Shown here: positions 1 to 64,000 of the stretch, in pieces
Layout of the letters: the number at the start of each line of letters is the position of its first letter
How positions within the stretch are numbered: the stretch's first letter is position 1
From: Flavihumibacter fluminis
Lineage (GTDB): Bacteria; Bacteroidota; Bacteroidia; Chitinophagales; Chitinophagaceae
DNA length: 64,000 nt
Direction: 5' to 3'
Assembly: GCF_021491375.1 (NCBI RefSeq)
Contig: NZ_JAKEVY010000005.1
Location: 62,001-126,000, forward strand
Position numbers and translations under genes: made by a program
The notes under the pieces: model-generated
What the model was told of the DNA's origin: nothing
What the model saw: the letters and a program-made list of their open reading frames with translations, nothing else
Database searches by the model: none

Positions 1-554
1 AAGATCAGCGAGCTGATGATCAGGATCAGGGTGAGGGGTTCCTTGACCAGGACTTCCATCGCCCCGATAATACTCCATTCCACTTCATTGACATCGTTGC
101 TCATCCGGCTGATGATATCTCCTTTTCGTTGTTCGGTAAAATAGCCGATGGGCAGGCTGAGGATCTTGGAATAGAGTTCTCCGCGGAGTTTGGTCATCAC
201 ATGATTACGCATGGGCGTGAGCATGCGAAGTCCGAGGTAGAGAAAGAGGTTCTTGAAAAAGATGGAAACAATTACCGTAATACAGATGGCAGCCAGGGCG
301 GCAACCGGACCGTTCTGATTGATCAGTTCACTGAGCTGGTATTTCAGCTGGTCGAGCACTGAGGAGGCTGTCCATTCAAAAAACGGCTTTTCAATCATCA
401 GTTTTTCCAACCCAAAAAGCAGCTGCAGGAAGGGTGCAAGCATTGCCAGGGAAACCAGGGAGAAAACGATGGAGAGCAGGTTAAACAGAAAATAGAGCGC
501 GATATTGGCCTTTTTTTCTGCGAGGTATTTAAATACGAGCGAAAATTTCTTCAT
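1..554 (-). CDS. ABC exporter, N-terminal membrane part (cut by window edge)
   Basis: The 184 visible residues are the start of a half-size ABC exporter of the MsbA/multidrug type, which would flip lipids or drugs across the inner membrane. Hydrophobic segments lie near residues 17-43, 85-110 and from about 165 on. The stretch QRKGDIISRMSNDV near residue 145 is the cytoplasmic loop sequence typical of type IV exporters. The ATP-binding domain lies left of the window, so substrate and completeness cannot be judged. The ATG is the complement of 552-554, and a -7 box (TAGGTTTG) sits 22 bases before it. The gene is divergent from rbfA. Confidence 0.85.
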   Translation of the reverse strand, partial: MKKFSLVFKYLAEKKANIALYFLFNLLSIVFSLVSLAMLAPFLQLLFGLEKLMIEKPFFEWTASSVLDQLKYQLSELINQNGPVAALAAICITVIVSIFFKNLFLYLGLRMLTPMRNHVMTKLRGELYSKILSLPIGYFTEQRKGDIISRMSNDVNEVEWSIIGAMEVLVKEPLTLILIISSLI

Positions 555-576
555 TCTACCAATTAACTAGAAACTG

Positions 577-584
577 CAAACCTA
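577..584 (-). promoter_or_regulatory. Bacteroidota -7 box of the ABC exporter
   Basis: The complement reads TAGGTTTG, an exact match to the phylum consensus TAnnTTTG, 22 bases upstream of the exporter ATG. No clear -33 TTTG is visible at the usual distance. Confidence 0.45.
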
Positions 585-649
585 CGTCAATTTAGGGTGG
601 GGCAGCTCCCGAATTCTTTGTTTCTTTGCAGTAACCAAGCAATTACCCC

Positions 650-1012
650 ATGCAAAAGGAGACAAAACGACAGAAGCAGGTAGCAGGTGAAATTCAGGGG
701 GTGCTGAACCAGGTGTTTCAGCACCTGGGCCTTACCATGATAGATGGCGGCATGGTATCTATTTCGTCCGTAAAAATGACCCCGGATTTACTGGAGGCAC
801 GTATTTATATCAGCCTTTTTAAAGTGGCCGACCCCAAGGCTGCGATGAAAAAACTCGAGGATCGCGCCTGGGAAATTAAAAAAGAACTGGCGGCTGCCAT
901 CAAAAACCAGGTTCGCCGGATTCCGGAGCTCCAATTCTATCTGGATGATACTCTGGATTATGTGTTCAAGATGGAAGAAGTGTTTGAAAAAATAAAGAAA
1001 GAAGAAAAGTAA
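650..1012 (+). CDS. rbfA: Ribosome-binding factor A
   Basis: RbfA is a cold-shock-linked factor that binds the 30S subunit and helps 16S rRNA 5'-end maturation. The 120-residue product has the usual length and the KH-like fold pattern: a helical start (KRQKQVAGEIQGVLNQV), then the strand VSISSVKMTPDLLEARIYIS, and the conserved RRIPELQFYLDDTLDY near residues 88-104, followed by a charged tail. It is 10 bases upstream of the LolC/E-like permease and probably co-transcribed with it. A TTTCTTTG sequence about 20 bases before the ATG is a weak promoter candidate. Confidence 0.95.
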   Translation: MQKETKRQKQVAGEIQGVLNQVFQHLGLTMIDGGMVSISSVKMTPDLLEARIYISLFKVADPKAAMKKLEDRAWEIKKELAAAIKNQVRRIPELQFYLDDTLDYVFKMEEVFEKIKKEEK

Positions 1013-1022
1013 ACCCGACTCC

Positions 1023-2243
1023 TTGAATTTTCTATTCGCCTGGCGCTATTTCAAATCGAAGAAATCCACCAATGCCATCAATATCATTGCCTGGGTTAGC
1101 GTTGTGGCAGTGGTAGTGGGCACCGCCTCCCTAATTGTGGTACTGAGTGTGTTCAACGGGTTTGAAGACCTGGTGAAATCACTGTACGCCACTTTTTACA
1201 CGGAATTAAAGATTGTTCCTGCAGAGGGCAAACTACTCCAGCTAACACCGGAGCAGGAAGCTTCGATGGCCCGGATTCCCGGAATTAAAGCCTGGTCGAA
1301 AGTGGTGGAGGAAAAAGCCCTGTTGCAGAATGGGGAGGCGCAGACCATTGTGTATCTGAAAGGGGTGGATAGCCAGTATACAGAGGTAACCACCATGGCT
1401 GATTATGTTAAAGTGGGAGAGTTTAACCTGGGTACGGCAGAACAGCCCCGGGCTATTTTGGGCGTCGGGGTGGAATCCGCACTAGGGTTGTGGAGCGACC
1501 GAGAATTATTACCTGTAACAGCTTATCTCCCCAAGCGCGGTGCAGGCATCAATGTGTCTGACCCGATGTCGGCGCTGATAGCAGAAAACCTGCGAACAGC
1601 CGGGGCCTTTGCAGTTCAGCAGGAGTTTGATAATAAATATGTCCTTACCAACCTGGATTTCCTGAAACGGCTGCTCAGCCTGGAGCCGGATGAATATGGC
1701 GGGGTGGAAATCGCCCTTCAGCCACGTGCAGATGAAAAAGACATCACCGAAAGCCTGGAAAAACTACTCGGTAAAAACTATACGGTTTTGAGCAGGTACC
1801 AGCAAAACCAGGGACTCTACAGTGTTATGCAGATGGAGAAATGGGTGATTTATATATTGCTTTCCCTGATCCTGGTGGTGGCGGCCTTTACCATGATAGG
1901 CTCCCTGACCATGCTGGTGCTGGAAAAACAGAAAGATATCCAGGTATTGAAAGCCATGGGTGCTTCCTCCGGAAGGATTCAGGGAATCTTTATCAGTGAA
2001 GGTTTTTTGCTGGCGGGCATTGGAGCGGGGGTGGGTATGGCATTGGCTTTACTCATCTGCTGGGCACAGCAAAAATTTGAATTGATTAAACTGGAAGGTG
2101 GCAGTTTTGTCATCAACCATTACCCGGTAAAACTCATGTGGCCGGATTTTTTACTGGTAAGTGCAACCGTAGTGCTGGTCGCCTTCCTGGCATCCTGGCT
2201 GCCGGCCCGGAAAGCTGCTGCCTCCAATATGGAGCTGGGTTAA
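1023..2243 (+). CDS. LolC/LolE-family lipoprotein-releasing permease (FtsX/MacB type)
   Basis: This 406-residue inner-membrane protein has the four-helix FtsX-type layout: one helix near 20-47, a large periplasmic domain, then three helices near 275-300, 320-350 and 375-395. The N-terminus (FAWRYFKSKKSTNAINII) and the motif LVLEKQKDIQVLKAMGAS are characteristic of LolC/LolE-type permeases, which release lipoproteins for transport to the outer membrane. The matching ATPase LolD is not in the window. The best start is TTG at 1023, directly after rbfA; no ATG fits the family N-terminus. Its stop codon overlaps that of the convergent transketolase gene in a 4-base TTAA. Confidence 0.9.
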   Translation: MNFLFAWRYFKSKKSTNAINIIAWVSVVAVVVGTASLIVVLSVFNGFEDLVKSLYATFYTELKIVPAEGKLLQLTPEQEASMARIPGIKAWSKVVEEKALLQNGEAQTIVYLKGVDSQYTEVTTMADYVKVGEFNLGTAEQPRAILGVGVESALGLWSDRELLPVTAYLPKRGAGINVSDPMSALIAENLRTAGAFAVQQEFDNKYVLTNLDFLKRLLSLEPDEYGGVEIALQPRADEKDITESLEKLLGKNYTVLSRYQQNQGLYSVMQMEKWVIYILLSLILVVAAFTMIGSLTMLVLEKQKDIQVLKAMGASSGRIQGIFISEGFLLAGIGAGVGMALALLICWAQQKFELIKLEGGSFVINHYPVKLMWPDFLLVSATVVLVAFLASWLPARKAAASNMELG

Positions 2244-3082
2244 TAATCACCCAATGTTTCCGGAAGCTGTGCAAGTGCTTTTGCCAGTTGTTCATCATTA
2301 GGCGCGATGCCATGCCACTCATGGCTGCCTTCCATAAAATCCACACCTGCACCCATGCCGGTTTTCATCAGAATAACAATCGGTTTCCCTTTGCCAGTGA
2401 GTATTTTAGCTTTTTCCAGCATAGCTACTACTGCATCTACATCATTTCCCTTTTCGAGAATCAATACTTCCCAACCGAAGGCTTCAAATTTTTTATCGAG
2501 TTCACCGAGATCCATTACTTTTTTGGTAGAACCGTCAATCTGCTGGCCGTTCCAATCGATGGTAGCAATCAGGTTGTCAACTTTATGATGGGCAGCAAAC
2601 ATGGCTGCTTCCCAGTTTTGACCTTCATCCAGTTCACCATCCCCGTGCAGGGAGAATACCAGGTGAGGATCCTTGTTCAGTTTTTTGGCAAGTGCCGCCC
2701 CGATCGCCACACTCATTCCCTGTCCCAGTGAGCCACTGGCAATCCGGATTCCCGGAAGATGCTCGTGGGTGGCAGGATGACCCTGAAGGCGACTGTTCAG
2801 TTTGCGGAATGTGGAAAGTTCTTTGATATCAAAATAACCGGCGCGGGCCAGGGTGGAATAATATACCGGTGAAATATGTCCGTTGGAAAGAAAGAACAAA
2901 TCCTCATTATGACCATCCATGCTGAAATCCGGATTGTGCTTCATGACCTTGAAATAGAGTGCGGTAAAATAGTCCGTACAACCCAGTGAGCCGCCAGGGT
3001 GACCACTGGAGGCGCCATGCACCATCCGCACAATATCTCTTCTGATCTGGGAAGCGATTTCCTGTAAACTGGCCATATTCAA
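2240..3082 (-). CDS. Transketolase N-terminal (TPP-binding) half
   Basis: The 280 residues correspond to the thiamine-diphosphate-binding half of transketolase, which in many bacteria is encoded apart from the C-terminal pyrimidine-binding half. Visible motifs are GHPGGSLG near residue 28, the TPP signature beginning GDGELDEGQNW near 145 and ending at the DWNGQQ segment, and the substrate-facing SGSLGQG near 116. A partner subunit is needed for the pentose-phosphate reaction, but no C-terminal half lies next to it or anywhere in the window. Start is ATG at 3082, or the second ATG six bases downstream. A TAGATTTG box lies 11 bases upstream. Confidence 0.92.
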   Translation of the reverse strand: MNMASLQEIASQIRRDIVRMVHGASSGHPGGSLGCTDYFTALYFKVMKHNPDFSMDGHNEDLFFLSNGHISPVYYSTLARAGYFDIKELSTFRKLNSRLQGHPATHEHLPGIRIASGSLGQGMSVAIGAALAKKLNKDPHLVFSLHGDGELDEGQNWEAAMFAAHHKVDNLIATIDWNGQQIDGSTKKVMDLGELDKKFEAFGWEVLILEKGNDVDAVVAMLEKAKILTGKGKPIVILMKTGMGAGVDFMEGSHEWHGIAPNDEQLAKALAQLPETLGDY

Positions 3083-3093
3083 AAATTGTGGAG

Positions 3094-3101
3094 CAAATCT
3101 A
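3094..3101 (-). promoter_or_regulatory. -7 box of the transketolase gene
   Basis: The complement reads TAGATTTG, an exact TAnnTTTG match whose last base is 11 bases before the ATG. The predicted 5' leader is only a few bases long. Confidence 0.5.
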
Positions 3102-3217
3102 ACTTTTTTGACCCGATCTTTACAGGAGGATAAGACTAAATAGGGCTTTTTTTCGTTTATAGTCCAGGGTACGATTTTTTAAGGAGCAGATCATCTCCAA
3201 ACCGGAAACAGCAGCAC

Positions 3218-4345
3218 ATGTTTGACGTCGTTCTATCATTAACCATTGCATTTACAATAACCTTTCTGGCTATTCCTGTAATTATTCGGGTAGCCGCAAT
3301 GAAGAAGATCTATGATATTCCGGATGAACGAAAAATTCACCAGGCAGCTATTCCAGCCCTGGGGGGATTGGGGATTTTTGCCGGATTTCTTTTCTCCGTT
3401 TTGCTGATCGCCAATTTCCAGGAAAGTAAAAATCTTCAGTTTTTCCTCGCAGCGGCAGTGGTAATCTTTTATATGGGATTGAAAGATGATATCATCATCA
3501 TTTCACCGGTAAAAAAATTCATTGGGCAGGTGCTGGCTGCTTTTATCATCATATACTATGGCGGACTTCAGATCCATAGTATGCAGGGTTTCCTGGGGGT
3601 GAACGAATTGCCGGAGTCATTCAGTCTGCTTTTTACCTATCTGACTGCAATCGTGGTGATGAACTCTTTCAACCTGATTGATGGGGTAGATGGACTGGCC
3701 GGCAGCCTGGGACTGTTATGCACTACAGTATTCGGAACCTATTTCGTGTTGACTGGACATTTACCGGAAGCCGTGATGGCATTCGCAATGGCAGGAGCAC
3801 TCCTGGCATTTCTGATATTCAATTTTCAGCCGGCCAGGATTTTTATGGGAGACACCGGATCACTGCTGATCGGATTGGTAAATGCAGTGCTGGTGGTGAA
3901 ATTTATTAATGTTGCTATGGAGCCGGGACAGGCATTTTCTGTACAAGCCGCTCCGGCATTGGGCTTTGGTATCCTGATGATACCACTGATGGATACGCTG
4001 CGTGTCTTTGGGATCCGGATCCTGCATCGTCGTTCTCCTTTTTCCCCAGACCGAAATCATATTCACCATTTATTGCTGGATTTGGGCCTGTCGCATCGTG
4101 CAATTGCTATTACCCTAACATCGCTTAATACAGTGGTAATCGCACTAGGGTTTTACCTGCAGGAACTGGGAACAACGGCATTGATGGCCATATTTTTTGG
4201 CATCTTCTTCAGTATTATTGGCCTGCTCTACATGGTGAGAAAACGCAGGCCGCAATTGTTTGTTGGTCCCACCAATGAGATCCTGAAACAATCCGGTGGC
4301 AAGCTGGTTCCGCTTTCGGAAAACCCCATGATGGAAAAGAAATAA
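3218..4345 (+). CDS. WecA/MraY-family undecaprenyl-phosphate sugar-1-phosphate transferase
   Basis: This 375-residue polytopic membrane enzyme transfers a sugar-1-phosphate, probably N-acetylhexosamine, from UDP-sugar to undecaprenyl phosphate, the first step of O-antigen or capsule synthesis. Family landmarks are the Mg-binding DD pair at D90-D91, the NSFNLIDGVDGLAG loop with N152, D155 and D158, FMGDTGS around D212, and the NHIHH carbohydrate-recognition motif at residues 280-284. About eleven hydrophobic segments span the protein. It resembles WecA/TagO more than MraY because it has the HIHH loop. It stands alone, 37 bases before frr. Confidence 0.9.
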   Translation: MFDVVLSLTIAFTITFLAIPVIIRVAAMKKIYDIPDERKIHQAAIPALGGLGIFAGFLFSVLLIANFQESKNLQFFLAAAVVIFYMGLKDDIIIISPVKKFIGQVLAAFIIIYYGGLQIHSMQGFLGVNELPESFSLLFTYLTAIVVMNSFNLIDGVDGLAGSLGLLCTTVFGTYFVLTGHLPEAVMAFAMAGALLAFLIFNFQPARIFMGDTGSLLIGLVNAVLVVKFINVAMEPGQAFSVQAAPALGFGILMIPLMDTLRVFGIRILHRRSPFSPDRNHIHHLLLDLGLSHRAIAITLTSLNTVVIALGFYLQELGTTALMAIFFGIFFSIIGLLYMVRKRRPQLFVGPTNEILKQSGGKLVPLSENPMMEKK

Positions 4346-4356
4346 TTCCATTTCCT

Positions 4357-4364
4357 TAGTTTTG
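4357..4364 (+). promoter_or_regulatory. -7 box of frr
   Basis: TAGTTTTG matches TAnnTTTG and lies 18 bases before the frr ATG, in the 37-base gap after the glycosyltransferase gene. It suggests frr can be transcribed separately. Confidence 0.5.
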
Positions 4365-4382
4365 CCCGAATAATTTTATAGC

Positions 4383-4946
4383 ATGACCGAAGAATTATCC
4401 ATGATCCTGGACGATGCCAGTGATACCATGAAAAAAGCGATCAATCACCTGGAAGTGGAGCTTGTTAAGATTAGGGCCGGAAAAGCCAATCCACAGATGT
4501 TGGATGGTATCGTGGTAGATTATTATGGTTCGCCAACACCGATTGGCCAGGTTGCCAATATAACGGCGGCGGATGCCCGAACGCTGACCATTCAGCCCTG
4601 GGAGAAAAATATGTTGCAGCCGATTGAGCGTGCAATTATCAATTCTAACCTCGGTATCAATCCTCAGAATGACGGAACCATGATCCGGATGTTTTTACCT
4701 CCTCTGACAGAAGAGCGTCGCCGGGAACTGGTGAAAAGATGTAATGGTGAAGGAGAGCAATCCAAGGTAGCGATCCGCAGTATTCGCAGGGATGCCATCG
4801 AACAGATTAAAAAATTGCAGAAAGACGGTCTGAGTGAAGATGCTGCAAAAGATGCGGAAAAAGAAGTGCAGGAGCTGACCGACAAGCATATTGCCCTGGT
4901 GGAAAAACACCTGGCACAGAAAGAAAAAGAAATCATGGCGGTATAA
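4383..4946 (+). CDS. frr: Ribosome recycling factor
   Basis: RRF splits post-termination ribosomes together with EF-G. The 187 residues match the family length. The diagnostic segments are all present: KIRAGKANPQMLDG near residue 29, YYGSPTPIGQVANI near 47, the core TIQPWEKNMLQPIERAI and the hinge region NDGTMIRMFLPPLTEERR. Its stop at 4944-4946 is one base from the end of the convergent EamA gene. Confidence 0.97.
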   Translation: MTEELSMILDDASDTMKKAINHLEVELVKIRAGKANPQMLDGIVVDYYGSPTPIGQVANITAADARTLTIQPWEKNMLQPIERAIINSNLGINPQNDGTMIRMFLPPLTEERRRELVKRCNGEGEQSKVAIRSIRRDAIEQIKKLQKDGLSEDAAKDAEKEVQELTDKHIALVEKHLAQKEKEIMAV

Positions 4947-4947
4947 G

Positions 4948-5823
4948 TCATTTATTCCGGTTCACCAGGTAGACCCCGGCAAGAATGATCAACAGGCAGC
5001 CAACCTGCGCCAGGGTGATGGATTCTCCGAAAAGCAATCCCCACCCAATAGCCACAAAGGGAATACCATAAGTAACCAGTGAAGCGAACAAGGTTCCGGC
5101 CCTCTTCACCAGCATGTAAAAAATGATGGAGGCGAGGGCCGTTCCCATTACACCCAATACCACGGCCGAACCGGTAGCCATCCACCAGGTTCCACTATCG
5201 GGAATCCTATCCATTTCAAAATAACCGGTCTTCCATAGAACTGCCAGAGAAGGCGGGATCAGGCATGCAAAGGCAAAAGAGGCGATACTAACAGAACCAA
5301 TTCCTTTCAGGTACCGGGCTACCATATTCACATTGATACCATAACAAAGGGTGGCAAGAATAACCAGGGAAGAGTAGGAGAGATAACTCAGCTCCAGTTT
5401 TCCGCGAACCAGGAATAGCAGGCAGAGACCAATAAAACCAAGCACTACCCCTGCAATTTTAGCCGCGTTGATTTGCAATTGGAAAAACAGTGCACCAATG
5501 CTGATGGTAAACATGGGAGTCAGCGCATTCAGTATGCCTGCCAGTGAGCTATCGATTTTTGTTTCGGCAATGCAAAAGAAAAAAGCAGGAAAAAAACTGC
5601 CAAGGAATCCGGAAAGCACCACCAGTCCGATTTTTTCGCGAGGAATTTCACGAAACGATTTCAAAGCCATGGGAAGTAGTATCAGGCCACCACTCAGCAT
5701 TCGGATGGCGGCTACCTGGTAAGCTGAAAGTGCTTCCATGCCGGCTTTCATCAAAATAAAGGAGCTGCCCCAGATGAGTGCAAGCGCGGCAAAAAGAAAC
5801 CAGTTCAGCAATTTTGGAGACAT
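4948..5823 (-). CDS. EamA/DMT-family transporter
   Basis: The 291-residue protein has about ten hydrophobic segments in two tandem EamA repeats. The first opens with FAALALIWGSSFILMKAG and the second with the stretch LVILATLCYGINVNMVARY. The family exports amino acids, nucleosides or other small metabolites, and the substrate cannot be told from sequence. The ATG at 5823 is preceded by TATTTTTG only four bases away, so the transcript would have almost no leader. It is convergent with frr and divergent from mscL. Confidence 0.88.
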   Translation of the reverse strand: MSPKLLNWFLFAALALIWGSSFILMKAGMEALSAYQVAAIRMLSGGLILLPMALKSFREIPREKIGLVVLSGFLGSFFPAFFFCIAETKIDSSLAGILNALTPMFTISIGALFFQLQINAAKIAGVVLGFIGLCLLFLVRGKLELSYLSYSSLVILATLCYGINVNMVARYLKGIGSVSIASFAFACLIPPSLAVLWKTGYFEMDRIPDSGTWWMATGSAVVLGVMGTALASIIFYMLVKRAGTLFASLVTYGIPFVAIGWGLLFGESITLAQVGCLLIILAGVYLVNRNK

Positions 5824-5827
5824 CCGG

Positions 5828-5835
5828 CAAAAATA
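5828..5835 (-). promoter_or_regulatory. -7 box four bases from the EamA start
   Basis: The complement reads TATTTTTG, a full TAnnTTTG match, followed by four bases and then the ATG. If used, transcription would begin at or next to the start codon. Confidence 0.5.
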
Positions 5836-5881
5836 TTTATCTTAATCATATATTTAGACAGATAACCTAAAACCACTTATT

Positions 5882-6292
5882 ATGGGATTTTTCTCTGACT
5901 TCAAAGCATTCGCCACCAAAGGCAACCTGGTGGATGTTGCCATCGGTTTCCTGATGGGTACTGCTTTCACGAAATTGGTTGGCTCATTTACCGAGGGGTT
6001 AATTGCTCCCATCCTGGGGTTGATTACCGGCGGCAAAGACTTTTCAAAAATGGCGCTCACGATCAAAGAGGCACAACTGGATGCGAGTAATGCTGTGATT
6101 TCAGAAGCGATTACCTTTAAGTATGGAGCTTTTCTGACCGCCCTGCTCGATTTCATTATTGTAGCACTCGTTTGTTATGTTTTCATCAAAGCCATACTCC
6201 GCAGGCCGCCTGTACCGGAAGCACCGCCAGCCGGACCGACACCTACAGAATCCTTGCTGATGGAAATCCGCGATGAGCTGAAGAAGAAATAA
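5882..6292 (+). CDS. mscL: Large-conductance mechanosensitive channel
   Basis: MscL forms a pentameric inner-membrane pore that opens under hypo-osmotic tension. At 136 residues it has family length. The N-terminal amphipathic helix (DFKAFATKGNLVDVAIGFLMG) leads into TM1, followed by the periplasmic loop and TM2 near 78-103 (LLDFIIVALVCYVFIKAI). The proline-rich linker PPVPEAPPAGPTPTE precedes the cytoplasmic helix LLMEIRDELKKK. The gene is monocistronic, with an intrinsic terminator immediately downstream. Confidence 0.97.
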   Translation: MGFFSDFKAFATKGNLVDVAIGFLMGTAFTKLVGSFTEGLIAPILGLITGGKDFSKMALTIKEAQLDASNAVISEAITFKYGAFLTALLDFIIVALVCYVFIKAILRRPPVPEAPPAGPTPTESLLMEIRDELKKK

Positions 6293-6317
6293 AGATTCTT
6301 CTATATATATTTGCAAT

Positions 6318-6349
6318 GGCATTTTGACGTTCTCAAAATGCCTTTTTTT
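6318..6349 (+). terminator. Intrinsic terminator of mscL
   Basis: A perfect 10-bp stem (GGCATTTTGA with its complement at 6333-6342) encloses a 5-base loop and is followed by seven T residues. Confidence 0.9.
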
Positions 6350-6357
6350 ATAAACTA

Positions 6358-7410
6358 ATGAATGAGATAATGACTATGAAAAAAACCATGACCCTGTTTT
6401 GCGGATTTTTTTTGCTGGCCGGGTCGTTATTAGCCCAGGATGCCACTGTAAGCGGGCTCAAAAAAAGTGCGGAAAGAGCCACTTATGATGACACCACTTA
6501 TAAGTACAATGCAAAGGGCTGGCGCAAGGGCGGGTTGTTTAACCTGAATCTGGCCCAGGGTAGTGCCCGCAACTGGGCTGCAGGTGCAGAACGTTCTTCC
6601 ATTTCTGTAGCAGGATACTCTACACTTTTTGCCAATAAGAAAAAAGGAAAGTTCTTCTGGGATAACACCCTTGACCTTGGTTATGCAGTACAGCGTACCA
6701 GTTCGGTAGGAACCCGCAAGACCGATGATAAAATTGATTTTTACAGCAAAGCCGGACAAAAAATAAATGATAAATGGGCGCTGGTAGGAGTTTATAACCT
6801 GCGTACCCAGATGACCGATGGATATGATTATAATTACCTGTCAAAGGGAATTCGTCGCCGTATATCCGGACTCTTTGCTCCAGCCTATATGCTTATTTCT
6901 CCGGGTATAGAATGGAAGCCTACTTCTTATTTCAGTGTGATGTTGTCACCGATATCCGCACGCTGGGTAATTGTGAGTAATGATCCGTATAGCTATTATT
7001 ATGAAAACGGCCAGATTCCTTTACCGGATGGCGGCCAGGAAACCCCATTGGCGGCGCTGTATGGCGTAAACCCCAATAGGAAAGTGGCCATGGAAGCAGG
7101 TGCTTATTTGTCGGCCAACTTTTTTAAGGAAGTGCTTAAGAATGTATCGTATAAGTCCAGGCTGGATCTGTTCTCCAACTATGCAGGAAAGCGGGATCCG
7201 ATTACGGATGCAAAAATCGGTGCCCAACCCAAGAATATTGACGTCTTCTGGACCAATAGCATTGCGATGAAAGTGAATAAATTCCTGAGTGTAACATATA
7301 ATTTCGACCTGATATACGATGATGATGTAAAACAATTCGGGCCGAATGGAAATTCACCGGGTACCCAGGTAAGATCCCTGTTGGGTGTGGGTTTATCAGC
7401 AAAATTTTAA
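6358..7410 (+). CDS. DUF3078 outer-membrane-like protein
   Basis: The 350-residue product belongs to the Bacteroidota-specific DUF3078 family, judged from the WRKGGLFNLNLAQGSARNWAAG region near residue 55 and the length. A signal peptide (hydrophobic TLFCGFFLLAGSLLAQ) is cleaved near residue 27. The rest is rich in alternating aromatic strands and ends in LGVGLSAKF with a terminal Phe, as in outer-membrane beta-barrels. Function is unknown; a surface barrel is an inference. The in-frame ATG at 6376 is an alternative start with a cleaner signal peptide. A strong hairpin follows the gene. Confidence 0.85.
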   Translation: MNEIMTMKKTMTLFCGFFLLAGSLLAQDATVSGLKKSAERATYDDTTYKYNAKGWRKGGLFNLNLAQGSARNWAAGAERSSISVAGYSTLFANKKKGKFFWDNTLDLGYAVQRTSSVGTRKTDDKIDFYSKAGQKINDKWALVGVYNLRTQMTDGYDYNYLSKGIRRRISGLFAPAYMLISPGIEWKPTSYFSVMLSPISARWVIVSNDPYSYYYENGQIPLPDGGQETPLAALYGVNPNRKVAMEAGAYLSANFFKEVLKNVSYKSRLDLFSNYAGKRDPITDAKIGAQPKNIDVFWTNSIAMKVNKFLSVTYNFDLIYDDDVKQFGPNGNSPGTQVRSLLGVGLSAKF

Positions 7411-7426
7411 GTTTCGTATCTTTCGC

Positions 7427-7457
7427 GCTTCCCGGGTTTCCCGGGAAGCTTAATTTT
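7427..7457 (+). terminator. Perfect hairpin between the DUF3078 gene and scpA
   Basis: A perfect 10-bp stem (GCTTCCCGGG, loop TTT, then its complement ending at 7449) is followed by TTAATTTTT. It probably terminates the DUF3078 transcript. It lies only nine bases from the scpA ATG, so it could also fold in an scpA leader. Confidence 0.7.
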
Positions 7458-7465
7458 TGTGAAGT

Positions 7466-8254
7466 ATGGCCGCGCAGCAACCCTCTTACCAGATCAAACT
7501 GCCGCAGTTCGAAGGACCCTTTGACCTGTTGTTGTTCTTTATTGAGCGGGATGAACTGGATATCTATAATATTCCGATTACCCGGATCATTAATGATTTC
7601 CTGGATTTCATTCATGGCCAGGAGAAACTCAATATTGAGTTATCCAGTGAATTTATATTGTTTGTATCTACCCTGATGCGGATCAAGGCCAAGATGCTCT
7701 TACCGCGCAAGGAGATGGATGCACAGGGGAATGAGATTGATCCGCGCCAGGAACTGGTAGATAAACTGCTTGAATACAGAAAATACAAGCAGGCAGCAGC
7801 TGAACTGGCAGAGATGGAAGCGGTGCGGATGCTGATGGTGAAGCGAGGCAATGCTCACAAGGAGCTGAGCCATATCGGCGAAGAAGCCAGTGAAGGATCA
7901 GAGATCCAGCAGATCACCTTGTTCAAACTGATGAAGTCGTTTGAAAAAGTAATGCAAAAAGTGTACGACCGAAACAACAAACCAGTTCATACCGTGGTGC
8001 AATACAATTACACCATGGAGCAAAGCCGGGAAAGTGTGTTGGATATTTGTCGAACTAAAAAGACCATGAGTTTTGAGAAACTCTTTGAAGTCTGCGAAAA
8101 CCGCATTCATGCCATTTTTACCTTCCTGAGTATGCTGGAACTGGTACAGCAGAAATACATGCGCCTCATTGTAGGCGAGGGCCGCAATAATTTTATCGTA
8201 GAATGGAATGAGGAGCGCGAGGAAGATGTCAATGATTTCTTGCTTCAGTCATAG
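7466..8254 (+). CDS. scpA: Segregation and condensation protein A (ScpA kleisin)
   Basis: ScpA is the kleisin that joins Smc and ScpB in the chromosome-condensing complex. The 262 residues open with the family signature PQFEGPFDLLLFFIERDELDIYNIPI (residues about 13-38) and continue with FILFVSTLMRIKAKMLLPR. The C-terminal winged-helix end carries the segment beginning SMLELVQQKYMRLIV. Neither scpB nor smc is adjacent. Start ATG at 7466. Confidence 0.95.
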   Translation: MAAQQPSYQIKLPQFEGPFDLLLFFIERDELDIYNIPITRIINDFLDFIHGQEKLNIELSSEFILFVSTLMRIKAKMLLPRKEMDAQGNEIDPRQELVDKLLEYRKYKQAAAELAEMEAVRMLMVKRGNAHKELSHIGEEASEGSEIQQITLFKLMKSFEKVMQKVYDRNNKPVHTVVQYNYTMEQSRESVLDICRTKKTMSFEKLFEVCENRIHAIFTFLSMLELVQQKYMRLIVGEGRNNFIVEWNEEREEDVNDFLLQS

Positions 8255-8282
8255 TTACTATCCAAAAGGGAAGTATCTGTTT

Positions 8283-8365
8283 ACTTAGTTAGTAAATCAG
8301 GAAAAATGATGAGATGTATCAAATTTGATACATACTCTTTCTATTCATTGATTTAACTACTAAGT
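8283..8365. promoter_or_regulatory. Nested dyads upstream of the DJ-1/PfpI gene
   Basis: Two 15-base elements, 8283-8297 and 8351-8365, are imperfect inverted copies of each other (ACTTAGTT... and ...ACTAAGT). The left one is itself a dyad (TTTACT-N5-AGTAAA). The right one ends at the base before the ATG. They bracket a perfect palindrome at 8314-8333. This looks like a repressor-controlled promoter; no regulator gene is adjacent, so the factor is unknown. Confidence 0.5.
8314..8333. promoter_or_regulatory. Perfect 20-bp palindrome, probable operator
   Basis: The half-site ATGTATCAAA is followed directly by its exact reverse complement, giving a 20-bp perfect palindrome 33 bases before the ATG at 8366. 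There is no loop, so a dimeric DNA-binding protein is more likely than a terminator. Confidence 0.6.
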
Positions 8366-9130
8366 ATGAATAATCCAAACGAAAAACAGCGCTATGTTCA
8401 TCCTCATGGTGCTCCCACAAAAGGTAAGATCTTAATGGTGGCCAGTTCACCGGCAGTTTCAAGTCAAACCGGTTGGCCAATTGGTTTTTGGGCTGCCGAA
8501 CTCACACATCCCATGTGGGTGTTTGAAGAAGCAGGATACGAAATCGAATTGGTTTCCACTGAAGGTGGAAAGCTTGAAATGGATGGTTACTCCAATCCCA
8601 CAGATGCCAGCGGTTATTCTGCACACGATATCATATCCTTGGGTTATCTGCAGAAGCCTGAATTTAAAAACATGCTGGAGCATACCAAAAAACTTACAGA
8701 TGTAAAGCACAAGGATTATGTTGCTATTTTTCTGGTAGGCGGACAAGGCCCGATGTATACATTCAGAGGCAATGCCGGATTACAGCAACTGTTTGTTTCG
8801 TTTTATGAAGCAGGTAAGCCGGCGGCAGCTGTTTGCCATTCCACTACGCTTTTATTAGAAGCCAAAACATCAGACGGAGAACTGTTGGTTAAAGGCAAAA
8901 CCTGGACGGGCTTTGCAAATGCTGAGGAGGACTTCGCAGATACTGCAGTAGGAATAAAAATTCAACCTTACAGAATTGAAGAGGAAGCCAATAAGTTATC
9001 CGGAACAACTTTTAAAGTAGCTGCTCCATTTACTTCGTATGCCATTCAGGATGGTAATTTAGTAACCGGCCAACAACAAAACTCAGGAGCTGCAGCCGCA
9101 GAACTGGTGGTAGAACTCTTAAGTAAATAG
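8366..9130 (+). CDS. DJ-1/PfpI-family (Hsp31-like) glyoxalase/amidase-like protein
   Basis: The 254-residue protein belongs to the DJ-1/PfpI superfamily, close to Hsp31-type class 1 glutamine-amidotransferase-like proteins that detoxify glyoxals or act in stress. The nucleophile elbow is AAVCHS with C157 and H158. The supporting acidic residue is in GFWAAE (E45), and LVGGQGPMYTF is the oxyanion-side loop. No signal peptide is visible. It is the first gene of an AT-rich three-gene cassette and lies behind a dyad-rich promoter. The exact reaction is not determined by sequence. Confidence 0.88.
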   Translation: MNNPNEKQRYVHPHGAPTKGKILMVASSPAVSSQTGWPIGFWAAELTHPMWVFEEAGYEIELVSTEGGKLEMDGYSNPTDASGYSAHDIISLGYLQKPEFKNMLEHTKKLTDVKHKDYVAIFLVGGQGPMYTFRGNAGLQQLFVSFYEAGKPAAAVCHSTTLLLEAKTSDGELLVKGKTWTGFANAEEDFADTAVGIKIQPYRIEEEANKLSGTTFKVAAPFTSYAIQDGNLVTGQQQNSGAAAAELVVELLSK

Positions 9131-9136
9131 TTATCT

Positions 9137-9165
9137 TATACAGGCAGGTATTTCCTGCCTGTATA
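9137..9165 (+). terminator. Perfect 12-bp hairpin after the DJ-1/PfpI gene
   Basis: TATACAGGCAGG pairs perfectly with its complement around a 5-base loop, 6 bases after the stop codon. It lacks a T-tract, so it may be a weak terminator or an mRNA-stabilising stem within the three-gene unit. Confidence 0.55.
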
Positions 9166-9175
9166 GCTTCCGAAC

Positions 9176-9826
9176 ATGATGAAGAAGTTGTTTCTGATAA
9201 TTCTGATTGGTCTGTACAATACTGCAATGGCTCAAATTCCGGTTGAGCTATTTGGTGGACATGAACGCACTACCGTTGATATCATGTTTTTCAAGTATTT
9301 CAAAAACAGGCAGGGTGAAAATTCCCGCTGGTTATTCTTCAATAGAAATCGCGCAAGTTTTGACTATCGAATGACCAAAACAACTTATTTACCACAATTT
9401 GGATTTACGGAAGCCATTTCATACAATCATGAGAAATTAAAAGGCTTTGCACCTGTAATGGTTGTGCAGGTTTTAAATTCGGGTATATATCCAAAAGCAG
9501 GATTTCAATATGCACATATCAATAAAAGCATGACCATTTTTTCATGGTTTGTATGCGAGCTTCTTAAAAAACCGGATCTGGATTACTTTATACTCTTTCG
9601 TTATACTCCGTTGCTTACGGCAAAACTCAAACTTTTTACCCAGGTAGAAAGCGTAAATACATTTCCAACAGTTCGTTCAACTAATTTCAGTTTTACACAA
9701 CGATTCAGATTGGGCCTTGAACTAAATAATTACCAGTTTGGTTCAGGCGCAGACTTTAACCAGGCAGGTAATGCCTCATTTATTAAGTCGTGCAATTTTG
9801 GAGTTTTTATCAGGCATGAATTTTAA
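9176..9826 (+). CDS. Predicted exported protein, outer-membrane-like, unknown family
   Basis: I do not recognise this 216-residue protein. It has a clear signal peptide (KKLFLIILIGLYNTAMA, cleaved before Q20). The remainder alternates hydrophobic and polar residues with many aromatics (MTIFSWFVCELL, FSFTQRFRLGLELNNYQF) and ends in the terminal Phe of VFIRHEF, which fits a small outer-membrane beta-barrel. Base composition is AT-rich (one sampled row about 32% GC), like the bestrophin gene that follows 3 bases later. It sits between the DJ-1 and bestrophin genes and probably shares their transcript. Confidence 0.7.
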   Translation: MMKKLFLIILIGLYNTAMAQIPVELFGGHERTTVDIMFFKYFKNRQGENSRWLFFNRNRASFDYRMTKTTYLPQFGFTEAISYNHEKLKGFAPVMVVQVLNSGIYPKAGFQYAHINKSMTIFSWFVCELLKKPDLDYFILFRYTPLLTAKLKLFTQVESVNTFPTVRSTNFSFTQRFRLGLELNNYQFGSGADFNQAGNASFIKSCNFGVFIRHEF

Positions 9827-9829
9827 ACT

Positions 9830-10765
9830 ATGATAGTAAAGCGAAATTTTAATCTTATTAAAGTCGTTCAGTATATCAAAACTGAATTGACTTTTTCGGT
9901 TATTATATCTGTAGCTGTTTTTTTATTACATAAGAATAATGTAACAATTCTGCAACTTCCCTTTTCTGTAGCTGCAATACTGGGAAGTGCGTTAGCTATA
10001 TTTATTGCCTTCAGAAATAACAGTTCCTATAACCGATGGTGGGAAGCCCGAACTCAATGGGGAGGTATTATCAATTCCTGCCGTATTCTGGCGAGATTAA
10101 CAATTACGTTTACGGATAGCCATGCTCATCAGGCAAATTTTGATAAGGTACGAAGCGAACAATTCAAAAAAGAATTGATTTATAAAACCATTGCCTGGGC
10201 TCATGGGTTGCGTTTGCATTTAAGAAAACAGGATAACTGGCAGGAATTGAAAGCATTTTTGCCAGTTCAGGAATACGAACTACTTAAAAAAGCAAACAAT
10301 AAACCCAATTATATTCAGCTATTGGCTGGGAGAAAGATATATGAAGCCATGGCAAACGGAACTTTGGGTGGTTTTGACAGCTTTCAAATGGAGGGACAGC
10401 TATTGGCCCTGGCAAATTATCAGGGTAATTGCGAACGTATTAAAGACACCCCATTGCTAAGGCAATACGATTATTTTACGAGGGTGTTTCTGTATGCTTT
10501 TATGTTGCTTCTTCCATTTTCCCTTATTGGTGACTTCACTAAAATGAATAGTGCAATTTTGATGCTACCAGTTTCAATAATCCTGTCTTTTGTTTTTGCC
10601 ATAATCGGGAAAGTGGGTGAAGTGAATGAAGATCCTTTTGAAAACAGAATTACCGATGTGCCCTTAACAGCTTTGTGCAATACGGTAGAAATAGATTTGC
10701 GAGAAATGTTAGGTGAATCCCATTTACCTGAAAAATCAGCAGCAGAAAATGGGTATTTGTTTTAA
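9830..10765 (+). CDS. Bestrophin-family anion channel
   Basis: The 311-residue product is a bacterial bestrophin (UPF0187), a pentameric chloride or cation channel of the inner membrane. The hallmark segments are the first helix near residues 19-37, the LALFIAFRNN-like helix 2 (SALAIFIAFRNNSSYNRWWEAR near 50-70) and the conserved GEVNEDPFE sequence near residue 264, with two hydrophobic helices before it. The row at 9841 is only about 28% GC. The gene starts 3 bases after its upstream neighbour and ends about 20 bases from a truncated L,D-transpeptidase fragment on the other strand. Confidence 0.92.
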   Translation: MIVKRNFNLIKVVQYIKTELTFSVIISVAVFLLHKNNVTILQLPFSVAAILGSALAIFIAFRNNSSYNRWWEARTQWGGIINSCRILARLTITFTDSHAHQANFDKVRSEQFKKELIYKTIAWAHGLRLHLRKQDNWQELKAFLPVQEYELLKKANNKPNYIQLLAGRKIYEAMANGTLGGFDSFQMEGQLLALANYQGNCERIKDTPLLRQYDYFTRVFLYAFMLLLPFSLIGDFTKMNSAILMLPVSIILSFVFAIIGKVGEVNEDPFENRITDVPLTALCNTVEIDLREMLGESHLPEKSAAENGYLF

Positions 10766-11035
10766 GCCATACAAACAGAGTTTATTGCAGCGGCTATGCG
10801 TTACCAATCCTGTTTTTTTAATCGTATTATTGGCTAGATTGTAGATCACAAATCTTGCCAGACCGGAACCTTCTTTCATATCAACAAAGAAAGCGAGCTG
10901 GTCATTATATCCATGCTGTCTGGCAAATTTTTTCAGTCCTGAAGCATGTTGGTTTAGTCTTGAACTGAAATTATCAGGCGACCGTCCGGATAATGCCAAC
11001 ATGGATAAACTGATCAATAATAGTTTAAAAAACAT
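10766..11035 (-). pseudogene. Truncated YkuD_2-type L,D-transpeptidase remnant
   Basis: The reading frame starts with a signal peptide (MFFKLLLISLSMLAL) and continues with sequence like the N-terminal part of the Bacteroidota murein L,D-transpeptidase catalytic family (PF13645): FFVDMKEGSGLARFVIYNL and then GLVTHSRCNK. Resemblance stops near base 10780. The catalytic His/Cys region of the usual 200-plus residues is absent, because the bestrophin gene ends at 10765 on the other strand. The reading frame runs on into bestrophin antisense for ten codons. It reads as a gene cut by arrival of the AT-rich cassette or by deletion. Confidence 0.65.
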
Positions 11036-11072
11036 AGCCTGCATTTCCGGAGAGATGCAGGCTATGTTTTAT
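11027..11072. terminator. Terminator of dxs, bidirectional
   Basis: A perfect 16-bp stem (11029-11044 with 11055-11070) has a 10-base loop. On the minus strand it is followed by six T residues, so it terminates dxs. On the plus strand it is followed by TTTTATT. The start of the transpeptidase remnant overlaps this hairpin. Confidence 0.85.
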
Positions 11073-11098
11073 TCCACAATGTACTTACGAATTTAATT

Positions 11099-13027
11099 TT
11101 ACTGTAACAGTTGAACCCGCACTTTCTCCTTCATCATATCTCGTAAGGTTTCCGCAATAGCATTGGCATCATAACCACATTCGCGATGTAATTCCTTCAG
11201 GCTGCCATGCTCCACGATACGATCGGGAATACCAAGCATTCTGACTTCTGCCTGGTAATTATGTGCAGCCATGAATTCCAATACAGCGGAACCAACTCCA
11301 CCTACTATTGTACCATCTTCAACTGTAATGATCTTTGTGTAACGCTGGAATACTTCATGCAACATTTCTTCATCCAGGGGCTTTACAAATCGCAGGTCGT
11401 AATGGCCTGCATTGATGCCATATTGTTTCACTTCACGAATGGCACTTGCCGCAAAATTTCCAGGATGACCGAAACTCAACACGGCAATCTCTTCCCCATC
11501 TTTCAGTTTGCGCCCTTTTCCTATTTCCACTTCCTTCATTTCTGTTCTCCATTCCGGCATAACACCTTCACCTCGTGGATAACGAATCACAACAGGAAGT
11601 TTGGTGGATTCCAGTTGAGCTGTATACATCAGGTTGCGCAGTTCCGCTTCATTCATCGGTGCACTGATGATCAGGTTGGGAATACAACGGAAATAAGGAA
11701 TATCATAAGCACCGTGGTGAGTGGGTCCGTCTTCGCCTACCAATCCCGCACGGTCCAGGCAGAATACAACCGGTAATTTCTGAATGGCAACATCATGTAC
11801 TACCTGATCATAAGCCCTTTGCATGAAAGAACTATAAATATTGCAATACACTTTCATACCCTGTGTTGCTAATCCCGCACTCACGGTTACTGCATGCTGT
11901 TCACAAATGCCTACATCCAGTGCCCGATCCGGCATTTTATCCATCATGATTTTCAGTGATGATCCCGATGGCATTGCAGGGGTAATGCCAAAGATGGCGG
12001 GATTTTGTTCCGCCAGTTCCAGAATCGTATGCCCAAATACATCCTGGTATTTGGGTGGCTGGGGCGTATCAAATTTTTTCTTGAATATCTCGCCGGTAAT
12101 CTTGTCGAAGAGCCCGGGTGCATGCCACTTGGTCTGGTCTTTTTCGGCCAGCTCATAGCCCTTGCCCTTCACTGTAATGATGTGCAGAATTTTTGGACCA
12201 GGAATATTTTTCAGGTCCTGCAGGGTATCTACCAGTTTGGTGATATTATGTCCGTCGATTGGACCAAAGTACCGGATTTTCAATGCCTCAAACAGGTTGC
12301 TGCTTTTATTCAGCATACCCTTGATCGAGTGCTCCAGTTTGGAAGCCATTTCTCTTGAGAAATTTCCGCCAACCGGGAGTTTACCCAACGCTTTCCAAAC
12401 ATCGTCCTTGAATCGGTTATAAGCTGGTGAAGTGGTGATATCTGTAAGGTATTCTTTCAGGGCACCTACATTGGGGTCGATGCTCATGCAATTGTCATTC
12501 AGGATGATCAGCATATCGGCATCAGAAACCCCGGCATGGTTCATTGCTTCAAAGGCCATACCTGCAGTCATGGAGCCATCGCCAATCACAGCCACGGACT
12601 TGCGGTCTTCACCTTTGTATTTGGCCGCCAAAGCCATACCCAGGGCGGCTGAGATGGAGGTGGAGGAATGGCCTACTCCAAACGTATCGTATTCACTTTC
12701 AGAGCGTTTGGGAAAGCCAGACAAGCCACCGTATTTGCGGTTGCTTGGGAAATTATCACGCCGACCGGTTAAAATTTTATGTCCGTATGCCTGGTGACCC
12801 ACGTCCCAAACTAATTGGTCGTAGGGGGTATTATACACATAGTGCAGGGCTGTAGTCAGTTCTACCACACCCAGGCTGGCTGCAAAATGCCCTCCATGCA
12901 CACTCACTACATCAATGATGTACTGCCTGAGCTCGTCACAAACCTGGTGCAATTGTTCTTTTCCCAGCTTCTTGAGGTCGGATGGCTGATTGATCTGTTC
13001 TAAAAGTGGCCCCGGTTTAATTTCCAT
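11099..13027 (-). CDS. dxs: 1-deoxy-D-xylulose-5-phosphate synthase
   Basis: Dxs condenses pyruvate and glyceraldehyde-3-phosphate in the first step of the MEP isoprenoid pathway. The product from the ATG at 13027 is 642 residues, the usual size. Motifs in order are GGHFAASLGVVELT, VWDVGHQAYGHKILTGR, the TPP site GDGSMTAGMAFEAMNHAG with the ILNDN end, and the transketolase-like C-terminal half with DRAGLVGEDGPTHHG. An upstream in-frame ATG at 13093 would add 22 residues unlike the family, so I prefer MEIKPGPLLE. It supplies isoprenoid precursors also used by the GGGP synthase at 17.3 kb. Confidence 0.97.
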   Translation of the reverse strand: MEIKPGPLLEQINQPSDLKKLGKEQLHQVCDELRQYIIDVVSVHGGHFAASLGVVELTTALHYVYNTPYDQLVWDVGHQAYGHKILTGRRDNFPSNRKYGGLSGFPKRSESEYDTFGVGHSSTSISAALGMALAAKYKGEDRKSVAVIGDGSMTAGMAFEAMNHAGVSDADMLIILNDNCMSIDPNVGALKEYLTDITTSPAYNRFKDDVWKALGKLPVGGNFSREMASKLEHSIKGMLNKSSNLFEALKIRYFGPIDGHNITKLVDTLQDLKNIPGPKILHIITVKGKGYELAEKDQTKWHAPGLFDKITGEIFKKKFDTPQPPKYQDVFGHTILELAEQNPAIFGITPAMPSGSSLKIMMDKMPDRALDVGICEQHAVTVSAGLATQGMKVYCNIYSSFMQRAYDQVVHDVAIQKLPVVFCLDRAGLVGEDGPTHHGAYDIPYFRCIPNLIISAPMNEAELRNLMYTAQLESTKLPVVIRYPRGEGVMPEWRTEMKEVEIGKGRKLKDGEEIAVLSFGHPGNFAASAIREVKQYGINAGHYDLRFVKPLDEEMLHEVFQRYTKIITVEDGTIVGGVGSAVLEFMAAHNYQAEVRMLGIPDRIVEHGSLKELHRECGYDANAIAETLRDMMKEKVRVQLLQ

Positions 13028-13171
13028 TCGGTAAAAATAAAGCGTATGAGATAAAGAATTTAACAAATCCGTCCTAAAATAGTTGGCTGCCATCCATCCC
13101 GGCCAGTTACCCCCGTCCCAATTTATTTGGCCATTAGTACAATTCGGTATATTAGGGGTGGAACAAACAGC

Positions 13172-13179
13172 TAGATTTG
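13172..13179 (+). promoter_or_regulatory. -7 box five bases from the histidine kinase start
   Basis: TAGATTTG matches TAnnTTTG and is followed by five bases and the ATG at 13185. This placement supports the short start and implies a nearly leaderless mRNA. Confidence 0.5.
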
Positions 13180-13184
13180 CCTAT

Positions 13185-14243
13185 ATGCTACCACGCGGAA
13201 TTAAATATTATTGGATTTGCCAGGTACTGGGCTGGACCTTCGTGGCCCTGACTATGGTAATTTTCGTATATACCTTCACCCCCTCCAAGATTGATCAGCG
13301 CCTGTTTGTGCGGGTGGGACTGATATTCATATCCGGGATTTTTACCACCCATATGTTCCGGGCCTTTATCAAGCGGAGCGGCTGGTTATTATTGCCGATT
13401 GAAAAAGTGATACCCCGGATGGCAATGGGAATTGTCATAACCAGTCTGCTTTGTAGCCTGTTGTTCATGGCACTGGTGCAACTCTTTGATGTTCAGACTG
13501 ATGTGCAGCGTCGGATCGATTTTCCAGCCCGGTTATTGGGGGCTACCCTGGATATTGGTCTTTTTATAATTCCCTGGACGCTGATCTATTATATTTACCA
13601 TTACGTGGCGAAGAGCCGGAAACAGGAAGTAGATACCCTTAAACTGGAAGCGCTGGTGAAAGAACTGGAGCTGAAGACCATCAAAGCCCATATTAATCCC
13701 CATTTCATTTTTAATGCCCTCAACAGTATCAGGGCCTTGATTGATGAAAATCCCAGTCGGGCCAGGGATGCCATCACGGAACTCAGCAATATTCTTCGTA
13801 GTAGCATGCAGTCGGAGAAATCAGAAACGGTACCGCTGGAGAAAGAGCTGAATATCGTACGGGATTACCTGGCGCTGGAACATATCCGGTTTGAAGACCG
13901 GTTAAAAGTGGAATACCAGATCGATGAAGATACCCTCGATCAACCCATTCCGCCTATGATGCTGCAAACCCTGGTGGAGAATGCCATCAAACACGGAATT
14001 GGAAAGCAGATGAAAGGGGGAGTGGTGCGTATTATTTCTGATTTTCGGGATAATTACCACGAATTACTGGTACAAAATACCGGACGTTTATCCGGACATA
14101 TTAATGGTGATGGATTTGGAATCAGCAGTACCCGCAACCGGCTGCAGCTTCTTTTTGGTGATAAAGCAGATTTCCATATCCAGGAGAGTAATGGCAATAT
14201 GGTGGAAGCGAGAGTAAAAATTCCGGTAACAGAACCCGCTTAA
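13185..14243 (+). CDS. LytS-type sensor histidine kinase (His_kinase PF06580)
   Basis: The 352-residue inner-membrane protein has four hydrophobic helices in the first 140 residues, then a short coiled region and a His_kinase domain. The phospho-acceptor motif is NPHFIFNALNSIR with H173; the ATP-binding N-box is LVENAIKHGIG. No extracellular sensor domain is visible. An upstream in-frame ATG at 13083 was rejected because the family-like sequence begins at MLPRGIKYYW and a -7 box lies between the two starts. It overlaps functionally with the LytTR regulator 10 bases downstream. Confidence 0.92.
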   Translation: MLPRGIKYYWICQVLGWTFVALTMVIFVYTFTPSKIDQRLFVRVGLIFISGIFTTHMFRAFIKRSGWLLLPIEKVIPRMAMGIVITSLLCSLLFMALVQLFDVQTDVQRRIDFPARLLGATLDIGLFIIPWTLIYYIYHYVAKSRKQEVDTLKLEALVKELELKTIKAHINPHFIFNALNSIRALIDENPSRARDAITELSNILRSSMQSEKSETVPLEKELNIVRDYLALEHIRFEDRLKVEYQIDEDTLDQPIPPMMLQTLVENAIKHGIGKQMKGGVVRIISDFRDNYHELLVQNTGRLSGHINGDGFGISSTRNRLQLLFGDKADFHIQESNGNMVEARVKIPVTEPA

Positions 14244-14253
14244 ACGAACACTT

Positions 14254-14985
14254 ATGATAAAGGCAGTACTGATCGACGATGAACGTCTGGCCCGTACAGA
14301 ACTAAGAAAATTATTATCCGAATTCCCTGAAATTGAAGTGATCGGTGAAGCTGCCAATGCGGCCGAGGGGATTGATGTAATCGAAAACCTCCAACCTGAC
14401 CTGGTATTCCTCGATATCCAGATGCCGGGTAAAACCGGTTTTGATATGTTGAGCGAACTGGGTAAAGCACCCCATGTGATCTTTACAACTGCTTATGATG
14501 AATATGCCCTCAAGGCATTTGAAGTAAATGCACTTGATTACCTGCTCAAGCCGGTGGATACCAAACGCCTGGCAGATGCCATCAATAAATTACATGTGGC
14601 AGAGGAGAAGGAAGCTATGGCACCCGCCATCAGTTCCAATCGTAGTTTACTCAGCGAACACGACCAGGTGTTCGTAAAAGATGGAGAACGTTGCTGGTTT
14701 GTAAAATTGAGTGATATTCGGTTATTCGAAAGCGTTGGGAATTATGCCAAAGTTTTCTTCGGTAACAACAAACCGCTGATCCTGAAATCACTGAATGCGT
14801 TGGAAGAAAGACTGGATGAAAAGGTTTTTTTCCGTGCCAACCGAAAACATATTGTCAACCTGCGACTGATTGAAAAAATTGAACCTTATTTTAACGGCGG
14901 ACTCCTGTTAGAATTGAAAGGTGGCGAAAAGATTGAAGTGAGCAGACGGCAAACAGTGAAGTTTAAGGAGATGATGAGCTTGTAA
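14254..14985 (+). CDS. LytTR-family response regulator
   Basis: The 243-residue protein has a receiver domain (residues 1-120) with acidic pocket D9/E10-type residues, phospho-acceptor D54 in VFLDIQMPG and the conserved K99-P100. A LytTR DNA-binding domain follows at about 135-240 (FVKDGERCWFVKLSDIRLFE and FFRANRKHIVNL). It pairs with the kinase 10 bases upstream. LytTR proteins bind direct repeats in promoters; the targets are not evident. The TAA stop runs straight into a GTGAGACGTCAGACG-type repeat. Confidence 0.95.
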   Translation: MIKAVLIDDERLARTELRKLLSEFPEIEVIGEAANAAEGIDVIENLQPDLVFLDIQMPGKTGFDMLSELGKAPHVIFTTAYDEYALKAFEVNALDYLLKPVDTKRLADAINKLHVAEEKEAMAPAISSNRSLLSEHDQVFVKDGERCWFVKLSDIRLFESVGNYAKVFFGNNKPLILKSLNALEERLDEKVFFRANRKHIVNLRLIEKIEPYFNGGLLLELKGGEKIEVSRRQTVKFKEMMSL

Positions 14986-15016
14986 GGAAGTGAGACGTCA
15001 GACGTCAGACGTGAGA
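14986..15016 (+). repeat. Heptamer repeat after the LytTR gene stop codon
   Basis: Immediately after the TAA there is a degenerate 7-bp array of the form GTGAGA-CGTCAGA-CGTCAGA-CGTGAGA. The same purine-rich sense-strand motif follows other stop codons in the window. Confidence 0.75.
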
Positions 15017-15038
15017 AGTATTTAGTAAGAATTAAGAA

Positions 15039-16334
15039 ATGGATATGAAGTATATATTGATGATGGGGGCGCTGGGATTGGCGCTTCAGGTAAATGCACA
15101 GAAGAAATCTAAGAAAGAACCCGGTATTGATATCAAAGAAGTAAGCAGGATTGAAAAGACCCTCTCTGCAGATGATATGGAGGGAAGAAGAATTTTTACT
15201 CCGGGTATTGATAAGGCGGCCAATTTTATTGCTGCAGAGTTTGAAAAAATCGGACTGGAAAAGCTTCCTAACAGTAATAGTTACCTGCAATCTTTCAAAA
15301 TGCTGAAGCCCAATCAGATTGCTGCTTCAGTTACTGCCAATGGTAAAGTACTGGATAATAAAAGTTTCTTTGTTGTTACTCCAAAAGAAAACCTGGTTGT
15401 AACAGAGAGCACCGGTTTTGAATTGGTTGCCATCAAAGCAGGCGGCAATTTTATGCAGGAAGCATACGGACATGTTTCCTCCGGTAAAAACAAAGTGGTA
15501 GTAGTAGATCCTTCCTACGCATCTAATTTCGGAAGGCTTTCCTTTTTCAAAAGACAGATGATGGAAGGTGGGGCTTCTACAATTTTCATTTTATCTGCTG
15601 AGCCGCTGACCAGCTTTTCAGTTACTGCCAATCACCAGTTTGAAGTGTCCAAACTTCATAATGTGGTAGGTGTATTGCCTGGAAAATCCAAAAAGAATGA
15701 GTATGTAATCTTTTCCGGCCATTATGATCACCTCGGTATCGGTAAGCCAGTGAATGGTGATTCCATTTTCAATGGGGCGAATGATGATGCTGCTGGTACT
15801 ACTGCGGTAATCATGCTGGCGAAATATTTTAAACAACTTCGGAATAATGAACGCACCATTCTTTTTGCAGCCTTTACTGCAGAGGAAATGGGAGGTTACG
15901 GCGCTACATATTTTTCGCGTCAGTTCGATCCGGCTACTGTAATGGCCATGTTCAATATTGAAATGATCGGTACGGAGAGCAAATGGGGTACAAACTCCGC
16001 CTATATTACAGGATATGAAAAATCCAGCATGGGTGAGATCATGAAGAAGAACCTGGAAGGAACAGGATTTACTTTTCATCCGGACCCCTATCCTGATCAG
16101 CAATTGTTCTATCGTTCTGACAACGCTACATTGGCCCGGTTGGGTGTGCCTGCACATACCATTTCTACTTCCAAAATGGACAGTGAAAAATATTATCATA
16201 CCGTTGATGATGAATTTGAAACACTGGATATGGAAAACATGACCCGTATCATTCGTGCTATTGCACTCAGTTCGAGAACCATTGTTGCGGGCACGGATAC
16301 ACCAACAAGGGTAGATACATCCAGTTTGCGTTGA
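15039..16334 (+). CDS. Exported M28-family aminopeptidase (first of pair)
   Basis: The 431-residue protein has a signal peptide (ILMMGALGLALQVNAQ, cleaved near 21) and an M28 zinc-peptidase domain. Zinc ligands and catalytic residues can be seen in HYDHLG (H228, D230), GANDDAAGT (D249 or D250), TAEEMG (E282-E283), NIEMIG and the last histidine in EKYYHTVDDE. A PA-like insert may occupy residues 110-200. It probably trims peptides in the periplasm or outside. The next M28 gene starts within its stop codon, so translation of the two is coupled. Confidence 0.93.
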   Translation: MDMKYILMMGALGLALQVNAQKKSKKEPGIDIKEVSRIEKTLSADDMEGRRIFTPGIDKAANFIAAEFEKIGLEKLPNSNSYLQSFKMLKPNQIAASVTANGKVLDNKSFFVVTPKENLVVTESTGFELVAIKAGGNFMQEAYGHVSSGKNKVVVVDPSYASNFGRLSFFKRQMMEGGASTIFILSAEPLTSFSVTANHQFEVSKLHNVVGVLPGKSKKNEYVIFSGHYDHLGIGKPVNGDSIFNGANDDAAGTTAVIMLAKYFKQLRNNERTILFAAFTAEEMGGYGATYFSRQFDPATVMAMFNIEMIGTESKWGTNSAYITGYEKSSMGEIMKKNLEGTGFTFHPDPYPDQQLFYRSDNATLARLGVPAHTISTSKMDSEKYYHTVDDEFETLDMENMTRIIRAIALSSRTIVAGTDTPTRVDTSSLR

Positions 16335-17278
16335 TGAGAACTGGTCATATCGCGGTTGCTTTTCTCTTTAGTTGTTTGCTGCTGACGCAGCGGGCTTCAG
16401 CACAGTTAGCTGTTGACAGTAGTACCATATTGGAAGATATCCGTAGCTGGATGGAATACCTGACAACTGACCGCTTGAGAGGTCGGGTAGAGGGCTCTCC
16501 GCAAAATCAGGAAGTTACCAGGGCTATCGCTGACTATTTCTCCAGCCTGGGATTAAAACCCTACCTGGATAGTGGTCTGCTGCATACCTTTTACCGGGAT
16601 AATACAGATACTTCCATCTCAACCAGTAATGTGATCGGATGGCTGCCCGGTTCTGAAAAGCCCGAAGAATTCATTGTTCTTTCTGCGCATTTTGATCATG
16701 TTCAGGTTGGGTATTACAATAAAACCGACAAGATCTACAACGGGGCAAATGATAATGCATCCGGCACGTCTGTATTGCTGGCAATAGCAAAGCAATTGGT
16801 ACTAACAGGGCCGTATAAGCGAAGTATTGTTTTTTGTGCTTTTAATGCAGAAGAGGCCGGACTTATAGGTTCTGCCGACTTTGCCGATAAAATCAACCCT
16901 GAGCAGATAGTCGCCGGCATTAATCTTGAAATGCTGGGTTATCCGCAGTATGGCAGGCAAGCAGTTATGCTGACGGGTATGTACAATTCAGATTTATACA
17001 AGATTTTACGGAAGCGTGCAGAAGCAGCTTCTATCCGTTTTCGGAGAGAGCGGGGAGACCTGTTTGAACGTTCTGATAATTATTCCCTGGCTAAAAAAGG
17101 TATCCCTGCACACACGATTATGGCGAGTGATGACCGGGAACCCTGTTATCATCATCCTTGTGATGAATTAAAGCGTATGAACATTCCCAATATGGCGGCG
17201 CTTGCCAAAGGCATTATTTATATGATGCAAGGATTGCTGGATGGTTCAGAAACACCAACCAGGATCAGGGTGCAGTAG
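16334..17278 (+). CDS. Exported M28-family aminopeptidase (second of pair)
   Basis: This 314-residue M28 peptidase begins at the ATG of the TGATG that also holds the stop of the previous gene. A signal peptide ends near RASAQ. Catalytic landmarks are AHFDH (H119, D121), GANDNASGT, AFNAEEAGLIG, NLEMLG and the terminal histidine segment CYHHPCDE. It is a shorter divergent paralogue of its neighbour without the extra insert, pointing to tandem duplication. Its 3' end overlaps that of the convergent GGGP synthase gene by 14 bases. Confidence 0.93.
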   Translation: MRTGHIAVAFLFSCLLLTQRASAQLAVDSSTILEDIRSWMEYLTTDRLRGRVEGSPQNQEVTRAIADYFSSLGLKPYLDSGLLHTFYRDNTDTSISTSNVIGWLPGSEKPEEFIVLSAHFDHVQVGYYNKTDKIYNGANDNASGTSVLLAIAKQLVLTGPYKRSIVFCAFNAEEAGLIGSADFADKINPEQIVAGINLEMLGYPQYGRQAVMLTGMYNSDLYKILRKRAEAASIRFRRERGDLFERSDNYSLAKKGIPAHTIMASDDREPCYHHPCDELKRMNIPNMAALAKGIIYMMQGLLDGSETPTRIRVQ

Positions 17279-18023
17279 CACTCAACGCATGAATGGCGGC
17301 ACTCATTTCACGGATTAATCCAGGATCCTTTTCAATAGCGTTCCCCACTACGATCAGGTCTGCACCTGCCCGGCAATTTCTGTATGCTTTTTCAGGATCG
17401 GTAATTCCACCTCCAATGATAAGTGGAACCGTGATCTGTTCTGCCACTGCGGCAATCATAGATTCCCGGATGGGGATTCGGGCTCCGCTGCCGGCATCCA
17501 TATAAATAAGTTTCATTCCCAGCATTTCCCCGGCCAGTGCTGTACAAAGCGCGATTTCATTTTTATCAGATGGAATAGGACTTGCATTGCTGATATAGGA
17601 AACCGTGGTAGGCGCACCCCCATCAATTACCATATATCCCGTACTCATGATTTCCAGTCCGCTTTGTTTTACAAAAGGCGCGCTGATCACATGTTGTCCG
17701 ATTAATAACTCGGGATTTCTGCCTGAGATCAGGGAGAGGTAAAGCAGCGCATCTGCGTACCGGGAAATTTGAGAGGGGCTGCCGGGAAAGAGAATTACCG
17801 GAATATCCGTTAGAGACTTGATTGCCTGTATACATTCATCCAGGTGATTGGAGATCACCAGGCTGCCGCCTACCAGCAGATAATCAACCCGGGCATCCAG
17901 GGCAAGTTGCACCAGGGCCGGAATTTCAGCAGGCCGGACTTTATCCGGGTCGATCAGAACGGCAAAAGATTTCTGTTTTGCCTGCTTGCTATTTTGTATC
18001 TGTTGATAGATGCCTTTTTGCAT
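17265..18023 (-). CDS. Geranylgeranylglyceryl-phosphate synthase family (PcrB-like)
   Basis: The 252-residue TIM-barrel protein belongs to the GGGP synthase/PcrB family, which ethers a polyprenyl chain to sn-glycerol-1-phosphate. Members occur in archaea and in Bacteroidota, where the cellular product is poorly understood. Motifs include FAVLIDPDK at the start, VGGSLV near residue 51, LFPGSPSQIS, the phosphate-binding YMDAGSGA and IGGGITDPEKA near 199-210, and GADLIVVGNAIEKD near the end. The prenyl chain length and true substrate are not evident. It is convergent with the peptidase pair. Confidence 0.92.
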   Translation of the reverse strand: MQKGIYQQIQNSKQAKQKSFAVLIDPDKVRPAEIPALVQLALDARVDYLLVGGSLVISNHLDECIQAIKSLTDIPVILFPGSPSQISRYADALLYLSLISGRNPELLIGQHVISAPFVKQSGLEIMSTGYMVIDGGAPTTVSYISNASPIPSDKNEIALCTALAGEMLGMKLIYMDAGSGARIPIRESMIAAVAEQITVPLIIGGGITDPEKAYRNCRAGADLIVVGNAIEKDPGLIREMSAAIHALSATAP

Positions 18024-18081
18024 TCAAAAGGTAATGGCTAGGGGCAAAAATGCAAAAAAATGCTGGTATGCCCAATTGTGC

Positions 18082-18834
18082 TTAGAAACGGGTGTATGCA
18101 GCAAGTTGAATTACATGGTTATTCACAAAGGCATCTGCCCGCCCCTTTACATGTTGATTCAGGTAGCCCAATTCCACATCAATCTTAGGCTGGATGCGGT
18201 ATCCGGCGCTTAGTAACAAACGGTTCTGGTCAAAGATTTTTCCATTTACAGGTGTTTTATCCCCAAAATTGAACATCACTTCATTTTGCAGTCCGGCAAA
18301 TAAGCCTTTCTTAAATGGAAATTCCTGTTTGACTGGAATGACAGTCCGGAAAAAATACCGAACCCGGTTCGCATAAGTATTACCGTCAGCCGACAGGTTG
18401 TAGTTCTCAATGGATGGCTGCATTAAAAATCGTTGTTCAAGACGAAGCCGGTGGGTAATGGTGTTTTTTCCAATGATGGGATGTGTATAGAGGGCCTGCT
18501 GCCAAAGCCGGTGTTCCGGTAAGTAGCCAGTTACGTTAACAGGCTCATCTGCTGGTCCGGGTACTATAAAACTCCTTCGGTTTGTAATATACCCATATCC
18601 TGCAGTCAGTACCAGGCGGTCGTTTAGGTGGTAATTCATTCCGGGACGCAATAGTAGGGTAGACATGGTGGAGTACTGATCACCTGAACGCCACTGCGCA
18701 TCAAAATGGATACTGAATTTTTTATTGATTTTGGTGGTGGTAAAAGCTGCTAACCAGGTGGTATTGATTGTTTGTGCCTTTACCAGCAGGGAAGCGGCCA
18801 AAAGCAGGAGAATCAGAGTGTAAGTACGCATCAT
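18082..18834 (-). CDS. DUF2490 outer-membrane-like protein
   Basis: The 250-residue protein carries a signal peptide (LILLLLAASLLVKAQ) and the DUF2490 pattern: paired strands such as KFSIHFDAQWRSGDQYS, MNYHLNDRLVLTAGYGYI and LRLEQRFLMQ, ending VIQLAAYTRF with terminal Phe. The family is predicted to form a small outer-membrane barrel of unknown function. It is divergent from nrdJ across a 255-base region full of short stems. Confidence 0.85.
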   Translation of the reverse strand: MMRTYTLILLLLAASLLVKAQTINTTWLAAFTTTKINKKFSIHFDAQWRSGDQYSTMSTLLLRPGMNYHLNDRLVLTAGYGYITNRRSFIVPGPADEPVNVTGYLPEHRLWQQALYTHPIIGKNTITHRLRLEQRFLMQPSIENYNLSADGNTYANRVRYFFRTVIPVKQEFPFKKGLFAGLQNEVMFNFGDKTPVNGKIFDQNRLLLSAGYRIQPKIDVELGYLNQHVKGRADAFVNNHVIQLAAYTRF

Positions 18835-18887
18835 AGATCCTTAACTTTGTAAAGAGCAGGCAAGATAATAAAGGATTTTGTAGGGAA

Positions 18888-19051
18888 CCACCAAATAATT
18901 TTTTCCTGAATTGGTGGATTTTGACGCAAATCCAGCAGGAATAAGGATAATGAAATAATCCCCATCCTTTATCCACATAGGTGGATATTTCCGGGTCGGA
19001 ATTTAGATTGGAGGCAGCTATTTTCGTTATTCACGATCTCCTCATGGAGAT
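18888..19051 (+). other. Structured 5' region between the DUF2490 gene and nrdJ
   Basis: The 255-base divergent gap holds four short inverted repeats: CCACCAA/TTGGTGG (18888-18894, 18911-18917), GGATTT/AAATCC (18916-18921, 18928-18933), TATCCAC-N4-GTGGATA (18970-18987) and ATCTCC-N4-GGAGAT (19036-19051). No cobalamin riboswitch core or clear NrdR box was recognised. These could be operators or an RNA leader. Confidence 0.4.
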
Positions 19052-19089
19052 TTAAAGATTACATAACACAAAATCTAATAAAATATTGT

Positions 19090-22000
19090 ATGGCCAGCAA
19101 AAAAACAGCCGTGAAGGGGCTTGAGTTCCCCCGTCGCTTTACACGCGATGATGTGTCTGTATTCGATCAGTTTGAATACGACTACCGGACTTCCATTATC
19201 CGCAACCCCAGCGGAGAGGTAGTGTTTGAAATGAACAACGTGGAGGTTCCGAAAGGCTGGAGTCAGATTGCTACCGATATCCTGGCGCAGAAGTATTTCC
19301 GCAAGGCGGGTGTACCCCAGCCGGATGGCAGCCTGGGTCGCGAAACTTCGTCCAAGCAGGTAGCTCACCGTATGGCGCATTGCTGGCGCGTTTGGGGTGA
19401 ACGCTATGGTTATTTTGCATCTGAAAAAGATGCACAGGTTTTTTACGAGGAACTGGTATACTCTATCCTCGACCAGGCTTGTGTTCCTAACAGTCCACAG
19501 TGGTTCAACACCGGCTTGTATGAGTGTTATGGCATTGCTGGAAAACCCCAGGGACACTATTATGTTGACCAGCTGGATGGTCAGCTAAAGAAATCTACCT
19601 CCGCGTATGAGCGTCCCCAGCCACATGCCTGCTTTATTTTAAGTGTTGAAGATGACCTGGTGAATGAAGGTGGTATCATGGATCTCTGGGTTCGGGAAGC
19701 CCGGATCTTCAAATATGGTTCCGGTGTAGGAACCAACTTCTCGAATGTTCGTGGTGAAGGGGAGAAGCTCAGCGGTGGCGGTACCTCATCCGGCCTGATG
19801 AGCTTCCTGAAAATTGGTGACCGTGCTGCAGGAGCTATTAAAAGTGGTGGTACAACCCGCCGGGCGGCCAAAATGGTTTGCCTGGACCTGGATCACCCGG
19901 AAATCATTCAGTTTGTTGACTGGAAAGTAGAAGAAGAGAAAAAAGTAGGTGCCCTTATTGCAGCAGGATATGCAAGTGATTATGAGGGTGAAGCCTATCG
20001 TACCGTAAGCGGACAAAACTCCAACAACTCTGTTCGTATTCCCAATAGCTTCTTTGAAAAACTGGAGAACAACGAAGACTGGGAACTGAAAGCCCGCAGC
20101 GATGGACGGGTTATGAAGAAAGTGTCTGCCCGTGAGCTTTGGAATAAAATCGCATACGCTGCATGGCGTTGTGCCGATCCGGGTACACAGTATGATTCTA
20201 CTATTAATGAATGGCATACCTGTCCGGAAGGTGGTCCAATCCGTGGATCCAACCCCTGTTCCGAATACATGTTCCTCGACAATACGGCTTGTAACCTGGC
20301 ATCGGCCAACCTGATGAAATTCTTCAACAAAGACACGAATGTGTTTGATGTTGACGGATATGCATATAATTGCCGTCTTTGGACTGTGGTTCTGGAGATT
20401 TCTGTACTGATGGCACAGTTTCCTTCCAAAGAAGTGGCCCAACTCAGCTATGATTACCGGACACTCGGACTTGGATTCGCCAACCTTGGAACCATGCTCA
20501 TGGTAAGCGGTATCCCTTATGACAGTGAAGAAGCCCGTGCTATTGCTGGAGCGATCTCTGCAATCATGACCGGTGTAGCTTACAAAACATCGGCTGAGCT
20601 GGCACAGATCATGGGACCATTCGCAAAATACAATGAGAACAAGGAGCATATGCTGCGGGTAATGCGCAATCACCGCGCTGCTGCGTATGATGCTTCTGAA
20701 GCATATGAAGGATTGAGCATCAAGCCTCAGGGTATCCAGGCGAAATACTGCCCGGATTACCTCCTGAAAGCTGCTACTAAAGCCTGGGATGAAGCAGTTC
20801 AACTTGGTGAGAAATATGGTTACCGCAACGCACAAACAACTGTGATTGCGCCAACCGGTACCATCGGTCTGGTGATGGATTGTGATACCACTGGTGTGGA
20901 GCCTGATTTTGCTCTGGTGAAATTCAAAAAACTGAGTGGTGGTGGTTATTTCAAGATCATCAACCAGTCTGTACCTGCTGCACTGAAAAATCTTGGTTAT
21001 TCAGAAAAAGAAATTGACGCCATCATTAAATACGCAGTGGGTGCAGCCAGCTTCTCCGGAGCTCCGTTTATCAATCACCAGACACTGAGTGAAAAAGGAT
21101 TTATCGCGGAAGAAATCAAGAAGCTAGATGATGCAGTGAAGGCTGCCTTTGAAATTGGGTTTGTTTTCAACAAATACAGCCTCGGTGAAGCCTGCCTGGA
21201 GCGTTTAGGATTTACTGCAGATCAATACAACGACTGGAATTTCAACCTGCTGGAGGCACTCGGATTTACCGAAGAACAGATAGATGCGGCGAATGATTAT
21301 GTGTGCGGTACCATGACTGTTGAAGGTGCGCCTTATCTGAAACAGGAACACCTGGCAGTATTTGATTGTGCCAACAAATGTGGTAAGAAAGGTGAGCGTT
21401 ATATCCATGCACATGGACATATCCGGATGATGGCGGCAGTTCAACCTTTTATCAGTGGCGCTATTTCCAAAACTATCAACCTGCCGAACGAAGCAAAAGT
21501 GGAAGAGATTGCCGATTGTTATTTGTTGAGCTGGAAACTTGGATTGAAAGCAAATGCGCTTTACCGTGATGGATCCAAACTCAGCCAGCCCTTGAGCAAT
21601 AAGAGCGATAAGAAGAAGAAAGGAGAAGACGAGAAGGAAGCTGAAGTAAAAGAGGAAACTGCAAGCAGCTCCAATATCATTGATCTTAGCAAACTTACAG
21701 TAGAAGACCTGTTGGAAGAAGTTCAGAAGCGCGTACAATCCTCTCCCGATACCAAACTGAAACGCCAGCTCGCAAGAATCGTAGAACGCAGAACACTGCC
21801 GGCTAAACGGAGGGGTTATACGCAGAAAGCGAAGATCAATGGTCAGGCGCTCTTTGTAAGAACCGGCGAATATGGTGATGGTACACTGGGTGAGATCTTC
21901 ATCGATATGGCCAAAGAAGGAGCTACCATGCGCAGCATGTTGAACTGCTTTGCGATTTCAGTATCCATCGGTTTACAGTATGGTGTTCCCCTGGAAGAGT

Positions 22001-22455
22001 TCGTGGAGAAATTTGTATTCACGCGCTTTGAGCCAGCCGGTATGGTAGATCATCCGAATATCAAGAGCACTACTTCCATTGTGGACTTTATCTTCCGTTC
22101 ACTGGCCTATGAATACCTGGACCGGACCGACTTGGTGCATGTGCTGGATAAGCCGGAAGTAATGAATACCGGGGAAGATGAGTGGGATGAAGTACCAGCA
22201 AGGGAGTTTGAAAAAAAAACACCTGAATTAAGTGATGTACGGGTTGTGGCCGGTACCAAACAGCCGGAAGCTACTAAATCAGCCAAACCAACTGCTATAA
22301 AGGCAAGTGCAGCAAGCGGTTATGATGCGTTGAACCAGGCAAACAAGTCCATGCAGAGTGATGCTCCGGCTTGTAATGTTTGCGGCCATCTGACCATCCG
22401 CAGCGGCACCTGCTATAAATGTCTGAACTGTGGCAACAGCCTCGGATGTAGCTAG
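19090..22455 (+). CDS. nrdJ: Vitamin B12-dependent (class II) ribonucleotide reductase
   Basis: This 1,121-residue enzyme reduces ribonucleotides to deoxyribonucleotides with adenosylcobalamin and needs no oxygen. Family landmarks are NSPQWFNTGLY near residue 136, PHACFIL, the glycine-rich substrate loop SGGGTSSG, the NPCSEY catalytic loop, and GTIGLVMDCDTTGVEPDFAL. A lysine/glutamate-rich linker near 835-860 leads to a C-terminal zinc-ribbon-like end with paired cysteines (CNVCGH, CYKCLNCG), typical of the long NrdJ form. No cobalamin genes or riboswitch are in the window. A strong terminator follows the gene. Confidence 0.97.
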   Translation: MASKKTAVKGLEFPRRFTRDDVSVFDQFEYDYRTSIIRNPSGEVVFEMNNVEVPKGWSQIATDILAQKYFRKAGVPQPDGSLGRETSSKQVAHRMAHCWRVWGERYGYFASEKDAQVFYEELVYSILDQACVPNSPQWFNTGLYECYGIAGKPQGHYYVDQLDGQLKKSTSAYERPQPHACFILSVEDDLVNEGGIMDLWVREARIFKYGSGVGTNFSNVRGEGEKLSGGGTSSGLMSFLKIGDRAAGAIKSGGTTRRAAKMVCLDLDHPEIIQFVDWKVEEEKKVGALIAAGYASDYEGEAYRTVSGQNSNNSVRIPNSFFEKLENNEDWELKARSDGRVMKKVSARELWNKIAYAAWRCADPGTQYDSTINEWHTCPEGGPIRGSNPCSEYMFLDNTACNLASANLMKFFNKDTNVFDVDGYAYNCRLWTVVLEISVLMAQFPSKEVAQLSYDYRTLGLGFANLGTMLMVSGIPYDSEEARAIAGAISAIMTGVAYKTSAELAQIMGPFAKYNENKEHMLRVMRNHRAAAYDASEAYEGLSIKPQGIQAKYCPDYLLKAATKAWDEAVQLGEKYGYRNAQTTVIAPTGTIGLVMDCDTTGVEPDFALVKFKKLSGGGYFKIINQSVPAALKNLGYSEKEIDAIIKYAVGAASFSGAPFINHQTLSEKGFIAEEIKKLDDAVKAAFEIGFVFNKYSLGEACLERLGFTADQYNDWNFNLLEALGFTEEQIDAANDYVCGTMTVEGAPYLKQEHLAVFDCANKCGKKGERYIHAHGHIRMMAAVQPFISGAISKTINLPNEAKVEEIADCYLLSWKLGLKANALYRDGSKLSQPLSNKSDKKKKGEDEKEAEVKEETASSSNIIDLSKLTVEDLLEEVQKRVQSSPDTKLKRQLARIVERRTLPAKRRGYTQKAKINGQALFVRTGEYGDGTLGEIFIDMAKEGATMRSMLNCFAISVSIGLQYGVPLEEFVEKFVFTRFEPAGMVDHPNIKSTTSIVDFIFRSLAYEYLDRTDLVHVLDKPEVMNTGEDEWDEVPAREFEKKTPELSDVRVVAGTKQPEATKSAKPTAIKASAASGYDALNQANKSMQSDAPACNVCGHLTIRSGTCYKCLNCGNSLGCS

Positions 22456-22492
22456 TACCAAATGAATTACATGGACGGTTTCTAATAGAAAC

Positions 22493-22528
22493 AAAGCCCC
22501 TGGTTTCTACCCGGGGCTTTTATTTTTG
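22493..22528 (+). terminator. Intrinsic terminator of nrdJ
   Basis: An 8-bp stem (AAAGCCCC with GGGGCTTT), 12-base loop and a TTATTTTT tail lie 37 bases after the nrdJ stop. Confidence 0.9.
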
Positions 22529-22672
22529 GTTCGCTCGTCGAAAAATTTATGTAGCAGATTTTCTAAAAGATTGATTTTCAATAATACACCCAGATGAAAA
22601 AAGTATGGGTTACATACTATTGGCATAGAATTGGCGTTTGAAAAATGATATTTATTCACGAAATCCGAGACT

Positions 22673-22786
22673 ATGCAAAAACTCCTGGCAGTCCTGGCTA
22701 TAGTGGTATTCCTCTCATCTTGCAAGGCTCTTTCACCCGCGGAAGCGGCGAGCGGCCGATACAAGCACTGCAGGGCTATCCGATAA
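22673..22786 (+). CDS. Tiny lipoprotein, 37 residues
   Basis: An ATG at 22673 opens a 37-residue frame that begins with a lipoprotein signal (KLLAVLAIVVFLSSC, lipobox LSSC with C17) and ends KHCRAIR. Mature length is only about 21 residues, with a second cysteine at residue 33. It has its own terminator 22 bases downstream, which supports a real transcript between nrdJ and the PhoD-like gene. Function is unknown; from memory, short lipoproteins with similar basic tails occur in related Bacteroidota, but I cannot verify this here. Confidence 0.65.
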   Translation: MQKLLAVLAIVVFLSSCKALSPAEAASGRYKHCRAIR

Positions 22787-22808
22787 GCCTGATTGGTTAA
22801 ATGAATTG

Positions 22809-22852
22809 ACAAAATGCCCCTCATTCTCCGGAATGGGGGGTATTTTGTTTTG
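22809..22852 (+). terminator. Terminator of the tiny lipoprotein gene
   Basis: An 18-bp stem with two G-U pairs (arms 22809-22826 and 22831-22848, loop TCCG) is followed by TTTGGGGCTTTT. The long stem makes it the strongest hairpin in this 433-base gap. Confidence 0.8.
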
Positions 22853-22888
22853 GGGCTTTTACTACTTTGCAGGTTCAAACAAAAAATT

Positions 22889-24244
22889 ATGAAAGGCTTT
22901 GTTTTGGTGCTGGCGATGCTCTGGACCATTCTTGGGAATGCTCAATCGAAAGGTGGATTGCTATCCGGACCTATGCTTGGACAGAACGATTATCGCACTG
23001 CAAAAATTTGGATGGAACCTTCACCTGAAGTAAAAACACTTGCTATCCGGTACTGGAAAAAAGGAAACAGTAGCCAGGCAAAAAACAAAATCCTGAACCT
23101 TGGGGCTGTTGGCGGTTCGGGGGATTTTAATCCGGTTCAAACAGAAATCGGCGGACTGGAACCTGGCGCTTCATACGAATACAGAATTATTATCAATGGA
23201 AAAGAAAGTAGTTACTCCGGTGAGTTTGCTACCCGTGAATTATGGCAATGGCGGAAGCCGGCGCCTGATTTCAGTTTTCTGACCGGAAGTTGTACCTATT
23301 TCAATGAGCCCGAATTTGACCGACCCGGGAAACCATACGGCCTTGACTCTTCCATTTTTGAAACAATGGCCAGTGAAAAAAGCGCCTTTATGTTGTGGCT
23401 GGGTGATAACTGGTACACCAGGGAAGTTGATTATACATCCGAATGGGGATTGTGGTATCGGGCCAGCAGAGACCGCAGCATGCCTGTGCTTCAGTCTTTT
23501 TTGAAAGCAATGCCGCATTACGCAATCTGGGATGATCACGACTATGGTCCGAATGATCTAGGTAAAAGTTATCACCTGAAAAATACCACGCGGGAAGTAT
23601 TTAAAAATTATTGGTCAAATCCTTCCTATGGCAACGGCCGGGAAGGCATTTACACCAAAGTATCCTATAGTGATGTGGATTTCTTTTTACTGGATGATCG
23701 TACCTGGAGAACAGAAGACGATATGCCTTCTACCATAAACGGACAACCGAATCCGGATAAACAGATGTTGGGTACAGAGCAGCTCGATTGGTTGAAAAAT
23801 GCCCTGGTGGCCAGCCAGGCAAGCTTTAAAATTATTGTAGTTGGCAGCCAGGTGCTGAACCCCGTATCTCCTTTTGATAAACTGCTCGATTTCCCGGCAG
23901 AATACAATGAATTAACCGGCTTTATTGCGGAGCAGAAAATCAGTGGCATTCTTTTCCTTACCGGTGATCGCCATCATTCAGAAATTATTAAAGTCAACCG
24001 GATCAACAATTATCCACTGTATGATATAACCATATCACCTCTGACCTCCGGAACACATGTATTTGGCGCCGCTGAAAAAGATAACCCCTACCGGGTTTTC
24101 GGCCTTGATCAAAAACAGAATTATGGAAAAATTTCGCTTACAGGTGCTCGTGGTAACCGGCAGCTGACGGTTCAGTTCCTGGGCGTAAAAGGAGAAGATT
24201 TGGGCAACTGGAGCATCAATGAAAAAGACCTCAAAGCCAGATAA
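22889..24244 (+). CDS. PhoD-like alkaline phosphatase/phosphodiesterase
   Basis: The 451-residue exported protein belongs to the PhoD/calcineurin-like metallophosphatase group. A signal peptide (LVLAMLWTILGNAQ) is followed by a fibronectin-like N-terminal domain (residues 30-115) and the phosphoesterase domain. Metal-site motifs are TGSC near 130, WLGDNWY, WDDHDYGPND, and LTGDRHHSE near 380. It probably releases phosphate from extracellular esters. The in-frame ATG at 22814 lies inside the upstream terminator and was rejected in favour of 22889. Confidence 0.92.
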   Translation: MKGFVLVLAMLWTILGNAQSKGGLLSGPMLGQNDYRTAKIWMEPSPEVKTLAIRYWKKGNSSQAKNKILNLGAVGGSGDFNPVQTEIGGLEPGASYEYRIIINGKESSYSGEFATRELWQWRKPAPDFSFLTGSCTYFNEPEFDRPGKPYGLDSSIFETMASEKSAFMLWLGDNWYTREVDYTSEWGLWYRASRDRSMPVLQSFLKAMPHYAIWDDHDYGPNDLGKSYHLKNTTREVFKNYWSNPSYGNGREGIYTKVSYSDVDFFLLDDRTWRTEDDMPSTINGQPNPDKQMLGTEQLDWLKNALVASQASFKIIVVGSQVLNPVSPFDKLLDFPAEYNELTGFIAEQKISGILFLTGDRHHSEIIKVNRINNYPLYDITISPLTSGTHVFGAAEKDNPYRVFGLDQKQNYGKISLTGARGNRQLTVQFLGVKGEDLGNWSINEKDLKAR

Positions 24245-24247
24245 TTC

Positions 24248-24724
24248 ATGCAGATAACATTTACCTACGACCGAAAGCAGGTTATCCAGGCGCTCCGGTA
24301 TCATTTTTTCACCAGGCCTGAAATCAGGATACTGGTAATCCTGGTGAATGTATTTACCATTGCTGCGGCAGTGCTACTGTACTTCAAAAAGGTGAATCCA
24401 CTGTCTTTTGTGTTCTTTTCCACTATCTGGATGATTCTTATGCTGGTCATCTGGCGATTGTTACCTAACAGTGTATATAAAAAATCACAGACTTTCCGGG
24501 ATGATTTCCTGATGCAGTTCCAGGAAGATGAAGTAACACTGGAAACCGAACGGGGAAGGCAGGTTTGGCCCTGGTCCAGGTTTAGCAAATTTGTGGAAAC
24601 GCCCTATTTTTTTCACCTCTATTTCGATAGCCGATCCTTCTTTCTCATTCCCAAGGATGCATTTTCCACGATAACCGACCAGCAGGAAATCCGGGAATTG
24701 ATCCGAAGAAAGATTAAACATTAA
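24248..24724 (+). CDS. YcxB-like membrane protein
   Basis: The 158-residue protein has two adjacent hydrophobic helices near residues 27-45 and 51-70 followed by a soluble C-terminal region (VTLETERGRQVWPWSRFSKF and FFLIPKDAF) that resembles the YcxB-like domain. The function of the family is not known. It begins three bases after the PhoD-like gene and is probably co-transcribed with it. Confidence 0.75.
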   Translation: MQITFTYDRKQVIQALRYHFFTRPEIRILVILVNVFTIAAAVLLYFKKVNPLSFVFFSTIWMILMLVIWRLLPNSVYKKSQTFRDDFLMQFQEDEVTLETERGRQVWPWSRFSKFVETPYFFHLYFDSRSFFLIPKDAFSTITDQQEIRELIRRKIKH

Positions 24725-24786
24725 CACTCCCAAACACAAGAAAAGTTTATATTACGGACTTTCAAAAAGTGGAACAGTAACCCTAT

Positions 24787-25857
24787 ATGCCCAAAGTAAG
24801 TTTTAACAACAAACAAAATTCGTTTGCACAATCACTGAAAACTAAAGTCGATCAGTATTTTTCCGAGAAACAGATTAAGAAAACAGGTAACCTGGAACTC
24901 TATCTTAAAACAGCCATTTTGATTCCGGCTGCTTTATTGATTTATATCCTGTTATTGACAGTAAACATTCCGGGCGGGGTGCAACTCCTGCTGGCTGGCT
25001 TACTAGGCGCTATTTTAGCCAGTATCGGTTTCAACGTTATGCACGATGCCTGCCATGGCAGTTATTCCCAACGCAAATGGGTAAACGAAGTATTGGGGCT
25101 CAGCCTGAACGCCCTGGGAGGAAATGCGTTTATCTGGAAGTTCAAACACAATATTCTTCACCACACCTATACCAATGTGGATGGCATGGATGATGATATT
25201 GCCAAGAGTCCGTTGATGCGACAGTGCAGAAGCCAGAAATGGGTGCCAGCTCATCGTTACCAGCATATTTACGTGGTGCTTGTGTATGCGATTTCATCCT
25301 TCGCCTGGGTGTTCATCATGGATTTCAACAAATACCTGAAACAAAAAGTCTATACCACTCCTTTGCAGAAAATGAGTCTGCAGGATCATGTGATATTCTG
25401 GTTAAGTAAAGTTTTGTACCTGATTTTTTATGTTGCCATTCCGGTTTACCTGGTGGGTTGGGGTCCCTGGGCCCTTGGATTTACCGCTATGCACCTGGTT
25501 ATGGGATTGACGCTTGCCCTTGTTTTCCAACTCGCGCATGTGGTGGAGCATACCGAATTTGAAGCTGCTCATGGGGAAGTAACTCAAATAGAAAATGCCT
25601 GGGCTGAACACCAGGTTCGCACCACAGCCAACTTTGCACCGGATAATCTTTTCATTAACTGGTTTGTAGGAGGATTGAATTACCAGGTGGAGCACCACCT
25701 GTTTCCACGGATAAGTCATGTTCATTATCCCGCATTAAGTAAAATAGTTCAGGAAACCTGCCAGGAACATGGATTGCCGTATCACACCTATCCAACCATG
25801 ACAGCTTCCATGATCTCCCATTTCAGGATGATGAAAGCACTGGGAGAAAAACCCTGA
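24787..25857 (+). CDS. Membrane fatty acid desaturase
   Basis: This 356-residue integral membrane di-iron enzyme introduces a double bond into an acyl chain. The three histidine boxes are HDACHG (H86), HNILHH (H121, H125, H126) and QVEHH (H303, H304), with four to six hydrophobic segments between them. The QVEHH form is typical of front-end or linoleoyl-CoA-type desaturases, although no fused cytochrome b5 domain is present. A likely role is to adjust membrane fluidity. It is convergent with gldB, with only 8 bases between the stops. Confidence 0.93.
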   Translation: MPKVSFNNKQNSFAQSLKTKVDQYFSEKQIKKTGNLELYLKTAILIPAALLIYILLLTVNIPGGVQLLLAGLLGAILASIGFNVMHDACHGSYSQRKWVNEVLGLSLNALGGNAFIWKFKHNILHHTYTNVDGMDDDIAKSPLMRQCRSQKWVPAHRYQHIYVVLVYAISSFAWVFIMDFNKYLKQKVYTTPLQKMSLQDHVIFWLSKVLYLIFYVAIPVYLVGWGPWALGFTAMHLVMGLTLALVFQLAHVVEHTEFEAAHGEVTQIENAWAEHQVRTTANFAPDNLFINWFVGGLNYQVEHHLFPRISHVHYPALSKIVQETCQEHGLPYHTYPTMTASMISHFRMMKALGEKP

Positions 25858-25865
25858 GCTGTATC

Positions 25866-26885
25866 TTAACGGGGCTTGTATTTTGATGCATCCAAAATTT
25901 CCCTTGGTGATAGTTGCATAAGCTTTCGGGGCTGAATGGATTTGTCCTGCTGGTCAGCGTACGCTTTGACAATGCGCATGCCAATCCATTGCCCGATGTT
26001 TCCAGGGGCAGCGGGTGGTAATCCCTGTGTACCCGGACCTTCGCCTATATATAATTTCTGGATAGAAGGATCGGTGGTATAGAGAAATTCACTTTGTAAA
26101 AACATATTCCAGATCAGGCCCTCATTTTTTTCGCAGAACTCCAGCTGGGATTTTGTAAAACCGGTAACCAGACTGTCTGCTGCATCCGGAAGCACCTGTT
26201 TGGTTAACCACCAGTACTTGCCCTGCTCAATCATCTTTTCGAGTAATGGAAAACCGGTTGAACGATCCGGATATAGATCCAGCAGCACTGCTTTCATCAC
26301 ATTCACGGGAATGTATTCTTTTTCAAACCGCCTCGAAATATAGGAGGGGAATAATTCCTGTCCCTGTTGTGATGTATAAAAAGGGAAATCCTTTCCTGCA
26401 TACAATTGCAGGCCAATGGCGATGGCACTGTCGGTCAGCGCAACACCTGGTGCATCAAAGGGACCAAGGTAGGCAATCAGCCGGGGCATTTTATAGTCAG
26501 GAAAATAATAGGTCAGGTAGCGAAACCCACTGTTCAATTCTTTTTCCGTGTTTCCAAGATCTTTCAGGTCCTTTTTTATGATCTCCGCAACCGGGTAATA
26601 GGTGGTAAAGAATTGCCGGTTGATAATGGGTAACACCTGGTTGGAATCTGAAACCGGTCCGGCTCCCAGGATATTGGCCGTAAAATCATTTATAAAATAA
26701 GGATATTTTGAAACCAGGGTTTTCATCCCTTCCTGCAGCCGGTTGGAATCCAGTGCAAAATAATCCAGGTCGAATCGCTCGATGGTTGTGTTTACCTTGA
26801 TACTACTGATATCAGGTCGATTCTCATTATTGGAACAGGCTGCCAGGAAGATCATTCCTGCCAGGAACAGTTTGCTGAATTTCAT
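25866..26885 (-). CDS. gldB: Gliding motility lipoprotein GldB family
   Basis: The 339-residue lipoprotein (lipobox LAAC, C17) matches GldB: TTIERFDLDYFALDSN near the start, LKYPYF-like segment (SKYPYFINDFTANIL), FPDYKMPRLIAYLGPFD, and a C-terminal IGQWIGMRIVKAY. GldB is required for gliding and stabilises the type IX secretion machinery in Flavobacterium, but it occurs in non-gliding relatives too. The start at 26885 gives a clean lipoprotein signal; an upstream in-frame start adds unrelated residues. It is divergent from nadE; gldC, often adjacent in other genomes, is not present here. Confidence 0.88.
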   Translation of the reverse strand: MKFSKLFLAGMIFLAACSNNENRPDISSIKVNTTIERFDLDYFALDSNRLQEGMKTLVSKYPYFINDFTANILGAGPVSDSNQVLPIINRQFFTTYYPVAEIIKKDLKDLGNTEKELNSGFRYLTYYFPDYKMPRLIAYLGPFDAPGVALTDSAIAIGLQLYAGKDFPFYTSQQGQELFPSYISRRFEKEYIPVNVMKAVLLDLYPDRSTGFPLLEKMIEQGKYWWLTKQVLPDAADSLVTGFTKSQLEFCEKNEGLIWNMFLQSEFLYTTDPSIQKLYIGEGPGTQGLPPAAPGNIGQWIGMRIVKAYADQQDKSIQPRKLMQLSPREILDASKYKPR

Positions 26886-26966
26886 GGGCAAAAAACGTTT
26901 GCGTATGGGTTTTGTTGTATGACGTACATTCGTACGATATACCAAGTGGCAAAAATATTGAATCCG

Positions 26967-28676
26967 ATGAAGATAGCACTGGCACAGCAAAACTACCATA
27001 TTGGCAATTTTAGCTCGAATACCAACAAGATCCTGGATGCCATCGGTGAAGCCCGCAAACAGGGGGCAGATCTGGTTGTGTTTTCAGAATTATGTGTATG
27101 TGGTTATCCACCCCGTGATTTTCTTGAGTTTGATGATTTTATCAACCAGTGTTATGCTGCGGTGGAAACCATCGCAAAAGTGAGTGTTGATATTGGAGTG
27201 ATTATTGGGAGCCCGGCACGTAATCCGGCCAAAGAAGGAAAAGATCTATTTAATGCAGCCTGGTTATTGTATCAGGGAAAAGTGCAGGGAGTAGCGTATA
27301 AAACCTGTTTGCCAACCTATGACGTATTTGATGAATACCGCTATTTTGAACCGGCCTTTGAATGGAATGTGCTTGAGTTTAAAGGAAAAAAAATTGCACT
27401 GACCATTTGTGAAGATATGTGGGCGCTCAGTGAGAATCCGCTCTACCGCGTTTGTCCGATGGATCAGTTGATCGGGCAGCAACCTGATCTGATGATCAAT
27501 ATATCAGCATCGCCTTTTGATTACGATCATGATGAAGATCGTAAGGAAGTGGTGAAAGCGAATATCCGCAGGTATCAATTACCTATGTTTTATGTGAACT
27601 GTGTGGGTTCACAAACCGAGATCGTTTTTGATGGTGGAAGCCTTGTGTATGCAGCCTCCGGTGAACTGGTGAAAGAAGGGAAATACTTTGAGGAGGACCT
27701 GTTGGTAGTGGATCTGGAAGAAATGAATAACCTGCAGCAAGCTCCTGATGAAGTAATTCGTTTGCTGGATAAGGATATGCGGGTTTCAAAAATTGAGGAT
27801 CCGGAAAAAATCATCGACTACCTCACTGCTGAAAATAATATCCGTCAGATACATGATGCCCTGATTCTGGGCATTCGCGATTACTTCAGCAAGATGGGAT
27901 TTAAAAAATCGATTCTTGGAAGCAGTGGTGGTATTGACAGTGCAGTAACCCTGGCACTTGCCTGCGAGGCACTGGGTAAGGAGAATGTGCGGGCTATCCT
28001 GATGCCCTCCCAATTCTCAACTGATCATTCTGTGAATGATGCGGTTACATTGAGTCAGAATTTGGGAAATCCCTATGATATCATTCCAATCAAGCCGGTC
28101 TTTGATGCTTTTCTGGAATCGCTTGCGCCTGTGTTTGGCGACTTACCCTTTAGTGTAGCCGAAGAAAATATTCAAAGCAGAACCAGAGGAAACCTGGTCA
28201 TGGCCATCTCCAATAAGTTCGGCTATATATTGCTGAATACTTCCAATAAGAGTGAACTGGCAACCGGTTATGGAACACTGTACGGAGATATGGCTGGCGG
28301 ACTCAGTGTATTGGGAGATGTTTATAAGATGCAGGTGTTTGCGTTGGCAAGATTTATTAATCGGGAGAAGGAAATCATACCGAATAATATCCTGGTGAAG
28401 CCACCTTCTGCAGAGTTGCGCCCGGGACAAAAAGATAGCGACAGCTTGCCTGAATATGAAGTGCTGGATAAAGTTTTGTACCAGTATATTGAGCGCAGAA
28501 AAAGTCCGGATGATATTATTCGCATGGGCATTGACGATAGTCTGGTGCAGCGTGTATTAAAACTGGTGAATACCAATGAATACAAACGCAATCAGTTTTG
28601 TCCGATTATCCGGGTAAGTGCGAAAGCATTTGGAGTAGGCAGAAGAATGCCGATAGTGGGAAAATACCTGAGTTAA
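26967..28676 (+). CDS. nadE: Glutamine-hydrolysing NAD+ synthase
   Basis: The 569-residue two-domain enzyme makes NAD+ from deamido-NAD using glutamine. The N-terminal nitrilase-type glutaminase (residues 1-270) shows VVFSELCVCGYPPRDF (catalytic Glu), YKTCLPTYDVFDEYRYF (catalytic Lys) and ALTICEDMWA (catalytic Cys). The C-terminal synthetase domain has the PP-loop SSGGIDSAVT near 320 and the segment LNTSNKSELATGYGTLYGD. ATG at 26967 starts the family-like MKIALAQQN. In Flavobacterium relatives nadE also neighbours gldB, as here in divergent orientation. Confidence 0.96.
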   Translation: MKIALAQQNYHIGNFSSNTNKILDAIGEARKQGADLVVFSELCVCGYPPRDFLEFDDFINQCYAAVETIAKVSVDIGVIIGSPARNPAKEGKDLFNAAWLLYQGKVQGVAYKTCLPTYDVFDEYRYFEPAFEWNVLEFKGKKIALTICEDMWALSENPLYRVCPMDQLIGQQPDLMINISASPFDYDHDEDRKEVVKANIRRYQLPMFYVNCVGSQTEIVFDGGSLVYAASGELVKEGKYFEEDLLVVDLEEMNNLQQAPDEVIRLLDKDMRVSKIEDPEKIIDYLTAENNIRQIHDALILGIRDYFSKMGFKKSILGSSGGIDSAVTLALACEALGKENVRAILMPSQFSTDHSVNDAVTLSQNLGNPYDIIPIKPVFDAFLESLAPVFGDLPFSVAEENIQSRTRGNLVMAISNKFGYILLNTSNKSELATGYGTLYGDMAGGLSVLGDVYKMQVFALARFINREKEIIPNNILVKPPSAELRPGQKDSDSLPEYEVLDKVLYQYIERRKSPDDIIRMGIDDSLVQRVLKLVNTNEYKRNQFCPIIRVSAKAFGVGRRMPIVGKYLS

Positions 28677-28692
28677 AAGGCTGTAAAAATAT

Positions 28693-28724
28693 AGCCCCCG
28701 TATGGAAATACAGGGGCTTGTTTA
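28693..28724. terminator. Terminator between nadE and the convergent lipoprotein gene
   Basis: AGCCCC-C-GTAT pairs with ATAC-A-GGGGCT around a four-base loop, followed by TTGTTT on the plus strand and ATTTTT on the minus strand. It can serve both convergent genes. Confidence 0.8.
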
Positions 28725-28764
28725 TGAAATCAGCAGATAAAAAAATATGGAACAGTAGTTCTTA

Positions 28765-29241
28765 TTAATGTATGAGTTTGAAAATGATTCTTACCTGGGT
28801 ACCGGTATCCGGATCTGTAATATCCAGATAGGCTTCCATAGTGGTTTCATTCAATGTGATGATCGTGGCATCACCTGAGAAAAAGGAACCTGGAATGGCG
28901 ATATTCAGAATGGTTTCATTATTCTTCAACGACCAGGTAAAATTTTCTGAATCAGGATCTGCGGGATCACACTTGGTAGCGCCTTCCCTGGAGATGCCGG
29001 TACCATCTGTTTTGAATTCCAGTGTATTGTCTTTTTCACAGTTTTCCAGGGGATAAGGTAAATCCACCGTATTATTCTTATCAAGATCCGCGCCTACAGA
29101 AGCAATCTTCCATAAACTGGCAGTAAGAAGAGCTGATTTTGATTTTGGTCCGTCGTCATCATTGCTCTTCTGACAGGAGAAGAGTGTGACGAGCAGAACA
29201 GAGCCTAATAAAAGCATGTTGTGGAACCTGCTTTTTATCAT
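28765..29241 (-). CDS. Lipocalin-like lipoprotein, unknown role
   Basis: From the ATG at 29241 the product is 158 residues with a lipoprotein signal (LLLGSVLLVTLFSC). An acidic spacer (KSNDDDG) precedes a domain resembling the small lipocalin-like domains common in Bacteroidota lipoproteins: LLTASLWKIASVGAD, then strands DNTLEFKTDGTG and ENFTWSLKNNETILNI. Such proteins are secreted or surface anchored; their ligands are unknown. An in-frame start 129 bases upstream adds a sequence with no signal character and was rejected. Confidence 0.75.
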   Translation of the reverse strand: MIKSRFHNMLLLGSVLLVTLFSCQKSNDDDGPKSKSALLTASLWKIASVGADLDKNNTVDLPYPLENCEKDNTLEFKTDGTGISREGATKCDPADPDSENFTWSLKNNETILNIAIPGSFFSGDATIITLNETTMEAYLDITDPDTGTQVRIIFKLIH

Positions 29242-29385
29242 AAGGTTGGATTTTGCTATTAATAACTTTTTTTTAGGCCTTTTATTGCTTTCGCAAAAAA
29301 ATATTCTCCCTACTGCTTGATTTTCAGATATTGGCGTAGGAATTGCTAAACTTGAGGTTGTATTTTGCATACTTAAATTTACTAT

Positions 29386-30387
29386 ATGTTGCCAACATCG
29401 GATGACATCAGGCAGTTAAATGATAGAATCAGCCATCAGGCAGCCTTTATCGACCGGTTAAGGGATGAGGTGAGGCAGGTGATCGTAGGACAGCAGTATA
29501 TGCTGGACAGGTTATTGATCGGGCTCCTGAGTAATGGACATGTATTACTGGAAGGGGTGCCCGGGCTCGCAAAAACCCTGACCATCAAATCGCTGGCGCA
29601 GGCGGTGCATGCAAAGTTTAGCCGGATCCAGTTTACCCCGGATCTGTTGCCTGCGGATGTTATCGGTACGATGATTTACCACCAGCAGAAAAATGAATTT
29701 GTAGTTCGGAAGGGACCCATCTTTGCCAACTTCGTGCTGGCAGATGAGATCAACCGGGCCCCGGCCAAAGTGCAGAGTGCGCTGCTGGAAGCCATGCAGG
29801 AAAGACAGGTAACCATTGGTGATCAAACCTATAAACTGGATGAACCCTTCCTGGTACTGGCTACTCAAAACCCGCTGGAACAGGAGGGAACCTATCCCTT
29901 ACCCGAAGCACAGGTCGACCGTTTCATAATGAAAGTGGTGGTGGGCTATCCGAGTCGCCAGGAGGAACAACTCATCATCCGCCAGCAGGTGCAGGGAGTA
30001 AGACCACCCGTTATACAACAGGTAGTTAGTATGAGTGAACTGGTGGAAGCAAGGGATCTGACGCGCCAGATCTATATGGATGAAAAAATTGAACAATATA
30101 TAATCGATATCGTATTTGCAACCCGACGCCCAGCCGAGTATGGCCTGGCAAAACTGGAGCCGCTGATCTCCTATGGTGGTTCTCCCCGTGCGAGCATCAA
30201 CCTGGCTCTTGCGGCAAAAGCGCATGCCTATCTGTCTAAACGGGCATTCGTGATTCCGGAAGATGTGAAGGCGATTGCCAAAGATGTGCTCAGGCATAGG
30301 GTGGGACTCACGTATGAAGCTGAAGCAGAGAATGTAAATGTGGAGCAGGTGATAGAGGATATATTGGGAGCGGTGCAGGTGCCGTAA
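29386..30387 (+). CDS. MoxR-family AAA+ ATPase
   Basis: The 333-residue ATPase of the MoxR/RavA class acts as a chaperone with VWA-domain partners. Walker A is GVPGLAKT from G57, Walker B is VLADEINRAP near 118, sensor 1 is LATQNPLEQEGTYPLPEAQ and sensor 2 lies in GGSPRASINL. It heads the operon MoxR - DUF58 - BatD-like - BatA, an arrangement typical of Bacteroidota aerotolerance clusters. Its stop codon runs into a 15-bp purine repeat. Confidence 0.95.
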   Translation: MLPTSDDIRQLNDRISHQAAFIDRLRDEVRQVIVGQQYMLDRLLIGLLSNGHVLLEGVPGLAKTLTIKSLAQAVHAKFSRIQFTPDLLPADVIGTMIYHQQKNEFVVRKGPIFANFVLADEINRAPAKVQSALLEAMQERQVTIGDQTYKLDEPFLVLATQNPLEQEGTYPLPEAQVDRFIMKVVVGYPSRQEEQLIIRQQVQGVRPPVIQQVVSMSELVEARDLTRQIYMDEKIEQYIIDIVFATRRPAEYGLAKLEPLISYGGSPRASINLALAAKAHAYLSKRAFVIPEDVKAIAKDVLRHRVGLTYEAEAENVNVEQVIEDILGAVQVP

Positions 30388-30436
30388 GGAGGGAGGAATG
30401 GAAGAAGGAGGAATGGAAGAAGGAAACAAAGGAGGC
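30388..30436 (+). repeat. Purine-rich tandem repeat between the MoxR and DUF58 genes
   Basis: Two near-identical 15-base units (GGAGGAATGGAAGAA, 30391-30406 and 30407-30421) and a partial third follow the TAA directly. The sense strand is almost pure A/G, like the repeats after other stop codons here. Confidence 0.7.
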
Positions 30437-30439
30437 TAA

Positions 30440-31309
30440 ATGCTAACAACATCCGACATACTGAAAAAAGTAAAAGAGCTTGAAATTAAAAGCAAGCGCT
30501 TGACCCGGCATTTGTTTACCGGGGAATATCATTCTGCCTTTAAGGGCAGAGGTATGTCGTTTAAGGAAGTACGTGAGTACCATGCAGGTGATGATATCCG
30601 GTTTATTGATTGGAACGTGTCTGCACGTTTTAATGCCACCTTCAGCAAACTATTTGAAGAGGAGCGCGAACTCACTGTGATTTTACTGGTAGATGTTAGT
30701 GCCAGCTCCTTATTTGGTACCGTGCATGCCCGCAAAAAAGACCTGGTTACTGAAATCGGGGCTGTATTGTCTTTTTCCGCAATCAGCAACAATGATAAAG
30801 TTGGAGCGATTCTCTTTAGTGAAGGTATTGAGCTCTATGTTCCTCCCAAAAAAGGGCGCGACCATGGTTTGTTTATTGTACGTGAACTACTTACTCTTGA
30901 AGGGAAAAAGAAAGGAACCAATCTCACACAGGCATTGAAGTTTCTAAACAATACCACTCGTCAGAAATGCATCGTATTTCTGTTGAGTGATTTCCTTGAT
31001 CCTGATTTTGCAGATGCTTTGCGGGTTGCAGGAAAAAAATACGATGTGGTAGGCATCAAAGTATATGATCCCATGGATATGAACCTGCCGGATGTTGGAT
31101 TACTGGATGTGGAAGATGCAGAATCGGGCGCTATTACCACCATTGATACCTCCGATTTCCTGGTGCGCAAATCACATCATGATGCTTTCTTCCAGCACAC
31201 GGAATGGACCAAACAGGTATTCAACAAAGCAGGGTGTGATTTACTGCATATCTCTACCAAAGAAGATTACGTTAAAGTGTTACAGAAATTCTTTATTGGA
31301 CGCGCCTGA
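30440..31309 (+). CDS. DUF58 domain protein
   Basis: The 289-residue cytoplasmic protein has the DUF58 signature: GEYHSAFKGRGMSFKEVREY near residue 28 and DIRFIDWNVSARF near 52, followed by a degenerate von Willebrand A fold (VILLVDVSASS with a D-x-S-x-S-like site). DUF58 proteins are co-encoded with MoxR ATPases and are thought to be handled by them. It ends five bases before the BatD-like gene. Confidence 0.92.
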   Translation: MLTTSDILKKVKELEIKSKRLTRHLFTGEYHSAFKGRGMSFKEVREYHAGDDIRFIDWNVSARFNATFSKLFEEERELTVILLVDVSASSLFGTVHARKKDLVTEIGAVLSFSAISNNDKVGAILFSEGIELYVPPKKGRDHGLFIVRELLTLEGKKKGTNLTQALKFLNNTTRQKCIVFLLSDFLDPDFADALRVAGKKYDVVGIKVYDPMDMNLPDVGLLDVEDAESGAITTIDTSDFLVRKSHHDAFFQHTEWTKQVFNKAGCDLLHISTKEDYVKVLQKFFIGRA

Positions 31310-31313
31310 TACC

Positions 31314-32222
31314 ATGCTGAAAAAAATCACGATTATATGGTTGTTAGTAACAGTTGCCGGATTGTTTTCTGTGCAGGCCCAGGATGTTCGCGTGCAGGCA
31401 TCTGTTGACCGAAATAAAATATTAATTGGCGAACCCATTCAGCTTCGCCTGGATGTCGAAATTCCGCAGGGTACTCCCATGGGCTGGTTTAACCTCGACA
31501 CCATTCCTCATTTCACTTTTATTACCAGGAATAAAATTGATACGCAGAATAATGTACGTACCATACTCTTCAAACAAATACTTTCGATCACTTCTTTTGA
31601 TTCAGGTCAGTGGGTGATTCCGCAACTCGGACTAACGGTTGGCAATAACCGATACCTGACAGATTCAATATCCATTATGGTTGATTATAGTCCGGCTGAT
31701 CCCAACCAACCCTACCACGATCTGAAAGATATTGTTGAAGTGCCTGAAACGGATTCACTGTATATTAACTATATCCTGGTTGCGGCAACCCTGATTGCTA
31801 TTGCATTACTGGTTTGGCTCCTGAGCAGAAAAAAGAAAGCAGCAGCAACTCCCGCACCTGCAGCTCCCCGGCTTTCCGCACTGGAACAGGCGATGAAGGA
31901 ACTGGAAGAACTGAAAGCGGCCAGCTCTTCAGCCAATGTAAAAACTTATTTTACCCGGCTGAATGATATCCTGCGTACCTATTTTAAAAATCGCAATCTG
32001 GTTACTGCTCCGAATGCCGGAAATGAAAGTTTTGTTCAGAAAGTGCAATCGGATCTTTCAAGGGATCAGGTATTGCAACTTGCCCAAACGCTGCGTTTAA
32101 CCGATGCTGTTAAGTTTGCAAAATACAATCCATCTGCTGCTGAGCAGGAGGAGGCATATGATGTAATCCGCAAAACCTTGCCGATCATTGATGAAATTCA
32201 TTATAAAAATCCGGGATCTTGA
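31314..32222 (+). CDS. BatD-like exported membrane protein
   Basis: The 302-residue protein has a signal peptide (ITIIWLLVTVAGLFSVQAQ), a periplasmic beta-rich domain (VRVQASVDRNKILIGEPIQL, resembling the repeated unit of BatD), one transmembrane helix near 147-165 (YILVAATLIAIALLVWLLS) and a cytoplasmic alpha-helical part of about 130 residues. Proteins of this layout accompany MoxR and BatA. The ATG at 31314 was chosen over an upstream frame that lies inside the DUF58 gene. Its TGA overlaps the BatA start. Confidence 0.8.
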   Translation: MLKKITIIWLLVTVAGLFSVQAQDVRVQASVDRNKILIGEPIQLRLDVEIPQGTPMGWFNLDTIPHFTFITRNKIDTQNNVRTILFKQILSITSFDSGQWVIPQLGLTVGNNRYLTDSISIMVDYSPADPNQPYHDLKDIVEVPETDSLYINYILVAATLIAIALLVWLLSRKKKAAATPAPAAPRLSALEQAMKELEELKAASSSANVKTYFTRLNDILRTYFKNRNLVTAPNAGNESFVQKVQSDLSRDQVLQLAQTLRLTDAVKFAKYNPSAAEQEEAYDVIRKTLPIIDEIHYKNPGS

Positions 32223-33226
32223 TAGCCGATTATTTCCATAGCATTGATTTTGCCTGGCCCTGGCTGCTTTGGTTACTCCTGCTGATACCGGCATTGGCCT
32301 GGTGGTATTGGAAAACTGGCCGTCGTAAAAAAGGCACCATGCTGGTCTCCACTACCGGATGGAACCACCGTACCAGGTCTCTGAAAGTTCGTTTCCAGCA
32401 CCTGCCTTTTATTTTGCGGCTTCTTTCCCTTGCCTGCATCATCCTCGCAATCGCAAGACCTCAATCGCATTTTGATGAAGAGCGTGTGAAAGGCGAAGGA
32501 GTTGATATCATTCTCACATTGGATGTCAGTGGCTCCATGCTGGCACAGGATTTCAGTCCCAACCGACTGGAAGCTGCAAAGGCAGTAGCAATTGATTTTG
32601 TTGATAGTCGTAAAACAGATAGAGTAGGAGTGGTGATTTTTTCCGGCGAGAGTTTTACCATGGTACCACTCACCACTGATAAGAATGTTTTGAAGGCCCA
32701 GATTGATGGCATTCAAAGCGGACTGCTGGAAGATGGTACTGCCATCGGATCAGGCCTTGCTACCAGTGCCGACCGGCTGCGACTGAGTACCTCCAAGTCA
32801 AAAGTCGTAATCCTCCTGACGGACGGGGAGAACAATGGTGGACAAATCCCACCGGTTACTGCCAAGGAAATAGCAAAAAACCTGGGAATTAAAGTGTACA
32901 CCATTGGTGTTGGATCAGAGGGTTACGCACCAATTCCTGTTCAGGATGGAGCTGGCAGGGTGGTGATGCAAAGAGAAAAGGTAAATATTGATGAAAAACT
33001 TCTCACCCAGATTGCCAACGAAACAGGCGGGAAATACTTCCGGGTATCTGATAATGAGGGACTCAAAGATGTGTATAAAGAAATTGATGAACTGGAGAAG
33101 TCAACCATTGAGGTAAGCTCACTTCGGCAGTATACGGATCGCTTTCTTCCTCTTGCCATTGCTGCCCTTCTTTTCCTGGCACTGGAGTGGATCCTTCGTC
33201 TTACTATTTTCCGCAAACTACCCTAA
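32219..33226 (+). CDS. batA: BatA-type von Willebrand factor A membrane protein
   Basis: The 335-residue protein has two N-terminal hydrophobic helices (residues 10-30 and 62-80), a VWA domain with an intact metal site (DVSGS from D102, threonine near 175, LTDGEN near 200), and a C-terminal helix near 310-328. It is the BatA component of aerotolerance operons. The start is TTG at 32219, overlapping the previous stop codon by four bases. BatB, BatC and BatE, which follow in many relatives, are absent; the next gene is rsgA. Confidence 0.92.
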   Translation: MIADYFHSIDFAWPWLLWLLLLIPALAWWYWKTGRRKKGTMLVSTTGWNHRTRSLKVRFQHLPFILRLLSLACIILAIARPQSHFDEERVKGEGVDIILTLDVSGSMLAQDFSPNRLEAAKAVAIDFVDSRKTDRVGVVIFSGESFTMVPLTTDKNVLKAQIDGIQSGLLEDGTAIGSGLATSADRLRLSTSKSKVVILLTDGENNGGQIPPVTAKEIAKNLGIKVYTIGVGSEGYAPIPVQDGAGRVVMQREKVNIDEKLLTQIANETGGKYFRVSDNEGLKDVYKEIDELEKSTIEVSSLRQYTDRFLPLAIAALLFLALEWILRLTIFRKLP

Positions 33227-33262
33227 GCCAAAACCTGTACTTTCGCAGTAAGAGCAGCATGT

Positions 33263-34189
33263 ATGAAGGCAAGGGTGTATAAATCTACCGGTAGTTGGTA
33301 CCAGTTGAAAAATGAAGCCGGACAAACGTTTAATGGCCGGGCAAAGGGAGTTTTCAAGATAGAAGGAATAACTTCCACAAATCCTATTGCTGTGGGCGAC
33401 TGGGTAGAAGTTGAAATGGAAAATGAACTGGAAAAATCTGTAACAATTACGGCTATACATGACCGTGAAAATTATATTGCCCGTACTTCTCCGCATAAAA
33501 AAGTACAGCATCATATTGTAGCATCCAACCTGGACCAGGCACTTATCTTTGCCACGCTAAAAGAACCACGCACTTCCCAGGGATTTATCGATCGCTTTTT
33601 ATGTACGGCGGAAGCTTACCATATTCCAGCCATTATCGTTTTCAATAAGGCAGATATTTATCGCGATAAGGAGCTTGACAAATATGCCGAGCTGGAAGAA
33701 ATGTATCTGGCTATCGGTTATAAAGTTTTTTTGACCAGTGTGAAAGAAAGGCAGGGACTGGATGAATTGAAACTGCTTCTTAAAAATAAAACGACCCTGA
33801 TCAGTGGTCATTCCGGTGTGGGTAAATCCACTTTCATAAATGCGTTGTTTCCTGAAATGGCCTTGCGTACACAGGAAGTGAGTGGCTGGAGTGGAAAGGG
33901 CATGCACACAACAACCTTTGCGGAAATGTTTGATTTGCCGGGTGGCGGACAGATCATCGATACACCCGGAATAAGGGAGCTTGGTCTGGTAGGTATCAGC
34001 CGGCAGGAATTATCTCATTATTTTCCTGAGATGCGGGAACTGCTCAACAATTGTCAGTTCAATAATTGCCTGCATATGAATGAACCGGGCTGCGCCGTGA
34101 AAGAAGCTGTGCAGGATGGCCGCATTCATTTGGATCGGTATGTTAGTTATTGTACGATCCTGGACTCTATTGAAGAGAAGAACTATTAG
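33263..34189 (+). CDS. rsgA: Ribosome small-subunit biogenesis GTPase RsgA
   Basis: RsgA is a circularly permuted GTPase that tests 30S maturation. The 308 residues contain an N-terminal OB-fold (VGDWVEVEMENE near 50), G4 in VFNKADIY near 130, G1 at GHSGVGKST from G182, and G3 in DTPGIREL. The order G4-G1-G3 is the permuted hallmark. A C-terminal zinc site is formed by NNCQFNNCLHMNEPGC. The promoter-like TACTTTCG lies about 15 bases upstream. The TAG stop enters a heptamer repeat that pairs with the convergent gene's end. Confidence 0.95.
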   Translation: MKARVYKSTGSWYQLKNEAGQTFNGRAKGVFKIEGITSTNPIAVGDWVEVEMENELEKSVTITAIHDRENYIARTSPHKKVQHHIVASNLDQALIFATLKEPRTSQGFIDRFLCTAEAYHIPAIIVFNKADIYRDKELDKYAELEEMYLAIGYKVFLTSVKERQGLDELKLLLKNKTTLISGHSGVGKSTFINALFPEMALRTQEVSGWSGKGMHTTTFAEMFDLPGGGQIIDTPGIRELGLVGISRQELSHYFPEMRELLNNCQFNNCLHMNEPGCAVKEAVQDGRIHLDRYVSYCTILDSIEEKNY

Positions 34190-34342
34190 GATGTGAGATG
34201 TGAGACGTGAGATGTGAAATGGAGGAAAGGATAAAGGAGAAAAGGGAGAAGGAAACCTGGTTGCTTCCATCTCCCTTTTCTTCTTTTCTCCTTTTCTCCG
34301 TCTTCCATTCCTCCTCTTCCCTTCTCACGTCTCACTTCTTTC
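34190..34342. repeat. Inverted purine/pyrimidine repeat between rsgA and the PQQ-type dehydrogenase
   Basis: The left arm is a 7-bp array (GATGTGA units) plus a GGAGAAAAGGG tract. The right arm is its approximate complement, ending TCTCACGTCTCAC. The arms could fold into one large hairpin. The left arm follows the rsgA TAG; the right arm supplies the TGA stop of the gene on the other strand. Confidence 0.75.
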
Positions 34343-35588
34343 CTATGCGATACAACTTCCCTCCATCACTCACTGCATACAAAGCGCCGTCTTTACCTGC
34401 CTGCACATCGCGGAAACGATCTTTCTGATCTTCAGCAATTCTTTCTTCACCAACCACTTTGTTGTTTTTAATTACGAGTCGCGCTATATGCATGGAACTC
34501 AATCCACCAATAAACAAATTGTTTTTCCACTCTGGAATGGCATCGCCACTGTAGAAGGTCATTCCGCTGGGAGATAGAGTTGGATCCCAGTAATAAACCG
34601 GTTGTTCCATACCTTCTTGTTGCGTGCGTGAACCTTCCAGCGCTTCACCACTGTATTCAATTCCATAGCTGATGGTGGGCCATCCATAATTTTTACCAGG
34701 GCGGATCAGGTTCAGTTCATCACCACCACGCGGACCAAATTCAGCTTCCCAAAGATCACCGGTTTGTGGATGAAAGGCCAGGCTCTGCACATTGCGATGC
34801 CCATAAGAATAAATTTCAGGTCTCGCATTGGCCTGTCCGGCAAATGGATTACCGGTTGCAGGTTGACCATCTGTTGTGATGCGAACCAGTTTACCAAGAC
34901 CTGATTGCAGATCCTGTGACTGCGGGCGTGTTGATTTATCCGAACGTTCTCCTGTACTTACAATCAGCGCTCCTGTTTTATCAAAAAGAATACGACCACC
35001 ATAATGCAGATTGCCTTTGGAAGTTGCAGGCGTTGCGCGATAAATCACCACTGCATTTTCAATAGTGGATTCATTGTCTGATAGTCGCCCTTTTCCAACA
35101 GCTGTTACACTTTCATTATTGGCCATCGGTTCTGCAAACACCCAATATACCATCCGGTTGCTGCTGAAAGCAGGATCGAGGGTGATACCTAGTAAACCTC
35201 CCTGACCGCGGGCGTTTACCGGTGGAATACCTGTAATCGGATTACTCAAACTGCCATCTTTGGAGGCGATCCGAAGCACACCACCTTTTTCAGTGATAAG
35301 CCAGCGCCCATCCGGAAGTTCAGTTAATGCCCAGGGAGATTTCAGCGTGGTATTTAATACCGTCACTTCATATGGGGTAGTTGTCTTAACACTGCCAATA
35401 CGCGTCTGGCCAGCAAATGCCGGCTTATACGTGGTGTTGGGAGCCTTGGTTTCAACTGGAGCACCAGTAGTATCCACCACTGTTTCCGGACTTGTTCTGG
35501 CACCGGAAGACTGGGAAGGAGTTTGCGAATTGCAGGCTGCTGCGGTGAGCAGCACTCCTGAAAGAACTCCGAGAAATGCTTGATTCAT
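34332..35588 (-). CDS. PQQ-dependent sugar dehydrogenase-like lipoprotein (GSDH family)
   Basis: The 418-residue protein has a lipoprotein-type signal (LGVLSGVLLTAAAC) and a low-complexity linker, then a six-bladed propeller of the soluble glucose/aldose dehydrogenase family. Landmarks are SPWALTELPDGRWLITEKGG near 95, LLGITLDPAF, HYGGRILFD, the SYGHRNVQSLAFHP site with the family histidine, and EFGPRGGDELNLIRPGKNYG. The cofactor is PQQ in characterised members. The TGA stop lies inside the purine repeat. Confidence 0.92.
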   Translation of the reverse strand: MNQAFLGVLSGVLLTAAACNSQTPSQSSGARTSPETVVDTTGAPVETKAPNTTYKPAFAGQTRIGSVKTTTPYEVTVLNTTLKSPWALTELPDGRWLITEKGGVLRIASKDGSLSNPITGIPPVNARGQGGLLGITLDPAFSSNRMVYWVFAEPMANNESVTAVGKGRLSDNESTIENAVVIYRATPATSKGNLHYGGRILFDKTGALIVSTGERSDKSTRPQSQDLQSGLGKLVRITTDGQPATGNPFAGQANARPEIYSYGHRNVQSLAFHPQTGDLWEAEFGPRGGDELNLIRPGKNYGWPTISYGIEYSGEALEGSRTQQEGMEQPVYYWDPTLSPSGMTFYSGDAIPEWKNNLFIGGLSSMHIARLVIKNNKVVGEERIAEDQKDRFRDVQAGKDGALYAVSDGGKLYRIGKK

Positions 35589-35682
35589 TACGACTTTTTT
35601 TAACGTGAAAACCTTGAAGAGTGTAAACTTAACGATTATTCCCCAAGAGGAGTTCAGATAGAAAAAAGTCGGTTTCAGGCAA

Positions 35683-36015
35683 TCAGGAGATGTATTTTTT
35701 TACGGTATGTACCAGTAACCGAGATTCCAGGAAGCTGGCCACTTCGGTAACCATTTCATTTGGATGCAGCTTGTTTCGGTTGACTGATTGTGGATAGAGG
35801 CAGATGCCTGTATAGATATTATACTGTAAGCTCAAAGGCTGCCCTTTGTACCGGAAATCCCAGATCAGGGAATCAAAATCATCGAGTTTGTTGTGGAAGG
35901 AAATCCGGAGTTCTTCAGACAGCAGGTTAGCCACTTCATAAAAGCGTTTCAGACCGCCATCTTCATCAATTACAGCTTCAACAAAGCCATCGTGGGTGTG
36001 GAGTACGGGGCACAT
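35683..36015 (-). CDS. Hypothetical cytoplasmic protein
   Basis: The frame from the ATG at 36015 gives 110 residues. I do not recognise the family. It is mixed alpha/beta with LHTHDGFVEAVIDEDGGLKR near the start and FDSLIWDFRYKGQPLSLQYN in the middle; no signal or membrane segment is seen. A longer in-frame start at 36093 would overlap the small lipoprotein gene upstream, so the shorter start is preferred. It lies 37 bases downstream of that gene and may be co-transcribed. Confidence 0.6.
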   Translation of the reverse strand: MCPVLHTHDGFVEAVIDEDGGLKRFYEVANLLSEELRISFHNKLDDFDSLIWDFRYKGQPLSLQYNIYTGICLYPQSVNRNKLHPNEMVTEVASFLESRLLVHTVKKYIS

Positions 36016-36052
36016 ATGATATGGTTTAGAGGTTCCGGCGTTGAGACCTTTA

Positions 36053-36223
36053 TCAGGCCTTGAATTTCTTCGCCTTCGGAACTTTTTCACCACTCAGAAT
36101 TCGCTCTGCACCTACATTTTTTCCATTTGAGGGGCAGCCGGATTTTTTAGAAGCACTGCAGGAAACCAGCAGGGTCATAACGGCAAGCATCACAAACAGA
36201 GATGTACAGCGGAACAGTTTCAT
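36053..36223 (-). CDS. Small lipoprotein, 56 residues
   Basis: The complement of 36221-36223 is an ATG that opens a 56-residue frame: a short basic start, hydrophobic core LFVMLAVMTLLVSC with lipobox cysteine at residue 22, then a Ser/Lys/Gly-rich tail (KKSGCPSNGKNVGAE) ending in KAKKFKA. The mature part is about 35 residues and basic. No function is known. It precedes the hypothetical gene at 35683-36015 on the same strand. Confidence 0.65.
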   Translation of the reverse strand: MKLFRCTSLFVMLAVMTLLVSCSASKKSGCPSNGKNVGAERILSGEKVPKAKKFKA

Positions 36224-36293
36224 AAGGCTTTTTGCTTATAACGGGCAAATTCACCCTTTAGTATCCAACAATCAGGCCAGTTCGACGAATGGA

Positions 36294-36815
36294 CTATACC
36301 TGGTCTTTGAACCAGCCCGAATACTGCAGGTAGTTATTGGCAATCCGGTTAATTTCCCCATGAATCAGCTCCTGGCTAATTTCTTTTACTTTTTTGGCAG
36401 GGATGCCTGCATAAATACTGCCCGGTTCGCAAACTGTTCCTTCCAGTACCACAGCCCCGGCTGCAACAATGGTATTGCTGTTTACGACTGCATTATCCAT
36501 CACGATAGCCCCCATCCCGATCAGTACATTATCATGAATCGTACAACCATGTACAATCGCATTGTGACCTATTGAAACATTGTGACCGATATGAACTTTT
36601 GTTTTCTGAAAAGTGGCATGCAGCACAGCTCCGTCCTGGATATTGACTTTGTTCCCGATGCGGATGCTGTTTACATCTCCACGTACAACCGCATTGAACC
36701 AGATACTGCATTGATCTCCCATAACTACATCACCCACAATAGTGGCATTAGGGGCGATAAAGCAATCCTGGCCGAACTGTGGGTAAACTCCGTTGACATG
36801 AAGGATGGTTGGCAC
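36294..36815 (-). CDS. Gamma-class carbonic anhydrase-like protein
   Basis: The 173-residue left-handed beta-helix protein shows hexapeptide repeats (FIAPNATIVGDVVMGDQCSI) and the metal-ligand histidines in HATFQ, VHIGHNVSIGHNA and the following VHGC. This is the YrdA/CaiE-like branch of gamma carbonic anhydrases, whose activity varies between members. The GTG at 36815 (VPTILHVNG) fits the family N-terminus; an upstream ATG starts inside the intergenic repeat. It is divergent from the aminotransferase. Confidence 0.9.
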   Translation of the reverse strand: MPTILHVNGVYPQFGQDCFIAPNATIVGDVVMGDQCSIWFNAVVRGDVNSIRIGNKVNIQDGAVLHATFQKTKVHIGHNVSIGHNAIVHGCTIHDNVLIGMGAIVMDNAVVNSNTIVAAGAVVLEGTVCEPGSIYAGIPAKKVKEISQELIHGEINRIANNYLQYSGWFKDQV

Positions 36816-36885
36816 GATTTCAATAGTTAATGGTGAAAAAATATATTCCAACCCGAAAGATCGGAATTTTACTGTAACCCTGCGC

Positions 36886-36949
36886 CTTCCCTGTCCCCCG
36901 TCTCCTTTCTCCCGTCTCACATCTGACGTCTCACATCTCACGTTTCACC
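36886..36949 (-). repeat. Heptamer repeat between divergent genes
   Basis: On the minus strand the region is GA-rich and 7-bp periodic (GTGAGATGTGAGACGTCAGA type), as in the stop-codon repeats. Here, unusually, it lies in front of two divergent genes, within the 5' region of the carbonic anhydrase gene and just before the aminotransferase -7 box. Confidence 0.7.
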
Positions 36950-36951
36950 GT

Positions 36952-36959
36952 TATTTTTG
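36952..36959 (+). promoter_or_regulatory. -7 box four bases from the aminotransferase GTG
   Basis: TATTTTTG matches TAnnTTTG and is followed by four bases and the GTG at 36964. It supports this start and a near-leaderless mRNA. Confidence 0.5.
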
Positions 36960-36963
36960 CATC

Positions 36964-38154
36964 GTGAATCAACGTCAACTTTTCCTGCAGCATGTAGGGC
37001 AAACTTCTCCTGCTCCCCTGGCACTCGAAATCGTGAAAGCCAAAGGGACCGTATTAACAGACCGGAAAGGAAAAACCTATCTCGATCTTATTGCTGGCAT
37101 AAGTGTATGTAATGTTGGGCATTGCCATCCGAAAGTGGTGAAAGCCATCCGCAAACAGGCAGGCGATTACCTGCACCTGCTGGTTTATGGTGAACTGGTA
37201 GAAACTCCACAAGTGGCATATGCAACCCTCCTGACCAAACTCCTGCCTTCCTCCCTGAACTCGGTATACTTTACCAGTTCCGGAGCAGAAGCTACAGAGG
37301 GCGCTATGAAATTGGCCAAAAGGGTAACGGGAAGAACACAGATGATCGCATTCAATCATTCCTATCATGGCTCCACACAAGGTGCACTCAGCCTCATGGG
37401 CGATGAATACTGGCGAAATGCTTACCGGCCGCTCTTACCCGGCATCCTGCACCTGGAATACAATGATCCCGCGGTTCTCGACTTTATAACAACCGACACC
37501 GCCTGCGTACTGCTTGAAACCATACAGGCAGAAAAAGGAGTCAATCCCCCTAAGAAGTCCTGGCTAACGGCCTTGCGCAAACGCTGTACTGAAACTGGTA
37601 CTTTGCTGATACTGGATGAAATTCAGACGGGTTTTGGGAGAACCGGTCATTTATGGGGTTTTGAACCCTTTGAAATTGTTCCGGATATCATCCTGCTCGG
37701 CAAGGCCCTTGGTGGCGGCATGCCACTTGGCGCTTTTGTGGCGGATAAAGCATTGATGGATCAGTTCACACTGAACCCGGTATTGGGACATATTACCACC
37801 TTTGGCGGGCATCCGGTTAGCTGTGCGGCCGGATTAGCTGCACTAAAAGTTTTGCTCAAAGAAAAATGGATCAGTGAAGTGCCTGAAAAAGAGGCCTTGT
37901 TCAGGGAACTGCTGGTGCATCCTGCTATCCAGGCCATTCGCTCCCGGGGCTTATTGATCGCAGTAGAGTTTGAAAGTTTCGAGGTAAACAAGCGGGTTAT
38001 TGATCGCTGCATATCCAATGGGGTATTGACCGACTGGTTCCTTTTTGGCTCCAACTGCCTTCGCATTGCACCTCCGTTGAGTATCTCGAAAAAAGAAATA
38101 AAGAAAGCCTGTTCCATCATTTTGGAAGCAATCCAGTCTGAATACTTGCGATAA
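36964..38154 (+). CDS. Class III aminotransferase (acetylornithine/aspartate aminotransferase-like)
   Basis: The 396-residue PLP enzyme belongs to the class III aminotransferases. Landmarks are YLDLIAGISVCNVGHCHP near 40, the cofactor loop SSGAEATEGAMKLAK, LLILDEIQTGFGRTG, the Schiff-base lysine K247 in LLGKALGGGMP, and TTFGGHPVSCAA. It resembles acetylornithine and 4-aminobutyrate aminotransferases; no arginine-pathway gene is nearby, so the substrate is open. GTG at 36964 is chosen from family alignment and the -7 box; the longer frame begins in repeat DNA. Confidence 0.92.
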   Translation: MNQRQLFLQHVGQTSPAPLALEIVKAKGTVLTDRKGKTYLDLIAGISVCNVGHCHPKVVKAIRKQAGDYLHLLVYGELVETPQVAYATLLTKLLPSSLNSVYFTSSGAEATEGAMKLAKRVTGRTQMIAFNHSYHGSTQGALSLMGDEYWRNAYRPLLPGILHLEYNDPAVLDFITTDTACVLLETIQAEKGVNPPKKSWLTALRKRCTETGTLLILDEIQTGFGRTGHLWGFEPFEIVPDIILLGKALGGGMPLGAFVADKALMDQFTLNPVLGHITTFGGHPVSCAAGLAALKVLLKEKWISEVPEKEALFRELLVHPAIQAIRSRGLLIAVEFESFEVNKRVIDRCISNGVLTDWFLFGSNCLRIAPPLSISKKEIKKACSIILEAIQSEYLR

Positions 38155-38193
38155 ACAAATTCTGGTAGTATTTTGATGCGCTAAGTTCATCTT

Positions 38194-41100
38194 ATGAAGC
38201 GCATCCTTTTCTTTATTCTTTTGATTGTCCCCATTTTTTTGACTGCACAACCAAAAAAGAATGCTGCATCCACACTTTTGTGGCGGATCAGCGGAAAGGG
38301 TATGCAAAAACCTTCCTATCTCTATGGAACCATGCACTTGCAGGACAAGCGATTGTTTCAATTTACAGATTCCCTGTATGCCGGAATCCGAAGCGTTGAA
38401 GGATTTGCAGCTGAACTGGATATGAATGATTTGAATGACTGGATTATTCAGTTAATGAAAGATGAAGAACAGAAGGGCGACCATCCCGTTTTATTAAAAG
38501 ACAAACTGACTACCGCGCAGAAAAAAAAGTATCAGCGCGCGCTTGAAAAAAAATTCGGGAAATCATTCGACGCCATCACGTTTGAAGAAGTGGAAGATGA
38601 AGCCAGCGACTGGACGCGTTATTTCCGAAAGCCAGATGACATGCCCACTTTTGTAGACGCTTATCTTTTTGGTATTGCTGGTGCTGAAGGAAAATGGACC
38701 GGCGCTTTGGAAAAAGTAGAAGATCAGCTGGATCTTGAACCCGTCGAAATGGATTCAATCATCCGGAATGCCCTTGTAGACGACAAACAAAAACAGCAGC
38801 AATTAGAAGCGTTTGTATCTATTTATCTGTCTGAAGATTTATCGCGGATGAATGAAATTGTGGTGAAGGCCAGCGGTGATTATGGAAACCGGAAAATGAA
38901 TTTCCGCAACCTGAATATGGTTCGTCGGATTGACAGTCTGGCTAAGATCCGATCCTGCTTTTACGCAGTGGGAGCAGCACACCTGCCAGGTGATTCCGGC
39001 ATGATTCAACTCCTTAGAAATAAAGGCTTCCAGGTGGATCCGGTATTTTCTGCCAATCGTGTGGAACCGGATGAATTCCTGCACCAGCAAACCACCGGTA
39101 ACTGGAAAGAGAATAAATGGGCCAATGGCGATTTTGTTATCAAAATGCCAGGCACCGGTTCCAATATGCAGGAATTGGGTGCCTTTCAGGAGGCCTGTAT
39201 TTATTTTGATCCTTTCAGTATGTCGGGTTATATGTCGGGTTTTATACCTGTGGTCTTTCGATCAGAAGCTGAAATTGATTCAGCCTACCTGCGTATGCGA
39301 AAAAACTATGAGACAGAGGGTGATTTGTTTCGGGATTCGGTTTGGCTGCTGAATGGGAAAAAAGCATATGAAATTGAGGGCAAAAACAAATATGGATTCA
39401 TGCAGGTGCTGGCTAGTCCAGTTCCGGGTGGAATGGTATTGAATATGATTATTTCAATGTCGCAGAGTGGTTTAAAAATGGCCCGTGCAACCAGTTTCTT
39501 CCATTCGTTTGTAGTGAATAAAAAGCCTCAGGATCCAAATAAGTTGGGATGGCGCAGAAAAATAAATGCACTGAAACAACTGAGTTACGAAGCTCCGGTT
39601 GAACTGGATTTTACAAGTACGAAAGCGGACTCTTCCTGGATAACCCAGACTTTTGCAGGATCAGATGAAACAACCGGGAATTATTATTACATGAATCTGA
39701 TGGAAACCAAACCCGGACTTTTTTCCAGTTTGGATAGTCTCTATTTTTTGGATGTAATAAAATCCTACCAGGAGAATGAGACCTATCAATTGTATGAATA
39801 TTCATTTATCAATCAGGATGGTTTCCCTGGTCTTTCCCTTTCTTTTGGATCAAGCGAAGGAGGTGATTCTCTCCGGTATCTTTTTAATATCATCAACAGG
39901 GGGAATCGTCGGTACGCTATTATGGCTGCCTATTTCCCGGGAGAGAAAAACCTGGCAGATGCCCAACGCTTCCTGAAAGGAATCCGGTTCATTCCCTATG
40001 CTGCCAATCGCACTAATGCCGGCCACCCGTCATTTGAGAATTTTTCCATTCAATCGCCCATGCCTTTTGTTAAAGAAACTGATGCAGCTATTGAAGAGGG
40101 TTCCAGCCGGTTTATCATGTATGATTCAACTTCTGCCGTAACCCTTCACGTGCAGAAAGAACCATTGAACCGGTATTACAGTACTACCTCAGACAGTAGT
40201 TTTTTAACGCAATTCATACAATATTTCAAATCGACTGAAACCGATAGCCTGGTTCATTTGAAGATTAACTATCAGGATGGCTATGCCACCGCAGATGGTT
40301 TGTTCGAACTCGATGGAACCCACAATCTGAAAAGAGTAAAAATTATGGCCAGTGGCGATACACTCTATTCAGTTGCCGGTGTATTCTCTCCCGAGGTTTC
40401 CAAAACTGCAGCGTATCAAACCATATTTGATTCATTCCGTTTGCAGCAACCTTCACCTAACAGTTATACACAGTCGAAAGCAAAACGGCTCTTCCAGGAT
40501 CTCTTACTTCCGGATTCACTGATATTCCAGGAAGCTAAAGATGCGCTTTCCCAGATCGATATAAGCAAGGAAGATCTGCCTTACCTGCACGAAGCCCTGC
40601 TGCATCCGCTGATTGATTTCAGCGAGAGAATGCCCTGCACGCATGATGAAGTGATCAGCCGATTGGAAGAGGTGATGGATAGCAGTACGATTGAATTTAT
40701 TCAACAGGCGTATCCTGGTTTAAAAGAAAGAAATGCAGTATTACAATATCCGTTGTTGTCTGTATTGGCGCGCTTTCAAACAGCCGAGTCCTATCGTTTG
40801 ATCGAATCCCTGCTGTCATCCGGTTTGCCTGCCAGCGGAAGTCCGGAAATTTTATATTCAGCCATGCAAGACAGCCTGGAACTCGCCAAAACTTTTTTCC
40901 CTTTTGTTTTGCAGCATACAGAAGATTCCCTGCTTCGTACTATCCTGCCACGGTTTACCCTGGATATGAAGTCCATCAACGCGTTGGCTGATAACAGGTT
41001 CAAAGAACTTCAACCTGTCTTTATTAGAATGGCTGATCAATACCAGCAGCAAATGCAGGACAAACAGTTGCAAATGCCCATTCATTTCGATGAATTAGTA

Positions 41101-41640
41101 AAACTATTACTCATGTACGGATCTCCGGCAGCTCAGCAGCGGGTAGACAGTTTCGCAGTTCATTCCAATGAAGATATTCAATTCAATACGGTAGATGTGT
41201 TGATAGAGGAGAAAAAACCGGTGCCTTCAGTGGCACTTAACAAACTGCTGGCTGATCCTTTCTACCGGGCGCTTCTCTACAGAAGATTTAATGCGACAAA
41301 TCAAGGTAAGAAATTTCCAGCACGTTACAGAAAACCTGTACTGATTGCCGAATCACATCTCTACCGGGAGATCTGGTATGGTGCGGAAGACTATAAACTG
41401 AAATTCATAAAGCAAATTAGCCTGACGAAGGATGGTAAAAAACAGTATTACTATCTGTATAAGGTGAGCTTCAACACGGAGGAAGGGGAAGAAAGTTATT
41501 TGGGTGTGGCAGGACCCTATCTTTCAAAAAGCAGGATCGATACCACACCCGGAGAATACACAGGCGTGTATTATGATGAATTATTTGATGAATCGAAGCT
41601 AATGGAACAGTTTGAAGCCTTTATTCAATCTCAACAATAA
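38194..41640 (+). CDS. Giant exported TraB/GumN-family protein
   Basis: The 1,148-residue protein has a signal peptide (FFILLIVPIFLTAQ). Residues about 28-290 form a TraB/GumN (PrgY-like) domain, with the diagnostic YLYGTMHLQDKRLF (GxxH) near 47 and CFYAVGAAHLPGDSG near 258, a group related to metal-dependent proteases of the Tiki clan. Family members are usually around 300 residues, so over 800 residues here are extra. The extension has beta-rich parts to about 740 and a helical repeat-like C-terminal part. I recognise no domain in it. The 3' end overlaps the convergent RidA gene by 20 bases. Confidence 0.8.
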   Translation: MKRILFFILLIVPIFLTAQPKKNAASTLLWRISGKGMQKPSYLYGTMHLQDKRLFQFTDSLYAGIRSVEGFAAELDMNDLNDWIIQLMKDEEQKGDHPVLLKDKLTTAQKKKYQRALEKKFGKSFDAITFEEVEDEASDWTRYFRKPDDMPTFVDAYLFGIAGAEGKWTGALEKVEDQLDLEPVEMDSIIRNALVDDKQKQQQLEAFVSIYLSEDLSRMNEIVVKASGDYGNRKMNFRNLNMVRRIDSLAKIRSCFYAVGAAHLPGDSGMIQLLRNKGFQVDPVFSANRVEPDEFLHQQTTGNWKENKWANGDFVIKMPGTGSNMQELGAFQEACIYFDPFSMSGYMSGFIPVVFRSEAEIDSAYLRMRKNYETEGDLFRDSVWLLNGKKAYEIEGKNKYGFMQVLASPVPGGMVLNMIISMSQSGLKMARATSFFHSFVVNKKPQDPNKLGWRRKINALKQLSYEAPVELDFTSTKADSSWITQTFAGSDETTGNYYYMNLMETKPGLFSSLDSLYFLDVIKSYQENETYQLYEYSFINQDGFPGLSLSFGSSEGGDSLRYLFNIINRGNRRYAIMAAYFPGEKNLADAQRFLKGIRFIPYAANRTNAGHPSFENFSIQSPMPFVKETDAAIEEGSSRFIMYDSTSAVTLHVQKEPLNRYYSTTSDSSFLTQFIQYFKSTETDSLVHLKINYQDGYATADGLFELDGTHNLKRVKIMASGDTLYSVAGVFSPEVSKTAAYQTIFDSFRLQQPSPNSYTQSKAKRLFQDLLLPDSLIFQEAKDALSQIDISKEDLPYLHEALLHPLIDFSERMPCTHDEVISRLEEVMDSSTIEFIQQAYPGLKERNAVLQYPLLSVLARFQTAESYRLIESLLSSGLPASGSPEILYSAMQDSLELAKTFFPFVLQHTEDSLLRTILPRFTLDMKSINALADNRFKELQPVFIRMADQYQQQMQDKQLQMPIHFDELVKLLLMYGSPAAQQRVDSFAVHSNEDIQFNTVDVLIEEKKPVPSVALNKLLADPFYRALLYRRFNATNQGKKFPARYRKPVLIAESHLYREIWYGAEDYKLKFIKQISLTKDGKKQYYYLYKVSFNTEEGEESYLGVAGPYLSKSRIDTTPGEYTGVYYDELFDESKLMEQFEAFIQSQQ

Positions 41641-42133
41641 CTTCTACTTCTATTGCAATATTATTGGGCAATGCATGAAAACCTACTGCAGAACGTGCAT
41701 GTTTTCCTTTTTCACCAAAGATTTCAACCATGGTATCGGAATAGCCATTCATGACTTTGGGCTGCTGGGTAAAACTGCTTTCGCAATTCACCATGCCTAA
41801 TACTTTGATCACCCGCTTTACTTTTTTGAGGTCGCCCAGGTAATCTTTCAGCACCGCAATATGATTGAATGCCACAGAACGCGCTGCTGCATAACCTTCT
41901 TCAATGGTCAGGTCTTTGCCAACTTTACCGGTGATGTCTTTTCCTCCTGCATCGGTGGGACCTTTGCCAGAAAGATACAGCAGCTTACCTGTTTGTACCA
42001 CATTTACATAGTTGGCAACCGGCTTGGATACAGCAGGCAGTTTAACACCCAACTGCTTTAATTTTTCTTCTGGCGATTGTGCTTGTGTTGTTGACATGAT
42101 CAGAGTTAAGATGACAAGTGAAAAATAACGCAT
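41621..42133 (-). CDS. Exported RidA/YjgF-family protein
   Basis: The 170-residue product has a clear signal peptide (FSLVILTLIMSTTQAQ) before a complete RidA-type domain (residues 25-170; YLSGKGPTDAGGK and AARSVAFNHIAVLKDYLGDL). RidA enzymes normally hydrolyse reactive enamines in the cytoplasm. The usual active-site arginine in the C-terminal R-x-A-V context is present (ARSAVGFHALP). Export to the periplasm is unusual, and the periplasmic substrate is unknown. It lies downstream of glpF on the same strand, 37 bases away. Confidence 0.88.
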   Translation of the reverse strand: MRYFSLVILTLIMSTTQAQSPEEKLKQLGVKLPAVSKPVANYVNVVQTGKLLYLSGKGPTDAGGKDITGKVGKDLTIEEGYAAARSVAFNHIAVLKDYLGDLKKVKRVIKVLGMVNCESSFTQQPKVMNGYSDTMVEIFGEKGKHARSAVGFHALPNNIAIEVEVIVEIE

Positions 42134-42170
42134 GATATAAAAGTGTGAATTATGAATTAGGAAGTGGAGA

Positions 42171-42881
42171 TTACATTAATAAATGATAAATAGCGGCGGC
42201 GATAAAGCTTCCTAAAATGGGCCCCAGCAAAGGAACCCAGGAGTAAGCCCAGTCGCTATTGCCTTTACGGCCCAAAGGTAAGAGGAAGTGGGCAATACGC
42301 GGACCAAGGTCACGCGCCGGATTGATGGCATATCCTGTTGGTCCGCCCAACGATAACCCCACACCCAGCACCAGCAATGCAACCGGTAATGCATCCAGTG
42401 CACCCAAACTATTGGTTGGTGCAATAATCAATAGCACGAGCACCAGGAAAATAGCCGTGGCCACTGTCTCCGTTAGCAGGTTGCTGACCGGATTTCGGAT
42501 AGCCGGCCCCGTTGCAAAGACAGCCAGTTTCAATCCTTCATTTTCGGTTGCTTTAAAATGATCTTTATAACAGATCCACATAATTACAGCTCCACTGAAG
42601 GCACCCGCAACTTGTGCAAGAATATAAAGGGGCACATCTGCCCAGGGGAATTTTCCGGTCAGGGCAAGCACAATACTTACTGCCGGGTTCAGGTGCGCTC
42701 CACTGAATTTGGATACTGCAAATACGCCCAGAAAAACTGCCATGGCCCAGCCGAAAGTAATTACAATCCAGCCACCATTGTTTCCCTTGGATTCTTTTAA
42801 TAGAACATTGGCCACCACACCATTTCCGAATGCAAGCAGAATGGCGGTTCCAATGAATTCAGCTAAGTAAGGATTCATCAT
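42171..42881 (-). CDS. glpF: Glycerol facilitator (aquaglyceroporin)
   Basis: The 236-residue MIP-family channel carries both NPA boxes: HLNPAVS near 66 and the second, INPARDLGPR, near 190. The Asp after NPAR marks glycerol facilitators rather than water-only channels. Six membrane helices are evident. It is the third gene of glpK-glpD-glpF and lets glycerol enter for phosphorylation by GlpK. Confidence 0.95.
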   Translation of the reverse strand: MMNPYLAEFIGTAILLAFGNGVVANVLLKESKGNNGGWIVITFGWAMAVFLGVFAVSKFSGAHLNPAVSIVLALTGKFPWADVPLYILAQVAGAFSGAVIMWICYKDHFKATENEGLKLAVFATGPAIRNPVSNLLTETVATAIFLVLVLLIIAPTNSLGALDALPVALLVLGVGLSLGGPTGYAINPARDLGPRIAHFLLPLGRKGNSDWAYSWVPLLGPILGSFIAAAIYHLLM

Positions 42882-42896
42882 ATAGCAAGCGTTGGT

Positions 42897-44450
42897 TTAT
42901 TTGGCTACATAGTTGGATGCAATGCTGCAGAATGCATCTGTTTGCTCCTGCTCCCATTGCAGGTCTTCTTTTAATTCCGTTGCCATCAGGTGTGCTACCA
43001 TGGCGGCTGCTGTAATAGCTGCTCCGGCATTTAACAAGATGGCTCTTGTTCTTCTGGCTAAAGCATCATCCACTGTCATGCACATTTCTTCGCGCACGGC
43101 CCAAACAATTTCTGCTTTTGTATAGGGCAGGTCCGGGTGAATTTTTTCAGCCAGGCTGGGATTCTCCTGTTGCAATGCCTTGATTTTTGCCCAGTCGCTT
43201 CCATAATAATACCCATGATCTGTATAGTTGGGTACCTGCATCGCTCCATGAATGGGAAGGTCCTGCGTTACACAAGGCCGGTCTTCCAGTTTACCTGCCT
43301 GGATAGCTACTTTCACAGCGTCTTCTGCCATCTTCCGGTAGGTAGTCCATTTACCTCCTGTTATACTGATGAGGCCGGATTCACTGGTTTCAATAAAATG
43401 ATCCCTCGATAATCCGGAAGTGCTGCTGGCATTGCCTTTCACCAGTGGACGTAATCCTGAAAACACCGACAATACATCACTTCGCTGGGGATCATTGGCC
43501 AGGTAGAGTTTGATATTATCAAGGATAAACTGGATTTCATCTTCCTTTGGTATGGGTTCCATACTGGGCTTGTCTACCGGTATATCAGTTGTTCCAATGA
43601 TGGTATGCTGATGCCAGGGAACTGCAAATAATACACGGCCATCAGATGTTTCAGGAATGAGGATGGCTGTATCTCCCGGCAAAAATTTCCTGTCTACTAC
43701 CAGGTGCGTACCCTGGCTCAGGGATAAGACCGGTTCTTTGGAAGGATCATCTGCCTTACGCAGATGGTCTGTAAATACGCCGGTAGCATTTACGAAGCAG
43801 CCGGCATGTATCGTGTAGGCATCTCCGTTAAGCTGATCTACCGCATCAATGGCAACCAGTTGGTTGTTCTCTTTATGCAGTCTGCCTGCCTTCATGTAAT
43901 TCAGTACTACCGCTCCCTGTTCAGCAGCCGTTTGTGCCATGTTGATGGCTAGCCTGGCATCATCAAACTGACCGTCGTGAAATAACACGCCACCTTTCAA
44001 TCCCTCCGGATCCAGTGTGGGGGCTCTTTCCAGGGTTTCCTCGCGCGACAGGAACAAGGATGGCCCAAGCCCAAGGTCACCTGCCATCCAGTCGTAGATT
44101 TTTAATCCGAGTCCGTAAAACGGCCCCTGCCACCACTTATAATTGGGTAACAGAAAGGATTGATTCTTTACCAGGTGTGGTGCATTCTTTCGCAAGCGTC
44201 CTCTTTCCTTCAACGCTTCCATTACCAGTTTTACATTTCCCTGTTGCAGGTAGCGTACCCCTCCATGCACCAGTTTGGTGGAACGGGAGGAAGTCCCTTT
44301 TGCAAAATCTGCCTGCTCTATAAGTATGGTTTTATATCCACGGGAAGCAGCATCAATTGCAATACCGAGTCCTGTTGCCCCACCGCCTACTATGCATATA
44401 TCCCAACGTGTAGTGCTCTTTAACTGGAGGATCATCTCCGAACGTAACAT
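42897..44450 (-). CDS. glpD: Aerobic glycerol-3-phosphate dehydrogenase
   Basis: The 517-residue FAD enzyme oxidises glycerol-3-phosphate to dihydroxyacetone phosphate and feeds electrons to quinones. The dinucleotide-binding motif is CIVGGGATGLGIAIDAASRG near residue 20, then SSRSTKLVHGGVRYLQQG near 54, TGGKWTTYRKMAEDA near 370, and the DAO C-terminal domain with EMCMTVDDALARRTRA. It lies between glpK (34 bases upstream) and glpF (15 bases downstream). Confidence 0.96.
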   Translation of the reverse strand: MLRSEMILQLKSTTRWDICIVGGGATGLGIAIDAASRGYKTILIEQADFAKGTSSRSTKLVHGGVRYLQQGNVKLVMEALKERGRLRKNAPHLVKNQSFLLPNYKWWQGPFYGLGLKIYDWMAGDLGLGPSLFLSREETLERAPTLDPEGLKGGVLFHDGQFDDARLAINMAQTAAEQGAVVLNYMKAGRLHKENNQLVAIDAVDQLNGDAYTIHAGCFVNATGVFTDHLRKADDPSKEPVLSLSQGTHLVVDRKFLPGDTAILIPETSDGRVLFAVPWHQHTIIGTTDIPVDKPSMEPIPKEDEIQFILDNIKLYLANDPQRSDVLSVFSGLRPLVKGNASSTSGLSRDHFIETSESGLISITGGKWTTYRKMAEDAVKVAIQAGKLEDRPCVTQDLPIHGAMQVPNYTDHGYYYGSDWAKIKALQQENPSLAEKIHPDLPYTKAEIVWAVREEMCMTVDDALARRTRAILLNAGAAITAAAMVAHLMATELKEDLQWEQEQTDAFCSIASNYVAK

Positions 44451-44484
44451 AATCAGTTTTTTTTCCGGTTCTTACTCTGAATTT

Positions 44485-45984
44485 CTATCGCTCATCAGCC
44501 CAGGCGATACTTGCTTTGATCGCCCTTTCCCATCCGCGTGTGAAGGATCTCATTTCTTCGGTTGTGCGTTCGGGATGGAACTCTTTCGCGGCCTTCCATT
44601 GCTGCTGGATATCGGCTGTGCTTTCCCAATAACCTACTCCCAATCCTGCCAGGTATGCAGCACCCAATGCGGTGGTTTCATATACTTCCGGACGAATAAC
44701 CGGCACCTGCAGCAGGTCACACTGGAATTGCATGAGCAGGTTATTGATGGTAGCTCCGCCATCCACCCTTAACTCTTTTATAGGTAAACCTGCATCGGCT
44801 TCCATGGCTTTTAGTACATCCATGGTTTGATAAGCAATGCTTTCCAGGCAGGCCCTCGCAATGTGCGCCCGCGTTGTGCCTCGCGTTAATCCAAAGACAG
44901 TTCCCCTTGCATGCTGGTTCCAGTGAGGTGCACCCAATCCGGCAAAGGCAGGTACAATGTAAACGCCATCGGTATCAGTAACCCGGGATGCCAGTTCTTC
45001 TATTTCAGCGGATGACCTGATCATATGCAAGCCATCACGCAGCCATTGTACCACTGCACCACCTATGAAAATACTGCCCTCAACAGCATACTCAACGCGG
45101 TTATTGAGTTTCCACGCAACCGTTGTCAGCAGTTTATTGGAGGAGTGCACAATTTTATCTCCGGTATGCATCAACATGAAACAACCGGTCCCATAGGTAT
45201 TTTTCACCATACCGGGAGTGGTACATTGCTGTCCGAAAAGTGCAGCCTGCTGATCACCTGCAATTCCAGCCAGGGGAATATTGGCAGTTTTAACCACCGA
45301 TTCCGTGACTCCATATATTTTGCTGCTTGGAATGATTTCAGGTAATACAGAGGCAGGAATATCGAAGAGCCTGAGTAACTCTTCATCCCATTCGCAGGTT
45401 TCGAGGTTCATCAGCATCGTGCGACTTGCATTGGATACATCTGTCGCATGTACTTTTCCGTTAGTTAGTTTCCAGTTCAGCCAGCAATCGATAGTGCCGA
45501 ATGCAAGTTCCCCTTTCACCGCTTTTTCTCTTGCGCCACTTACATTATCCAGGATCCATTTCAATTTGGTAGCGGAGAAATAGGCATCAATTACCAAACC
45601 GGTTTTGGACTGGATGAGGGGGGCCAGGCCATCTGCTTTGAGTTGATCGCAATAGCTTGCCGTTCGGCGATCCTGCCAAACAATGGCATTGTAGATCGGT
45701 TTGGAACTGGCCCTGTCCCAAACTACTGTAGTTTCCCGCTGGTTGGTAATGCCTATCGCAGCAATATCAGCTGTGGTTAAGGAGGCTTTAGCGATGGCCT
45801 CTGCCATCACGGAAAATTGGGTAGCCCATATTTCCTCCGCATCGTGTTCAACCCATCCGGGTTGGGGATATAGTTGAGTGAATTCTTTCTGCGCGATATG
45901 ACAGATCTGCCCGTATTTATCAAATAAGATTGCTCTGGAGCTGGTCGTTCCCTGGTCAAGTGCTAAAATGTATTTTTCCGGCAT
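44485..45984 (-). CDS. glpK: Glycerol kinase
   Basis: The 499-residue FGGY kinase phosphorylates glycerol. The N-terminal phosphate loop is [15 protein letters not shown], followed by [22 protein letters not shown], and the C-terminal family signature around [17 protein letters not shown]. The start [12 protein letters not shown] at 45984 is the family start; an ATG 30 bases upstream adds a non-conserved leader. It heads the glp operon; a TATATTTTG box on the minus strand at about 46012-46020 is the likely promoter. Confidence 0.96.
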
Positions 45985-45990
45985 GCATCG

Positions 45991-46020
45991 AATTTTGCTT
46001 TTTAAGATAAGCAAAATATA
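45991..46020 (-). promoter_or_regulatory. glpK promoter region with small inverted repeat
   Basis: On the minus strand TATATTTTGC (a -7-like box) is followed by an inverted pair ATTTTGC/GCAAAAT around a 12-base spacer, ending 7 bases before the glpK ATG. It could be an operator or a leader stem for the glp operon. Confidence 0.35.
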
Positions 46021-46031
46021 CTGGTTCGGGA

Positions 46032-48551
46032 CTAGAATGCCAATCGGAAACTTCCAAAAATGCCAAAGCGACCTACTCTTGCTTCTGGTAGGGGGCGTGG
46101 ACTTACCCTCCAGACGAAATCCAGCCGGAATACCTTCAGGATATTATCCACCCCGGTACCCAGTTCAATGTAGGTCTTTCCATCCAGGTTTTGAAACTGG
46201 TTGAACGCGTTGTCGAAGTTCAGGGCGCGGTTCGCTTCAGACAGATCACCACTGATTCCCTTCGCTGTCCAGAACTGCCGGAATTTTAATTTCCTGGTTA
46301 ATGGTATCAGCCTGAATATCCCATTTCCGATATTATGCTCTACGTTGAATCCAATATAACGGTCATGGATATACTCAAATCGCTGCATCAGGTTGAATGC
46401 ATATTTATTGTAGTAATAAATTTCATTTCCCGGTGCAACATTCAATAACATATAAGGGAGGGTTCCGGTGGTTTTTCCTCCAAACAGATTATAGTAGAGT
46501 GTTCCCACAGGCGCCACTTTTACATAATCAGAGATGCTCAGATAATATTTGTTGTAGCTGTAATCGCTGTTAAACACACCCGGAAACCCGCGAGCATACA
46601 TAAACTCAACAATAGGGTAGGAGCTACCCAGGCTGAAGCGGTTGAAATTGGTTTCGAAGAATCGCTCATTGTAACCAAATCGCAATTTAATGGCCATTTC
46701 GAAATTGGTTAAGGGCGTTCCTTTTTCTCCATTGATCTGGAATATTTCCTTCGGTGGAATATTTTTCAATGGATCAAAACTTTTATGTGTACCAATGATG
46801 GTAGCAGATATGCCGGGACTCCATTCTTTAAAATACTCCAGCTTGGCTTCCTTGATCTGCATGAACTTGATCGGTATGCCCGGCTTTCGGATCGCAAGTG
46901 CAAAGATGTTGTCCGTACTTATTTCATCATAATACACCTGGCCATTATCCAGATCCTTGGTATAACTACCATGAATATACGATCGGGGCGATCTGCTGAA
47001 CAGGTACTTGGCCTCCGCCTTGTATTTAAACACCCGGTCGCCAAAACCATAAGCCAGGTAACCGTGCAGGTAGAGGTCTTTATGAAACTTGGTGTTGGTT
47101 CCGAGGTCAAAGCGGGTACGGAATCCCTCCCAGAGGTTACCGGTGAACCAGTTGTACCAGGGACCGATTTCAAAATTGCCCACATTTCGGTAACCGGTAG
47201 CCAAAAAGTTGATCGTAGTTACATATCGTTTGAACAGCGGCATTTTCTGCAGCGTGTCAATCATATCATAAATCGCTTTCTCATTTTTGGTAAGTGATTC
47301 ATGTCGAGAGTCAGACCAGTAACTGTCTTCTTTTTTCATTGCGCCTTCCGCAAACAGGATTTCTGACTGAACTTTATTTTTAGCAATGGTATCCCGTATA
47401 AATTGCTGGTCAACCACTACATTTCGATAAGTAGTGGTTTTTCTGCCAATCACTCCAAACCTGGATTTTCCAATCGGTGCAATATCTGCCACGAATTTAT
47501 CCTTTGAAAGAAACCAGGTACTGTCGCTGATCAATGAGAACTCCTGGATCAGGGAAAGTTTATCTATAAAATTGATATTGGCTTCACGGCTCAGGTGCAG
47601 GGTCATTTTCTGAATGGCCCAGGTAGGATCATGCACCCAGGCATCCCCTTCAAAAGTATTTTCACCCCGGCGCTTTGGCTGAAATACAAAATGAATCAGT
47701 CGCTGGCCGGCAACATACTGCGTGTCCAGCACCGTATAATTATAATAAGCCGGACCGTTATCACTCAACGGACTCACAAACTGTTTGTCGAAAACCGGAA
47801 TAAAATTGTTGTAGATATTGATATTCTGCTCGGTTCCTCCCAACAGTTTGGAAATACTTTCATTTTCCACCCCCATGGTTTTAACGCCCTTGATAATTTC
47901 GCGGGTTCTCCAGGGTGATTTCTGATAATAATAATTTGAGATGGTTTCAGTCAGGTAAACAGGTAGGAAGGGCTGACCTTCCGTAGTATCCACATTGTCA
48001 AAAATGAAATCAAAGGGTTTAAGCGGACCTAATTCCTTCAGTTTTTCCTTGTTGATGCGGTTCAGGTCAAGTTCCAGCTTGTTGTATAATTCGTAGGTGA
48101 AATTGCTGAACCGGTAGCGATCGTTGTATGGTTTGCGCTTATTGATTCTTTTCCACATGAGGTAGCCGCGATCAATTTTACGCTTCACGATAACTTCCTT
48201 GGTGTACTTACCGCGGTCCAATGCCAGCACCAGCTCCATTACCTGGCCGTCGGCTGAAATCTGGGTCATGCCCGGATGAATGGGAATTTTCAGATCCTGG
48301 TAACCAACATAGGTAACAACCAGGGTATCTGTTGGCCATTCGGCAAAGCGAAATTCAAAATGCCCCGCCGAGTCAGTCAGTTTTCCCTGGGTACCGGCGA
48401 GGAATTGAATAGAAGCAAAGGGAATCCTTTCCTCACTCAACTTGTCCTTCACGTAGCCCCGGATGGTTTTGGTTTGCGCCTGGGTGAATAAGGTTAATAA
48501 TAAGGAAAGCACTAGCCCGACTGCACGTAGCCGAATGGGTCTCAGTTCCAT
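46032..48551 (-). CDS. DUF5686 outer-membrane protein with carboxypeptidase-regulatory-like domain
   Basis: The 839-residue protein has a signal peptide ([14 protein letters not shown]), a carboxypeptidase-regulatory-like (CarboxypepD_reg) domain at about 27-110 ([19 protein letters not shown]) and a long DUF5686 region with many amphipathic strands, ending [11 protein letters not shown] with terminal Phe. It is predicted to be an outer-membrane barrel of the kind common in Bacteroidota; cargo or function unknown. The TAATTTTG box lies seven bases before the ATG. It is divergent from the regulator/CreD operon. Confidence 0.88.
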
Positions 48552-48558
48552 AGAAGCG

Positions 48559-48566
48559 CAAAATTA
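48559..48566 (-). promoter_or_regulatory. -7 box seven bases from the DUF5686 start
   Basis: The complement reads TAATTTTG, a TAnnTTTG match, seven bases from the ATG. Confidence 0.45.
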
Positions 48567-48592
48567 GGATATAGAATGATGGATTTACCGAA

Positions 48593-48610
48593 TTTAACAG
48601 ATGTGTTAAA
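48593..48610. promoter_or_regulatory. FNR/CRP-like dyad TTTAACA-N4-TGTTAAA
   Basis: Perfect 7-base arms with a four-base spacer have the geometry of Crp/Fnr-family sites. It lies between the divergent DUF5686 gene and the CreD operon and might serve either. A second perfect palindrome, GAAATCCGGATTTC, is at 48623-48636. No regulator of this family is nearby, so the assignment is by geometry only. Confidence 0.35.
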
Positions 48611-48643
48611 AAGGAATATTTTGAAATCCGGATTTCCTTTATT

Positions 48644-48670
48644 TACTTTGAAATTCAAAGTGCTTTAGTA
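48644..48670. promoter_or_regulatory. Operator copy 1, before the membrane protein/regulator operon
   Basis: The core is the palindrome ACTTTGAA-A-TTCAAAGT, followed by GCTTTAGTA, and ends three bases before the ATG at 48674. Nearly the same sequence appears at 49616, so it is probably bound by the winged-helix regulator encoded between the two copies. Confidence 0.6.
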
Positions 48671-48673
48671 AAT

Positions 48674-49291
48674 ATGGAAACAAGTTCATACCAGGACCTT
48701 CGGGAGATCCGCCAGATGATGGAAAAAAGCAGCCGGTTCATCAGCCTGAGTGGCTGGAGTGGGATTGCTGCTGGTATTTCGGCCCTGGTGGGTGCATTTT
48801 TTGCCAACCGGTACATAAAAGCCTACTATGCAAATGCATATGGTACGCCGGATGCTTGTCCCGCCTGCCTGAAACAGGACCTGATGGTGATTGCCGGCCT
48901 GGTATTTATCAGCGCCCTGGTACTTGCTTTCTTTTTTACTTATACCCGCTCCAAGAGAGATGGAGTTGCCATTTGGGGTACAACTGCACGCAAACTGCTC
49001 TGGAATACCATGTTACCCATGGCAGTTGGTGCGGTATTTATTTTCCACCTGATGGAAATGCAATATTATTCTCTGGTTGGAGCCAGCTCCCTGCTTTTTT
49101 ACGGACTTGCACTCGTGAATGGCAGTAAATATACCCTGGGTGAGATCCGGTTTTTGGGATATGGACAACTGATCACCGGATTCTATTGCCTTTGGTTTCC
49201 TGGTAACGGGCTGGCTGCCTGGGCCTTTGGATTTGGTATCTTGCACATTGTATATGGAATTGCTATGTGGTGGAAATATGAAAGGAATTAA
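48674..49291 (+). CDS. Polytopic membrane protein, unknown function
   Basis: The 205-residue protein has a short cytoplasmic start (YQDLREIRQMMEKSSRFISL) followed by about six hydrophobic helices. Two cysteines (CPAC) lie in the first external loop near residue 62. I do not recognise a family. It is the first gene of an operon with a winged-helix regulator (12 bases downstream) and CreD, suggesting an envelope-related job controlled by that regulator. Confidence 0.75.
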   Translation: METSSYQDLREIRQMMEKSSRFISLSGWSGIAAGISALVGAFFANRYIKAYYANAYGTPDACPACLKQDLMVIAGLVFISALVLAFFFTYTRSKRDGVAIWGTTARKLLWNTMLPMAVGAVFIFHLMEMQYYSLVGASSLLFYGLALVNGSKYTLGEIRFLGYGQLITGFYCLWFPGNGLAAWAFGFGILHIVYGIAMWWKYERN

Positions 49292-49303
49292 GCCGCGACA
49301 GAC

Positions 49304-49600
49304 ATGAATCCGATAGATCAGTTAAATAAAATATTCGATAGCCGTATCCGGCTTGGCATCATGAGTTCACTGCTGGTGAATGAGAAGATGAGCTTCAACG
49401 AGCTCAAAGAACTCATTGGTGTAACCGACGGCAACCTGGCTTCTCACCTTAAAACCCTGGAAGACAGCGGGTACGTCAAAGTACAGAAAGGTTTTATCGG
49501 GCGTAAAACAAATACCTCTTATTCTGTAACAAAAGCAGGCGAAAAAGCCTTCAAACAACACCTGGATGCATTGGAAAAAATGATCCGGTCTATACAGTAA
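49304..49600 (+). CDS. Winged-helix transcriptional regulator (HTH_34/ArsR-like)
   Basis: The 98-residue protein is a compact winged-helix DNA-binding protein of the PF13601 type: FDSRIRLGIMSSLLVNEKM, recognition helix TDGNLASHLKTLEDSGYV and wing KGFIGRKTNTSYSVT, then a dimerising helix. No ligand cysteine pair is visible. It is flanked by two copies of the same palindrome (48644 and 49616), which suggests it regulates its own operon and creD. Confidence 0.9.
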   Translation: MNPIDQLNKIFDSRIRLGIMSSLLVNEKMSFNELKELIGVTDGNLASHLKTLEDSGYVKVQKGFIGRKTNTSYSVTKAGEKAFKQHLDALEKMIRSIQ

Positions 49601-49615
49601 TTTTTTTTATCTAAA

Positions 49616-49642
49616 TACTTTGAAATGCAAAGCGCTTTGAAT
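49616..49642. promoter_or_regulatory. Operator copy 2, overlapping the creD start
   Basis: The core ACTTTGAAATGCAAAG is followed by CGCTTTGAAT and aligns closely with the copy at 48644. The CreD start codon at 49625 lies inside it, so a bound repressor would cover the start. This also makes a downstream start plausible. Confidence 0.55.
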
Positions 49643-51382
49643 AATAAGTTATCTGCCCTCGCACAGATGGCGATCTATATATGGATCCGGACTGCCCTGA
49701 TTTTTGCGCTCCTGTTGATGGTGGGTTTTTTATTGCTCCTGCCGGAAGATGATATGAGCTGGCTGCTGGCGTTGGTTCCAGGCTCTTTAGTTGCCAGTAT
49801 TCCTTCACTGGTAGTAGTGTTTGTCGGAACTGTTATCATCACCCGTACCTTGGATCAATATCTCCGACGCCTGAAATCTTTCCTGCTGCTGCTGGCAGGA
49901 ATCGTGCTCGTGCATTCCGCAGGAATGGCCCTGCTCATTCTCTTCCTGGGAGGCAGACCAGAGGAATGGCAATTGTGGATGGCACTTACCGCCGCGCTGC
50001 TGCTTTCGGTTATACTTGGTAGTTACCTGACACGGAAACGGATTTACCATGTGCTTATACTAAATCAATCATACCAATCAATTATGGAACAACAAACCAA
50101 CTCTCCGATTTTATTTAAAGGAATCATAACCGGGGTTCTGATCCTGCTTATGATGATTCCCACCCTGTTTATTTCCAGCCTGGTGCAGGAACGTAAAGCC
50201 CGCCAGCGCGAAATCGTGGAGGAAGACAGCAAACGATGGGCCGGTGCGCAGGAATTATCCGGCATCTTCCTGGTATTACCCTATGAGCAGCCTTTCAAAG
50301 ATGAAAAGGGTAAAGAAACGATGATCCGCAAGGAGCTTGTGGTATTGCCGGAGGATCTTACTGTTGGAAGTACTATGGAACCGGTAGTACGTACCCGCAG
50401 TATTTACAAAGTGCTGCTGTACCGCACCGATACCAAATTCTCAGGTCATTTTGCCATTCAGTTACCAAAAGAAATCCTGCCGGAACAGGTTATCTGGAAA
50501 GATGCCAGCATCAACATGGGTTTATCTGATATCAAGGGTATTGAAGAAAAAGTGGTAGTTAAACTGGGTACACAGGAACTGGAATTATCCCCGGGTTTAC
50601 CTAATAAGGAATTGGTTAAAACTGGTTTGTCCGCACTGGTTGATTTAACCGGTCTGGATCCTGCCAAACTTTCCTTTTCAACACAACTGAAACTTCGCGG
50701 CAGTGAACAATTACATTTTGTTCCCCTTGCAGGTAACAGTACCTACGAAGTAAAATCAACCTGGCCCAGTCCTTCTTTTGATGGTACCAGTCTGCCTGCC
50801 AAACATCTCGTTCAGGACAGCGGATTTTCTGCCAGCTGGTCGTTTAGCAAAGCCAATCTGCCCTTCGGCACCATATTACGCGAAGTTGATCTAAACGAAA
50901 CTGATTTTTCTTTTGGTGTATCCATGATCCAGCCTGCAGATCACTATGCTAAAACAGAACGCAGTGTGAAGTATGCCATCCTCTTTATTGGTCTTACGTT
51001 CTCTCTCTTTTTCGTAATCGAACTGATGCAGAAGAAGCCGGTACACCCGGTTCAGTATGTACTGATTGGTATTGCGCTTTCTGTTTTTTATACACTCTTG
51101 TTATCGGTTTCGGAGTTCCTGCCTTTTGATTCGGCCTATGGAATTGCAGCAATTGCTACCATTCTGCTGATTACTCTTTATGCGAATGCTCATTTTAAAA
51201 GCTGGAAAACGGCATCCCTGTTTGCACTGGTTCTTAGTTGTCTTTATCTCTTTGCCTTCATACTGGTTCGCCTGGAAGATACAGCCCTCCTGGTTGGAAG
51301 CATCGGACTCTTCCTGATTCTCGCATTGGTTATGTATGGTACCCGGAAAATCAACTGGTATCCTGCTGTGCCGGTATCCTGA
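49625..51382 (+). CDS. creD: CreD-family inner-membrane protein with extra four-helix N-terminal domain
   Basis: The 585-residue frame has two parts. Residues 1-150 hold four hydrophobic helices (about 19-37, 47-66, 84-106, 118-135) and resemble a stand-alone small membrane protein. From residue 154 (MEQQTNSPILFKG) a typical CreD begins: one helix near 162-184, a periplasmic domain with FLVLPYEQPF and LSFSTQLKLRGSEQL, and five helices from about 440. CreD proteins are about 430-450 residues and are linked to envelope integrity and beta-lactam stress. The internal ATG at 50084 could still start CreD alone. The fusion has no frameshift signature. Confidence 0.85.
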   Translation: MQSALNNKLSALAQMAIYIWIRTALIFALLLMVGFLLLLPEDDMSWLLALVPGSLVASIPSLVVVFVGTVIITRTLDQYLRRLKSFLLLLAGIVLVHSAGMALLILFLGGRPEEWQLWMALTAALLLSVILGSYLTRKRIYHVLILNQSYQSIMEQQTNSPILFKGIITGVLILLMMIPTLFISSLVQERKARQREIVEEDSKRWAGAQELSGIFLVLPYEQPFKDEKGKETMIRKELVVLPEDLTVGSTMEPVVRTRSIYKVLLYRTDTKFSGHFAIQLPKEILPEQVIWKDASINMGLSDIKGIEEKVVVKLGTQELELSPGLPNKELVKTGLSALVDLTGLDPAKLSFSTQLKLRGSEQLHFVPLAGNSTYEVKSTWPSPSFDGTSLPAKHLVQDSGFSASWSFSKANLPFGTILREVDLNETDFSFGVSMIQPADHYAKTERSVKYAILFIGLTFSLFFVIELMQKKPVHPVQYVLIGIALSVFYTLLLSVSEFLPFDSAYGIAAIATILLITLYANAHFKSWKTASLFALVLSCLYLFAFILVRLEDTALLVGSIGLFLILALVMYGTRKINWYPAVPVS

Positions 51383-51388
51383 ACCCAC

Positions 51389-51428
51389 AAAAAAAAAGAG
51401 GCTGCATCAATTACTGATGCAGCCTCTT
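51389..51428. terminator. Bidirectional terminator between creD and the convergent large gene
   Basis: A 14-bp perfect stem (AAGAGGCTGCATCA and complement) with a five-base loop is flanked by an A-tract that becomes a nine-T tail on the minus strand. It terminates the minus-strand gene and probably creD as well. Confidence 0.88.
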
Positions 51429-51449
51429 CGTTTATACCTTACTGTTTGT

Positions 51450-54400
51450 TTAGAAATCGATGCCCATTGCAAAATGCCAGATCGGTTTTCCTTTGAATAC
51501 ACCATTCATCTCCCAACCGGTATCCAGTCTCAGGAAATAACCCAGCAGCGTTGATCTTGCACCAAATCCATATCCGCCAACAAAGGGACCAACACCACCC
51601 GCTTTGATCTTAACCAGCACATTTCCTTCCTGGTAAACTCTCGACGGGCGCTGAATGCCATTGTAGCTGCCATTCCAGGCAGTTCCAAGATCTACAAACT
51701 GTACCAACTGGAAATTTCGTAAAAACGCATTGTTGATCGGGCGCTTCAGCAGGGTAGTAAATACAGGGAACCGGAATTCACTGTTTATTACCACAGCATT
51801 GTTTCCGTTGGTGATATTCTGGCGGTGACCTCTCATGTTCACAGCCAATGCCTGGAAGGCATAGTCTGGATCCTGCGGTTGTACTTCATTGTTAGCCTTG
51901 GGGAATAACCACCCATCCTGGCCGCCCAGGTAGTACACGATTTTTTTATCACCCCAGGAGAAGTCTGCCGCAACACGTCCTGCCCAGATAAAATTCTGGA
52001 AGATGGGATAATAATAACGCGCATCCCAACCCAGGTTGAAGGTATTTCTGCCGGCAATGGTTTTATTGGTATTCGCCAGTTGTGTATTATAATCAATATA
52101 GGCTTTGTAGCGAAGTCCGTTTAATATGTTCAGGGTTTTCTGAACTGTATTGTCATGTACATATTCGAGGCGCAACAAACCATAGGTCTGTTTGGAATCA
52201 TCAATGGTCAGGGTCTGCGGAGGATCAGAGATGGCTTTGATTACCACTTTGTCGGAACGAACGCCTGCATTGATACGCAAACTCCGGATCTTATCAAAGG
52301 GATAACGTATTCCTAGCTGGTAGAGGTTGGTGAATAACTTGGCCGGACCAAATATGCCTCCACCCAGGTTGGCTGAACCCACATCCGTACGACGATAATA
52401 CAATGCACTATAATCAAACCGGTGTTTCAGGTAATCCACTCTTGCCAGGTATTCAGAACCTGAATTAAAGAGCGACTGAGACCCGGGTATGAATATATTC
52501 GGTTGTCCTACATTGATAGGAAATCCTTGTCCGGCTGTATTTATAAGGGGTGATCTGAACATACCTGTAAACCGCAGATCTTCCATCATATCATACACAG
52601 TCACTTTGAACATACCATTGAATCCATTATTGGCACTGTTCGTTACTGGTAATGATCCGGTGAAGGGTTCATAGCGCGTTACCAATACATCGTTGTTAAA
52701 CAATGAACCTGTTACCTGGTCTACTGAGAATTTCCAGGTATAATCAAATCGTCCGGCTTTTTTCAATACTGTTGGAGCCTCTTCTTCCAGTCTTTTTTGC
52801 CTGTTTCGGGCGATGGCAGCAGAATCTACCGGCTCATCATCAAATTCAGATTCAAATTCGATGGTGGGTACTTTTCTGGCAGTATCAACCGGCGCAGTCG
52901 GACGAATTTGTGCAGGTATTCCTCTTGCCAGTCTCAATTGGTCTACTGTCCGTTTCCGGAAATCTGTTGGCCTTGGATTGATATTTCTCTTGCGCAGGGT
53001 ATTCTCATCCACTTTCAGTTTGTACAGGAATTTTAACTCTCCTTCCTGGCGCACTTCACTTACTATATCATTGTCTCCGGCTGACTTGGTTTCCTTCAAT
53101 CCACTCTGGTAGTTGGTTATCGGAAATACATATGCAGAATCGTTGGTAATCGAGAAGGTATAAATGGTATCAGGCTCTGTTTTGTCATAGAACTTCAGCA
53201 GTGAATCCAGATCCCTGTAATCCGGATTTCGAAGGATATCATCACCCACCTGGTAAATGGTATCTACTCCGGCTCTTGTAGTGGAGAAGAAGCCGGCATA
53301 CCGGTTGTTTATACCGTTTTCATCTGCTGCAAAAGTGAAGTGATTGGTATTGTATTGTGTTGGATACCGCGCATTTCCATATTTCAGGTTACTCAGCTGA
53401 GAGATCTGCTTGAACTCGCTTTTGTTGAAATTATCAACCAGGAAAATATTGTAGCGATAATTGGAAGGAAGCACGGTATCAGCTGATGGCGCATTCGCGG
53501 ATGGCCTGTTGGAAGCATAGAGAATTCCCATTTTATTGGGGAAGCTCACAAAACTTGGATCCAGATCATCGTACACATCATTGGTGACCTGCTCTACTCG
53601 TTCCCTGTCGATCTTAAACGTGAAGATATCAGACTGGCCGTTTTTCACAGCACTCAGCAGGAGCGTGTTGTCATCGTTCATGAACTTGATATCCTGTATC
53701 TGTTCAAACTGATCCAGTACCAGTTTGTCGCGTTTAATCCTGCTGAATATATCATAGGTGAACATGCGGATCTTGCCTTCCGTACTGTACACTACCAGGA
53801 GTTTATTCCCTTTGCCATTCCAGGCTAATAAAGGATAATGCGGGTCCTGTTTTGCTTCGATATTACGAACCCCGTTTTTTAGCAGTACTTTTTTCGTTAC
53901 ATAATCTTCATAGAAGAGTACGCACTGCAATCCTTTTTTGAATTCCACCACTGCATAGGCCTGGCTTCTGGCAACCGGATTCGGAGTGAAATTATAGTAG
54001 TCGAGGTTTTTGTTCACCTCTTCCACTACCGACATGGTTCCTTTCGGATTGTTTCTTCTTCCGCGGATATCCTTGTAATATTTATCCTCGTTATAGCTCA
54101 TGAAATCAGACAGTACCTCTTTGAATTTCTTCTTCGCGATGCGGTTGGAAGCACCATTCAGGTTACGGTACAATCTTGCCAGGTAGAGGAAATACTTGGT
54201 ATTGTCTTTTTTGTAAATCTCTTCGATATAACGCCAGAATGCATGTCCCGCCAGGTCTGGTTGTTCAAAAGCAAACTGGTAGAAATTCCGGTATCTTCCG
54301 GAGAGCATGGCTGATTTCAATTGATCATCCAGCTGCGTGCTCCAGTTCTCTGCAGCATAGGCCACAAAACCATCCGTCATCCATTTGGGTAAATCGAGTA

Positions 54401-54923
54401 ATGCCTGGTTGGCTGCAAACTCACCCAGGTCATCACCAAAAAGAATATTATCCAGCAGAATTTTTGCAATTCCCTGTCTAACCTGGATGCGCAGATTGTT
54501 ATGATCACTGGTGTAATAAACGATGACTTTATTGTTTACCAGCTTGGTATTTCCCCCATTTATCTGGATGTCTGTAGAGAGCCCGATATTGGTTTGCTGC
54601 ATATCGTTGTAACTGTTGTACATCACGATATTCGCGCGGCGCTGCAAGCCATATTCCATGAAGGTTTCAACTTCTGACAACTCTTTTTCGGCCAGTTGTG
54701 CTACTATTTTAGCGATGGGTTCCCCCTGCTGACTATAATAGGTATTGAAATTTTCTGTCTGATAATATTGCCATTTGAACTTTTTGTATTGCACCCGGTT
54801 TTTACCAAATTCGACCGTGTTAACCTGTGCGCTCAGGGGACTGATACCGTTCCATAGGAGAAGGATTAAGAGGGCCAGCCTGGTACTAACGCGCAAATAC
54901 AAATGATTCTTCGGAAATTGCAT
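51450..54923 (-). CDS. Large exported protein: peptidase-like, TolB-like propeller and beta-barrel parts
   Basis: The 1,157-residue protein has a signal peptide (LALLILLLWNGISPLSAQ). The N-terminal part (about 40-300) looks like a peptidase-MA-type region: LPKWMTDGFVAYAAE near 195, without the HExxH motif seen in active members. The middle (about 370-560) has TolB-like propeller strands (DPHYPLLAWNGKGN, DLDPSFVSFPNKMGILYASN). The C-terminal third is a barrel ending WHFAMGIDF with terminal Phe and Omp85-like repeats. I prefer the ATG at 54923, which starts the signal peptide. Function unknown; a surface protein is an inference. Confidence 0.78.
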   Translation of the reverse strand: MQFPKNHLYLRVSTRLALLILLLWNGISPLSAQVNTVEFGKNRVQYKKFKWQYYQTENFNTYYSQQGEPIAKIVAQLAEKELSEVETFMEYGLQRRANIVMYNSYNDMQQTNIGLSTDIQINGGNTKLVNNKVIVYYTSDHNNLRIQVRQGIAKILLDNILFGDDLGEFAANQALLDLPKWMTDGFVAYAAENWSTQLDDQLKSAMLSGRYRNFYQFAFEQPDLAGHAFWRYIEEIYKKDNTKYFLYLARLYRNLNGASNRIAKKKFKEVLSDFMSYNEDKYYKDIRGRRNNPKGTMSVVEEVNKNLDYYNFTPNPVARSQAYAVVEFKKGLQCVLFYEDYVTKKVLLKNGVRNIEAKQDPHYPLLAWNGKGNKLLVVYSTEGKIRMFTYDIFSRIKRDKLVLDQFEQIQDIKFMNDDNTLLLSAVKNGQSDIFTFKIDRERVEQVTNDVYDDLDPSFVSFPNKMGILYASNRPSANAPSADTVLPSNYRYNIFLVDNFNKSEFKQISQLSNLKYGNARYPTQYNTNHFTFAADENGINNRYAGFFSTTRAGVDTIYQVGDDILRNPDYRDLDSLLKFYDKTEPDTIYTFSITNDSAYVFPITNYQSGLKETKSAGDNDIVSEVRQEGELKFLYKLKVDENTLRKRNINPRPTDFRKRTVDQLRLARGIPAQIRPTAPVDTARKVPTIEFESEFDDEPVDSAAIARNRQKRLEEEAPTVLKKAGRFDYTWKFSVDQVTGSLFNNDVLVTRYEPFTGSLPVTNSANNGFNGMFKVTVYDMMEDLRFTGMFRSPLINTAGQGFPINVGQPNIFIPGSQSLFNSGSEYLARVDYLKHRFDYSALYYRRTDVGSANLGGGIFGPAKLFTNLYQLGIRYPFDKIRSLRINAGVRSDKVVIKAISDPPQTLTIDDSKQTYGLLRLEYVHDNTVQKTLNILNGLRYKAYIDYNTQLANTNKTIAGRNTFNLGWDARYYYPIFQNFIWAGRVAADFSWGDKKIVYYLGGQDGWLFPKANNEVQPQDPDYAFQALAVNMRGHRQNITNGNNAVVINSEFRFPVFTTLLKRPINNAFLRNFQLVQFVDLGTAWNGSYNGIQRPSRVYQEGNVLVKIKAGGVGPFVGGYGFGARSTLLGYFLRLDTGWEMNGVFKGKPIWHFAMGIDF

Positions 54924-54993
54924 ACCCAGTGATTGTGGTCTAAAATTATGGTTTTCAGGGGTAACCCGGAAATCCCGACTAAATAATAGAGCT

Positions 54994-55632
54994 ATGTTAA
55001 CAATCCATTTTTTTGAATTCAGTCCCATTGCGGAAAATACCTATGTGTTATATAATGAATCGGGTGATTGCCTGATAATCGACCCGGGTTGTTACCACCA
55101 GGCGGAGGAGCAGCAGCTGAAATCCTTCATTACAACTACGAAACTTACTCCCAAACAGTTGCTTAATACGCATTGTCATCTCGACCATGTTTTTGGCAAC
55201 CGCTTTGTGCATGAGACCTGGGGACTTCCCCTTTACCTGCACCTGGCGGAAAAAATTGTGCTGGATTATGCTCCTGAAGCCGGTCGGCGCTGGAACCTGC
55301 CTTTCAAGTCGTATGAAGGTCCTCTTCACTACTTTAAGGGGGGTGATATCATCCGCCTGGGTGAAGATGAACTGCAGGTTATTGAAGCGCCTGGTCATTC
55401 ACCCGGACATGTTTGCTTCTATTGTGAAAAGCAGGCCTTCCTGATTGGAGGGGATGTGCTGTTTCGCAGAAGCATCGGGAGAACTGACCTTCCCGGCGGA
55501 AACCACCAGCAATTGCTCAACAGCATCAGGCAAAAATTGTTCGTCCTGCCCGATGAAGTCCGGGTTTACCCCGGCCACGGCGAAAGCACTACGATTGGGT
55601 TTGAGAAGAGGAGTAATCCGTTTTTGCAGTAG
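54994..55632 (+). CDS. MBL-fold metallo-hydrolase (glyoxalase II-like)
   Basis: The 212-residue hydrolase has the metallo-beta-lactamase fold. Metal ligands are visible in THCHLDH (H60, H62, D64, H65), APGHSPGH near 128-135, GGDVLF near 150, and PGHGESTT near 193. This is the short YcbL/glyoxalase II-like type; its substrate may be a thioester. The TAG stop at 55630 leads directly into a heptamer repeat. Confidence 0.93.
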   Translation: MLTIHFFEFSPIAENTYVLYNESGDCLIIDPGCYHQAEEQQLKSFITTTKLTPKQLLNTHCHLDHVFGNRFVHETWGLPLYLHLAEKIVLDYAPEAGRRWNLPFKSYEGPLHYFKGGDIIRLGEDELQVIEAPGHSPGHVCFYCEKQAFLIGGDVLFRRSIGRTDLPGGNHQQLLNSIRQKLFVLPDEVRVYPGHGESTTIGFEKRSNPFLQ

Positions 55633-55740
55633 GAAAGTGAAACGTGAGACGTGAGATGTGAGACGCATGGAAGCAGGAGTGTCCTTTGTCTCCTGTCCCC
55701 GTTGTCTCCCCTTTTCACGTCTCACGTCTGACGTCTCACT
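55633..55740. repeat. Inverted heptamer repeat between the metallo-hydrolase and flippase genes
   Basis: The left arm (GTGAAACGTGAGACGTGAGA-type) and right arm (ending TCACGTCTCACGTCTGACGTC-type) are approximate inverted copies around a C/T-rich centre. The left arm follows a TAG stop. The right arm encodes the last five residues (VRRQT) and the TGA of the flippase on the minus strand. Confidence 0.75.
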
Positions 55741-57215
55741 TTCTTCCATTCTTTCTCCTCCACCTTACTCACAAAATAAACAAAGCCTGCCAGCAGCAGC
55801 AGGCCGGTGAGCAGGCTGAACCAGAGTGGGGAATAAGCCATTAGAATCAGGCGGTGAAGGCCTACGATCAGGCTTACCAGTACCAGGTAGGAAATGAGTT
55901 TCTTTTTCGCATAGGGGACAGGGTAATATTTTTGGCCCCAGTAATAGCTGAGGATCATCATCACCAGGTAACAGGCAAACGTGGCGATGGCGGCACCCAG
56001 GTAATGTAATACCGGTATCAGCAGGATATTCAGCAGAATCGTGATGACTGCACCGATCAGTGTGATATATGCCCCATAGAGATTTTTCCCGGTTAGTTTG
56101 TACCAGATACTGAGGTTATAATAAATACCCAGGAAGATATTACCCATCGCCAGCAGCGGTACAATATAAATGCCTTCACCCCAGGCGGCCGACTTCAAGG
56201 TAATGATCCATTTCAGGAAATCGAGGTTGAGGCCGATAAGCAGAAACATAAAACAGCAGGCCAGCACAAAGAATTTCATCACACGGGCATAACCTTTCTG
56301 AGCGCCTTCTTCCTTCGATTGGTTGAAAAAATAAGGCTCCGCTGCCATCCGGAATGCCTGTATGAAAATCGTGATGAGCACTGCCAACCGGTACACGTTG
56401 GCAAATATGCCCAGTTCATGTTTGGCCTCCGCCTCAGGCAGATCCACCACATGCTGATAGATCAGGCGGCTCAGTACATCATTCACCATGCCACCCAGGC
56501 CAACAATGATCAGCGGATAGCTGTACTGCATTACTTCTTTAAACAAGTCCTTATCGAAGTTCCATTCAAATCCGCGCAGTTCTTTCACTAGCAGGAGGAA
56601 GGTTAGTATACTGCCTAACAGATTACCTATTAAATACCAGCCGATTCCTATATCCAGTTGTTGGATCAGGCGGAGGGGACTCTCTGGGTGATTGCTTACA
56701 TAGCCGGGTAAAAATCCCAGAAAAAGGAATACAATTGAAACATTCAGGAGAATACCGATCAACCGTACAAAAGCATATCTGCGGGGACGGTTTTCCTGTC
56801 TTAGCTTGGCAAAGGGCAGCGTGGAGAGGGTATCAAAGAGCAGGATCCCGATCATGTACAGAATGTACTCCGGGTGTGCCTCCAGGTTAGCCCATCTCGC
56901 TATGCTTTCCTTATTAAAATAAAGAAGTGCTACAAAAACCAGGCTGGTGGTGAACAGCGCGATGGATATCGTGTTAAACAATTGATGTTTATCCTTGTCC
57001 TGGCTGAATTTGAAATAGGCAGTTTCCATTCCATACGTGAATAAAATATTCAGAAATGGAATCATCGCATATACCTGGGTGATATCAGCGGTTACTGCCG
57101 GTTGTGCGAAAAGAAAGGGCAGGGCCATATTCATCAGGTAGCCCATGAAACGGGCTACGATGGTGGGTACGCCATACCAAAGTGTTTGTCCGGCTAACTT
57201 TTTTATTCCGCTCAA
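55722..57215 (-). CDS. Oligosaccharide flippase (Wzx/MATE-like polysaccharide transporter)
   Basis: The 497-residue protein has about 14 hydrophobic segments and the Wzx-type N-terminus (KLAGQTLWYGVPTIVARFMGY), with the conserved ELGIFANVYRLAVLITIFIQAFRMA-type helix near the middle. It is predicted to flip lipid-linked oligosaccharides to the periplasmic face. I chose the TTG at 57215 because the -7 box TATTTTTG (minus strand 57242-57235) lies between it and the upstream ATG at 57254. The last residues VRRQT derive from repeat DNA, so the true ancestral C-terminus may have been replaced. Confidence 0.85.
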   Translation of the reverse strand: MSGIKKLAGQTLWYGVPTIVARFMGYLMNMALPFLFAQPAVTADITQVYAMIPFLNILFTYGMETAYFKFSQDKDKHQLFNTISIALFTTSLVFVALLYFNKESIARWANLEAHPEYILYMIGILLFDTLSTLPFAKLRQENRPRRYAFVRLIGILLNVSIVFLFLGFLPGYVSNHPESPLRLIQQLDIGIGWYLIGNLLGSILTFLLLVKELRGFEWNFDKDLFKEVMQYSYPLIIVGLGGMVNDVLSRLIYQHVVDLPEAEAKHELGIFANVYRLAVLITIFIQAFRMAAEPYFFNQSKEEGAQKGYARVMKFFVLACCFMFLLIGLNLDFLKWIITLKSAAWGEGIYIVPLLAMGNIFLGIYYNLSIWYKLTGKNLYGAYITLIGAVITILLNILLIPVLHYLGAAIATFACYLVMMILSYYWGQKYYPVPYAKKKLISYLVLVSLIVGLHRLILMAYSPLWFSLLTGLLLLAGFVYFVSKVEEKEWKKVRRQT

Positions 57216-57234
57216 ATCTTGCTGGTTGTTTGGA

Positions 57235-57242
57235 CAAAAATA
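57235..57242 (-). promoter_or_regulatory. -7 box of the flippase gene
   Basis: The complement reads TATTTTTG, 19 bases before the TTG start at 57215. It makes the ATG at 57254 unlikely as the start. Confidence 0.5.
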
Positions 57243-57272
57243 GTCGGAATTCAACAGGCTGCCGGCATTTTG

Positions 57273-57280
57273 TACATTTG
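57273..57280 (+). promoter_or_regulatory. -7 box of the 57301 gene
   Basis: TACATTTG matches TAnnTTTG, 20 bases before the ATG at 57301, in the divergent gap with the flippase gene. Confidence 0.5.
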
Positions 57281-57300
57281 ATCAACGAAAAACAGGGTTT

Positions 57301-57948
57301 ATGAAACAGATCAGCTTCTTTGCAGGATTTATTTTACTCTCAACAATTGCAATGGCACAGGCAAAATCCGTTCAGGGAATTGCCGAGTATCAGAAATCAA
57401 AACTGCCTGCTGCAGTTATTGAATTGCCATATTCGCCATCTACAATTGAGGCGGCAGTAGATGAGCATTTCAGTAAAAAAGGACATAAGCCGGCCAATGC
57501 AAAAGATTATAAAGTGTTCAGGAATGTTCATTTGGGCGGTTCCGATCGTTACGATGCGTATCTCAAAGTGGAGCGCAAGAGTCGCAAGGAAAAAGAAGCT
57601 GCTGTGGTTTATATGGTGGTTACCAAACCGAATGAACTGATAACTGCCAAGGCGGGTTCTGATCAGGCGGGAGTAAGCGAAGCGCGCGACTTTCTGGATA
57701 AGTTGGTACCCGATGTGGAGGAATACCAATTGAAGCTGGATATCGCTGCACAGGAAGAAGTAATCCGTAAGGTGGAAAAGAAATACAATTCCTTACTGAA
57801 TGACTCAACTGATCTTTCCAAGAAAAAACTGCAACTGGAAGAAAAGATTACCGAGAACAGTCAATCCCTTCAAAGCCAGCAGGCCGAATTGGAAAAGGAG
57901 CGCCAGGCACTGGAGGCGATAAGGCAGAGGAAGAAGGGGGAGAAGTAG
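57301..57948 (+). CDS. Exported coiled-coil protein, unknown
   Basis: The 215-residue protein has a signal peptide (ISFFAGFILLSTIAMAQ), a compact alpha/beta domain at about 22-115 (VQGIAEYQKSKLPAAVIELPYSP-like start, then LKVERKSRKEKEAAVVYMVV) and a long coiled coil from about 140 to the end rich in K, E and Q. I do not recognise a family. The TAG stop is embedded in a 19-bp repeat whose inverted copy ends the next gene. Confidence 0.7.
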   Translation: MKQISFFAGFILLSTIAMAQAKSVQGIAEYQKSKLPAAVIELPYSPSTIEAAVDEHFSKKGHKPANAKDYKVFRNVHLGGSDRYDAYLKVERKSRKEKEAAVVYMVVTKPNELITAKAGSDQAGVSEARDFLDKLVPDVEEYQLKLDIAAQEEVIRKVEKKYNSLLNDSTDLSKKKLQLEEKITENSQSLQSQQAELEKERQALEAIRQRKKGEK

Positions 57949-58117
57949 TATGGAAGAGGAGACGAAGGAGAAGGGAGACAAAGGAGACAAAGGGAACAGG
58001 AGACGGGAAGCATGGAAGATGGAGGAAAGGAAGAAAGGACGAAGGAGGAAAGGAGAGGGGGGGTATCTGAATAGCGGTTCTGGGACGATGTTGGGTTAAT
58101 GGTGGGTCAAATGAAAG

Positions 58118-58157
58118 ACGTAGGATCACGTAGGATTGCGTAGGATTACATTGGATG
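58118..58157 (+). repeat. Four 10-bp tandem units
   Basis: Units acgtaggatc, acgtaggatt, gcgtaggatt and acattggatg run head to tail with a 10-base period. Confidence 0.75.
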
Positions 58158-58232
58158 AACAAAAAAAATTTGATCTGAAGAGAAGGCTGACCTGGACCTT
58201 GTGTTGCCCTGAAACTCCCGCTGCTACAGCAA

Positions 58233-58417
58233 TTGAGGGCTGCTGGTTTCCGATTGGGGAGCCATAAATAATTGGCTCATGAAAACTCCAGATTGGCTCA
58301 TAATGCTCCGAAATTGCCCCAAAAACTGCCCTGATTGGCTCACAACTACCCATAATTGGCTCACAAACACCCTTAATTGGCTCATAAATCAGCAAAATTG
58401 CCTCACCTTTAATTTGA
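58233..58417 (+). repeat. 21-bp tandem array of ATTGGCTCA
   Basis: ATTGGCTCA or a close variant begins at 58271, 58292, 58313, 58334, 58355, 58376 and 58397, always 21 bases apart, with weaker units at 58233 and 58254 and a slip of four bases before 58271. The rest of each unit is variable. The complement strand could encode an EPI-xxxx heptapeptide repeat, but the frame is short. Confidence 0.8.
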
Positions 58418-58515
58418 TTGCTTTCTTATCCAACACCGCTTCGAGTGCGGCTTCAAGAAATACTTTTTGAGCAAGAGAGTAAAGGCGACGCCTCGCCTAT
58501 CTATATTTAATTAAG

Positions 58516-58542
58516 ACCCGTGAATTTATTCGTGGGTTTTTT
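58516..58542 (+). terminator. Terminator-like hairpin in the repeat region
   Basis: ACCCGTGAA pairs with TTCGTGGGT (two G-U pairs) around TTTA and is followed by TTTTTTG. It could end a transcript that crosses the arrays on the plus strand. Confidence 0.55.
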
Positions 58543-58624
58543 GTTTCTTGTCTCCTTTGTTTCCTGGTCCATGCCGCCTCCTTCGTCTCCTGTCTCCTTT
58601 GTCTCCCTTGTCTCCTCTTCCATA

Positions 58625-59605
58625 CTACATCCCACCCAAACGCTCATCCGTCAATGTCTTCAAAAACTCTGTCAGCAACGAACGTTCCACCGAGCTAAGA
58701 GGTATCGTCTGATTGTAATGCTGGTATACATCTTCCAGGTTCCAGAAGCGACCATCGTGCATATAGGGGAAAGTGAGTGCTACATTACGCAGGCTCGGTA
58801 CTTTGAATTTGAGGGAATCGGCCTTACTACCGGTGATGCGCATGCGACCAACATCATTAAAAGCAGGATTCAGTGGTAGTCCGTTGCTCATGAATTCCAG
58901 GTTGGTGAACAGAGGTTCCACATGACAGCTATTGCATTTTTTCTCCAGGAAGATTTTGTAACCCGCTTCCTGGTTTACATCAAATTGCGCCTGTCCGCGT
59001 TTTACCTGGTCGTATTTGGAATTAGCCGATACCAATATCAGCATGTACTGCGATAAAGCTTTGGTCATATTTGCCGTGGTGATCTCCGGACTCCCAAACA
59101 CTTTTGCAAATTCTTTCTGATAATCCGCATCCGCATTCAGTTTATTCAACACATTTTCGATCGTCTCAGCCATTTCATTGGGTGCAGTTATCGGCGCAAG
59201 TGGCTGAAGATCCAGGTGCGTGATCCCTCCATCATGATGAAAATTACTATGCCAGGCAAGGTTGAAGAGTCCGGGTGCATTGCGCGTAGTAAACTGATCA
59301 TTGAAACCATGACTCAGATCGTGCTCAAATGTGGCAAATGCTGCAAAGGGCTGGTGACAGCTAACGCAGGGGAAGTTCCCATCTTTAGAGAGTCTTCCGT
59401 CAAAGAATAATTTTCTGCCAAGTGCTACTCCTTCTTTCGTAAGCGGGTTGGAACTGAAATCATATACAGGATCGGGCCATCCTGCCGGTTTTGGAAATTC
59501 GATGGATTGCAGGTTGCCGCCCGCATCGTTTTTAGTACAGCTGATGCCCCATTGCATCAGAGCAAATAGTAACAGGATCAGGGTGCTGTAATAAATCGAT
59601 TTCAT
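58625..59605 (-). CDS. MauG/CcpA-type di-heme peroxidase-like enzyme (MbnH-like partner)
   Basis: The 326-residue exported protein has a lipoprotein-like start (C23 in GISC) and two c-type heme sites, CVSCH (C80-H84) and CNSCH (C224-H228), with the MauG-type segment YMHDGRFWNLEDVYQHY near 281-297. It follows an MbnP gene with a 4-base ATGA overlap. In characterised pairs MbnH oxidises a tryptophan of MbnP to kynurenine for copper binding, so a copper-handling role is likely. It could instead be an ordinary cytochrome c peroxidase. Its TAG stop lies in the 19-bp inverted repeat. Confidence 0.88.
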   Translation of the reverse strand: MKSIYYSTLILLLFALMQWGISCTKNDAGGNLQSIEFPKPAGWPDPVYDFSSNPLTKEGVALGRKLFFDGRLSKDGNFPCVSCHQPFAAFATFEHDLSHGFNDQFTTRNAPGLFNLAWHSNFHHDGGITHLDLQPLAPITAPNEMAETIENVLNKLNADADYQKEFAKVFGSPEITTANMTKALSQYMLILVSANSKYDQVKRGQAQFDVNQEAGYKIFLEKKCNSCHVEPLFTNLEFMSNGLPLNPAFNDVGRMRITGSKADSLKFKVPSLRNVALTFPYMHDGRFWNLEDVYQHYNQTIPLSSVERSLLTEFLKTLTDERLGGM

Positions 59606-60375
59606 TCTTCCACACTGCTTTGGGTAACGGTAAACAACCCACTGAAATTACGGGAGATATTCCAGGCAAGTTCCCCGGGTGTCATGGATACGGCATTGCT
59701 GGCAATGCTTAGCGGATAAGGACCCGTGAACCATTTTTCCAGCTCCACATCAATGTCAACTACCAGTGTTTGTCCCGCCTTTAATTGGGCAGTCCCTGAA
59801 ACCGGCAAACTGATTGTTTGCGCGGCATTATACGGGACGCGAAAACCACCGATATGATATTCAACCAGGTTATTTGGGGTAGTAGCATCCGGGCTCCGGC
59901 CTTCCAGCTTGGCGAATATATAACCGCTGTTCCAGGTCCAGAACATGCCTTTGAGGGGATCCAGTGCACCACTTTGAACGCCACTTACATTGCGGGCGCT
60001 GTCTACTCCCAATAAAAATTGAAAGGATTGATAACTGCCTGCGGGAATACTGGTTTTTATTGTCAGGCTTGCTGGTTGTGCTGCATCCGCCAGGTAATAA
60101 GGATCACCACTGCTGTTGATAGTTCCTCCACCAGTTCTTTGGCCGGTTATCTGGCCACTGTAAAACTTAAAAACCCTGGGTTCGAATCTTTCTCCGTTTG
60201 GAAGTGTGTAGGTTTTGCTAAAGCTAAGCGGGGTTCCCTGCATCAGGGGGTGAAAACGAAATTCCAGGTTGGCCTGATCTGGGAGTTCATCCTCCCCGGC
60301 TTTCTGGCAGGAAGGTAAAATCCACAGGATCCAACAGAGCAGGGTAAGCGCAGAATATCTATTTTCGATCCTCAC
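59602..60375 (-). CDS. MbnP-family copper-binding lipoprotein
   Basis: The product is about 257 residues with a lipoprotein signal (LLCWILWILPSC) and the MbnP signature GMFWTWNSGYIFAKLEG, which holds the paired tryptophans that in MbnP proteins are the modified copper-site residues. Histidines in FRFHPLM and YHIGGF could be further ligands. The GTG at 60375 is preferred because a TACCTTTC box lies just upstream; a TTG at 60390 is possible. The stop overlaps the ATG of the di-heme enzyme. Together they form a two-gene copper unit divergent from dtd. Confidence 0.85.
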   Translation of the reverse strand: MRIENRYSALTLLCWILWILPSCQKAGEDELPDQANLEFRFHPLMQGTPLSFSKTYTLPNGERFEPRVFKFYSGQITGQRTGGGTINSSGDPYYLADAAQPASLTIKTSIPAGSYQSFQFLLGVDSARNVSGVQSGALDPLKGMFWTWNSGYIFAKLEGRSPDATTPNNLVEYHIGGFRVPYNAAQTISLPVSGTAQLKAGQTLVVDIDVELEKWFTGPYPLSIASNAVSMTPGELAWNISRNFSGLFTVTQSSVEE

Positions 60376-60394
60376 ATAGGAAAGGTACAAATAA

Positions 60395-60847
60395 ATGCGA
60401 GTAGTTATACAAAGGGTTCAATCTGCTTCAGTCGAAATTGACCAGCATCAGGTATCGGCAATTGGTCCGGGGTTATTGGTGCTGGTAGGCATTGAAGATG
60501 CAGATACCGAGGAAGATATTGCCTGGCTAAGCGCCAAGATTGTTCAGCTGCGGATTTTTAATGACGCAGAGGGAGTGATGAACTGTTCTCTTAAAGAGGT
60601 GGGAGGTGAGCTGCTGCTGGTTAGCCAGTTCACCCTGCATGCCAGCACTAAGAAGGGGAATCGGCCCTCTTATATCCGGGCCAGCAAGCCTCCTGTGGCG
60701 GTTCCTCTCTATGAAAAACTGATCGCGCGGCTGGAGGCTGAGCTGGACAAACCTATTGGTACCGGGGTTTTCGGCGCCGATATGAAAGTCTCCCTGGTCA
60801 ACGACGGCCCTGTTACTATCCTTATGGATACCAAACAAAAAGAATAA
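60395..60847 (+). CDS. dtd: D-aminoacyl-tRNA deacylase
   Basis: DTD removes D-amino acids mischarged to tRNA. The 150-residue protein has the family motifs MRVVIQRVQSASVEI at the start, LLVSQFTLHASTKKGNRPS near 70-88 (SQF catalytic loop) and GVFGADMKVSLVNDGPVTI near 122-140 (the NxGP-type DGPVT motif). It is followed by an 83-base gap with a stem (CTGGGGC/GCCCCAG, 60861-60905), then the MazG-like gene. Confidence 0.96.
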   Translation: MRVVIQRVQSASVEIDQHQVSAIGPGLLVLVGIEDADTEEDIAWLSAKIVQLRIFNDAEGVMNCSLKEVGGELLLVSQFTLHASTKKGNRPSYIRASKPPVAVPLYEKLIARLEAELDKPIGTGVFGADMKVSLVNDGPVTILMDTKQKE

Positions 60848-60930
60848 CCACTCTGGCCGGCTGGGGCAGATGCCATTCGCCGCGATGGTGTGAAACCCGC
60901 CCCAGTCCGACAAGGGTAAACAATGAAAAT

Positions 60931-61263
60931 ATGCAAGACATTACCATCAAACAGGCGCAGCAGCAGGTGGACGAATGGATCCGCACTATAGGTGTCAGGT
61001 ACTTCAATGAACTCACGAATCTGGGTATTTTGATGGAGGAAGTGGGGGAATTGAGCCGGCTTATGGTTCGGCAATACGGAGAGCAATCTTTCAAGGAATC
61101 TGACAAGGGCCGGGAACTCGGGGATGAAATGGCAGATGTGCTCTGGGTGCTGATCTGCCTGGCCAACCAAACCGGCGTAGACCTGAGCTCAGCCTTCGAA
61201 AAAAATATGGCTAAGAAAACCCTCCGCGATCAGGAACGCCATCGCTCTAATGAAAAACTATAG
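60931..61263 (+). CDS. MazG-like nucleotide pyrophosphohydrolase
   Basis: The 110-residue all-alpha NTP pyrophosphatase has the metal-binding EExGE pattern in LMEEVGELSRL near residue 38 and the second acidic pair in ELGDEMADVLWVL near 66. Such single-domain MazG proteins hydrolyse non-canonical nucleotides. It sits between dtd and glyS, all quality-control or tRNA-related on the same strand. Confidence 0.9.
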   Translation: MQDITIKQAQQQVDEWIRTIGVRYFNELTNLGILMEEVGELSRLMVRQYGEQSFKESDKGRELGDEMADVLWVLICLANQTGVDLSSAFEKNMAKKTLRDQERHRSNEKL

Positions 61264-61298
61264 CCCTGACTCTGCCTCGGCGGAGTACGGTATTTTAC

Positions 61299-61306
61299 TA
61301 TATTTG
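61299..61306 (+). promoter_or_regulatory. -7 box seven bases from the glyS start
   Basis: TATATTTG matches TAnnTTTG and ends seven bases before the ATG at 61314. Confidence 0.55.
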
Positions 61307-61313
61307 CGCACTT

Positions 61314-62768
61314 ATGGCAAGTGATAACAATAAGTTTCAGGCGATTATTTCCCATTGCAAGGAATACGGGTTCATTTTTCCCTCCAGTGAGATCTATGAT
61401 GGATTGAGTGCCGTATACGATTATGGCCAGTATGGCAGTGAGCTGAAGAAGAATATCCGCGACGACTGGTGGAAATGGATGACCCAGTTGCATGAAAATA
61501 TTGTTGGGATCGATGCAGCCATTTTTATGCATCCCACCACCTGGAAAGCCAGTGGTCACGTGGACAATTTCAGTGACCCGATGATTGATAACAAGGACAG
61601 CAAGAAACGCTACCGGGTTGACCATCTTATTGAAGCCCACGTTGAAACCCTGTCTGAAGAAGCTGGAAATGCCCTGTTAGCACAGATGGACCAGCTCCTG
61701 GCAAAAGAAGATTTCACCGGACTCAAATCCCTCATCGAAGAAAATAAGATTAAATGCAGCATCAGCGGTACCTGCAACTGGACCGACGTGCGCCAGTTCA
61801 ACCTGATGTTTGCTACTGAATTTGGTGCGGTAAGTGGTGAAAATGATGATAATATGGTATACCTGCGGCCCGAAACTGCCCAGGGTATCTTTGTAAACTT
61901 CCTGAATGTGCAGAAAACCGGCCGGATGAAAATCCCCTTTGGGATTGCCCAGGTCGGTAAAGCCTTTAGAAATGAAATTGTTGCCCGGCAGTTCATCTTC
62001 CGGATGCGGGAGTTTGAGCAAATGGAAATGCAGTTTTTCATCCGCCCTGGCACACAAAAAGAATGGTACGAATACTGGAAAGCGGAACGCATGAAATGGC
62101 ACCTGGGCCTGGGTATCCCGGCCGACCGCTACCGGTTCCACGACCATGTTAAACTGGCCCACTACGCAGATGCGGCCTGTGATATCGAGTACAATTTCCC
62201 CATTGGTTTTAAAGAGGTAGAGGGTATTCATAGTCGGACTGATTTTGATCTTCGTAATCATCAGGAGTACAGTAAGAAAAAAATGCAGTATTTTGACAAT
62301 GATTTAGACGCGAATGGAAAACCATATGGAAACTATATTCCGTATGTAATTGAAACCTCCATCGGGCTCGACCGCACGGTGATGATGGTTCTCAGCGAAG
62401 CCTATGAAGAACAGGATCTTAGCACACCCGATAAACAGGATAGCCGGGTCGTATTAAAGTTCCCTCCCAAATTAAGTCCAATAAAATTGGCCATTCTGCC
62501 TTTAGTTAAGAAAGATGGCCTGCCTGAGATCGCCCGCCAGCTGATGGATGATTGCAAGGGTTCCTTCCGGTGTTTCTACGAGGAGAAGGATACCATTGGT
62601 AAACGTTATCGCCGGCAGGACGCCATCGGTACACCATTTTGTGTTACCATCGACCACCAGACCAAGGAAGATGGCACAGTGACCGTTCGGTATCGGGACA
62701 GTATGACGCAGGAAAGAATACCTATGAGTGCCGTAAAAGGGATGGTTGAAAAAGCCATCGCGTCGTAA
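61314..62768 (+). CDS. glyS: Glycyl-tRNA synthetase (alpha2 type)
   Basis: The 484-residue class II synthetase is the single-chain dimeric type. Motif 1 region FIFPSSEIYDGL, the flanking YDYGQYGSELKKNI, motif 2 FRNEI-VARQFIFRMREFEQME near 218-240, and motif 3 ETSIGLDRTVMMVL near 343 are present, followed by the anticodon-binding domain (IKLAILPLVKKDG). It carries its own -7 box. A small membrane protein gene follows after 20 bases. Confidence 0.97.
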   Translation: MASDNNKFQAIISHCKEYGFIFPSSEIYDGLSAVYDYGQYGSELKKNIRDDWWKWMTQLHENIVGIDAAIFMHPTTWKASGHVDNFSDPMIDNKDSKKRYRVDHLIEAHVETLSEEAGNALLAQMDQLLAKEDFTGLKSLIEENKIKCSISGTCNWTDVRQFNLMFATEFGAVSGENDDNMVYLRPETAQGIFVNFLNVQKTGRMKIPFGIAQVGKAFRNEIVARQFIFRMREFEQMEMQFFIRPGTQKEWYEYWKAERMKWHLGLGIPADRYRFHDHVKLAHYADAACDIEYNFPIGFKEVEGIHSRTDFDLRNHQEYSKKKMQYFDNDLDANGKPYGNYIPYVIETSIGLDRTVMMVLSEAYEEQDLSTPDKQDSRVVLKFPPKLSPIKLAILPLVKKDGLPEIARQLMDDCKGSFRCFYEEKDTIGKRYRRQDAIGTPFCVTIDHQTKEDGTVTVRYRDSMTQERIPMSAVKGMVEKAIAS

Positions 62769-62788
62769 CAATTTTATTGACTTACACT

Positions 62789-63076
62789 ATGATGCAAATT
62801 ACTGTACACTTTGGAGTGATTGCTCTTGGATTAGGAGCTGCCGTATGCGTTGGCCTGTTTTTCAGAATGGGCCAGGTAGGATCCCTGCGGAAACAAATCA
62901 TGGAACTGGAGCGGGAAAAGATGCAGGATCATGCAGAAATCCTTCAGCTTCAGAAACAACTCGCTGATTTACAGCACTCAAGATCCAGTCAACAAACCCC
63001 TACGCCCGTAGTCCCCTTAATAGAGAAAGATCTGGGAGCAGGCGATTTATCGAAAAACAAGCGGGCTTCACAATAG
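62789..63076 (+). CDS. Small membrane-anchored coiled-coil protein (paralogue A)
   Basis: The 95-residue protein has one hydrophobic helix (VIALGLGAAVCVGLFF) and then a charged coiled coil (RKQIMELEREKMQDHAEILQLQKQL). It is a paralogue of the product at 63127-63396, sharing an IxELExxMxxHAEIL pattern after the helix. Function is unknown. The start may be the first or second of two adjacent ATGs (62789 or 62792); an upstream TTG was rejected. Confidence 0.72.
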   Translation: MMQITVHFGVIALGLGAAVCVGLFFRMGQVGSLRKQIMELEREKMQDHAEILQLQKQLADLQHSRSSQQTPTPVVPLIEKDLGAGDLSKNKRASQ

Positions 63077-63126
63077 GCAGGCAATAAGGCAGAAAGAGGG
63101 GGCGTTATAGATTCAAACCAATATCT

Positions 63127-63396
63127 ATGATGCCATCAAGTATCAATATGGCTGTCCTGTTGGGCACTATTGCGGTATTCGCACTCGGTGCTTTGCTTGG
63201 TTTTGTGTGTCGGAACAGACAACTGCAAAAATCCCAAAGAAGAATCCTGGAACTGGAAACGGAAATGGTGAACAACCATGCAGAAATTCTGCGTTTACAC
63301 AAACTGACCGCAGAACAGGAAGATCCGGAGCTCGAAAAAGTTCCTGTGATCAGCCTGCACAAAGCCAAAAATGCCATCGTAAGAAAGCATTCCTGA
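63127..63396 (+). CDS. Small membrane-anchored coiled-coil protein (paralogue B)
   Basis: The 89-residue product has the same layout: N-terminal helix (VLLGTIAVFALGALLGFVC) and coiled coil (RRILELETEMVNNHAEILRLHKL). The shared HAEIL segment marks it as a duplicate of the gene 51 bases upstream. It is convergent with the oxidoreductase fragment, with 2 bases between their ends. No function can be assigned. Confidence 0.72.
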   Translation: MMPSSINMAVLLGTIAVFALGALLGFVCRNRQLQKSQRRILELETEMVNNHAEILRLHKLTAEQEDPELEKVPVISLHKAKNAIVRKHS

Positions 63397-63398
63397 GC

Positions 63399-64000
63399 TT
63401 ATCCGTATAATTCCTGGTGAATATCTTTTTTCTCAAATCCCAACGCGAGAATGCGCTGCTTGGCTTCATCTATCATATTCTTCCAGCCACAGAGATAAAA
63501 ATGGGCCGGATAATTACCTTCCGGTTTTTCCAGCTTTTTTTCCTTGCAAATCTCCTCGTACACCTGGTGTACATAACCGGTCCTCACCAAATGACCCTCT
63601 GCCTCTTCCCTTGAGAAGGTTGGTATGTAATGAAAGGAGGGAACTGCTGCTTCCAATTGCTTTAATTCAGGACCATACAGGCAATCCCCAAATTTTCGGC
63701 AACCAAATATCAGGTAGATATGCTGATGCGGTACATTGTTTTCCAGGATAAAATGAGTCATGGACCGAAAAGGCGCTACTCCCGTTCCCGTACAAACGAA
63801 AAACAAATCCCGCTCAATTGATTCAGGCAATACAAATACGCCTGCCGGTCCGCGAAAGGTTAATTCTGACCCTACTTCCACTCTGTTGAACAGGTATTCT
63901 GTTCCCAATCCACCTTCCAGTAACACGATCACCAGCTCAAATACATTAGTACCATCCGGCCAGGAGGCGATGGAATAACTGCGCCACCTTTTATTCTTCT
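63399..64000 (-). CDS. Ferredoxin/flavodoxin-NADP reductase-like protein (5' end beyond window)
   Basis: The 200 visible residues are the C-terminal part of an FAD/NAD(P)-binding oxidoreductase. The FAD site RSYSIAS is near the right edge, followed by RGPAGVFVLPES, the NAD(P) site VCTGTGVAPFRSM, LIFGCRKFGDCLY and HFYLCGWKNMIDEAKQ. The family transfers electrons between NAD(P)H and ferredoxin or flavin partners. The N-terminus lies outside the window. Confidence 0.9.
   Translation of the reverse strand, partial: KNKRWRSYSIASWPDGTNVFELVIVLLEGGLGTEYLFNRVEVGSELTFRGPAGVFVLPESIERDLFFVCTGTGVAPFRSMTHFILENNVPHQHIYLIFGCRKFGDCLYGPELKQLEAAVPSFHYIPTFSREEAEGHLVRTGYVHQVYEEICKEKKLEKPEGNYPAHFYLCGWKNMIDEAKQRILALGFEKKDIHQELYG

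Follow-up and report, generated by a model that had tools for sequence, protein, structure and literature searches.

The stretch of DNA between a 215-aa gene and a convergent MauG-like gene in Flavihumibacter fluminis raises the question of what a repeat-dense sequence between two gene ends represents. It lies in the window (the whole 64,000-nucleotide stretch of DNA that we analyzed, C37:62001-126000 of a draft genome in 41 contigs), and a sequence-only reading had described it as a noncoding element bounded by 19-bp inverted repeats, containing arrays that could bind protein or could encode a structured RNA. Our analyses partly support that interpretation, and point to the 21-bp array of the element as a probable row of binding sites for a winged-helix domain encoded elsewhere in the genome.

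Extent of the element in the window

The perfect 19-base inverted ends are present in the sequence as described, with GTAGTATGGAAGAGGAGAC at positions 57945-57963 and its exact reverse complement at positions 58610-58628, and each includes a TAG stop codon: the TAG at 57946-57948 ends the 215-aa gene on the + strand (a gene for which we found no NCBIfam match), and the complement of 58625-58627 is the stop codon (TAG) of the 326-aa gene on the - strand. The purine and pyrimidine inner arms and the two arrays are likewise where they were said to be (Table 1). The 684-bp region, used as a query, gave 96 matches in its own genome, mostly to the purine or pyrimidine ends alone, and much of its middle was matched at four further places (C11:1086640, C11:464729, C21:399680 and C21:191196). 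The same flanks enclose the same element in two sister species (locus L042 in genome G004 and locus L043 in genome G008), and the window flanks are 85-93% identical to those of L042 and L043 on both sides. Because the tracts differ between the sister species while the TGGG block, the 10-bp array and the core hold, we place the element proper at about 58071-58460, where it would consist of the TGGG block, the CGTAGGAT array, the core and the ATTGGCTCA units every 21 bp. The proposal that the 19-bp repeats bound the element did not survive this comparison: we rejected the arms as element ends, as they are copies of a high-copy purine tract that differ in the sister species, and the comparison of orthologues did not find them to be terminal inverted repeats belonging to the element, such as a MITE would have.

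Table 1 Features of the region between the two convergent genes (positions in the window; identities are for three species)
Feature	Positions	Strand	Remarks
215-aa flanking gene	57301..57948	+	TAG stop inside left 19-bp arm
Left purine tract	57949..58070	.	39/122 columns identical (gaps counted as differences); outside conserved element
TGGG block, conserved left limit of element	58071..58113	+	37/43 columns identical
10-bp array	58118..58156	+	four CGTAGGAT-type units at 58118, 58128, 58138, 58148; 30/43 columns identical (gaps counted as differences)
Gene-less inner core, about 110 bp	58157..58267	+	in place of the gene of R1-type loci; 83/112 columns identical (gaps counted as differences)
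21-bp array, putative winged-helix binding sites	58271..58405	+	ATTGGCTCA at 58271, 58292, 58334, 58355, 58376; weaker units ATTGCCCCA at 58313 and ATTGCCTCA at 58397
Conserved right flank of 21-bp array	58406..58460	+	36/55 columns identical, window orthologues only
Terminator-like stem with T tail	58513..58540	+	no counterpart in both sister species
Right pyrimidine tract, an inverted tract copy	58546..58628	.	includes right 19-bp arm; 28/83 columns identical (gaps counted as differences)
MauG-like di-heme gene, convergent, 326 aa	58625..59605	-	stop inside right 19-bp arm; NCBIfam scores below curated cut-offs

The high-copy purine tracts (TATGGAAGA..GGAGACAAAGGAGAC; in the window at 57949-58070 and 58546-58628, elsewhere L306-L325) are often found near genes. 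Among 20 copies, whose neighbors were taken from an open reading frame (ORF) rule rather than from annotation, 11 lie between tandem ORFs, five between convergent ORFs, two between divergent ORFs and two at an edge. Beside the tracts at two loci (C11a and C21a) different intergenic DNA is present in sister species, as if cargo had been exchanged there, and in the window the 3' end of the MauG-like gene (58625-58660) differs from its counterparts at L042 and L043 where the tract meets the gene, which suggests that the gene end may have been replaced in this lineage. The window also contains 7-bp tandem repeats at 34190-34221, 36908-36948, 55637-55665 and 55715-55739 (GTGAGAC, TCTCACG, GATGTGA and TCACGTC, respectively), and similar runs stand before the purine tracts at C11a and C21a.

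Terminator-like stems, at 58483-58498 and 58513-58540, do exist in the sequence, but in a number to be expected by chance (two found, 1.3 +/- 1.4 expected), and neither sister species has a counterpart of bases 58495-58538. It is the terminator-like stem at 58513-58540 that would favor reading the region as a structured or regulatory RNA or as a terminator region. We consider such a reading most improbable, given that this stem is missing from the sister species, that a covariance-model search gave no Rfam match for the window element, and that the consensus fold of 11 copies of the element received no covariation support (covariation term of -0.6 kcal/mol, with changes on both sides in 3 of 39 pairs).

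Gene-bearing and gene-less copies

The pattern ATTGGCTCAN{8,16}TTGGCTCA, which represents the 21-bp array, has 24 matches at eight loci in the genome that contains the window, whereas the reversed pattern, used as a control, has none there and none in all 59 genomes that we searched; the array is thus not a product of chance. Seven of the eight ATTGGCTCA loci are gene-less. The eighth (C21:100760-101511) carries, between two arrays, a gene (C21:100872-101447) for a 192-aa winged-helix protein that we refer to as R1. In particular, a CGTAGGAT-type array lies on the promoter side of the R1 gene, and a ATTGGCTCA array starts inside its last codons; a 10-bp array like that of the window is found directly upstream of the R1 gene and of its orthologues. 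In the window element the gene is missing, but both arrays recur with order and orientation unchanged. Its own lack of a convincing gene was borne out, in that we saw by eye no conserved protein common to the short open frames of the three window orthologues, and the core contained no remnant of the R1 gene at E<0.5.

Other genomes were searched in the same way, as the sequence-only reading had proposed. The strict pattern occurs in 9 of the 59 genomes, all nine of which also contain a full-length gene of the R1 family, and such a gene is present in eleven genomes altogether, with G009 and G011 being the two that lack the pattern. This count of co-occurrence includes each gene's own array, and therefore more telling are 26 gene-less loci, judged gene-less from the DNA between the arrays only, that are distributed over eight genomes of the genus (that of the window included), each of which holds a family gene with ATTGGCTCA units. 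Remnants of the gene are found between the arrays at 2 of the 26 loci, in G013 (E 2e-16) and in G007 (E 6e-6), and none at the other 24 at E<0.01. Three further matches to R1 at gene-less copies are weak (E 0.025, 0.069 and 0.21) and span only C-terminal R1 residues that are mostly encoded by R1's own array. Beside the ATTGGCTCA array, several of the gene-less copies (L010, L011, L013 and L049) have a AAGTGGGTACCAGACCTCTGGTACCCACTT-type hairpin.

Multiple gene-less copies of a gene-bearing unit could be explained by a MITE-like, non-autonomous mobile element, the arrays being recombinase-binding ends and the gene-less copies having arisen by internal deletion. The 26 loci in eight genomes and the two gene remnants would be in keeping with such an origin, as would the variable presence of the element at C11a, which in G004 is reduced to a 28-nt piece of the core without an array unit and is absent in G008, and at C21a, whose counterpart place holds other DNA in G004 and of which the left flank alone is found in G008. 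These losses also indicate that loss is tolerated, and that not every copy is essential. Against a mobile element, the gene-bearing relative encodes an N-terminal domain and a winged helix, with no match to a recombinase; no target-site duplication was noticed by eye at the two loci that we compared (C11a and C21a); and five of the genome's gene-less loci recur between the same flanks in sister species. Moreover, the neighborhood of the R1 locus is common to G000, G004 and G008 (with extra DNA alongside in G004), which gives no sign of a recent transposition of the gene. On balance, we think a MITE-like origin quite unlikely.

Far from occurring once and decaying freely without kept spacing, the array recurs at the eight ATTGGCTCA loci and holds its 21-bp period. 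Of the 44 steps from one intact unit to the next in 11 aligned gene-less copies, 41 measure 21 or 42 bp, and the remaining three measure 20, 20 and 41 bp. Nine orthologue pairs of gene-less loci have flanks that match on both sides, with main stretches of 83-94% identity. In the orthologue sets (two species for C32, three for the others), motif positions are identical at 402 of 416 and the spacers between them at 485 of 651, in a comparison that defines motif positions in the reference copy and skips gapped positions, so that whole lost units go uncounted. Excluding the R1 locus, the corresponding values at five gene-less loci are 329 of 336 for the motif (98%) and 400 of 549 for the spacers (73%), a difference suggesting that selection maintains the arrays even with no adjoining gene. 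In each of the five gene-less sets the 10-bp motif, too, is kept better than the spacers, although the numbers are small. For the window and its two orthologues, with gaps counted as differences, 41 of 56 motif columns and 40 of 82 spacer columns are identical, a weaker contrast than in the gap-skipping comparison. The loci are related to one another, and p-values for spacing and conservation thus overstate their independence. Together, spacing and conservation argue for the gene-less arrays being in use.

We also considered whether the gene-less loci are neutral debris, that is, decayed copies of R1-type genes at which the arrays can still be recognized. A graded series that leads from the intact gene through the remnants in G013 and G007 to gene-less loci is what decay would produce, and the array at C11a has indeed been lost in G004, but freely decaying DNA would not be expected to hold the 21-bp spacing or to keep motif above spacer positions within the same alignments. 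We judge this explanation very unlikely.

The winged-helix domain and the motif that accompanies it

The alignment of 19 full-length proteins of the R1 family, two of which are encoded in the genome of the window, reveals an N-terminal part of about 100 aa followed by a C-terminal winged helix. R1 matched no Pfam family above the cut-off, its N-terminal part giving only sub-threshold rows; we found no Fic domain in it, there being no Fic family among the Pfam rows up to E 1; and searches against PHROGs, NCBIfam and PADLOC gave weak matches only. The winged helix of R1 is homologous to a domain, with a VSKATATRDL-like region, of HATPase_c_4 proteins and of Fic/DUF4172 proteins, and profile comparison with hhalign gave probabilities of 99.7 and 99.3 for the two classes. 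ORFs of about 100-140 aa that are akin to the R1 N-terminal domain alone occur in many Chitinophagaceae genomes (for example L225-L244), and many of them have an in-frame stop.

In 17 of the 19 full-length family genes we found, by eye, units at or just past the stop codon. The motif varies by paralogue (ATTGGCTCA, AATTGAATCA, AATGGGCTCA, AATAGGCTCA, AATGGCCTCA and AATCGCCTCA), and despite this variation the units are mostly spaced 19-22 bp apart (17 of 19 genes, the two without a downstream array being left out). One locus (L125) has a single strict unit, the family gene of G028 has units upstream only, and in the 420 nt downstream of the full-length family gene of G009 we saw no unit.

The structure model of R1 (mean pLDDT 76.9, pTM 0.47) bears on whether the arrays might serve chromosome organization or the titration of R1, as centromere-like or sink arrays, and not local regulation. 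Direct arrays with helical spacing that are dispersed and conserved would suit such a role, and a Foldseek search with the model put AspA first, a centromere-binding protein of the winged-helix type, and ranked TubR lower. All of the Foldseek matches had E>0.001, those to AspA and TubR being weak (E 0.008 and 0.05, respectively), and when structures were realigned with the R1 model Fic proteins were best (8cil, Z 10.7; 7xux, Z 10.1). Furthermore, by the strict pattern, the one-contig genomes of the genus have no array (G006) or two array loci (G012). A role of the arrays in chromosome organization or titration therefore seems unlikely to us.

We searched contigs with the winged-helix peptide alone and kept 80 of at least 303 loci that encode a relative; the counts that follow are all for this kept set. 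Two or more copies of the half-site GGCTCA/TGAGCC are found within 120 nt past the domain at 41 of the 80 loci, and in 37 of 2979 other 120-nt windows that served as background, 28 of these 37 being near the start of a Fic-type gene. Architecture classes were assigned by tblastn to representatives, and Pfam confirmed the architecture in the ten proteins that we checked. Among HATPase_c_4-type loci two or more half-sites are located downstream in 33 of 37 and upstream in 3 of 35, among N-domain-type loci downstream in 5 of 6 and upstream in 2 of 6 (in these three and two upstream cases the reading frame was interrupted by a stop immediately ahead of the array), and among Fic-type loci downstream in 2 of 33 and upstream in 27 of 30. 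The domain end of one locus (L140) was moved back by hand, as its match ran into the array. Four loci were left unclassified, with one downstream and two upstream occurrences; one of these four is L139, the family gene of G009. Further GGCTCA clusters were seen 1.2-2.7 kb from winged-helix genes without a GGCTCA array at their own end (L139, about 5760-6360, in F. petaseus, and L144, about 3240-3480).

The arrangement of the sites differs between the architectures. At 24 of 30 Fic-type loci of the kept set the sites include TGAGCC and GGCTCA as an inverted pair, at a distance of 21-23 bp and most commonly 23. In 25 of 37 HATPase-type genes a unit is formed by the codons directly preceding the stop (for example ATTGGCTCA-TAA-TTGGCTCA), and the 88 spacings at HATPase-type loci comprise 29 of 9 bp, 48 of 11 bp, 8 of 19-20 bp and 3 of 22 bp. 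At four HATPase-type loci the array is in reverse orientation, an observation more in line with a site in double-stranded DNA than with an RNA or a protein-coding role, and one that tells further against a structured RNA. Arrays at HATPase-type loci are not confined to Bacteroidota, and also occur in records titled Fimbriimonadales, WOR-3, Elusimicrobia, Spirochaetes, Atribacteria, Chitinispirillales and Calidithermus. The 10-bp CGTAGGAT array is without GGCTCA.

Because the same motif accompanies the same domain in three architectures, ATTGGCTCA is most likely a site bound by the winged-helix domain of R1, Fic and HATPase_c_4 proteins. The earlier suggestion of protein-binding arrays with helical spacing is thereby well supported at the sequence level, by the association with the domain in three architectures, by the phased spacing and by the conservation of motif above spacer.

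A putative docking site and its relation to known systems

We consider it probable that the 21-bp array is a row of ATTGGCTCA sites for the winged-helix domain, and that the window element is a gene-less relative of the R1 unit that serves as a target in trans; the arrays in common, the association between domain and motif, the helical spacing and the conservation of the motif all speak for it. The cognate protein of the ATTGGCTCA arrays in this genome is likely R1. R1 would bind the units on one face of the helix, two helical turns apart and probably cooperatively, and at its own gene would thereby regulate itself. At gene-less copies, including that in the window, the array would be bound by R1 in trans, and would most likely gate or insulate transcription near the ends of the flanking genes (here the 215-aa and MauG-like genes). 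The effect on the convergent neighbors is the weakest step of this proposal, local gating or insulation being the effect we favor. More tentatively, and with somewhat less than even confidence, we raise the possibility that the winged helix is a portable module that has spread across phyla together with a 3' array of its sites, the first of them often being the last codons themselves, and that in Flavihumibacter the arrays escaped the gene to form a small, selection-maintained docking network on the chromosome, used in trans by one or a few R1-type proteins.

Autoregulating winged-helix proteins with repeated sites are already known. In the literature searched we did not find arrays lying across the stop codon of the very gene that encodes their domain, or dispersed gene-less arrays under constraint, and among titles and abstracts we recognized no paper that describes GGCTCA arrays at these genes. 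The unusual layout, in which sites overlap the stop codon and gene-less arrays are kept across species, comes with a probable DNA site for a winged-helix domain common to Fic enzymes and AlbA_2/HATPase_c_4 proteins; the literature searched holds little on DNA recognition by the R1-type domain.

The closest parallel to autoregulation at the R1 gene is CccR, a Fic protein with a C-terminal helix-turn-helix that binds 10-bp inverted repeats in its own promoter and represses itself, as shown by footprinting, EMSA and ITC (PMC9755527). CccR resembles the R1 system in having a Fic-linked DNA-binding domain and repeated sites at its own gene, but uses one inverted-repeat pair at the promoter, and the sections of that report drawn on here describe neither gene-end nor gene-less arrays. 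Its footprinted site, AGATAATCAT-N26-ATGATAATCT (PMC9755527), is unlike the GGCTCA sites in sequence, and CbFic2 has nanomolar affinity for random DNA (PMC10628234); both points count against our best explanation. Genes of the DUF4172-Fic-wHTH type, as represented by SoFic (an entry in the PADLOC defense library) and CbFic2, encode the same winged-helix domain as R1 and have two or more GGCTCA half-sites near their start at 27 of 30 loci of the kept set (80 of at least 303), whereas R1 is without a Fic domain and its gene has, at the 3' end, sites that are direct repeats spaced about 21 bp apart.

AspA and TubR, which bind repeated sites, share the winged-helix fold with R1, although the structural match is weak. 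MITEs and REP-type intergenic repeats are short, multi-copy, intergenic and gene-less relatives of a gene-bearing unit, and the window element is like them in each of these respects; unlike them, it has no recombinase match and no terminal repeats of its own, and its motifs are kept above its spacers. Finally, the SLFN_AlbA_2 / HATPase_c_4 / wHTH proteins, which we take to be COG2865-like, have the same winged-helix domain as R1 and direct arrays at the stop codon, and differ from it in their N-terminal part and in arrays that are mostly tighter (9 and 11 bp).
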